Shown: piece after piece, positions 1 to 26,962 of the stretch
Layout of the letters: every line of letters starts with the position of its first letter
Numbering within the stretch: position 1 is the first letter of the stretch
Source of the DNA: a virus
IMG/VR virus record: IMGVR_UViG_3300048447_000514
Location: 1 to 26,962 of that record
Direction: 5' to 3' (one strand)
Length of the DNA: 26,962 nucleotides
Made by a program: the position numbers and the translations under genes
The notes under the pieces: generated by a model
What the model saw: only the letters and a program-made list of their open reading frames with translations
Told to the model about the DNA's origin: nothing
Database searches by the model: none

Positions 1-426
1 GCGCTCCTCTTCGTAGGCTAGCATTTCGCGCCACGCATCGGAAGATACTTCCGCGTCACGCAAGCTGCTGCATAGTCCCAACACTGCCACGCGCCGCGAC
101 TCGGGGAGGATGTCCAACCACGAGTTGATCGCATCCTCCCGCTGGCTAGAATCCAGCTTGAACTCCGGGTTCGTGACTAGTGCCGCCACGAACTCCATAG
201 AAGGCAGGACGCGGGGGCGCACTATTTCTTCCCCGGTTTCTTCGTCAGTCTTAGAGACGTTCCGCATGTAGTCGGATATGACCTGCTGTCCCACAGGGTA
301 GCCGCCTCTGCTCATCTTGGCAGCAAAATCCTCCTGGCTTTTAGCCCGGACGTTCTTACTGCCCATGATCCGGCGAAGCGCCCAACCGAACTCGTGATAA
401 GTCTCCATCAGCGTCACCACCGTCAT
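1..426 (-). CDS. Putative XRE-like phage repressor, partial (C-terminus off the window edge)
   Basis: Open reading frame on the minus strand starting with ATG at 426 and still open at base 1 (142 codons visible). The ribosome site GGACAGGAGGT lies just upstream of the ATG. Residues about 25-60 (KSQEDFAAKMSRGGYPVGQQ, then VISDYMRN) resemble a helix-turn-helix of the XRE/CI type: 'SQEDFAAKM' as helix 2 and 'VGQQVISDYMRN' as the recognition helix. An insertion separates this from a helical part (VLPSMEFVAALVTNPEF). It faces away from the early operon across a palindrome-rich gap, the normal place of a lysogeny repressor. Function is inferred from fold-like pattern and position. The C-terminus is missing, so an oligomerisation or peptidase domain cannot be judged. 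Confidence 0.6.
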   Translation of the reverse strand, partial: MTVVTLMETYHEFGWALRRIMGSKNVRAKSQEDFAAKMSRGGYPVGQQVISDYMRNVSKTDEETGEEIVRPRVLPSMEFVAALVTNPEFKLDSSQREDAINSWLDILPESRRVAVLGLCSSLRDAEVSSDAWREMLAYEEER

Positions 427-477
427 TAGCGGACCTCCTGTCCCTTGATCTTTTACTGACTGTAAACGTTAGATGCA

Positions 478-507
478 AGTATACGCCGGATGTTCATGAG
501 AATTCAA
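478..507 (-). promoter_or_regulatory. Promoter for the leftward repressor-like gene
   Basis: On the minus strand TTGAAT (502-507) and TATACT (478-483) are separated by 18 bases, a good match to a vegetative sigma factor promoter. It lies about 50 bases upstream of the ATG at 426. Palindromic sites flank it on both sides (452-466 and 513-533), as expected for repressor autoregulation. Confidence 0.5.
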
Positions 508-538
508 CGTTATTCACGTAAACAATCAGTGAAAAGTA

Positions 539-567
539 TTGCGTGGTGCGTAAAGCACTGCTACTAT
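539..567 (+). promoter_or_regulatory. Promoter for the rightward early operon
   Basis: TTGCGT (539-544) and TACTAT (562-567) are spaced by 17 bases on the plus strand. The site sits between two operator-like palindromes (513-533 and 579-599), so a bound repressor would cover it. It would drive the operon starting at 662, leaving a leader of roughly 90 bases. Confidence 0.45.
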
Positions 568-661
568 CCACGTATTGGATCAGTGAATAACTGATTCACG
601 ACATGACAAAGCCCCCGCGCTGGGTCAACAGCCGAGGGCATGACCAGGAGGTTAGTTCCTG

Positions 662-1006
662 ATGGAAGCAAGGATACCGCAACAGACCGGGGTACGGGAG
701 GTGCCAGAGTCCTCACGGAAAAGGATGCTCCGCGGCATAGCTCTCTACCAGGCCAAGAGCGCCGAGTTCGTCGTGTACCTCTCGGGCGAAATCGGCGTGC
801 CGTCGGGCAGCCGCGAGGATCACGTGCATCACGTCGATATCGAGTCCGGCGCGTGCTCTTGCGAGGATCATGCTTACCGCGGCGCTACCTGTGCCCACTA
901 CTACTCGGCCCTCGTCTTTCTGGCCCGGCGCAACTGTCGGGCCGACTCCCCTCGAAGGCGCTCTCGCTGCGAGAGGCTCGCTCCGAGTGGAAGGAGCGCC
1001 GCCTAA
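662..1006 (+). CDS. SWIM zinc-finger protein
   Basis: A 114-aa protein, the first gene of the early operon, preceded by AGGAGG (646-651). Residues about 65-80 read CSCEDHAYRGATCAH, which is the CxC-x(n)-CxH signature of the SWIM zinc finger. SWIM domains bind nucleic acid or protein and occur in recombination and transposition factors. The C-terminus is arginine-rich (RRRSRCERLAPSGRSAA), consistent with nucleic acid binding. The stop overlaps the next start (TAATG). As the first gene behind the repressor-controlled promoter it may have an early role such as take-over or recombination, but its actual task is unknown. A longer frame beginning at 640 overlaps it in another phase and lacks a ribosome site. 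Confidence 0.75.
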   Translation: MEARIPQQTGVREVPESSRKRMLRGIALYQAKSAEFVVYLSGEIGVPSGSREDHVHHVDIESGACSCEDHAYRGATCAHYYSALVFLARRNCRADSPRRRSRCERLAPSGRSAA

Positions 1007-1341
1007 TGCAGGAGATCACGGTCCACCACAAGGGCGACGTCTTCGTCCTGGTCCCCTACGAGCAGCGCCGGTATCTGGCCGGCGCCCTCGTTACCGAGAC
1101 TGCCTACGAGCTCGTCACCGAAGACTACCTGCCGGTACGCGATGCCTACGGCCTGCGGGTGAACGTCGGCAACATCGAGTACCTGCGGCCCCGCTATCAC
1201 CGGGCCGGAGGCCGCGCCTCCGAGGGCTGGGGAGCTCCCCAGCTCCGCTCGAAGGCCTGCGCCACGCCCGAGGAGGCGGCCATCAAGCTGCTCGGCTGGC
1301 TGGAGAGAAAAGCCAAGAAGAGCGAGAGGACGGTGGTCTGA
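1006..1341 (+). CDS. Hypothetical early phage protein
   Basis: A 111-aa protein starting at the ATG that overlaps the previous stop (TAATG). I chose this start over 640 because the upstream part is the shadow of the SWIM gene, while the downstream part reads as a normal protein. No family is recognised. The N-terminal 60 residues look like beta strands (EITVHHKGDVFVLVPY). The C-terminus is a basic helix (EEAAIKLLGWLERKAKKSER). Translational coupling to the SWIM gene suggests a joint early function. Confidence 0.65.
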   Translation: MQEITVHHKGDVFVLVPYEQRRYLAGALVTETAYELVTEDYLPVRDAYGLRVNVGNIEYLRPRYHRAGGRASEGWGAPQLRSKACATPEEAAIKLLGWLERKAKKSERTVV

Positions 1342-1342
1342 G

Positions 1343-1663
1343 ATGGGGTTGGGCGATCTACCGGCGCGCATCGAGCGCGCCTACGACGATGTGAAAGATC
1401 AGCGCCTGGCCATGCACCGGGCACTCGACATCATCCGCGAGATCGAGGCCGAGGCCAAGGCCGAGCACTCCGACGAGTGGGCCTCGGCCAAGAACTCGGA
1501 GGTACGCGCCGTGCTGCTTGACGAATGGTGCGGGGACGACGGTGATTACGACCAGGCCCGTGCCGATTACGACGAGGCCAAGATCCAGTTTCGGCTCGCC
1601 ACGCTAGAGATCGAGCGAGTCCGGCTACTGGTCGAGGCGGCGAAAGCGGAGGCTACGGCATGA
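1343..1663 (+). CDS. Hypothetical acidic helical protein
   Basis: A 106-aa protein beginning one base after the previous stop, with AGAGGA upstream. It is rich in Glu, Asp and Ala and appears almost wholly helical, with likely coiled-coil segments at residues 15-45 and 75-105. This composition is common in small phage proteins that bind DNA-metabolism partners, but no family is recognised. It ends in an ATGA overlap with the next gene. Confidence 0.65.
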   Translation: MGLGDLPARIERAYDDVKDQRLAMHRALDIIREIEAEAKAEHSDEWASAKNSEVRAVLLDEWCGDDGDYDQARADYDEAKIQFRLATLEIERVRLLVEAAKAEATA

Positions 1664-1920
1664 CCGCCCACATCATCACGGCCCGGTCCATCCAGGCCTA
1701 CAAGGACGCCCTCGACGCTGGAGCCGAGAACCCTGAGCTGGAGGCCGCGGGCATAGCAGCCTTCGAGAGCCGGGATCTCGTGCAGGAGATCGTGCTGACC
1801 GTCTCCGAGTGTCTGGCGGACGGCAAGAACGAGCTTACCGCGCTCGCGGAGGCTACACGCAGATTTTCGGGGACTTCGTCAACCACGGGAACCACAGGAA
1901 CGTCAGGAGGGTCGAGCTAA
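1660..1920 (+). CDS. Hypothetical early phage protein
   Basis: An 86-aa protein starting in an ATGA overlap with the preceding gene. It is helical through residue 68, then ends in a low-complexity Ser/Thr/Gly tail (residues 69-86) that looks disordered. No family is recognised. Its stop overlaps the next start (TAATG at 1918-1922). Confidence 0.6.
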   Translation: MTAHIITARSIQAYKDALDAGAENPELEAAGIAAFESRDLVQEIVLTVSECLADGKNELTALAEATRRFSGTSSTTGTTGTSGGSS

Positions 1921-2165
1921 TGGATCAGTTGTTCGAGCACGTAGGCCTGCTCCAGGAAGCGCCTGTAGAGCTATCGGTACAGACCTTGTGCGCGGCCTGC
2001 GAGGAGCCCGCTGCGGTCGTCCACCACGACGAGGTCGGGTACCTGTGCGAGGGCTGCAAGAGGGCGGCGCTCCTCGTCCGCGAGCACTTGCGGGCCGAGC
2101 GCCAGGAAGTCACTCGCCGCCGTCTCGTGCTCGCCGCGGAGGGGATCGCTGGATATGGCGGGTAA
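1920..2165 (+). CDS. Small zinc-ribbon protein
   Basis: An 81-aa protein starting at the ATG inside TAATG. Two CxxC pairs (CAAC at about 24-27 and CEGC at about 43-46) form a treble-clef or zinc-ribbon-like knuckle, followed by a strongly basic helix (LLVREHLRAERQEVTRRRL). This points to a small metal-binding nucleic acid or protein-binding factor. An alternative start at 1809 would overlap the previous gene by more than 100 bases and has no clear ribosome site. Confidence 0.65.
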   Translation: MDQLFEHVGLLQEAPVELSVQTLCAACEEPAAVVHHDEVGYLCEGCKRAALLVREHLRAERQEVTRRRLVLAAEGIAGYGG

Positions 2166-2304
2166 CGAGAGCGAGATGATCCCGGTGGTGGATGACTCAG
2201 AGCCTTGGCCGATAAAGACCGGCGAAATGCCCGTGCGCTATCTCTGGACAGCCGCGTACCAGCCCAACTGCTACGCGACTGTCGAAGACGTGAATGATGA
2301 GTGA
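2155..2304 (+). CDS. Hypothetical 49-aa protein
   Basis: A short frame (MAGNESEMIPVVDD..., ending ...VEDVNDE), preceded by GGAGGGG (2138-2144) at a good distance from the ATG. It overlaps the previous gene by 11 bases and the next by 11 bases, so it exactly fills what would otherwise be a gap in a gap-free operon. It is acidic, with two Trp residues and no recognisable motif. Its reality rests on ribosome site and packing only. Confidence 0.5.
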   Translation: MAGNESEMIPVVDDSEPWPIKTGEMPVRYLWTAAYQPNCYATVEDVNDE

Positions 2305-2530
2305 GACCGAGCGCCGCGCCCTTACCCCCTTCGAGCCCCGCACTCAAGTCCGCGTTATTGCTCCCGAACGCTTCGCGGGCAGAACCGGAGCCGTGAGCGA
2401 GGCCTCCGTGGTGATAGAGGACTTCGAGAATCTGGTCGTCGTCGAGATGGACCAGGTGGACGCCGACGACCTGACCGGGGTCAAGGCCTTTATGAGCGAG
2501 GAACTTGAAGAGCTGGAGGAAACAACATGA
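2294..2530 (+). CDS. Hypothetical small protein, possible KOW/SH3-like barrel
   Basis: A 78-aa protein. Two ATG codons in tandem (2294 and 2297) could start it. Residues 18-36 (VRVIAPERFAGRTGAV) resemble the 'V.V..g.faGr.G.V' turn of KOW or SH3-like barrels found in ribosome and transcription factors. The rest continues as beta strands, then an acidic tail (SEELEELEETT). The fold assignment is tentative. It overlaps the start of the recT-like gene by 4 bases (ATGA), so it is coupled to recombination genes. Confidence 0.6.
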   Translation: MMSETERRALTPFEPRTQVRVIAPERFAGRTGAVSEASVVIEDFENLVVVEMDQVDADDLTGVKAFMSEELEELEETT

Positions 2531-3714
2531 GTGAAGTAGCCATCATAAACGGACCGAGCGCAGCGCCGGCGGAGAGATCTTCGGCGCTTGCCATAGCCGC
2601 CGAGCAGAGCGCCTTCACGCGAGAGCAGGTCGCGGCTCTCAAGGCCATGAACGGCTGGACGGAGACGCCCGACGCCGAGCTCTCCATGTTCTTCCACCAG
2701 GCCAAGCGCACGGGCCTCGACCCGTTCGCCCGCCAGATCTACCTCATAGGCCGCGGCCAGGGCAACCGAAAGCAGTACACCATCCAGACCGGTATAGACG
2801 GCTACCGGCTCATAGCCGACCGCACCGGAACATATGCGGGGTCCGACGCGCCGGAGTTTGGCGAGGATGATCTCGGGATCTGGTGCAAGAAGACGGTCTG
2901 GAAGATCGTACAGGGCGTGCGCTGTCCCTACACGGCGCTCACCTACCGCCACGAGTACGACGCCGGATCGCCGATCTGGCGCAAGATGCCGAACAACCAG
3001 CACGCCAAGTGCACCGAAGCCTCGGTCCTGCGCATGGGCTGGCCCGCCGACCTCTCCGGTATCTACACCTCAGAGGAGATGGAACAGGCGGATAGCTCTG
3101 GTGTGATAGATGCGGCACCGAGCAAGACACCGCCGGCTCCTACCCAGGCTAGCTCCAAACAGGAGCGGCCGGACACCCGGCCGCCTGGAGAGCAGACACG
3201 CGGTAGCACCCTCCCCAACCCCTCCGTTACGCCACAGGAGCTCAGGAGGGCCTGGCAGGATCTTCCCCAGGACGCCCGGCCCGATTGGACCGGGGAAGTC
3301 TGGCCCGCCTACCAGCGCGACCCCCAGGCAGCACTGGACCGGCTGCACGAGCTCGCCGATCTGAAAGAAGACGACGATCCCCGCGACGATGTCGGTCAAG
3401 CCGCTGGTGAGCCGCGCTGGGTGCCCGAGATGGACGAGGCTAAACCCGAAGATGAGCCCGAAGGTGAAGCGGCGGTTGAGGGCTCTGAAAGTGAGTCGGG
3501 TGCTCCAGGCGAACCTCCGCTGGACGATGGGCAATACACCTACATCCACGACATCGCCGAGGAGCTCTACTCCGATAAGAGCGAGCGCCACACCGGAGTC
3601 CAGTACCTCGAACGGCAGCTAGGGCGTTCACTGACCTCGCTGACCCGGGAAGAAGCCACGGCGCAGATCCGCAGCCTCGATAACGAGTACCGGGAGATGA
3701 TGGCAGATGGGTAG
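2527..3714 (+). CDS. bet: RecT/Bet-family single-strand annealing protein
   Basis: A 395-aa protein with GGAGG (2515-2519) before the ATG. The N-terminal 200 residues carry the Redbeta/RecT hallmarks: the helix FFHQAKRTGLDPFARQIYLI (about 55-75), the TGIDGYRLIADRTG segment (about 88-101), the central beta region, and KCTEASVLRMGWP leading to a final GIYTSEEME. These proteins anneal complementary strands during phage recombination and replication. Residues about 195-395 are an unusually long Pro/Glu/Asp-rich extension, doubling the common family length. It may contact a single-strand binding protein or the nuclease partner. No lambda-exonuclease or YqaJ-like partner is seen nearby. Confidence 0.85.
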   Translation: MSEVAIINGPSAAPAERSSALAIAAEQSAFTREQVAALKAMNGWTETPDAELSMFFHQAKRTGLDPFARQIYLIGRGQGNRKQYTIQTGIDGYRLIADRTGTYAGSDAPEFGEDDLGIWCKKTVWKIVQGVRCPYTALTYRHEYDAGSPIWRKMPNNQHAKCTEASVLRMGWPADLSGIYTSEEMEQADSSGVIDAAPSKTPPAPTQASSKQERPDTRPPGEQTRGSTLPNPSVTPQELRRAWQDLPQDARPDWTGEVWPAYQRDPQAALDRLHELADLKEDDDPRDDVGQAAGEPRWVPEMDEAKPEDEPEGEAAVEGSESESGAPGEPPLDDGQYTYIHDIAEELYSDKSERHTGVQYLERQLGRSLTSLTREEATAQIRSLDNEYREMMADG

Positions 3715-4666
3715 TGATCAACCGCATTCCCCAACCTTCGTCGCCGACGCCGGCGACCTTCGCAGGTACCGCACCGAGATCCCCAACGTCATAGATGACA
3801 TGGATCTCTCACTACAGGCATACCGGCTGTACGGTCACCTAAAGCGTGTAGCCGGGGATTCTGGCGTGTGCTGGCAAGGCACGCGCTCGCTGGCCGATCA
3901 CTGCAAGATGGGCGTCGGTTCGGTGTCTCGTGCCAAGTCCGAATTGGCGGAGTCGGGGCTCATAACTATCGAAGAGGGCGACCGGTTCAAGGGTCAGTCG
4001 GACACCATCACCATCGCCGATGTGTGGCTCCAGAACATGCAGAGTTACGCCCCTTCCAGCGAGGAACACCCTGTTCCCGAGTGGAACACTCCCTGTTCCT
4101 CTGAGGAACACCCCTGTTCCAGTGTGGAACGTAAGAAGGAACCCACAGAAGAAGGTAGTACAGAAAGACTTCCTAACGGAAGTCCAAAGAAGGCCCCGCC
4201 TTCTTCCCCGCCCCGGATCAAGAAGCTCAACGCCGACCAAGCTGGAGAGCAATTCGATGCTCTCTGCGAAAGCGACTCTTGCGGCGGCGAACTACGACAA
4301 CTTGCAGAGATGCTCGCTTCAGAGAACAAGACCGGCGAGGTTGCGATCACGAGGGTATGGAACGAGCTCGGCAGCCGCTACATCGCAAACCGTGAGCGGT
4401 ACCAGCTATCGGATGAGGCGTGGCGCTACGGCTTCGAGCGGGCCATCTCCGCCGGGGCTCCGAACATCGGCTACGTCGTGAAGGCCGCGAAGGGGTACCG
4501 GCCGGAGCAGGATGACAAGCCACGAAGTCCACAAGGCCCACGAGGCTCTGCCGCGACGAGTTCAAATCGCCGCTCGCTGGCAGTCGTCGGTGCAACAGAC
4601 GCCGACTACGAAGCTGATCCATTCGACTACGAAGGTAAGAGCCGGAAGGAGGGGAGTTATGCCTGA
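3707..4666 (+). CDS. Winged-helix replication organiser (origin-binding protein)
   Basis: A 319-aa protein. Residues about 22-105 form a winged helix-turn-helix: LSLQAYRLYGHLKRVAG, then TRSLADHCKMGVGSVSRAKS and an ESGLITIEEG wing, as in DnaD/replisome-organiser proteins of temperate phages. A Pro/Ser/Glu-rich linker (about 118-170) follows. It is encoded by the palindrome cluster described separately. The C-terminal helical domain (about 175-265; RVWNELGSRYIANRERYQLS, then a YVVKAAKGY segment) may contact the helicase loader encoded directly downstream. The gene overlaps the next start by 8 bases. Function follows from fold pattern, gene order and embedded repeats. Confidence 0.72.
   Translation: MGSDQPHSPTFVADAGDLRRYRTEIPNVIDDMDLSLQAYRLYGHLKRVAGDSGVCWQGTRSLADHCKMGVGSVSRAKSELAESGLITIEEGDRFKGQSDTITIADVWLQNMQSYAPSSEEHPVPEWNTPCSSEEHPCSSVERKKEPTEEGSTERLPNGSPKKAPPSSPPRIKKLNADQAGEQFDALCESDSCGGELRQLAEMLASENKTGEVAITRVWNELGSRYIANRERYQLSDEAWRYGFERAISAGAPNIGYVVKAAKGYRPEQDDKPRSPQGPRGSAATSSNRRSLAVVGATDADYEADPFDYEGKSRKEGSYA
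4063..4184. other. Candidate phage replication origin inside the organiser gene
   Basis: Three perfect palindromes GGAACA-N-TGTTCC lie at 4063-4077 (3-base centre), 4083-4099 (5-base centre) and 4105-4120 (4-base centre). Start-to-start spacings are 20 and 22 bases, about two helical turns. A half-site GGAAC follows at 4126-4130. Next comes a purine-rich, relatively AT-rich stretch (4131-4200) with a perfect 7-bp inverted repeat, GACTTCC-TAAC-GGAAGTC (4167-4184). Iterons inside the initiator gene followed by an easily melted region are the known layout of lambda-type origins. That this is the origin is inferred. Confidence 0.6.
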
Positions 4667-5336
4667 GCTTGGTGTGGACTACCAGGTCTGCGAGAAGTGC
4701 GGCGGTCACCTGCCGGGCGGGATCTACCCGGTCAGGCTCGGAGCCTGCGACTGCAACCGCCGGCGCCGACTCGCCGAAGAGGCGATAGCACGAGTGGACG
4801 TCGAGGAAGCCATGTTCTTCGAAGGGCTCGTAAACGCCGATTCTTCGGTGGTCGAGGCCCGGGAGAAGCTGGAGGCCATCGCCAGAGGCGAGCGGGGCAA
4901 GGGCATGATGATGTTCGGGCTTCCGGGCCGGGGCAAGACGCATCTCTCCGTTGCCCTGATCCGGGATCTGCTCTTGGGTGGAAAGCGAGTGGGATTCCAT
5001 AGCCTCGCTGGCCTCGTAAGCCGTGTGCAAGAAACCTACAGCTTTACCGACGCGGCAGAGACCCGGACGAAGATCGTGAGCGAGCTTGCCCTGAACGATG
5101 TCGTGGTCATAGACGACATCGGCAAGGAACGCCAGACGCAAGACGTAGAGTCCATCGTCTACGAGATCTTCGATGCCCTCTACAACTCCCGGACCACGCT
5201 CGTCGCCAGCTCCAACATGCCCGGCAAGGACTTCGCGGCCCGCTACGACGGCGCGGTGTTGTCCCGGCTCGGCGGTCTCTGCGAAAAGATCGTGATCCGT
5301 GGCGAAGACAGGAGGGCCGCGGCATGGGACTGGTAA
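4659..5336 (+). CDS. dnaC: DnaC-like AAA+ helicase loader
   Basis: A 225-aa protein with AAGGAGGGG (4646-4654) ahead of the ATG. I chose this start over an upstream ATG at 4512 that lies inside the previous gene. An N-terminal zinc site has Cys 11, 14, 30 and 32 (CEKC and CDC). The AAA+ core has Walker A GLPGRGKTH (about 87-95), Walker B VVVIDDIG (about 148-155), a sensor-1-like LVASSN and a possible arginine-finger segment (VLSRLGGLCEKI). DnaC/DnaI-type loaders place the replicative helicase on the origin. Position right after the winged-helix organiser supports a phage replication module that recruits the host helicase. No phage helicase, primase or polymerase is seen. Confidence 0.85.
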   Translation: MPELGVDYQVCEKCGGHLPGGIYPVRLGACDCNRRRRLAEEAIARVDVEEAMFFEGLVNADSSVVEAREKLEAIARGERGKGMMMFGLPGRGKTHLSVALIRDLLLGGKRVGFHSLAGLVSRVQETYSFTDAAETRTKIVSELALNDVVVIDDIGKERQTQDVESIVYEIFDALYNSRTTLVASSNMPGKDFAARYDGAVLSRLGGLCEKIVIRGEDRRAAAWDW

Positions 5337-5701
5337 CAGGTGCGCAGGGATCTCACGGACAAGTGAACCTCGTATCCAAGAAAAACGAGCGTTGGCTGCT
5401 CCAGCTCTACGAAGGTGATCTGGGGCGCATGGAGCAAGACATAGCCGACATCACGGAAGAGCCTAGGATCATGAACAAATGGGCCGACAACATGCTTCGC
5501 AAGGACGTAAGGGTCAACGCTGGAGGCGTTGTCTTCGAGGGTCCAGGCCCCATGTCCAAAGCCATGGCATGGGGTGACGGGGCTGAAAAAGACCTGATTA
5601 GTGAGCCCCGCATACTCCGAACGCTGGCGATTTGCTACCTGACCTACGCGATCGAACACTCGGAAGCCAACGGAGTGCAAGAAGGAAGGAGCTGGGCATG
5701 A
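5324..5701 (+). CDS. Hypothetical early phage protein
   Basis: A 125-aa protein starting inside the end of the helicase-loader gene, with GGAGGG (5311-5316) at good spacing. It looks soluble and mixed alpha/beta (NERWLLQLYEGDLGRMEQDI, a later ILRTLAICYLTYAIEHSEAN helix). I do not recognise a family. Coupling to the loader suggests a replication-associated accessory, but that is only context. It ends in an ATGA overlap with the next gene. Confidence 0.6.
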   Translation: MGLVTGAQGSHGQVNLVSKKNERWLLQLYEGDLGRMEQDIADITEEPRIMNKWADNMLRKDVRVNAGGVVFEGPGPMSKAMAWGDGAEKDLISEPRILRTLAICYLTYAIEHSEANGVQEGRSWA

Positions 5702-6141
5702 AGGTGACGCTGCTGCAAGCCGGGGGCTTGGTCCTCGTGTGGATCGTGATCTCGGTGGCGCTTGGCACTATGGCGTCGCGGTTCTTCGGAAGGCTTCGGG
5801 ATCTTGAAAATCGGGTCGATGTGAACTCTGTACTTCCCGAATCCTCAAGAGCTTTCAGGCTAGACCCACAAGCGGACATCGTCGACGAGACCGGAGACGT
5901 TGCAGAGGACTGCGCTCCTATCCCAGCAGAGCACTGGTCGAGTGAGGCTCTGGACGCGCTATGGGCCACCATCCACGACGGGGAAGCCTTTGACGTAGAG
6001 ATGGACGTGTACGAGCTCCGCAGCGAGATCGACCTGGTCGGAGTGGCAGGGTTCAAGCACCGCTGGTGGTGGCGTGGTCAAAAAGGCGAAAGGCCGGCCG
6101 AGAGCAACCCCCAAGATGGAAATAGCGGAAAGGAGAGCTGA
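5698..6141 (+). CDS. Hypothetical single-pass membrane protein
   Basis: A 147-aa protein from the ATG in the ATGA overlap. Residues about 5-27 (LLQAGGLVLVWIVISVALGT) form one hydrophobic segment followed by Arg residues, so the larger C-terminal part is probably cytoplasmic, anchored by an N-terminal helix. The remainder is acidic and unrecognised, ending in a hydrophilic tail (RGQKGERPAESNPQDGNSGK). A membrane protein inside the early replication operon might act in exclusion or cell take-over. Nothing in the sequence decides this. Confidence 0.6.
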   Translation: MKVTLLQAGGLVLVWIVISVALGTMASRFFGRLRDLENRVDVNSVLPESSRAFRLDPQADIVDETGDVAEDCAPIPAEHWSSEALDALWATIHDGEAFDVEMDVYELRSEIDLVGVAGFKHRWWWRGQKGERPAESNPQDGNSGKES

Positions 6142-6785
6142 TGCAGTACCGCCGTAGTCCAGAGGTAGAAGAGGTAGCCCACGAGCTCGTAGAGGACCAC
6201 CACTCGATGCTCCGCAACCACGGCCCCCGGATCGTGTACGTGATGACCAAGCCGCCGAAGGACCCGGAGGCTGGCAAAGACTACGCGGTTCGGAAGGTCA
6301 GTGGAGTCAACGCGTTCCTGGCACAGTCGAAGCTTCCCGAAGAGTTCGGCTGGGACGCCGGCGAACTGGCCGTGATCGAGGTCAAGGAACACTACTGGCA
6401 GCGTCTGAAGGCAGCCCAGCAGGCGGGGCTCGTAGATCACCTGCTCTCACACCTTTCGTATGATCTCGAAAAGGATAGCTGGACCATCGAGGGGCCGGAG
6501 TTCGGCGAGTTCCCGGAGGTCCTAAAGCGGCACGGCTTCTGGAAGCCCGGAGCGAGCATGAAGAACTTCGCTGCGGTGGTGAGCGAGCAGCTGTCGCTAC
6601 TGGAGCCTCTGGATGAGGGCGAGGGGTACAGCGCCACTTCGGAGGACAGCACGGACGCCGAGAGAAGCGTAAACGCCCTAGGAGATGCTATCGAAGGTCT
6701 CAGGCCCGACCCGGAGAGTGGGATCGAGTCGGTGACCATCAGCGCGGGCGGGAGATCGGCGACGCTGAGTGGGGATCGCGGATAG
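6141..6785 (+). CDS. Putative phage metallopeptidase-fold protein with degenerate active site
   Basis: A 214-aa protein behind AAAGGAGAG, overlapping the previous stop (TGATG). Residues about 75-145 match my recollection of the 'putative phage metallopeptidase' family: a beta strand ELAVIEVKEHYW, then a helix where an HExxH zinc site is expected, and the typical ending FPEVLKRHGFWKPG. Here the helix reads LVDHLLSHLS, so the catalytic Glu is Leu (HLLSH). The third ligand region (usually H-D-x-E-E-F) reads GPEFGEF without His. It is therefore probably a non-catalytic relative. The tail beyond residue 150 is low-complexity and acidic. Family identity is moderate; the missing Glu is seen directly. 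Confidence 0.55.
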   Translation: MQYRRSPEVEEVAHELVEDHHSMLRNHGPRIVYVMTKPPKDPEAGKDYAVRKVSGVNAFLAQSKLPEEFGWDAGELAVIEVKEHYWQRLKAAQQAGLVDHLLSHLSYDLEKDSWTIEGPEFGEFPEVLKRHGFWKPGASMKNFAAVVSEQLSLLEPLDEGEGYSATSEDSTDAERSVNALGDAIEGLRPDPESGIESVTISAGGRSATLSGDRG

Positions 6786-7133
6786 ATGGCCGATGTCGTG
6801 GTGACTCTGCCAAAGCAGTTCGGCATAGATAGCTGGTATGCCGAGGGCGATAGACCAGGAGACCCGTGGAGCGGGACGTACTACGGCTTCACCGTCTCGG
6901 GCATCCCGGACGTAGAGCGCGGCGACAGGGTATACGTTGTCTACGATGGCGAGATTATCGGGTACGCACCGCTCGTAAAAGTTGGAGTTATGAGTAGCGG
7001 CCCACCATCGCGCAAGCGTACTGAACTCATCCGAGGTGGTGGCGCGGTCGCCTGCACCATCCCGGAGCGCATACCTGGCTTTCGGGGCTACAGGTATCGC
7101 TGGTGGGATCGGGAAGATGAGGTGGCCGCTTGA
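6786..7133 (+). CDS. Hypothetical protein, possible PUA-like fold
   Basis: A 115-aa protein starting directly after the previous stop. The pattern 'ERGDRVYVVYDGEIIGYAPL', then a beta-rich middle, GGGAVACTIPERIPGF and a Trp/Tyr-rich end (YRYRWWDRED), recalls small PUA/ASCH-like proteins that bind RNA or modified bases. That fold call comes from pattern impression only and is weak. The gene sits between the metallopeptidase-like gene and the nuclease gene and ends inside the TTG start of the latter. Confidence 0.55.
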   Translation: MADVVVTLPKQFGIDSWYAEGDRPGDPWSGTYYGFTVSGIPDVERGDRVYVVYDGEIIGYAPLVKVGVMSSGPPSRKRTELIRGGGAVACTIPERIPGFRGYRYRWWDREDEVAA

Positions 7134-7483
7134 CCCGTGGCTCTAACAACCTCACGGCCGCTGAATATCGCCACGAGCTCGACCGCGCCATGACCGAGGC
7201 GACCCTGCAGAAGAAGTGCGAAGTGGCGTTACGGGAGCTCGGAGCCCGCTGCTATCACACCTACCGCTCGTCGAGATCGGAGGCTGGCTTCCCGGACCTC
7301 ATCGCCATAACACCCGACGGTAGGCTGGGAGCGTTCGAGCTAAAGCGCCAGAGCGGGAAGACGACCGCCGCGCAGGAAGAGTGGCTCGGGTGGTTCCGGC
7401 GGGTCAGAGGGGCGACGGTGGCCGTGATCCGACCGGCTGATTATGACTGGCTCGTGTCGTGGTGTGCCGGGGAGCTGTCTTGA
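7130..7483 (+). CDS. VRR-NUC domain nuclease
   Basis: A 117-aa protein starting with TTG overlapping the previous TGA (TTGA), with GAGGTGG shortly upstream. From about residue 22 it carries the VRR-NUC core: E at the start of ATLQKKCEVALRELGA, then SEAGFPDLIAI and AFELKRQSGKTTAAQEEWL, giving the E...PD...ExK residues of the PD-(D/E)xK nuclease fold. These stand-alone phage nucleases are thought to cut branched or structured DNA. Its place in the recombination/replication operon fits a junction-processing partner of the annealing protein. Confidence 0.85.
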   Translation: MTRGSNNLTAAEYRHELDRAMTEATLQKKCEVALRELGARCYHTYRSSRSEAGFPDLIAITPDGRLGAFELKRQSGKTTAAQEEWLGWFRRVRGATVAVIRPADYDWLVSWCAGELS

Positions 7484-7602
7484 GGCGGGCGCTGAAAGTC
7501 GTCGGGTGGGCGGCGTTGCAGATCGTCACCGTACTGGCTCTGTGTCTATCGGGATGGCTGGTCATTGAGCTTATCGGCAGTGGGGCGGGGCTGCTGCTAT
7601 GA
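7480..7602 (+). CDS. 40-aa single-helix membrane peptide
   Basis: Short frame starting with TTG that overlaps the nuclease stop (TTGA) and ending in an ATGA overlap with the next gene. After a basic start (MRRALK) it is one long hydrophobic stretch (residues 7-38, with QIVTVLALCLSGWLVIELIG in the middle). Such a peptide would insert in the membrane. Its function is unknown. An antiholin or exclusion peptide is possible but not shown. Evidence is the gap-free packing and clean hydrophobic profile. Confidence 0.5.
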   Translation: MRRALKVVGWAALQIVTVLALCLSGWLVIELIGSGAGLLL

Positions 7603-7760
7603 AGCCCGGATCCGACAACGCCGTGTACGACTCGAAGGGAAAGTGTATCGCCGTGCTCCTGGCCTCGACGGTGCCGACTCACTTCGAGCTGGAGCGGCGC
7701 AAGAAGCTGTACGAGGCGGGGAGTGGGGGCAAAGTGACCTTGAGAGCGAGGGGAGAGTAA
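7599..7760 (+). CDS. Hypothetical 53-aa protein
   Basis: A short frame from the ATG in the ATGA overlap to TAA directly before the next ATG. The sequence begins MKPGSDNAVYDSKGKCIAVL and ends in a basic helix followed by VTLRARGE. It packs perfectly between neighbours, which supports it being translated. No family is recognised. Confidence 0.5.
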   Translation: MKPGSDNAVYDSKGKCIAVLLASTVPTHFELERRKKLYEAGSGGKVTLRARGE

Positions 7761-8048
7761 ATGGGCGGATGGGCTGACTGCGGCACCGACAGAAACGGCC
7801 GGCCGATAGGCTACGCCTTCGAGGCCACCTGCGACGAGCCGGGCTGTGAGGCCGAGATAGACCGGGGGCTTTCCTTCGCCTGCGGGGACCAGCACGGCGA
7901 AGACGTCCACTGCTGCGAGCGGTACTTCTGCGGATGGCACTTGTTCTGGGTGCAGCTGCACGAGACCCACGGCGGCGGCACATCGTTCGTGTGCCGGGAG
8001 TGCTTGGAAGAGCTGAAGCAGTATGTCAAAGAGATGGAGGAAGTGTGA
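7761..8048 (+). CDS. Cysteine-rich putative zinc-binding protein
   Basis: A 95-aa protein behind GGGGAGAG. It contains at least eight Cys and several His residues in paired arrangements (CDEPGC, CCERYFCGWH, CREC), consistent with one or two zinc knuckles. The end is an acidic helix. No named family is recognised. It is a probable small regulatory or protein-binding factor of the early operon. It ends in a GTGA overlap with the next start. Confidence 0.6.
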   Translation: MGGWADCGTDRNGRPIGYAFEATCDEPGCEAEIDRGLSFACGDQHGEDVHCCERYFCGWHLFWVQLHETHGGGTSFVCRECLEELKQYVKEMEEV

Positions 8049-8218
8049 GCGAAGGAGACCCTATAACCCTTCCCGATGGCGTGGAGGGCATCATCGCCCA
8101 CATACCCGAGAGCGAGGTGTGGAGGCGGCCTGCCAGTGAGGGGAGAACCGATATGTTCGTAGATACGTTCGGCGGCAGACGGCTCGTGCTAGCGAGCGAG
8201 TGGGAGAGCGATGCTTAG
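8045..8218 (+). CDS. Hypothetical 57-aa protein
   Basis: Starts with GTG in a GTGA overlap, preceded by GGAGG at suitable spacing, and overlaps the next gene by 8 bases. A start at 7934 in the same frame would lie deep inside the Cys-rich gene and is not supported. The protein (ITLPDGVEGIIAHIPESEVW, then a beta-like FVDTFGGRRLVLASEWE) looks like a small beta-barrel or beta-hairpin domain. No family is recognised. Confidence 0.5.
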   Translation: MSEGDPITLPDGVEGIIAHIPESEVWRRPASEGRTDMFVDTFGGRRLVLASEWESDA

Positions 8219-8915
8219 TGTGGAGCGGCCAACTGACGCGAAGAACGAGGGAGGGATCACCATCGGGGAAGCGAGCGACGTCAAAGAGTCAACGGGAGAT
8301 CGGGCGTGGAGGCGGCGCAAGAACCGCAACCAGATAGAGACCTACGTCCTGCTTGGAGAGGCGTTCCATCCACTGAGTCGCGGTGAAGCACAGGTTCGCG
8401 CCGAGGGAAAGCGCCAGAAGGGCAAGAGCCTCGCTCCCTGGTCCGGCAAGGCCGAGCGTCTGATAGACAACGAGGACTACGCCCACGCCCGCCGCCGCAT
8501 AGAGCCCGCGCTGAATAAGCTCCACAACCGGGGACCGCAGGGACGGCGGCTGCGGTTCATGCTCCGGCAGGCCTCCCAGGACCCGGCGGCGGTTGCGTGG
8601 TGGCAGGAAGGCCAGACGCCGGGTGACCGAGCGTACCGGGCGGTGTACCGGAAGGCGATACGGGAGCTCGAAGGCGAGGTCGAAGGGCTGTACCCGGGCG
8701 TGGCGCTGCGGGTGCCCACGGACCCGGACTCTCCTCCCGAGGAAGAGCCGATCACGGTGGAGACGACCTACCGGGAGATAGCCGGACTCGTCGACAAGTG
8801 GATGGACCAGGACTATTCAAAGACCGCCGCCGTACACGAGGTGGCCGCCGCAGAAGAGTGTGCGCCTTCAAAGGTCTGGCGGGCTATGGAGCACGTCGAG
8901 AGAGCGGCTCGTTAG
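8211..8915 (+). CDS. Hypothetical protein, last gene of the early operon (possible late regulator)
   Basis: A 234-aa protein. The N-terminal third is strongly basic (RAWRRRKNRNQIETY, RAEGKRQKGKS). The C-terminal 50 residues (TYREIAGLVDKWMDQDYSKT, then AAEECAPSKVWRAMEHVE) look like a helix-turn-helix pair. A DNA-binding protein as the last gene before the early/late boundary would fit a late-transcription activator or antiterminator, but no family is recognised, so this is positional inference. Its stop is 57 bases before a probable terminator. Confidence 0.6.
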   Translation: MLSVERPTDAKNEGGITIGEASDVKESTGDRAWRRRKNRNQIETYVLLGEAFHPLSRGEAQVRAEGKRQKGKSLAPWSGKAERLIDNEDYAHARRRIEPALNKLHNRGPQGRRLRFMLRQASQDPAAVAWWQEGQTPGDRAYRAVYRKAIRELEGEVEGLYPGVALRVPTDPDSPPEEEPITVETTYREIAGLVDKWMDQDYSKTAAVHEVAAAEECAPSKVWRAMEHVERAAR

Positions 8916-8972
8916 GGAGCTGGGTTGCGCTACTCCTACGGACGGTGTACCTTATGCTAAGTTGGAAGAGTT

Positions 8973-9008
8973 AGCCTCGTAGCCCTCCGGTGGGGTTTCG
9001 AGGCTTTT
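8973..9008 (+). terminator. Probable early-operon terminator
   Basis: A perfect 7-bp inverted repeat AGCCTCG (8973-8979) and CGAGGCT (8999-9005), with further CCC/GGG pairing in the 19-base loop, is followed by TTTT (9005-9008). It lies 57 bases after the last early gene. Confidence 0.55.
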
Positions 9009-9119
9009 GTGCGTCTGATGGCGCTTCAAGGGGGGCATCATGCGGAAGCTGTAGAAAGTGAGCCGTCGCGGGGTGCGGCAGACGTACGGAGCGGCAATAT
9101 CTTGTACAGCCCCGATCTT

Positions 9120-9192
9120 ATGGCAGTAGCTCAGATGGAAGAGCAGCGGCCTCCAAAACCGCAGGCCAGAGGTTCGAGCCCTCTCTGCCATG
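9120..9192 (+). tRNA. tRNA-Trp (anticodon CCA)
   Basis: A full cloverleaf of 73 bases can be drawn: acceptor ATGGCAG with CTGCCAT (7 bp), D stem GCTC/GAGC with a GG-containing 8-base loop, anticodon stem GCGGC/ACCGC, T stem AGAGG/CCTCT with loop TTCGAGC, and discriminator G at 9192. Anticodon CCA is at 9153-9155 after T33. The closing pair of the anticodon stem (31-39) is a C-A mismatch. No 3' CCA is encoded. It is probably a phage-borne tRNA helping late protein synthesis. Confidence 0.85.
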
Positions 9193-9345
9193 CTTAGCGG
9201 CAGCCTTACTCCTCCTTTCCCTTTCCCCGAGTATTCCCCGGGCTGTCGCTTATTTGAGATCCCGCCGTTGCGTCGCCTGTTCTCCCAATTGGATGTCACG
9301 ACGTTTGTCAAAAATGCACATTCCCCCGGAGGCGTGCGGCGGGTT

Positions 9346-9486
9346 TTAGTCAGAACCATTAATTACGTAGTCCTGGAAGTATGGAGTAGCCCAGTCGACG
9401 ACGCCCTGAAATAAGACGCCATCGTGGAACAGGAACACTACATACAAGACGACCAGGGCGACTGTGGGTCTGACAAGAGACCTCAA
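9346..9486 (-). CDS. Possible 46-aa membrane protein, leftward
   Basis: Minus-strand frame starting with TTG at 9486, preceded by AAAGGAAG at 6-7 bases, and ending at TAA (9346-9348). The peptide has a basic start (MRSLVRP), one hydrophobic helix (TVALVVLYVVFLF), then an aromatic amphipathic end (FQGVVDWATPYFQDYV). The order basic residues, membrane helix, amphipathic tail is like small phage membrane effectors. A weak promoter (TTATCC-N17-TAAAAC) lies upstream. It has no homology support that I can see and could be a chance frame. Confidence 0.3.
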   Translation of the reverse strand: MRSLVRPTVALVVLYVVFLFHDGVLFQGVVDWATPYFQDYVINGSD

Positions 9487-9538
9487 GATCTACTTCCTTT
9501 ATGGCGCCAACGCGGTACGAGTTTTACTCCTACATCTA

Positions 9539-9569
9539 TTGTCGGATAAGCCCGTGATGTTCTTAAACT
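9539..9569 (+). promoter_or_regulatory. Possible late promoter ahead of the terminase genes
   Basis: TTGTCG (9539-9544) with TTAAAC (9563-9568, 18-base spacing) or TAAACT (9564-9569, 19 bases) lies 27-30 bases upstream of the small terminase start. The -10 element is a poor match to consensus, so it may need an activator, as late phage promoters often do. Low confidence. Confidence 0.25.
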
Positions 9570-9595
9570 TTGTCTCGTGATCGAAGAGGTGAGAT

Positions 9596-9985
9596 GTGTC
9601 GCGGCAAACCTACAGCGAAGAGGTGAAGGCTGCCGCGATGGCCTCGCTTCTTGAAGGCCAGAGCGTGTCAGCTGTGGCGAAAGAGTATGAGATACCCAAG
9701 GGCACAGTGAGTCACTGGAAGACCAAGGCTTCCCGGGGGGTCCGTGAAGAACGGACCCAAAAAAAGCCCACAGCTGGTCAAGACATCGGCGACCTCTTGA
9801 TGGAGCTCTTGGAGGCGAACATACGCTCGCTGGTCAGCATCGCCGAAGTTTCCGGCGACAAGGGTTGGCTTAAAGAGCAGGGAGCGGCGGAGATAGCCAC
9901 ACTCTTCGGGGTCAAGCATGACAAGGCCATCCGTATGATCGAGGCTCTGAACCAAGCGAACGCCACCGATGCTGAAGGGGATTGA
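9596..9985 (+). CDS. terS: Terminase small subunit
   Basis: A 129-aa protein starting with GTG just after GAGGTGAG. An out-of-frame ATG overlaps the start. Residues about 1-46 are a helix-turn-helix of transposase/terminase style (SEEVKAAAMASLLEGQSVSA, then AKEYEIPKGTVSHWKTKAS) that would recognise the packaging site. The second half is helical (LLMELLEANIRSLVSIAEVS, then EIATLFGVKHDKAIRMIEAL) and would oligomerise and hold the large subunit. It overlaps the large terminase gene by 17 bases. The role is assigned from the HTH and this adjacency. Confidence 0.75.
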   Translation: MSRQTYSEEVKAAAMASLLEGQSVSAVAKEYEIPKGTVSHWKTKASRGVREERTQKKPTAGQDIGDLLMELLEANIRSLVSIAEVSGDKGWLKEQGAAEIATLFGVKHDKAIRMIEALNQANATDAEGD

Positions 9986-11471
9986 TCTTCCGCCCGTAGA
10001 CACTGGTCGATTCGGGTTCGGCGGCAACAGCACCGGTCGTCGCTTCGATCAACCTTCCGATTGGCGGGCGTGGCTCGCTAAGCACTTCCCAGAGGCGGTC
10101 AAGGATGGCTTCGCCTCGCATCACGAAAAGTTCTGGGAGTGGCTGTGGGACATAGACCCCGACTCCGACCCCGCGCCCTTCATAGGTATCTGGCCTCGGG
10201 GTGGCGGTAAGTCCACAGCCGCCGAGCTCGGCGGGGCGGCCCTTGGGATGCGTGGCAGACGCCGCTACATCCTCTACATCCGAGACACCCAGGAACGAGC
10301 AGACGACTCGGTAAGTAACATCGCCGCGCTTCTGGAGTCGGCCGGCGTAGAGCGACAGGTCAACAAGTACGGCCAGTCCAGAGGCTGGCGGCGCAACCGC
10401 CTCCGCACAGCGGACGGCTTTACGGTGGACGCACTCGGGCTCGACGTTGCCGGGCGCGGGGTGAAGCTCGAGAACCAGCGGCCCGATGTGATCATCTTCG
10501 ACGACATCGACGGCCGTCACGACAGCCAGAAAATCACCGAGAAGAAGATCGCGACGATCACGGACTCCCTGCTCCCGGCAGGCACCTCGAACGTCGCCGT
10601 GCTCGGCATCCAGAACCTGATCATCCCTAACGGCATCTTCTCGCGCCTGACGGACGGGCGCGCCGACTTCCTCTCTGGCCGGATTGTCTCGGGACCACAT
10701 TCGGCGATCCGGGACCTCGTTACCGAGAAGCGCGAAAGGCCGGACGGCTCCCTGCGGGACGTGATCACCGGCGGACTGGCGAGCTGGGCCGGGCAATCTC
10801 TTGAGGTCTGCCAGCGCCTCATAGATAGGCTCGGACTCTCGGCGTTCCTTCGAGAGTGCCAGCACAACGTCAAGGACCGGGAGGGGGCTCTCTGGACGCA
10901 GGATCTGCTGGAGAGCACCCGCGTCGGCATCCACCCGCGCCTCGTGCGCATCGTGGTCGGCGTCGACCCTTCGGGCGGTGGTGACGAGATCGGCATCGTG
11001 GTGTGCGGCAAGGGGATCGACGGCCACGCCTACGTGCTCGACGACCGCTCGCAGCCTGGTCACTTGGGACCGGCGAACTGGGGACGCGAGGTGGCGCGCG
11101 CCTACGGAGACTGGAAGGCCGACAAGGTTATCGCGGAGAAGAACTTTGGAGGGGACATGGTGGCCTCGAACATCCGCAACATAGATCGCGCGGTCGCCGT
11201 CGAGATGGTGTCGGCGTCCAGAGGCAAAGACGTTCGCGCCGAGCCCGTGGCGACCCTATACCAGGAGAACCGAGCTCACCACGTAGGCGCTCACGAAAAG
11301 CTCGAAACCGAAAAGCGAAGCTGGGCGCCAGGAGACGCGGATAGCCCAAACAGGATGGATGCGGAGGTGTGGGCGATGTCGAAACTAATGCTGATAAGCG
11401 GAGCCGGCGCCTCGTCCTCGCGCGAGATGGGCTCCGTAAATTCCGGGCGTGACGACTTTGGGGAGTTCTAG
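9969..11471 (+). CDS. terL: Terminase large subunit
   Basis: A 500-aa packaging motor. ATPase domain: Walker A WPRGGGKST (75-83) and Walker B DVIIFDDID (173-181). RNase H-like nuclease domain: first acid in VVGVDPSGG (Asp 333), second in AEKNFGGDMV (Glu 390), third in NRMDAEVWA (Asp 464). The length is normal for the family. It cuts concatemeric DNA and pumps it into the prohead through the portal encoded directly downstream. The C-terminal Ser/Gly-rich end probably docks on the portal. A long minus-strand frame (9912-11063) over this gene is a shadow. Confidence 0.93.
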   Translation: MLKGIDLPPVDTGRFGFGGNSTGRRFDQPSDWRAWLAKHFPEAVKDGFASHHEKFWEWLWDIDPDSDPAPFIGIWPRGGGKSTAAELGGAALGMRGRRRYILYIRDTQERADDSVSNIAALLESAGVERQVNKYGQSRGWRRNRLRTADGFTVDALGLDVAGRGVKLENQRPDVIIFDDIDGRHDSQKITEKKIATITDSLLPAGTSNVAVLGIQNLIIPNGIFSRLTDGRADFLSGRIVSGPHSAIRDLVTEKRERPDGSLRDVITGGLASWAGQSLEVCQRLIDRLGLSAFLRECQHNVKDREGALWTQDLLESTRVGIHPRLVRIVVGVDPSGGGDEIGIVVCGKGIDGHAYVLDDRSQPGHLGPANWGREVARAYGDWKADKVIAEKNFGGDMVASNIRNIDRAVAVEMVSASRGKDVRAEPVATLYQENRAHHVGAHEKLETEKRSWAPGDADSPNRMDAEVWAMSKLMLISGAGASSSREMGSVNSGRDDFGEF

Positions 11472-12781
11472 TGGGCGCTTCAAGACCTACTCGCAACGGC
11501 TCTAGTCCATCTCCAGCCAAGCCAGTGAAACCCCAGGAGGGCGAGCGCGGAGTAACCGCGGCCTCTAGCTATCTCGGCATTTCTGGCGAATCTCTGTTCC
11601 GGTACGGCGGGCGCACATCTCCGGGCTCTGTGGACCTCGACCGGATGATCCTGTTCGACCCGTGGGCAGAGGCCATAGAAGGTGCTCTCACCTGGCCGAT
11701 CCGCTCGGCGCAGTGGGCCATCACTCCATCCGACGGCGACCGGGGAGAGGCCGAAGAAGCTACGCGCCAGTTCTCCCGCATAGCCCGGCGGTCAGTAGCG
11801 GGGTCGCTCTCGGCTGTGGGCCGGAGAGTTTCGTACGCAGAGCAGGTGTGGGAGCTCGGGGACGACCGGCGCACGGCCGAGCTCGTAGATCTTGCCTTCC
11901 GGTCCATAGACCAGTGCACGGTGATACCCGATGCGAACGGCAGGCCGTCGGGCTTCCGGCAGCGTGCCTTCGCTCCGGGGCGCGGCTTTGTATCGGAGGA
12001 CTTTCTTCGGGCCGAAAGCAAGGCATTCGTGTACCTGCACGACTCCGCTACCCGGCCCGGCGTCGGCAAGAGCGCCCTGGAGTCTGCGTACCAGCACCAC
12101 CTCGATAAACAGAAGCTCCTCTTCTACCGCTACAAGTCGCTGGAGAAGTTCGGCGGCCCGTCCACGCACGGCAAGACCGACGCGCCGGAAGGCTCGAAGG
12201 AGCGGGAATCCTTCGATAGCGCGGTTCGGGACATGCGTAGCGGGGCAGCGGTTACCACGGACACCCTGAGCGAGATTAGCTACCTCGCTCCGCCCGACGC
12301 GAAGGACGCTTTCCAGCGGGCGATACACGACCTCAACTTCGAGATGGCCGTCGCGTCGTTCGTGCAGTGGCTGGCTCTAGCCCAGGAAGGCAACTCTGGA
12401 GCCTATGAGCTCTCCCGCGATCACTCGGACTTTCTCACGATAGTGACCGAGGGCCGGATGGCGGAGCTCGCCGACGCTTTTACCCGGGGACCGGTCTACG
12501 ACATCGTGTTCCACAACTTTGGCCCGGGAGCTGCGTTCCCGGCGTTCGAGTTCGAGCCGATCTCCGAGCACACGCAGAAGCTGATCCGAGAGAGCGCGGA
12601 CCTTCTGTTCCGAAAGAACGGCATGGTTCCGCCGCAGTGGCTCGCCGAAGGGATCACCGAGGGCTACGGCGATTCTTTGGGCATCGAGAAGCCAGAGGGC
12701 GCCGAGCAGACCGACCCGGTGGGAAAGCCGGTGCGGACTCCTAACGCCAACGACCCCGACAAAGGAGGTGAGGCTGAGTGA
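11471..12781 (+). CDS. Portal protein, Mu gp29-like (DUF935 family)
   Basis: A 436-aa protein starting with GTG overlapping the terminase stop (TAGTG). Features of the DUF935/Mu gp29 portal family: an N-terminal region with WAEAIEGALTWPIRSAQWAI, the middle segment RPGVGKSALESAYQHHLDKQ followed by an aromatic wing, and a clip/stem region with PVYDIVFHNFGPGAAFPAFE. Twelve copies would form the DNA channel at the prohead vertex. Its place between terminase and capsid protease is the standard head-gene order. The C-terminal 40 residues are low-complexity and hydrophilic. Confidence 0.85.
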   Translation: MGASRPTRNGSSPSPAKPVKPQEGERGVTAASSYLGISGESLFRYGGRTSPGSVDLDRMILFDPWAEAIEGALTWPIRSAQWAITPSDGDRGEAEEATRQFSRIARRSVAGSLSAVGRRVSYAEQVWELGDDRRTAELVDLAFRSIDQCTVIPDANGRPSGFRQRAFAPGRGFVSEDFLRAESKAFVYLHDSATRPGVGKSALESAYQHHLDKQKLLFYRYKSLEKFGGPSTHGKTDAPEGSKERESFDSAVRDMRSGAAVTTDTLSEISYLAPPDAKDAFQRAIHDLNFEMAVASFVQWLALAQEGNSGAYELSRDHSDFLTIVTEGRMAELADAFTRGPVYDIVFHNFGPGAAFPAFEFEPISEHTQKLIRESADLLFRKNGMVPPQWLAEGITEGYGDSLGIEKPEGAEQTDPVGKPVRTPNANDPDKGGEAE

Positions 12782-14394
12782 GCACCATGCGATACATAGA
12801 GAAGCTGGCGAACGCGCCGTGGCTCGCAGACCAGGAGCACGTCGAGTTCTTGCACGGCCTGTATCTCTCCTACCTGGAGCGCGCCGCGAGTGGTCAGCCC
12901 CTAGACCGTTCTGGAATCGAGGCGATAGAGACCAGTCTCGGCCGTCCGCTCGACAACGCCCGGGCCGTCACCGTGCGCGAGGGCGTGGCCCGGATCCCGG
13001 TCGAAGGCACCATAGCCCGCCGGACGAACCTCTTTACCGCGATCTCCGGCGGCGTCTCTACGGAAGTGCTCGCAAGAGACCTCGTTACGGCCCGCGACGA
13101 CCCGGGTGTGCACTCCATCCTGCTCGTCTTCGACAGCCCTGGCGGCGAGGCCGCGGGGATCAACGAGCTCGCCGGCATGATCCGCGAGATTCGGGACGCC
13201 GGCGATACCCGCATAGAGTCCTATGCCGACGGTACGTGTGCGAGCGCCGCCTACTGGCTCGCCTCCGCTACGAGCCGTATCACGGCAGACGCCACCGCCT
13301 CGCTCGGCTCTATAGGTGTTGTCACCCGGGTCCGCAACCCCGAGTCCGCGGATAAGCGCGAGCCCTTGGAGTTCTGGAACGCCCGCAGCCCCTACAAGCG
13401 CCTCGACCCGACTTCAGAGCGAGGCCGAGGCGCGATACAGCGCCACGTCGACGACATGGGCGACGAGTTCATAGGTGCCGTCGCCGACAACCGCGGGGTG
13501 TCGACCGAGACCGTAACCGAGGACTTCGGCCAGGGTTTCGTCTTGACCGGACGGCGCGCGGTAGAGGCCGGCATGGCAGACGCTCTCGGATCGGAAGAGC
13601 AGGTAATGCAGAGACTCATTCAACCATCAAGGAGGGAAGAGACAGTGGTAGACACCCGCAGCGCGCCCCATGTCGCAGACACGGATCCTGTACCGGTGAC
13701 GACGGAGACCAGAGAGGCCGAGGGCATGATGGCCCGCCTGCGCTCGATGCTTGGGCTGGAGTCTCAAACATCAGCTCCAACGGCGACCTTGGAAGAAACT
13801 GCGAACGGAGGTAACAAAGTGAAGCTGGAAGATAGAGATGGGGCGGCAGTGCTCGTCGCGGACTCGGGTGAGGAGCTGGAGCTCTCCGCTGACGACCGCG
13901 AGAAGCTGACCGCCGACGAGACCGAGGCTCTTCGGGCCGAGAACGAGCAGCTCAAAATTGACCGCGACCACTACGCCTCTCAGGTAGCGTCGCTCACAGA
14001 ACAGTCAGGAGAGGCCCTAGACTCCGCTGCCGAGCAGGCGGCAGAGAATGAGCTGCTGCAGTACGCAGACTCTGGCGTACAGAAGTACATGCTCGACTAC
14101 GCGCGGCCGAAGCTCGTCGCCGCCCATCGAAACCCGGCAGACCAGGCGGCTCACAAGGAGGCCGAGAGTGTACGGGGGATCCTCTCTGGCGCGCCCAAGA
14201 TGGAGCACGGCGAGCGCGGCAACTCCGGCGGCTCTGGGTCGCGGCCTACCTCCGGGATGTCCGACGACGAGAAGGTGCGGGCGACCCTCTCCGAGCGCGG
14301 GCTCGGGATGGGAAGCTACGGGACGGTGGCGGGCGAGCTCGTCGCCGCCGGAGAGATCGACCGGGATGCGGTGACCTCCGTAGACGCTGAATAG
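12778..14394 (+). CDS. S49-family capsid maturation protease with C-terminal scaffold domain
   Basis: A 538-aa protein. The GTG start at 12778 lies 9 bases after AAAGGAGGTGAG; the first ATG (12787) is too far from this site. The protease domain (about 60-280) has FDSPGGEAAG (118-127), the nucleophile segment TCASAAYWLAS (probable Ser 156), SLGSIGVV (175-182) and a Lys in SPYKRLDP (Lys 207), as in SppA/lambda gpC-type head proteases. Residues from about 290 are a linker and a coiled-coil scaffold-like region (about 370-435), ending in a Gly/Ser-rich tail. As in lambda C/Nu3, the scaffold part has its own in-frame starts. It cleaves head proteins during prohead maturation. Confidence 0.87.
   Translation: MSTMRYIEKLANAPWLADQEHVEFLHGLYLSYLERAASGQPLDRSGIEAIETSLGRPLDNARAVTVREGVARIPVEGTIARRTNLFTAISGGVSTEVLARDLVTARDDPGVHSILLVFDSPGGEAAGINELAGMIREIRDAGDTRIESYADGTCASAAYWLASATSRITADATASLGSIGVVTRVRNPESADKREPLEFWNARSPYKRLDPTSERGRGAIQRHVDDMGDEFIGAVADNRGVSTETVTEDFGQGFVLTGRRAVEAGMADALGSEEQVMQRLIQPSRREETVVDTRSAPHVADTDPVPVTTETREAEGMMARLRSMLGLESQTSAPTATLEETANGGNKVKLEDRDGAAVLVADSGEELELSADDREKLTADETEALRAENEQLKIDRDHYASQVASLTEQSGEALDSAAEQAAENELLQYADSGVQKYMLDYARPKLVAAHRNPADQAAHKEAESVRGILSGAPKMEHGERGNSGGSGSRPTSGMSDDEKVRATLSERGLGMGSYGTVAGELVAAGEIDRDAVTSVDAE
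13819..14394 (+). CDS. Nested scaffold protein (in-frame internal start in the protease gene)
   Basis: GTG at 13819 is in frame with the protease gene and is preceded by a strong site, GGAGGT (13807-13812), at 6 bases. It would give a 191-aa acidic protein with a coiled coil (ADETEALRAENEQLKIDRDH) and a Gly/Ser hinge, typical of phage scaffolds. A second in-frame candidate is GTG 13645 with GGAGGG (13631-13636) at 8 bases, giving 249 aa. Two strong ribosome sites inside one gene are unlikely by chance. In lambda the scaffold Nu3 is made in just this way from within gene C. Confidence 0.6.
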   Translation: MKLEDRDGAAVLVADSGEELELSADDREKLTADETEALRAENEQLKIDRDHYASQVASLTEQSGEALDSAAEQAAENELLQYADSGVQKYMLDYARPKLVAAHRNPADQAAHKEAESVRGILSGAPKMEHGERGNSGGSGSRPTSGMSDDEKVRATLSERGLGMGSYGTVAGELVAAGEIDRDAVTSVDAE

Positions 14395-14416
14395 AGGACG
14401 GCCAGAGTTCACCGCG

Positions 14417-14439
14417 TAACGGAATCTAACGGAATCTAA
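14417..14439 (+). repeat. Tandem 10-bp repeat before the decoration gene
   Basis: TAACGGAATC occurs twice head to tail (14417-14426 and 14427-14436), followed by TAA. It lies in the 60-base leader between the protease-scaffold gene and the decoration gene, just ahead of the AAAGGAGC ribosome site. Period and position allow a regulatory or stop-reinforcing role, neither proven. Confidence 0.5.
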
Positions 14440-14454
14440 GAAAGGAGCATAATC

Positions 14455-14874
14455 ATGGTTCGCACTACAGGACCCGGACCCAACACGCTCGACATAGAGC
14501 GCCAGTCCAAGACGTATCGAGGCGCCACCGACCTCGCGAAGAACTGCGTGGCCGCAAACGGTGCCGAAGCTGGCGATTGCCAGGCTCCCGCCGGGGCCAA
14601 CGCCGGCAACCTCGCCGGCGTCGCCTACGACATCGCGAAAGACGGGAAGGCGGTGGCGCTCTCGGAATACGCCTACGCCAAGGTCCGCGCTGCCGGGCCG
14701 ATCCCGCTCCACTCCCGCGTGAACGTCGCCGATGCCCAGGGCCGCGTGAAGGCCGTTGACGAGGCTGCCGGTACCGCTGTAATTCTCGTGGGCATAGCGG
14801 AAAAAGAAGCAGTACAGGCCGACCAGGAAATCGTGGTCAACCTCAAGCATTTCGGGGCCGCCGCAACAGCATAG
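14455..14874 (+). CDS. Capsid decoration (cement) protein, DUF2190-like
   Basis: A 139-aa protein behind GAAAGGAGC. The pattern is that of the DUF2190/capsid cement family: a short N-terminal arm with many polar residues, then repeated beta strands with GVAYDIAKDGKAVALSEYAY, 'GPIPLHSRVNVADAQGRVKA' and a closing AVILVGIAEKEA. Such trimers bind the outside of the capsid lattice and stabilise it against internal DNA pressure. The order protease, scaffold, decoration protein, major capsid protein is that of lambda C, Nu3, D, E. Confidence 0.75.
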   Translation: MVRTTGPGPNTLDIERQSKTYRGATDLAKNCVAANGAEAGDCQAPAGANAGNLAGVAYDIAKDGKAVALSEYAYAKVRAAGPIPLHSRVNVADAQGRVKAVDEAAGTAVILVGIAEKEAVQADQEIVVNLKHFGAAATA

Positions 14875-14884
14875 GTCCACTGCT

Positions 14885-14906
14885 CACCCTGGTTCTGGCC
14901 TGGGTG
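14885..14906 (+). promoter_or_regulatory. Hairpin between decoration and major capsid genes
   Basis: CACCC (14885-14889) pairs with GGGTG (14902-14906), with a further GG/CC pair beyond a T-T mismatch and a short loop. No T tract follows, so it is not a typical terminator. It may stabilise or partition the transcript so that the capsid gene is expressed more strongly. Confidence 0.35.
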
Positions 14907-14929
14907 CAACCCATATAGAAAGGAGCAAG

Positions 14930-15943
14930 ATGCCGACCTACGAAGAGGTAATGCAGCGCCCCGACCCGGTGCTCTCGAACATCGTCATCTCCCACGAGCT
15001 GCCGAACGTCGTGGGAACCGAGATCGCCCCGGTCGTCGTGACGCTGGAGCGGAGCTTCAAGTACCCCGAGTTCGACAACTCCATGCGCCGCCCAGCCCCC
15101 GACACCCGCCGGGCGGACAGCGCGCGGGCAAACGAGACGGACTTCAACTTCCGCTTCCGCAACGCCGACGTCGAAGAGCACGCTCTGGACTTCCCGTTCT
15201 CCGACAAGAAGAAGCAGGAGTACGACAAGCTCGGTCCGCGCGTCGGCGCCGCCGCTCTGTTCAACCTCGAACGGGACGGCGTGATGCACGCCGAGGGCCA
15301 GCTCCAGATGAGCCGCGAGGCTCGCATAGCCGACACGGTGCGCGACGCCTCCGTGCCGGGCGAGGCTATAGCCGGTACCAGCAAGTGGGGCGACCCCGCC
15401 GCCGACATACCGCAGCAGGCGCGCACTGCCCGCAAGGCTATCTGGGACGCCGAGCGCAAGGTGATGAACACGGCGCTCTTGCCATGGAACGCCTACGACG
15501 CGGCCATGTGGTCGCCTTCGATGCGTGAGTTCCTGGGACAGAACACCGCCCAGTTCGTGACCGAGGAGATGATGAAGCGCATCTTCCAGGTGGACAATAT
15601 CGTTATCGGAGCCGAATACATGGACGTCGGCATGAACCCCGATACTTTCGCGGCTCCGGTATACGAGGATGTATGGGGCACCGATGCGATCTTCTGCCAC
15701 GTCGCCCCCGAAAATCTGCGCACCCTGCGAGGGCGCCCTGACTCCTTCGCTTACACCATCCGCTACGGTCTCACGAACAACGAGTCCGCTATGGTGGCCG
15801 CCGTGCAGGGCAACGACGCCTCCATACCCGTCTCCGGGTGGTACGAGCCGGGCCGGGAGTCTCATTTCCGGCGGACGAAGTATGAAGAAAAAACGCAACT
15901 GATTAACCGTAACTTGGGCTATATCCTCAAAGACGTGATCTAG
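14930..15943 (+). CDS. Major capsid protein
   Basis: A 337-aa protein behind AAAGGAGC. Length and layout fit the HK97-fold capsid proteins of the lambda gpE type: a strand-rich N-terminal region (GTEIAPVVVTLERSFKYPEF), a spine-helix region (DIPQQARTARKAIWDAERKV followed by NTALLPWNAYDA), then IVIGAEYMDVG, an axial-domain segment VYEDVWGTDAIFCHVAPE, and a C-terminal strand (RNLGYILKDVI). It follows portal, protease, scaffold and decoration genes, and no other candidate is present. Exact family name uncertain. Confidence 0.85.
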   Translation: MPTYEEVMQRPDPVLSNIVISHELPNVVGTEIAPVVVTLERSFKYPEFDNSMRRPAPDTRRADSARANETDFNFRFRNADVEEHALDFPFSDKKKQEYDKLGPRVGAAALFNLERDGVMHAEGQLQMSREARIADTVRDASVPGEAIAGTSKWGDPAADIPQQARTARKAIWDAERKVMNTALLPWNAYDAAMWSPSMREFLGQNTAQFVTEEMMKRIFQVDNIVIGAEYMDVGMNPDTFAAPVYEDVWGTDAIFCHVAPENLRTLRGRPDSFAYTIRYGLTNNESAMVAAVQGNDASIPVSGWYEPGRESHFRRTKYEEKTQLINRNLGYILKDVI

Positions 15944-15950
15944 CTCCTAA

Positions 15951-15959
15951 TGGTATAAT
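15951..15959 (+). promoter_or_regulatory. Extended -10 promoter ahead of the HNH gene
   Basis: TGGTATAAT (15951-15959) is a perfect extended -10 element (TGn plus TATAAT), a few bases after the capsid stop. No good -35 is present, which extended -10 promoters do not need. It would give the HNH gene expression independent of the late operon. Confidence 0.5.
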
Positions 15960-16036
15960 AGGCTTAGATAAAGTAAATGGCCCCGCAAGTGCTAGCAACA
16001 CTCCGGGACCCGGCCCACACAGACTTGGAGGTCACT

Positions 16037-16555
16037 GTGGACAATGAGCAGTCTACCGCAAGTATTCCCCTGTATCTAAAAGGCGAGATCGTCGCCTTTG
16101 CGGTCGTTGACCAAGCTGACTACGCATGGGCTAGTCAGTTCACTTGGCTCCTACACAAAAATGGCTACGCATGGCGACACGAGCATGTACGGGGCTCTAG
16201 CAGGGCAGCGAAGAAGTTTCACTGCATGCTGGCCCGAGAGATCATGTCGGCCCCGCCAGATCAAGAAGTGGATCACATCAACCGGAGCAAGCTCGACAAC
16301 CGGTGTGAGAATCTGCGACTTGCAACCCGCCGGACCAACATCCTTAACGTGGGCATGCGTGCTGACAATAGGAGCGGGTATCGCGGGGTAACTAAAGCAA
16401 GTCGGGGGAAACGTTGGAGAGCGCAAATCGGTGTCTATGGTGTTCGCACTTACATCGGCTCGTATCCCACGCCGGAAGATGCCGCCCGAGCCTACGACGA
16501 CGCGGCCATCAAGCATCACGGCGAGCATGCGCAGTTGAACTTCCCTAGCAGCTAA
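16037..16555 (+). CDS. HNH homing-type endonuclease with AP2 DNA-binding domain
   Basis: 172 aa from GTG at 16037, which follows GGAGGT (16027-16032) closely. The frame is open up to an ATG at 15977, but the family usually begins near the IPL strand, so the inner start is preferred. The N-terminal part (about 10-50) has the [20 protein letters not shown] segment usual for these enzymes. The HNH motif spans about 62-101 (FHCMLAREI, then [20 protein letters not shown]). An AP2 domain follows ([20 protein letters not shown], then [20 protein letters not shown]). Such genes are free-standing mobile endonucleases. It interrupts the head operon between capsid genes and has its own promoter. Confidence 0.88.
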
Positions 16556-16574
16556 ACGAAAGGAGTGATCCAAA

Positions 16575-16907
16575 GTGGCTTACGTTGAAAACGTTGATCT
16601 GGTTCCGGTGGCGTCGCGCAATGCCCCCGGAAATCAAGCATCCCAATCTAATTTCGGCGGCAGCACCCAAGCCGTTGTTCTCGTTCGGGTATCGGAGATT
16701 TCCTCAAACGCCACGCTAAACGTGGTTCTGGAAGACTCAATAGACGGAGTGAACTGGTTCCGCGTCGATCAGGCATCGATGTATAGCCGGGTCGATAATT
16801 TCTCTCTTCGCACGCGAGAGCCGTTTTCCGACAATCTGCGGGTTAGCTGGTACTTCGGCGGATCTTCGCCGTCGGCGACGTTCGGCGTCTCCCTGGCGGC
16901 GTTCTAA
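16575..16907 (+). CDS. Putative head-associated beta-sandwich protein
   Basis: A 110-aa protein starting with GTG behind AAAGGAGTG. It is almost wholly beta, with the pattern TLNVVLEDSIDGVNWFRVDQ typical of small phage structural proteins in which an 'S.DG..W..v' turn marks an immunoglobulin-like or jelly-roll sandwich. Likely a second surface or fibre-like head protein, given its place after the capsid gene. No family is recognised with certainty. Its GAAAGGA-type ribosome site matches those of the capsid, decoration and tube regions. Confidence 0.6.
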   Translation: MAYVENVDLVPVASRNAPGNQASQSNFGGSTQAVVLVRVSEISSNATLNVVLEDSIDGVNWFRVDQASMYSRVDNFSLRTREPFSDNLRVSWYFGGSSPSATFGVSLAAF

Positions 16908-16936
16908 TTTCTAACTGCTAGACGAAAGGATCGCTA

Positions 16937-17251
16937 ATGCCTAACTACGAAGCGGTAATCCCGATTAGGAGCAGCGGCAGCGTAACCCCGCCAGGGGAGA
17001 CCGCCGAGCTCTCTCGAAAAGATGCCGAAATCTTCCTCCACCGCGGCTTCGTCAAAGAGACCGAGCAAAGCGGCGATAACGCCGACGAGCTGTCCGTGTC
17101 CTCTGATGCTGGCCGTGAGGCGCTGGTGGACGCTGGTTACGATACCGATGACAAGGTGCGAGCCGCCACCGACGACGAGCTGCTCGCCCTGGACGGCGTC
17201 GGCGCGAAGACCCTGGAGAAGATCCGGGAAGCGGTGCCCGCGGACGCGTAA
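16937..17251 (+). CDS. Head-region protein with C-terminal helix-hairpin-helix
   Basis: A 104-aa protein behind GAAAGGAT. The N-terminal 40 residues are strand-rich (NYEAVIPIRSSG, then EIFLHRGFVKETE). A polar linker follows. Residues about 73-104 (RAATDDELLALDGVGAKTLE) form a helix-hairpin-helix with the GVGAKT turn known from DNA-binding proteins. In phages such small fused domains sit in head or connector proteins and may touch packaged DNA. The DNA-binding reading follows from the motif; its part in the virion is inferred from position. Confidence 0.65.
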   Translation: MPNYEAVIPIRSSGSVTPPGETAELSRKDAEIFLHRGFVKETEQSGDNADELSVSSDAGREALVDAGYDTDDKVRAATDDELLALDGVGAKTLEKIREAVPADA

Positions 17252-17263
17252 AGGGAGGTCCGA

Positions 17264-17695
17264 ATGGCCGCCGATGGGGAAACGAACCACGTAACAGCCA
17301 ACAAGGTCACGGCGTCCCAGGCTGTTGACTATCATCCTGGCCTAAAGGATGTGGCTTCTGGCCCGGCTTCACGTGTAGACTCCGTTCTCCGGCGAGCCGA
17401 GCGTCTGGTGCGGGATCTCGCGCCGCCTCCCGATCCACTGGATGAGGAGTACAAACCAGCGGCGGCGGACGCTGAGTTAGCGGTCTTCGAGTTCTTGTTC
17501 TCAAACCCTGCTCACCTCGAAAGTGACCAGCTTTCCGATGCCCGGAGTACCTACAGGCGCCTCGAGTCCGTGGAGCAGATAGTGCGTCAGGCGATGGGCC
17601 GCTACTACGTCGGACCACGCGAAATCCCGCCCAACGCCGACCCGCCGCGTCCCGGCGCCAGGCTCACAAACGTCTCCGATGAGCCGCTATGGTGA
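17264..17695 (+). CDS. Head-tail connector (adaptor) protein
   Basis: A 143-aa protein behind GGGAGG. It is mainly helical, with SRVDSVLRRAERLVRDLAPP (about 36-55), a central DAELAVFEFLFS helix and RRLESVEQIVRQAMGRYYVG. This helix pattern matches the gp6/gp15 adaptor class, which forms a ring under the portal. Size and location between capsid genes and the stopper gene agree. It overlaps the next frame by 17 bases. Confidence 0.6.
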   Translation: MAADGETNHVTANKVTASQAVDYHPGLKDVASGPASRVDSVLRRAERLVRDLAPPPDPLDEEYKPAAADAELAVFEFLFSNPAHLESDQLSDARSTYRRLESVEQIVRQAMGRYYVGPREIPPNADPPRPGARLTNVSDEPLW

Positions 17696-18029
17696 TGATC
17701 TAATGGACCTGCGACGCCATCTCCGGCAGACCATCCTCCACAAGCGTCGCACTGGCCAGACTCACGACCGTGAGGTTACCTACTCGGAGCCTGAGGAGAT
17801 ACCGGCCCGGGTAGAGGAGAAGGCTCGGTTAGGCTCCACGGGCCAGGGCGCAGAAATCCTTGCCACTACCAACATCATCGTCGAGGCCGAGGTGGCGATC
17901 GGAGATCTCGTGGCCACGGATACGGCCTCGCCGCGCTACGAGGAGGTCGAGTCCCGCGAGTCCTACGTGGACCTCGCCGGGCGGGTACTCGGCTACAAGC
18001 TGTACCTCGAGCCCGTAACGAGGAGCTAA
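17679..18029 (+). CDS. Head closure (stopper) protein
   Basis: A 116-aa protein if started at ATG 17679; an in-frame ATG at 17703, with GGTGAT 7 bases upstream, is at least as likely and gives 108 aa. After an N-terminal helix (DLRRHLRQTILHKRRTG) it is beta-rich: PARVEEKARLGSTGQGAEIL, IVEAEVAIGDLVATDTA, SYVDLAGRVLGYKLYLEPV. This resembles SPP1 gp16-type head-closure rings that stop DNA from leaking. Assignment rests on size, beta pattern and order. Confidence 0.6.
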   Translation: MSRYGDDLMDLRRHLRQTILHKRRTGQTHDREVTYSEPEEIPARVEEKARLGSTGQGAEILATTNIIVEAEVAIGDLVATDTASPRYEEVESRESYVDLAGRVLGYKLYLEPVTRS

Positions 18030-18031
18030 AC

Positions 18032-18514
18032 ATGCCCGACGACTTCTTTGCCCGAACAGAACAGCTCATGCAGATGGTCGGTGAGGACGAGCTCGTTGGG
18101 GAGTTCCGGGTCGACCGGGTATATGCAGTCGTCCAGCACGAGCGGGGCTGGCGAAACTACCTCGGCGCGTACGGTCCGAAGAGTATAGAGGTCTACCACC
18201 AGGGCGGCGGGTCGAAGTTCGTCGAGGCTCCGCTAAAGGAGAACTACGTCATGTACTTCGAGCGCATGGCGAACGGTCTGTTGAAGGGCGCGGTAAGGGA
18301 GGAGATGGAGAGCGCAATGGAGGACATGCACGACGAGCTCCAGGTCCGCGCCCCCGAGCGCGATGGCGAGCTCAAGAAGAGCGGCAACTACACCGTCACC
18401 GACGACGGTAACGTGTTCGCTCGGCGTGAGCCAGAAGCCCCGTACGAGGACGAGAAGCAGGGTAACCCGCCGGGCGGCGTCATCGGGTTGCTGCAGAAAG
18501 CTGGGAAGCTGTGA
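18032..18514 (+). CDS. HK97 gp10-like tail-completion protein
   Basis: A 160-aa protein. The end matches the HK97 gp10/SPP1 gp16-17 group: a long helix (VREEMESAMEDMHDELQVRA), then PERDGELKKSGNYTVTDDGN and NPPGGVIGLLQKAGKL. The N-terminal 70 residues add YAVVQHERGWRNYLGAYGPK and a beta turn around HQGGGSKFVEAP. This protein joins completed tails to heads. It lies in the normal place before the tail terminator. Confidence 0.65.
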   Translation: MPDDFFARTEQLMQMVGEDELVGEFRVDRVYAVVQHERGWRNYLGAYGPKSIEVYHQGGGSKFVEAPLKENYVMYFERMANGLLKGAVREEMESAMEDMHDELQVRAPERDGELKKSGNYTVTDDGNVFARREPEAPYEDEKQGNPPGGVIGLLQKAGKL

Positions 18515-18566
18515 GTCTCGTGAGTTCGTGAGTCTTGCGGACCACTTCGGGATGTGGAGGTGAGCG

Positions 18567-19040
18567 GTGCTAAAGCTAGAGGACCTAGCCGGTCATCTCT
18601 CCGGAGAACTCGCCTCTCGATATGGCGGGGACGCGCCGCCCCCGATCTACCGGGGCGGTGTGCCGGACGACGTCGGCCGGTACCCGCCTCCAGACGCGCT
18701 CTACGCGCTAGTAGGGACCACGGGCCTAGGGCTCACCGTCGAGGAGTCCTTCGATAGACCCGGCTTTCAGGTCCTCACCCGAGCCGGTGGCGAGATAGAG
18801 GCCAGGGACCTCGCCCATCTCATGGACTCCCTGATCATCGACGCCCCGACGCCCCTAGAGATCGGCGGTTACAGGGTGATCGACCTAACCCGCTTCGGCG
18901 GCGGTCCATCCTCGGTCGGAACGGACGACAAGCGCCGAATCTACTACTCGTCCAACTACACCGCCGAAGTACAGCGCGAAGTCGTAAATAAGCCAGTAAA
19001 CCATCTGTTACAGAAAGGAAGAGATGAGCGAACCAGCTAG
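18567..19040 (+). CDS. Tail terminator protein
   Basis: A 157-aa protein starting with GTG behind GGAGGTGAG. The fold pattern is that of minor capsid/tail terminator proteins: an N-terminal helix (LEDLAGHLSGELASRYGG), strands DALYALVGTTGLGLTVEESF and FQVLTRAGGEIEARDLAHLM, then IGGYRVIDLTRFGGGPSSVG and a closing strand RRIYYSSNYTAEVQREV. Such proteins cap the tail tube once full length is reached. It overlaps the next gene by 17 bases. Confidence 0.65.
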   Translation: MLKLEDLAGHLSGELASRYGGDAPPPIYRGGVPDDVGRYPPPDALYALVGTTGLGLTVEESFDRPGFQVLTRAGGEIEARDLAHLMDSLIIDAPTPLEIGGYRVIDLTRFGGGPSSVGTDDKRRIYYSSNYTAEVQREVVNKPVNHLLQKGRDERTS

Positions 19041-19350
19041 TGCAACAGATGCCGCCGCTCGCAAGGCGGATGAGCTCGGGGTCGACCTCGATATGGTCGA
19101 GGGCACGGGCTCCGGAGGCAACATCATCGTCGAGGACATCGAGAAAGCCGCGTCCACCGATGACGGTGAGATGTCTACCGGGTCCGTAACGCTCGCCCCA
19201 GCGGACTTCCGTCTCGACGAGTTCGACCCGAACGTGGAGGGCGTGTCGCCGGTCAGGCGCGAAGGCACGCCCTACAAGACCAAAGAAGAGGCCGACAGGG
19301 TCCGCGAGGCCGCAAAGGCCGCGGGCGTCGATATAAGAGAGGTGAAGTAA
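19024..19350 (+). CDS. Tail-region protein with E3-binding (peripheral subunit-binding) domain
   Basis: A 108-aa protein. Residues about 7-43 read like the small E3-binding domain of dihydrolipoamide acyltransferases: RKADELGVDLDMVEGTGSGG followed by NIIVEDIEKA. In enzyme complexes this three-helix module docks a partner protein. Here it sits between tail terminator and tail tube, followed by a linker and a second helical unit (YKTKEEADRVREAAKAAGVD). No lipoyl or catalytic domain is present. A docking or spacer role in virion assembly is inferred. The similarity is seen in the motif; the function is not known. Confidence 0.6.
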   Translation: MSEPASATDAAARKADELGVDLDMVEGTGSGGNIIVEDIEKAASTDDGEMSTGSVTLAPADFRLDEFDPNVEGVSPVRREGTPYKTKEEADRVREAAKAAGVDIREVK

Positions 19351-19926
19351 TTGGCTCCGCAGAAGGATGTGACGGCTGTACTCGTAGGGGTCTCCTGGCT
19401 CTACATAGCGCCGGGCAATACCGCACTCGTGGGCGACGAGGTAGCCTACGGTGCGGAGTGGGAAGATCCCTGGCGCTACGGCGGGGCCACCGAGGAGGGC
19501 GTGTCTCAGAGCTTCGAGCGCGACGTGAACTACCACCGGATAGAGGAGCAGACCTCTCCGGTCAGGGTGACGATAAACGAGTCGACGATCTCGATCTCGA
19601 CCTCGTTCGCCGAGCACACCCTGGAGAACATGAAGACCGCCATGGGTGGCGGCAGGATCACGAAGACCGCTGCGGGCTCCGGCCAGCCGGGAAAGAGCAT
19701 CCTGACTTTCCAGGACGACCTCGAGGAGTTCGCCGTCGGCCTCGAAGGCAAGAACCCCGAGGGCTTCTGGAGGCGGTTCTACATCCCGCGCGTGGTCTCC
19801 GTGGCCACCGTGGAGACCGCTCACCGCCGTTCGGAGTCCAAGAAGCTCCTACCGGCGACCTTCAATGCCATCTGTGCGATCGAGGAGATCGGCGTGCACG
19901 ACATGACGGCAGAGGCGCTCGCCTAG
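19351..19926 (+). CDS. Major tail tube protein
   Basis: A 191-aa protein starting with TTG right after the previous stop, with AGAGAGGTG upstream. It has a mostly beta pattern with one helix (SFAEHTLENMKTAMGGGRIT), typical of the tube fold related to lambda gpV. There is a strand-rich start (VTAVLVGVSWLYIAPGNTAL), 'SPVRVTINESTISISTSF' and a final sheet region (RRFYIPRVVSVATVE, KKLLPATFNAI). Position between tail terminator and chaperones and the strong terminator behind it fit the most abundant tail protein. Confidence 0.75.
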   Translation: MAPQKDVTAVLVGVSWLYIAPGNTALVGDEVAYGAEWEDPWRYGGATEEGVSQSFERDVNYHRIEEQTSPVRVTINESTISISTSFAEHTLENMKTAMGGGRITKTAAGSGQPGKSILTFQDDLEEFAVGLEGKNPEGFWRRFYIPRVVSVATVETAHRRSESKKLLPATFNAICAIEEIGVHDMTAEALA

Positions 19927-19960
19927 AGCCTGCCACCTGTAACAGCCGGGAGTAGTTGAA

Positions 19961-19987
19961 GGGGAGGGCTCTGGCTCTCCCCTTTTT
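19961..19987 (+). terminator. Rho-independent terminator after the tail tube gene
   Basis: GGGGAGGGC (19961-19969) pairs with GCTCTCCCC (19974-19982) around a TCTG loop, nine pairs with one G-T, followed by TTTTT (19983-19987). It lies 35 bases after the tube gene and 35 bases before the chaperone gene, so it should lower expression of the downstream tail genes relative to the tube. Confidence 0.8.
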
Positions 19988-20021
19988 ATGCCTTAAGGAA
20001 AGCGAGACATAGGAGGTACGG

Positions 20022-20456
20022 ATGGCAGGTTTCGACGTAAGCAGCGTCGAGGAGCTTGACTACGACTTCACGGGTATCACGCGTGACGACGGCAAGGGCA
20101 AATGCTCCGGCAAGGGCGTGGTTCCCGAGCCTTCTACCAAGCGCCTGCAGGAGTTCCAGAAAGCGGTACTGGAGTTCACCCGCAGCCGACTCCCGGAGGA
20201 AGCCGACAATGCTTCCGGTAACACGGGTCAGAGCATCGACGCCGAGATCCGCGAGGGGCTCATGGAAGCCATGCAACAGGTAGAGCGTGACGGCGAAGAC
20301 CGGGAAGAGACCTCGAAGATCCTCGAGAAGCTCACCCAGAAATCGCCCTCTAAAGAGGAGATGGATGAGCTGCCGCCCCGGTACTTCACACGCTTCTTCC
20401 AGTACGTGTACCAGGGAGTAGCCCCGGAAGCCTCGAGCGCCGCTACGCCGGTCTAG
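20022..20456 (+). CDS. Tail assembly chaperone (lambda gpG-like)
   Basis: A 144-aa acidic helical protein behind AGGAGG, between tail tube and tape measure genes, the invariant place of gpG-like chaperones. The end (DELPPRYFTRFFQYVYQGVA) is helical and overlaps an open -1 frame that continues 248 bases past the stop. These chaperones bind the tape measure protein and recruit tube subunits. A minor product with the -1 extension is expected. Length and order match the family; sequence families here vary widely. Confidence 0.7.
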   Translation: MAGFDVSSVEELDYDFTGITRDDGKGKCSGKGVVPEPSTKRLQEFQKAVLEFTRSRLPEEADNASGNTGQSIDAEIREGLMEAMQQVERDGEDREETSKILEKLTQKSPSKEEMDELPPRYFTRFFQYVYQGVAPEASSAATPV

Positions 20457-20704
20457 ACGACGACGAGAAACGCACCTATTACGTCTTTAGACGTTACCTC
20501 GGCTACACCCCTTCCGAGGTGGACGACATGTCCTGGGTGGAGCGGCGCATGTTCATAGAGATGCACAACGAACAGATGCAGAACGAGAACGAGGGGAACG
20601 ACGGGGAGCCGGATTATGGCTCCCCGGAGGAGACGGGCGGGCCGCAGGACGGCACTAGCGCGGGCGAGCTCGCCTCGCTCGGAGTGAACGTTACGGGCGG
20701 GTAG
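20417..20704 (+). CDS. Tail assembly chaperone, -1 frameshift extension (lambda gpGT-like)
   Basis: In the -1 frame relative to the preceding gene, the sequence is open from 20369 to the stop at 20704 and reads as protein: ERRYAGLDDDEKRTYYVFRR, then YLGYTPSEVDDMSWVERRMF, then an acidic tail. The first start codon in this frame (GTG 20519) would cut away the conserved-looking YYVFRRYLGY part, so expression as a fusion by ribosome slippage before 20456 is preferred. Possible slip points are GGGAGTA (20414-20420) and CCCGGAA (20423-20429); neither is a textbook heptamer. Start given here is the codon after the first candidate. Confidence 0.65.
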   Translation, partial: SSPGSLERRYAGLDDDEKRTYYVFRRYLGYTPSEVDDMSWVERRMFIEMHNEQMQNENEGNDGEPDYGSPEETGGPQDGTSAGELASLGVNVTGG

Positions 20705-20734
20705 AGAAACCTAGGCAACGGGTGAGGAGGCGCT

Positions 20735-23700
20735 GTGGCGTTCGACGCTGGCTCTATAACATCAGAGCTGCGCCTCGACCGCAGCCCTTTTATGCGCACT
20801 CTGACGGCAGCCCGGGGGGCTGCCTACGAGTTTGCCCAGAACCGCTTCTCCCCGACCTTATCGGCCACGGCCGATCCGGCGATACGGCACACCGCCCGGG
20901 CCCGGGAGAAGGTCGAGGAGTACGGCCGCCAGAGCGAGAGTGCAACGCTCGACGTCGACGACCGCACGGCCCGTAACACGCTCACCGAGTACGACCGCAC
21001 GATCCGCAACTACACTCGCTCCTGGTCTCAGCGCGGCATCCGGACCAGGATCACCGCAGACATCCGCCGCGCTTCGCGCAACCTCCGTACCCTGGAGAGC
21101 CTCAAGGAAAGTTCCACGGGCGACGAGCGGGTGCGTGTGGAGGCCGAGATCACCCGCGCCCGCGAGAGGCTCCAGGCCTTACAGAAGCTCGCGGTAAGCG
21201 TCGGAGCCCAGAGCCCGACAGTCAGCGTCGGGGTGCGCGGGGCCGTGGCGAGCATGGCGACGATGCTTGGTCTCCAGACCGTCGCCGACCGTCTGGACGG
21301 CTACAACGTCCGCTTCGGCGCGGATATAGATAGCTCGCTATCTAAGGCCCTGCCGAACGCCCTGGGCGCTCTGGAACTCCAGCTCGCCCGATTCAAGACC
21401 GTGGCCACGGGCATCGCTGCCGTCACCGTACCAGTCCTGTACGCCTCCTACGCCACACTCCCGGCCATCATATCCACCGTGGGGGCCGCCGCCGGGTCTC
21501 TCGGTATAGCCCTCGGGCAAGGTCTCGCCGGCGGAGCTGGGGTGGCGGCGGTCGCTCTCGGGCAAGGCCTCGTCGGAGGGCTCTCGGCCGTTGGTGGTGC
21601 CCTCGGGCTCGGAGGGGTGGCGCTCGTCGGCTACTACGCGGCCGTGAATCGCACTATCAACTACGTCGGCGACCTGACCAGCGTCATCACCAGTCAGCGC
21701 AGCGCCGTATCTGAAGCCGGCAAGGCCACCAAAGAAGCCCAGCAGCGTCTCAAGGCCGCCGAGCCCGGCACCCGGGAGTACGCCCGCGCGTCCAGGGGTC
21801 TCGCGCTCGCAAAGGAAAACGAGCGCTACGAGCAGGAGAGGCTAAACACCCTTTACGACATAGCCACCCCGCGGATACTCAAGCTTCAGAAAAGCACGAA
21901 CCAGGCACGCATCCGGCTCCTAAAGATGGGTGGGGCCATCATGCACGAGGTGGCCCCGGCCCTCATGACCGGTCTCGCTCAATTCGACCGCTTCGGCGAC
22001 TCGATACACCGGGGAGCGGTCGGCATGACCCGGGACATGACCGGCGTGTCGCAGTCCCTGATACAGACCGCCACCAAAGGCCAGAACCTCCGCTCGATCA
22101 CCGGGATACTGCAAGGAATACGCCGGGCCGGCCCTCCGGCGCTCACGGCTGTCGGTAACGCCGCCCTCGCCGCGGTCAATTTCCTGGCCCCGCTCGTGCC
22201 GTACTCACTGAATGTGCTGCGCAACGTCTCGGACCTCGCCGTGGAAGCCCGCAAGTGGACCCAGTCGGAAGACGGTCAGCGCCGGATCGCGGAGATCTGG
22301 GAGACCCTGGTCGAGAGAGGCAAGCAGCTCGGTGGTATAGGCTCGAACATATCCCAGATCGTCTACCAGGGCCTCGCCCCGGCGGCCCGGTACTCCGGGG
22401 ACTTCCTCGGCTACCTCGAGGACATAACCGGGGAGGGCGCGAAGTGGGCGAACTCGGCCCCCGGTCAGCGCCGTATAGCCCGCGTGTGGGGCACCCTGGT
22501 CGACCGGGGCCGGTGGCTGTGGCGGGTGACCAAGAACCTCTCCCCGGCCCTGTGGGGCGTGCTCGAAGCTCTCGATCAGTCCGGTCTCGTGGACTACATG
22601 TCCGGCCGGGTCGAGAGGCTCTCGGGGCGGTTCGCGGGCCTTATGTCCGACTCCGGGCGTGGGCGCGATGGGGTGGTCGAATTCGGCAGGGACGTAAAGC
22701 CGGTGTTGCGCTCTGCGGAGAGGCTTGCCACGGACCTGGGCGCAGGATTTTTCTCCCTGACGGATACGGTCGTGAATTTCAGAAACAAGACGACCGGCAA
22801 GCGCGTGATGGTCGAGATAATCGACGCCTTCCGCTACATGGTGAACGAGCTGATACCGTTCCTACGGCACGAGTTCGAGGAGATCGGCCCGCTTCTGCCG
22901 CCCCTGATCCGGGCGCTTACCGACTGGTTCGTTATTTTTGGCAGGGCGCAGCCGGAGATGAAGTTCTTCATCGGCTTCATAACGGATGCCCTGGAGGCCT
23001 TCAACTCCTTACCTAAGCCCATGAAATTAACGATAGCTCGCACGGTCGCATGGCTTACCGCTCTGAGAACGCTGGGCCTCGGGTGGCGTGTCGCAAGCTT
23101 TGTGCTCGGCTTTGGCAAGCTCCGTACCGCTATCGGACTGGCTACCGCCAAAATATGGGGCCTTAACAGGGCGGCCAAGGCCACGCCGAAGATGACACCC
23201 CCTGTCGTGCCCCCAGCCAAGCCTGCCAGGGGCTTCTGGAGGCGGGTGCCGAAGACGGCTCCTCCGACCACGAGCCCCAACGTACCGCCGCCCTCTCCGG
23301 CTCGCGGGTACTGGAGGCGAGTACCGCGCACAGCGCCCCCGGTGCCTTCGCCGATGGTGCCGAGCCCCCACCCGGCGCGTGGCTACTGGCGGAGGGTCCC
23401 GCGTACCGTCCCACCGCCGTTCCCGCCGACCGTGCCGGCTCCGGTTCCGGCCAAGCGTTTCTGGCGGCGCACCCCGAGAACGGCGCCGCCGGTGGTAGCT
23501 CCGACGGTCCCGGCACCGGTGCCGCAAAGGCGCTACTGGAGGAAGTACCCGCGAGTGGGGCCGCCGATCTTCGCGCCCACGATACCGGCCCCGGTGCCGG
23601 CGAAGGGCTTCTGGAGACGGACGCCGCGGCGAACCCCGCCGGTTACCACCCCGCCGGTCCCCGCTCCGGTTCCGAGCCGCGGCTTCAAGGGCGGGTTCCT

Positions 23701-24469
23701 GCGCCGCCTGACCCAGATAGGCTTCCTCGCCTCCATAGGCGGCTGGTTCGCCCGGATGTGGAAGCGCATACCGTTCGCCGCCCAGCTCGGCAACGCCTTC
23801 CGCAAGATGAAGGTCGGCCGTATCCTGGGCGGGATTCTCGGCGCGTTCAAGAAGGTCGGATGGAATTTCCTTATCAAGTTCATAGGACTCCGGGTCATCG
23901 GCGGCCTGCTGGGATTCCTGCTCGGCCCGGCCGGCTGGATACTGCTCGCCTACTCGCTTATCGACATGCTTACCGGCGGCTGGCTAACCAAGAAGCTCAC
24001 CCCGGTGGGCAAGTGGATCGGCAAGAATATCATCGGGGGCATGGTAAGTGGCCTGAAGTGGGCGTGGCGTAACGTTCTCAAGCCCGCGCTCTCGTGGATA
24101 GGCAGGCAGATCCCAAAACCGATAAAGAGACTCCTCCGAATGAACTCGCCCTCCAAGGTAGGCGAGGACATCGGCAGAAACTTCGGCAGGTCCATGCCGA
24201 GAGGCCTGCGCCGTGCCGTGCCGGACATGCGCCGTGCCGCCGGCGAGATCACCCGTGCCGGGATACCCGATATGAGTGGTGTCTCCTACAAGGCTCCGAC
24301 CGTACGCGGTCCGGGCAAGCCCGCGCAGGACTCCGGCGGGTCGTCCCGTCAGCAACGTCCCCCGCGCCAGCGCTGGAAGAAGAGCCAGCGGCCGGCCGTG
24401 TACATGGTCGTGGACGGACGGGTGATGGGCGAGCTCGTGGGCGAGAAACTCGATGAGTACCTGCGTTAG
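20735..24469 (+). CDS. Tape measure protein
   Basis: A 1244-aa protein, the largest gene in the window, starting with GTG behind GAGGAGG. The N-terminal 215 residues are helical and charged. About 220-305 is a Gly/Ala-rich hydrophobic region (LYASYATLPAIISTVGAAAG and following), and a second hydrophobic block lies near 1045-1080; both are usual in tape measures and relate to DNA passage through the membrane. About 826-985 is a Pro/Arg/Trp repeat described separately. The end (MNSPSKVGEDIGRNFGRSMP) is typical of tape measure C-termini. At roughly 0.15 nm per residue the tail would be near 190 nm, an inference from the known rule. Confidence 0.88.
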   Translation: MAFDAGSITSELRLDRSPFMRTLTAARGAAYEFAQNRFSPTLSATADPAIRHTARAREKVEEYGRQSESATLDVDDRTARNTLTEYDRTIRNYTRSWSQRGIRTRITADIRRASRNLRTLESLKESSTGDERVRVEAEITRARERLQALQKLAVSVGAQSPTVSVGVRGAVASMATMLGLQTVADRLDGYNVRFGADIDSSLSKALPNALGALELQLARFKTVATGIAAVTVPVLYASYATLPAIISTVGAAAGSLGIALGQGLAGGAGVAAVALGQGLVGGLSAVGGALGLGGVALVGYYAAVNRTINYVGDLTSVITSQRSAVSEAGKATKEAQQRLKAAEPGTREYARASRGLALAKENERYEQERLNTLYDIATPRILKLQKSTNQARIRLLKMGGAIMHEVAPALMTGLAQFDRFGDSIHRGAVGMTRDMTGVSQSLIQTATKGQNLRSITGILQGIRRAGPPALTAVGNAALAAVNFLAPLVPYSLNVLRNVSDLAVEARKWTQSEDGQRRIAEIWETLVERGKQLGGIGSNISQIVYQGLAPAARYSGDFLGYLEDITGEGAKWANSAPGQRRIARVWGTLVDRGRWLWRVTKNLSPALWGVLEALDQSGLVDYMSGRVERLSGRFAGLMSDSGRGRDGVVEFGRDVKPVLRSAERLATDLGAGFFSLTDTVVNFRNKTTGKRVMVEIIDAFRYMVNELIPFLRHEFEEIGPLLPPLIRALTDWFVIFGRAQPEMKFFIGFITDALEAFNSLPKPMKLTIARTVAWLTALRTLGLGWRVASFVLGFGKLRTAIGLATAKIWGLNRAAKATPKMTPPVVPPAKPARGFWRRVPKTAPPTTSPNVPPPSPARGYWRRVPRTAPPVPSPMVPSPHPARGYWRRVPRTVPPPFPPTVPAPVPAKRFWRRTPRTAPPVVAPTVPAPVPQRRYWRKYPRVGPPIFAPTIPAPVPAKGFWRRTPRRTPPVTTPPVPAPVPSRGFKGGFLRRLTQIGFLASIGGWFARMWKRIPFAAQLGNAFRKMKVGRILGGILGAFKKVGWNFLIKFIGLRVIGGLLGFLLGPAGWILLAYSLIDMLTGGWLTKKLTPVGKWIGKNIIGGMVSGLKWAWRNVLKPALSWIGRQIPKPIKRLLRMNSPSKVGEDIGRNFGRSMPRGLRRAVPDMRRAAGEITRAGIPDMSGVSYKAPTVRGPGKPAQDSGGSSRQQRPPRQRWKKSQRPAVYMVVDGRVMGELVGEKLDEYLR
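23210..23695 (+). repeat. Six and a half 75-bp repeats inside the tape measure gene
   Basis: Six exact-length 75-bp (25-codon) units run from 23210 to 23659, followed by a partial seventh. Encoded units share PARG[FY]WRR[VT]P[RK]TAPP, then a variable Pro/Ser/Val part ending before the next PAP. Units 1-3 are closest to each other; unit 5 is most diverged (QRRYWRKYPRVGPP). The even length shows growth by whole-unit duplication. Confidence 0.85.
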
Positions 24470-24484
24470 GGCGCAACTAGAGGG

Positions 24485-25339
24485 CTAGACCCTTCTTGCC
24501 GCAAAGCGCCGGGTGATGAGTATCCCGCCCACACCGGTCCAGAGCAGCACTGCGGCGATTACGGCGAGGGGCGGGCCGCCAGTGGCCGGGGTGGTCCCGG
24601 CTTGAACGGGCTGTGATCTGGCTCGGTCCTCAGCTAACTCGTTGTCTTCGCCCTCAATGTCGCTCACGCCACCCTGCTGTGCGGGGCCCTCTCCCGAATT
24701 CACAGGGCCCGAGCCCCCGCCTCCCGGGACGCCTGGAGCAACGCCGCCATCTTCTTGTCCGTCGGTCTCGTCGTTATTTGAGTCCTCGTCTTGTGGCTCG
24801 GTGGCTTCGTTGTCGCCGGGGTCTTGGCCGGCATCAGGATCGGGCTCGGCCGGCCCCGTGCCGTTGTCAGGGGGCGCATTTGATGCTCCGCACTCCTGTA
24901 CCGTGATGTCGTAGGACTGTAAGTCAGTAAAGATGTCTAGAGAGGCCCTGCCGGAGCCTTCAAGATTGATGGTGGAATCCGCCCCGTTGTTTAGCTGACG
25001 GGTCACTATCCTGGAAAAGCTCGGCCTCTCCACGACGTCTACGAAAGTGAAGCCTTGTGGGTTTGTGGCCTCGGTTTCTATTACGACCTGCCACCTATCG
25101 GCGTTTATGTCGAACGGCCGAGTTTCTTGGGTAGTGTTGCCCTGGAAAGTCTCGACTACTCTGGGGTCTTCGCAAGCATTCGGATCCTCGTACTGATCCT
25201 CTGTGGTGCCCTGCGCGCTCACGATGTGCGGATAGAAGAGCATGAACGTTACGGAGATCGCGGCTAGGACTAGCAACACGTTGGACGCTCTGGAGCGCCT
25301 GTAACGGACGGTAGTGGTGTCAGGCATAAGGTTTTTCAT
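24485..25339 (-). CDS. Secreted, surface-anchored protein (probable moron gene)
   Basis: A 284-aa protein on the opposite strand, starting at ATG 25339 behind GGGGAGG. A basic N-terminus and hydrophobic segment (about 20-37) end in VSAQG, a signal-peptidase-like site. A beta-rich domain follows (about 55-150) with two Cys (56 and 150) that could form a disulfide. Next is a long Asp/Glu/Gly/Pro stalk (150-248), then TPATGG (250-255), a hydrophobic helix (about 258-275) and a basic tail RRFAARRV, the layout of a sortase substrate with a variant LPxTG motif. It ends 15 bases from the tape measure stop. Orientation and cargo nature suggest a lysogenic-conversion gene altering the host surface. 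Confidence 0.7.
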   Translation of the reverse strand: MKNLMPDTTTVRYRRSRASNVLLVLAAISVTFMLFYPHIVSAQGTTEDQYEDPNACEDPRVVETFQGNTTQETRPFDINADRWQVVIETEATNPQGFTFVDVVERPSFSRIVTRQLNNGADSTINLEGSGRASLDIFTDLQSYDITVQECGASNAPPDNGTGPAEPDPDAGQDPGDNEATEPQDEDSNNDETDGQEDGGVAPGVPGGGGSGPVNSGEGPAQQGGVSDIEGEDNELAEDRARSQPVQAGTTPATGGPPLAVIAAVLLWTGVGGILITRRFAARRV

Positions 25340-25375
25340 GGAGGTCCTCCCCTAGCTTTCTCCAGCCTTCATGTC

Positions 25376-25387
25376 GGCACTAATGCC
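25376..25387. promoter_or_regulatory. Palindrome upstream of the surface protein gene
   Basis: GGCA-CTAA-TGCC (25376-25387) is a perfect inverted repeat 37 bases upstream of the surface-protein ATG, in a 100-base divergent gap. It could be an operator for the leftward gene. No clear -35/-10 pair was found near it. Confidence 0.25.
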
Positions 25388-25455
25388 ACAAGACTCTAAC
25401 CGATAGCGCGGCCCGGCGCAGCCGGAACCAAATAAAAATGAATGGAGGTGAGACC

Positions 25456-25851
25456 GTGCCCGGAACCATGAAGCTAGTCCGCGCCTCCGACGGAGCTCTG
25501 ATCTGTGACTATGTCGAGTTCGCCGAGGAGGCTGATAGCGCCCAGGTCAACGACCTGACTACGACGAACAACCGCACCTTCGTACAGCCCTGGGGTGGGC
25601 TCGAGTGGGGCTTCGACGTGACGCTGACTTTCTTCTCCAGCGTACCCTCGGCGAGCCTCGCTCGTAGACATATGCTTATCCGGGCCTGGCACCGTAAGCA
25701 GCGCCTACTGTTCACGTTCCGGGACGGCGAGACCTACCCCGTGGAGATCGTGACCCGCGAGGGCGAAAAGGATCCAGACTCAAGAAACGAACAGGTCTAC
25801 CACGAGGACGTGATGCTGGTGCGTAAAGACGCGGCGGGATTCGAAGCCTAG
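25456..25851 (+). CDS. Putative phage tail protein
   Basis: 131 aa from GTG 25456, preceded by the full-strength site GGAGGTGAG (25444-25452). An upstream in-frame ATG at 25438 lacks such a site. The protein is beta-rich: MKLVRASDGALICDYVEFAE, then FVQPWGGLEWGFDVTLTFFS, a basic helix (RRHMLIRAWHRKQRLLFTF), then YPVEIVTREGEK and VYHEDVMLVRKD. The length and strand pattern, and the place after the tape measure, suggest a distal-tail or tail-tip component. No named family is recognised. It is far smaller than usual distal tail proteins and is followed by no fibre or lysin gene. Confidence 0.5.
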   Translation: MPGTMKLVRASDGALICDYVEFAEEADSAQVNDLTTTNNRTFVQPWGGLEWGFDVTLTFFSSVPSASLARRHMLIRAWHRKQRLLFTFRDGETYPVEIVTREGEKDPDSRNEQVYHEDVMLVRKDAAGFEA

Positions 25852-25892
25852 CCTAGCTAAAGCTCCTCCCTCGCCGCTCCGATAACGAAACC

Positions 25893-26207
25893 ATGAGCGA
25901 AAAGAAAGACCTGAAGGAGAGGACGCAGGCGGCTCTGCGCAGAGCGGGGCTTACCCAGGCCGAGCTAGCCAGGAAGGCCGGTGTTCGCCAGTACGCCGTC
26001 GAGCACGCGTTGTATAGCCGTCTGGCGGCAGAGCCTGCCGGCAAGATCACCCGCGCACTCGGAGACGCTCTAAGCCTGGGCTCCGAAGACCGCCGCGCCC
26101 TCTTCACTGAAATAATGAACTTCCCAGGCGAGACTCGGGACATCAGCTCTAGGGTGGCCACGGAGAGTGTAATGCAGCGGTTCAAGGACTCTCTCGAAGA
26201 ACGCTAG
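25893..26207 (+). CDS. Small XRE-family HTH regulator
   Basis: A 104-aa protein. Residues about 8-58 are a clear XRE helix-turn-helix (KERTQAALRRAGLTQAELAR, then KAGVRQYAVEHALYSRLAAE and ITRALGDALSLGSEDRR). The remainder is short and helical, so it probably binds DNA as a small Cro-like dimer. No good GGAGG site precedes the ATG. It is separate from the repressor-like gene at the left end. It may regulate the neighbouring pilin or surface gene or be a remnant of another element. Confidence 0.7.
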   Translation: MSEKKDLKERTQAALRRAGLTQAELARKAGVRQYAVEHALYSRLAAEPAGKITRALGDALSLGSEDRRALFTEIMNFPGETRDISSRVATESVMQRFKDSLEER

Positions 26208-26220
26208 TGCCTTCAGGACC

Positions 26221-26240
26221 GTGGGCTTTGCGTGGGCTTT
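26221..26240 (+). repeat. Short direct repeat upstream of the pilin gene
   Basis: GTGGGCTTT occurs at 26221-26229 and 26232-26240, an 11-base period that puts both copies on the same face of the helix. It could be an activator site for the pilin gene about 125 bases downstream; that is only a suggestion. Confidence 0.35.
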
Positions 26241-26320
26241 CTGCCGATTTTGAGCACTTTCTGAAAATTATCCGCTAGGAGTGTCTAAACCGAGAAATCC
26301 GGGGCTTAACTATTTATAAG

Positions 26321-26338
26321 AGGGTCAATACAGACCCT
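26321..26338 (+). promoter_or_regulatory. Hairpin in the pilin leader
   Basis: AGGGTC-AATACA-GACCCT forms a perfect 6-bp stem 12 bases ahead of the GAAAGGAAG ribosome site of the pilin gene. A TATAAG box (26315-26320) lies immediately before it, so the stem may begin the transcript and stabilise it. No clear -35 was found. Confidence 0.35.
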
Positions 26339-26363
26339 GGTTTCAGACGAAAGGAAGTAGAAG

Positions 26364-26792
26364 ATGCTCAAGTGGTTCGCGGATAGGCTCGCCCAGACAG
26401 GCAAAAGAGTTGGCGAGGAAGAAAGGGGCTTCACGCTCATAGAGCTACTGGTAGTCGTGATCATCATCGGGATACTGGCCGCTATCGCTATCCCGACGTT
26501 CCTTAATCAGCGCGCTCAGGCGCAAGATTCCGCTGCACAGAGTAACCTGCGTAACGCCGCCTCTGCGGCCACGGCTTGCTCTGCTGATGCTGATAACAAC
26601 GGCTCGTACTCGAACTGTGCTACCGAGACTGCTCTTCAGGAGTATGGCTACAACACCGACTCCAACGTAAACGTTACTGCTATGAGTGGCGATGACGAGT
26701 CGTGGTCCGCTAGGGCCAGCCACACCAACAGTGACACGGTGTACCAGTTCAACACGAATAATGGTCAGGTAAGCGAGGTTTCCGCCTCTTAA
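26364..26792 (+). CDS. pilA: Type IV prepilin
   Basis: A 142-aa protein behind GAAAGGAAG. It has a 24-residue charged leader ending in Gly, then the class III signal: ERGFTLIELLVVVIIIGILA, with cleavage expected between Gly and Phe and the conserved Glu at mature position 5. The hydrophobic helix continues to IPTFLNQRAQAQDSAAQ. The globular part is short, with two Cys in ATACSADADNNGSYSNCA that may form a disulfide. A prepilin peptidase would process it and a type IV pilus or pseudopilus would assemble it. Probably a host gene at the prophage border, though a phage-carried pilin cannot be excluded. Confidence 0.9.
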   Translation: MLKWFADRLAQTGKRVGEEERGFTLIELLVVVIIIGILAAIAIPTFLNQRAQAQDSAAQSNLRNAASAATACSADADNNGSYSNCATETALQEYGYNTDSNVNVTAMSGDDESWSARASHTNSDTVYQFNTNNGQVSEVSAS

Positions 26793-26806
26793 GCGAGGTT
26801 TCCGCC
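26770..26806 (+). repeat. 17-bp direct repeat across the pilin stop codon
   Basis: TAAGCGAGGTTTCCGCC occurs at 26770-26786 and again at 26790-26806. The first copy codes for the last pilin residues; the second starts with the TAA stop codon. A 20-base duplication by slippage or a short integration footprint are possible causes. Confidence 0.75.
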
Positions 26807-26845
26807 CCTACTACTTAGCTTAGAGTGAAGGCGTAGGTACTTTGG

Positions 26846-26880
26846 AAGCGTCCCTAGACAAAGCTGGAGGCGCTTTTTTT
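26846..26880 (+). terminator. Terminator after the pilin gene
   Basis: AAGCG (26846-26850) pairs with CGCTT (26871-26875), extended by weaker T-G and C-G pairs, and is followed by an unbroken T run to 26880. From 26881 to the window end no gene is seen; an ATG at 26904 runs only 13 codons. Confidence 0.65.
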
Positions 26881-26962
26881 ATCCACCTTCTCGTAGGAGA
26901 TACATGAAGTGGACGTCGGGAGAAACAATCCAGCCTCTAACCTAGAGATCCCCAAGGGTTAC

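Follow-up and report, generated by a model that had tools for sequence, protein, structure and literature searches.

The 26,962-base virus record analysed here (the window) raises the question of what a row of short palindromes is doing in the middle of a gene for a replication initiator. Judged from the sequence and its relatives, the array is very probably the phage's iteron origin, embedded in the initiator gene itself, in the part that encodes the linker. The initiator (organiser) gene, at positions 3707 to 4666 on the plus strand, encodes a protein of 319 residues and contains the candidate origin. The protein matches HTH_36 (2e-6; 27.9 bits against a cut-off of 25) and phrog_270 (replication initiation protein, 2.3e-13), as well as several other O-like families; the phrog_270 match is limited to residues 21–163, and no family matched the C-terminal half. 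In the Pfam listing for this protein (E up to 0.1) HTH_36 is present and RepA_N (PF06970) is absent. The preceding gene encodes RecT, and the following gene, which overlaps the end of the initiator gene, encodes a DnaC-like helicase loader (4659–5336, plus strand; phrog_50, 1.2e-34; IstB_IS21, 3.4e-12). These matches bear out the preliminary description of this DNA, which had placed a winged-helix replication organiser directly before a DnaC-type loader.

The AlphaFold model of the whole initiator comprises a confident winged helix at residues 36–104, followed by a region with pLDDT mostly below 50 (residues 115–219). Modelled alone, the winged-helix domain reached a pLDDT of 90.9. Taking models and structural matches together, the DNA-binding domain spans residues ~23–112 (3773–4042, plus strand), within which residues 70–82 (3914–3952) likely form the recognition helix. 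Structural similarity search revealed near-whole-domain matches to the N-terminal domains of plasmid RepA/Rep proteins (PDB 4pql, 4pt7, 5kbj and 4pta), with Z-scores of 9.1–10.1 that are tied with other winged helices, a common fold that shows no function. The array encodes residues ~116–142, and the repeats thus lie in the low-confidence linker beyond the modelled winged helix, where the preliminary description had put them.

Direct searches with the locus found few relatives. The initiator as query found nothing in the viral, genome and phage collections and weak winged-helix matches only among plasmids; RecT as bait found no relatives, and the array DNA had no match in the phage collection. 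Relatives fetched with the loader (L004–L035) mostly have neighbouring genes of other kinds. The literature searched, which leaves most subscription papers outside its coverage, held no report of this phage group.

Several other features of the window were noted. A tRNA-Trp gene (anticodon CCA, 9120–9193) separates the early genes from the packaging genes. An ORF with HNH_3 and AP2 domains (15977–16555) lies between structural genes and is probably a homing endonuclease insertion. The ORF at 20735–24469 encodes 1244 residues with a repeated proline-rich segment, PPxxPxPARGxWRRxPR, and has no Pfam match; it is a probable tape-measure gene. At the right end, a type IV pilin-like ORF with an N-terminal methylation motif (26364–26795) is possibly host flank of a provirus.

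The array spans positions 4052–4131 and consists of four 17-bp units of the form TGTTCC-N5-GGAACA, starting at 4052, 4072, 4094 and 4115. Iterons 2 (4072–4088, TGTTCC-CGAGT-GGAACA) and 3 (4094–4110, TGTTCC-TCTGA-GGAACA) are perfect; iteron 1 (4052–4068, CCTTCC-AGCGA-GGAACA) has two mismatches, and iteron 4 (4115–4131, TGTTCC-AGTGT-GGAACG) has one. The inner spacer is constant at 5 bp, and the pitch of 20, 22 and 21 bp is near two turns of B-DNA. The window contains exactly four copies of the core TTCC-N5-GGAA (4054, 4074, 4096 and 4117), all in the initiator linker, against 0.41 expected and a maximum of three in any of 100 shuffles. Dinucleotide shuffles of the gene (n = 500) gave at most two dyads, compared to the four observed. 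The three perfect GGAACA/TGTTCC palindromes described previously, with centres ~21 bp apart, are likewise real (4063–4077, 4083–4099 and 4105–4120; none in 100 shuffles), but their register was not retained, as a shift by half a unit replaces spacers of 3, 5 and 4 bp with the constant 5-bp spacer. The array also begins before 4063, the start first proposed, because the full 17-bp units start at 4052. The preliminary description counted one half-site besides these palindromes; further half-sites were found on both flanks of the three. Cumulative GC skew across the window has no minimum or turn at the array.

Immediately 3' of the array lies a purine-rich, locally A+T-richer stretch (4132–4191, plus strand), which, from its composition, is a candidate unwinding element. 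It is only moderately A+T-rich, at 58% compared to a window mean of 38%. 60-nt segments taken there rank in the top 0.9% of the window for both A+T content and purine bias, in agreement with the purine-rich stretch noted earlier, and a similar stretch follows the array in the relatives L303–L305. The 7-bp inverted repeat reported here, GACTTCC-TAAC-GGAAGTC, is present at 4167–4184, but its excess over chance was not established. The best inverted repeat within 150 bp after the array is an 8-bp one, AAGAAGGC-CCC-GCCTTCTT, at 4187–4205 (p about 0.013). Inverted repeats after the array are significant in the window and in L304 (p = 0.013), marginal in L320 and not significant in most other relatives, and we therefore claim no function for them.

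With the iteron pattern as the only query, the viral contigs yielded seven loci, all of which, on inspection, lie in the linker-coding part of winged-helix genes. A two-site N5 pattern found 13 viral loci, about nine of them in winged-helix-gene linkers (inspection). When eight virus records found by DNA pattern were searched with phrog_270, the profile matched at the array or next to it in seven. Compared to 126 candidate proteins, the window protein is closest to L045 (2.5e-22) and L037 (5e-11), both found through their DNA; the candidate list includes pattern-selected loci, and this ranking is therefore a link rather than a census. A 5-bp spacer peculiar to initiators was considered and rejected, as an N6 control gave 52 viral loci against 13 for N5. 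Many N6 loci are operator-like, and about ten lie in linkers of initiator-like genes (inspection), so that N5 is no hallmark of initiators as a class.

Repeats of other kinds also surfaced in these scans. In L052, L056, L058, L060, L062, L070 and similar loci, GTTCC-N6-GGAAC pairs sit just 5' of a short conserved regulator ORF (MQITIDTPYVTVGEYAKRSGQSD...) and look like operators. The N5 pattern found 110 loci in the genome scan, mainly repeats of other kinds in Streptomyces, Treponema and Sporosarcina, with at least four loci in initiators (inspection). The Treponema (L110, L114 and L140) and Sporosarcina (L107) loci hold multiple GTTCC-N5-GGAAC pairs, at ~24-bp and ~21-bp pitch, in bacterial contigs outside any recognised initiator. 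Many Streptomyces genomes, at loci including L108, L129, L137, L168 and L193, have paired GTTCC-N5-GGAAC repeats at ~24-bp pitch with varying inner letters, possibly operators.

A profile built from the window protein, L045 and L037 retrieved further relatives by protein, blind to their DNA: L303 (42%), L304 (39%), L305 (38%) and L308 (28%). The first three have dyads of a different half-site, TTCA-N5-TGAA, with two in L303, four in L304 and five in L305, mostly 21–22 bp apart, while L308 carries four copies of AAGGGGTATCAC in the same in-gene place as the window array. Loss of the repeats from homologues that keep the protein had been named as evidence against an origin; all four relatives keep repeats in the linker. 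The exception is L319/L321, which is split by a frameshift, has no clear array and is probably a remnant. In a survey of phrog_270 ORFs from three phyla, chosen by protein, arrays of at least three perfect dyads with 4-bp arms were found in 12 of 73 ORFs, compared to 2 of 109 neighbouring ORFs (p = 4e-4); under this strict perfect-dyad criterion the other 61 are without an array. A universal iteron across phyla was rejected, since half-sites vary among family members (ACCA, GCCG, GGGT, GGTG, GTCC, TAGG, TGCC and GCAG), and the iteron sequence is therefore replicon-specific. Plasmid initiators have dyads as well: a Thermaerobacter plasmid carries five of the GCCG-N7 type, and a Rhodococcus plasmid three of the TGCG-N6 type. 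The replication genes nearby differ: a Prim-Pol with DnaB_C in L304, a DnaB replicative helicase in L045 and the DnaC-like loader in the window. The L045 helicase gene (6057–8693), 2.7 kb downstream of the initiator, bears an intein with LAGLIDADG/Hom_end domains.

A selected linker peptide could in principle have generated such repeats as a by-product, the DNA having no role; SSEEHP does occur twice in the window peptide, and SSPHE/SSQDE in L304/L305. Synonymous recoding argues strongly against this explanation, which we consider highly improbable. None of 1000 recoded versions of the window initiator contained four dyads (mean motif count 0.17), and the same result (0/1000) was obtained for lambda O, L036, L038, L040, L041, L304 and L305. 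For L045, L037 and L303, with two perfect dyads each, the test for any array gave 0.11–0.16, which alone is not significant. The dyads are read in two frames in the window, iteron 2 differing from the other three, and in all three frames in L040. Comparison of L304 and L305 showed that third codon positions are 33% identical in the winged helix but 96% identical in the array, and that shared residues have identical codons in 19 of 67 cases in the former against 27 of 27 in the latter (p = 1.5e-11). Their DNA match runs on across a one-base gap into the purine-rich stretch, which points again to DNA. As an alternative to slow conservation, the array may have been exchanged recently between phages, which would also suggest that the piece travels as DNA. 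In plasmid pSK41, a Rep lacking the ori-coded linker still works on a functional ori, and the linker peptide is thus dispensable (PMC5703833). The earlier proposal that selection acts on the DNA and not on the linker peptide is thereby upheld, and L304/L305 provide a clean case of DNA-level selection within a coding sequence, with third positions frozen beside a diverged winged helix.

Selection on DNA would also be expected of operators, through which the initiator or a phage repressor would control early-gene transcription. Palindromic half-sites are typical of operators too, and the N6 control matched many phage operators beside regulator genes. However, the array lies ~350 bp into the initiator coding sequence, TTCC-N5-GGAA occurs nowhere else in the window and at no promoter, and relatives and other initiators have their arrays in the same mid-gene location. 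Operators in place of an origin are therefore unlikely, and autoregulation could coexist with origin function. The palindromes might instead act in mRNA, as hairpins controlling translation of the initiator and the loader, since every 6-5-6 unit could fold into a short RNA stem; yet the half-site letters are nearly constant and the pitch is about two DNA turns, neither of which an RNA role requires, and we give this explanation very little credence.

For the preferred reading, an iteron origin, phage lambda and plasmid pSK41 serve as models from which we infer how the initiator would bind, the DNA open and the helicase be loaded. By this analogy, the winged-helix domains would bind as dimers, one dimer per 17-bp palindrome. 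With a spacing of about two helical turns (20, 22 and 21 bp), the sites would line up along the same side of the double helix, so that the bound initiator would build a compact, bent complex. The adjoining purine-rich, A+T-richer stretch would then open, and the DnaC-like loader, product of the adjacent gene, would put the replicative helicase on it.

Comparison of the seven relatives showed that their N-terminal parts are homologous, whereas the C-terminal parts are not detectably related in any pair. The initiators of L304 (2989–3771) and L305 (2989–3879) share 64% identity as far as the array extends and are unrelated beyond it; their C-terminal halves match different PHROGs, and the break point lies just after the array. 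What appears to be new here, from these sequence comparisons, is that the C-terminal half is exchanged whereas the winged helix and the array remain joined. The two may form a self-contained, exchangeable cassette mounted on unrelated C-termini, whose half-site and recognition helix change together, a proposal for which we see the chances as evenly balanced. Outside the recognition helix, the window protein is nearer to the TTCA group (47–54% identity) than to L045 and L037 (25–32%), but in its TTCC sites and at three helix positions (G69, S/T72 and R75) it agrees with these two distant proteins. R75 as a TTCC-specific residue was rejected, as this residue is widespread in the family (L246, L256 and L268). 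The covariation of helix and half-site was seen in six proteins on a small, uncertain tree with long branches and no starred support; given this sample, the tree and the frequency of R75, it is a weak hypothesis. If the cassette is real, phages could switch origin specificity while helicase recruitment stays unchanged, and the TTCC and TTCA relatives would provide a small set of natural variants on which the recognition code could be tested.

Altogether, the analysis predicts a phage origin to the base in a group that has no relatives among the isolate records searched. It also suggests a recipe: palindromic repeats in the linker-coding stretch may often reveal the origin of a phage with an HTH_36-type initiator. 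For specialists, the test of DNA-level conservation and the exchangeable domain-plus-array unit may be of most use.

Origins within initiator genes are long known, from lambda ori in gene O and from pSK41 Rep, and the palindromic form is no departure from lambda. The preliminary description had set the palindromes apart from lambda iterons; this was mistaken, as O dimers bind iterons in gene O that are nearly perfect inverted repeats (PMC5043065), and lambda iteron 1, TCCCTC-AAAAC-GAGGGA, has the same 6-5-6 geometry as the window units. The two phages share an initiator gene followed by a loader gene (O then P in lambda), four mid-gene 6-5-6 palindromic iterons with a pitch of 20–24 bp, a purine-rich stretch after them, and initiators of the same broad protein families (O-like PHROGs). 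They differ in the half-site (TCCCTC in lambda, TGTTCC in the window), in their proteins, between which no close relationship was seen, in the loader, which is P in lambda and DnaC-like by profile in the window, and in the adjoining stretch, which is less A+T-rich in the window; in lambda, a 40-bp A+T-rich region adjoining the iterons opens (PMC5043065, PMC7466680).

The staphylococcal plasmids pSK41 and pPR9 offer a second parallel. The N-terminal domain of pSK41 Rep binds four boxes within rep (PMC5703833), and like the window protein this Rep combines an N-terminal winged helix, linker-coding repeats within the gene and a separate C-terminal domain. pSK41 Rep is a member of RepA_N; the window protein has no Pfam match to this family and was not assigned to it, although RepA N-terminal folds are among its best structural matches. 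pSK41 Rep contacts the DnaG primase, whereas the window phage encodes its own loader. In the Rep of pPR9, an HTH_36 N-terminal domain takes the place of the pSK41 type (PMC5703833). pPR9 thus shares HTH_36 with the window, and its N-terminal domain and origin have been replaced as a unit, although pSK41 and pPR9 are plasmids and the window belongs to a phage. Other phrog_270 members, like the window, carry dyad arrays within the gene, each with its own half-sites.

Follow-up and report, generated by a model that had tools for sequence, protein, structure and literature searches.

A 25-residue proline-, arginine- and tryptophan-rich repeat array in the tape measure protein of a phage or prophage of probable Rubrobacter origin

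The tail tape measure protein (TMP) has been described as a three-stranded helical coiled coil that fills the tail tube (PMC10713586), with its N-termini located at the neck and its C-termini at the baseplate (PMC11661146), and as a predominantly positive protein within a negative tube lumen (PMC11661146, PMC8718954). A helical length rule has been shown to fit measured tails (PMC3556154). Repeats of 11 or 18 residues are present in about 5% of TMPs, and changes in such repeats have been proposed as a route to altered tail length (PMC5099701). In phage T5, the TMP has a hydrophobic stretch close to its C-terminus that was proposed to insert in the membrane and to anchor the tail (PMC10038345).

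The window analyzed here, i.e., the whole stretch of 26,962 bases that makes up IMG/VR virus record IMGVR_UViG_3300048447_000514, appears from its sequence to derive from a phage or prophage whose host is probably Rubrobacter, since its type IV pilin is closest to that of Rubrobacter marinus and since a prophage of R. marinus is collinear with it. The pilin gene may be either host flank or phage-carried. A tRNA-Trp gene (anticodon CCA) was located upstream of the terminase gene (9120-9193, +), an HNH endonuclease gene (15977-16555, +) has been inserted after the major capsid gene, ahead of the next head gene, and a 22-bp tandem repeat of 3.7 copies is present at positions 4054-4130, within the open reading frame (ORF) at 3707-4666. 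The 3' end of the TMP gene is adjoined by an opposite-strand ORF (24485-25339, -) whose product begins in the manner of a signal peptide and has a membrane segment in its C-terminal part; the product resembles secreted surface proteins, and the gene is possibly cargo. Beyond the TMP gene (24470-26962), none of the usual minor tail and tail-tip genes was recognized, and the prophage may be truncated at this point or these genes may be located elsewhere.

Table 1. Positions in the window of the TMP gene, its regions and neighboring genes
Feature	Position	Strand	TMP residues	Remarks
Probable major tail (tube) protein	19351-19926	+		phrog_117 major tail protein, E 5e-8
Probable tail assembly chaperone pair	20022-20704	+		Position and frame overlap
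Tail tape measure protein (TMP) gene	20735-24469	+	1-1244	GTG start, 1244 aa, PHROGs matches
Conserved TMP core	22097-23026	+	about 455-764	Before the array; matches to other TMPs
Pro/Arg/Trp array	23198-23695	+	822-about 985	Six 25-residue units and a partial seventh; TRF period 75
Basic amphipathic and hydrophobic segment	23690-23971	+	986-1079	Candidate membrane-inserting region
Conserved TMP C-terminal motif (GKNIIGG..., ...MNSPSKV...)	23975-24334	+	about 1081-1200	tblastn, phrog_5493 and others
Type IV pilin	26364-26792	+		Carries N-methylation motif PF07963

On the evidence of sequence matches and gene order, the ORF at 20735-24469 is a genuine siphophage tape measure gene. Its product matches the PHROGs tape measure families phrog_6090 (E 1e-14, residues 40-392), phrog_58 (E 2e-6, residues 1000-1160) and phrog_5493 (E 9e-6, residues 1096-1191), and TMP-family matches are thus found on both sides of the array. 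Residues 498-730, within the conserved core, match the TMP of Gordonia phage Commandaria, and the C-terminal motif matched 110 phage records (tblastn, E up to 0.5), with nearly all of the matches listed carrying a tape measure or tail protein annotation. The gene order is that of siphophages, the TMP gene being located downstream of the genes for the probable major tail protein, which is acidic (pI 4.9), and the chaperone-like ORFs. The latter consist of an ORF at 20022-20456 followed by an open -1 frame at 20369-20704, and neither a canonical slippery heptamer nor a family match was found for the pair. The TMP itself is strongly basic (net charge +96, pI 11.2). The segment that follows the array is modelled as helices by AlphaFold2, and its hydrophobic part corresponds to residues 1044-1079 (Kyte-Doolittle windows >1.6).

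A preliminary description of the window had placed six full units and a partial one, each of exactly 25 residues, at positions 23210-23695 of this gene. The unit count is borne out by the lag-25 identity and the exact spacing of the core, and the coordinates were correct to within a few residues, the array extending from 23198 onward. The units start at TMP residues 822, 847, 872, 897, 922 and 947, with the partial unit starting at 972, and they share the consensus P-x-V-P-x-P-x-P-A-[RK]-x-[FY]-W-R-[RK]-x-P-[RK]-x-x-P-P. The [FY]W-R-R/K core begins at residues 834, 859, 884, 909, 934 and 959, i.e., with a spacing of exactly 25, and reads WRR in five of the six units and WRK in the remaining one; a Trp residue accordingly recurs every 25 residues from 835 to 960, upstream of the C-terminal motif. 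Eight columns are invariant across the six units (P2, P5, P9, W14, R15, P18, P22 and P23), and position 13 is either F or Y. The lag-25 identity within the array is 0.59, with 89 matches observed as against 21.3 +/- 3.9 (maximum 37) in 5000 composition shuffles, which establishes the array as genuine and far above chance. Its description as proline-rich and strongly basic also holds, as it contains about 30% Pro, carries a net charge of about +32 and lacks Asp and Glu. The surrounding stretch of 322 residues (755-1076) is likewise free of Asp and Glu, with Lys or Arg at 54 positions. An acid-free C-terminal region was considered as a special trait of this protein and rejected, since the TMPs of SpecialK, VroomVroom and Ray17 also possess 270-305 acid-free residues.

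The codons of the repeat units are indicative of age. Among identical residues in unit pairs, codons differ in 147 of 273 cases, compared with an expectation of 162 under independent codon choice at the codon usage of the genome, and the pooled pS of the units (0.64) exceeds their pN (0.32). The 25-residue register is free of indels across the six units. With synonymous sites nearly saturated and residues and register retained, the array is therefore old and has been under protein-level selection; chance or recent DNA slippage as its origin is ruled out by the codon analysis.

The structure of the TMP was predicted in two single-sequence AlphaFold2 runs, whose confidence was low throughout (mean pLDDT of 52 and 45). 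Helices were modelled up to residue 812 and again from residue 985, with almost no secondary structure in between. The array is accordingly assigned as coil with low confidence, an assignment that rests mainly on its proline content, and a regular coiled coil, already doubted in the preliminary description, is very unlikely. It is probable that one stretch of the ruler has an unusual, stretched-out shape, and we infer that the array is extended in a polyproline-II-like manner, contacts the lumen and contributes to tail length. Its 165 residues would span about 25 nm if helix-compact and about 51 nm if fully extended, where a rise of 1.5 A per residue over all 1244 residues of the TMP predicts a tail of about 187 nm.

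Relatives of the array were sought in several collections. The preliminary description had allowed for the units being a known domain of non-phage proteins, yet the array alone returned no match in Pfam, PHROGs or the PDB. No close relatives were returned by single-sequence scans of IMG/VR with the TMP, the major capsid protein, the terminase or the array, nor were any hits obtained among GTDB contigs with peptide patterns from the TMP. A 75-base-spaced WRRxPR pattern had 14 matches in IMG/VR, all in chance frames and none representing a proline-rich WRR array. A looser pattern of W-R every 25 residues returned at least 119 stretches, 38 of them with a stop-free frame; those inspected were mostly short-period repeats with a few unrelated 25-residue repeats, and none resembled the unit. 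Applied to 39 Rubrobacteraceae genomes, the W-R pattern gave match counts similar to those of a reversed-pattern control. A tblastn search of INPHARED and plasmids with the array returned nothing, a result to be read with the possibility that the BLAST low-complexity filter masked the query. Within the limits of these searches, a second TMP with such an array was found neither in the 39 Rubrobacteraceae genomes nor in IMG/VR or INPHARED.

The only close relative is a prophage of R. marinus SCSIO 52915, which was also the sole result of a portal search across the 39 Rubrobacteraceae genomes. Alignment scans with the protease and portal returned a single close match, contig IMGVR_UViG_2884011611, which is presumably this same prophage, all others being distant. 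The terminase, portal, protease and capsid genes of the two are collinear, with 39-45% identity, and the R. marinus TMP (L098:270-7184, minus strand) is 29% identical to that of the window over residues 547-764. The R. marinus TMP likewise carries tandem repeats of its own after the shared core; however, these form arrays of 40 aa x 5.1 and 44 aa x 2.9 which are unrelated in sequence and neutral to acidic. It further differs in its size (2304 aa), in being acidic overall (-61) and in possessing an endolysin-like C-terminal domain (phrog_29272).

The 450 residues preceding the C-terminal motif (134 in one split TMP) were also compared, over 51 lags, in 19 TMPs that possess this motif. The best lag was 44 in 11 of the 19 and 11 or 22 in a further three, the 44-residue periodicity being equivalent to 4x11. 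The array therefore occupies a usual place of TMP repeats, while its kind is new, with a period of 25, a proline-rich and strongly basic composition and a predicted non-helical structure. Its density is 33 Pro and net +21 per 100 residues, as against at most 13 Pro per 100 residues in all 20 comparator TMPs. The preliminary claim that the array is unlike known TMP aromatic repeats is upheld by its differences from those of the comparators; its period, chemistry and predicted absence of helix were unmatched in any comparator TMP and in the literature searched.

We tentatively favor the explanation that the array is an unusual chemical form of the siphophage TMP repeat region, i.e., an extended, cationic length module that immediately precedes a candidate membrane-inserting segment. 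Once the tail is assembled, its tube would be filled by TMP chains running mostly as helical strands; at residues 813-985 the helix would stop and the chains would run on in an extended, proline-stiffened and strongly cationic form, with an aromatic-Trp-Arg-Arg group recurring once per 25-residue unit at constant intervals. The negative charge of the tube lumen would be offset by the Arg side chains, and the ruler would gain length from the repeats in its tip-proximal part, adjacent to the presumed membrane-entering segment (1044-1079). Such a module is consistent with the TMP identity of both flanks, with the presence of repeats in the same region of the R. marinus and other TMPs, with the long retention of residues and indel-free register, and with the interruption of the modelled helices between 812 and 985, albeit at low pLDDT. 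The earlier suggestion of a length adjuster fits because related TMPs often carry other arrays at the corresponding place. However, this chemistry is not shared by the R. marinus TMP, which is acidic overall and whose repeats in the matching region are neutral to acidic; tube filling in this lineage therefore does not depend on a basic array. A mere spacer would also have no need of so strict a W-R-R core. It is unlikely that this ruler segment measures in an extended polyproline-type conformation in which each unit registers two tail-tube rings via Trp-Arg-Arg; with 3.1 A for each residue, a unit of 25 residues would then cover about 77 A, but the helical repeats of 44 residues, at 66 A, fit neither one nor two rings and so weaken the case for such commensurability.

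The strictly kept aromatic-Trp-Arg core counts in favor of the main rival, somewhat unlikely in our estimation, according to which the array would come to lie just outside the membrane-inserted helices after ejection, where its Trp/Arg/Pro units would attach to anionic lipids or wall polymers and would keep the TMP channel in place or span the thick wall. Such a role is conceivable given that the array lies immediately before the basic and hydrophobic segment at 986-1079. In its content of Pro, Arg and Trp, the array resembles proline-rich and Trp-rich antimicrobial peptides, which is counted in favor of membrane or wall contact. The membrane anchor proposed for the C-terminal hydrophobic stretch of the T5 TMP (PMC10038345) points in the same direction, but comparator TMP repeats at the same place are proline-poor and generally less charged, so that the function would be lineage-specific. 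The lineage-specificity of the array and the lack of any homologue found would suit a neutral filler, i.e., an expanded low-complexity spacer that is merely tolerated, as would the often modest effects of deleting the TP901-1 TMP repeats or of replacing one with alanine (PMC5099701). The near-saturated synonymous sites, the invariant Pro, Trp and Arg columns and the lack of indels argue against relaxed constraint and render this explanation rather improbable, although the constraint could date from an older, different function. Contact with DNA in the tail lumen, also put forward in the preliminary description, would agree with the strongly basic character of the array and its acid-free surroundings of 322 residues. 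It is disfavored by position, however, as the array lies at 822-985 of 1244 residues and it is the N-terminus rather than the C-terminus that faces the neck and the DNA (PMC11661146); situated in the C-terminal third, far from the packaged DNA, the array is very unlikely to contact DNA in the resting virion.

If the length-module explanation holds, part of the tape measure ruler can be non-helical, against its description as a helical coiled coil, and the simple rule of about 1.5 A per residue would be broken by a predictable amount, here about 26 nm. The array would also reveal if a helix, a register or charge alone is what TMP repeats depend on.

Among other proteins, TonB-type proline-rich spanning domains and Pro/Arg/Trp antimicrobial peptides have an extended, proline-rich and cationic composition like that of the array, although the array has no sequence match in Pfam or the PDB. 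The 11- and 18-residue aromatic repeats of TP901-1 and p2 and the 44-residue repeats resemble the array in being tandem, in lying upstream of the C-terminal part and in their spaced aromatics; in contrast to the array, they are proline-poor, mostly less charged and helical, and the known aromatic repeats have a period of 11 or its multiples, or of 18, rather than exactly 25. The TMP of phage 80alpha is likewise predominantly positive and complements a negative tube lining, although its resolved parts are helical and no Pro/Arg/Trp array is described in the passages of that report considered here (PMC11661146). Tandem repeats in TMPs are already known, and it is the chemistry of this array, its period and its predicted absence of helix that set it apart from the comparators and the literature searched.
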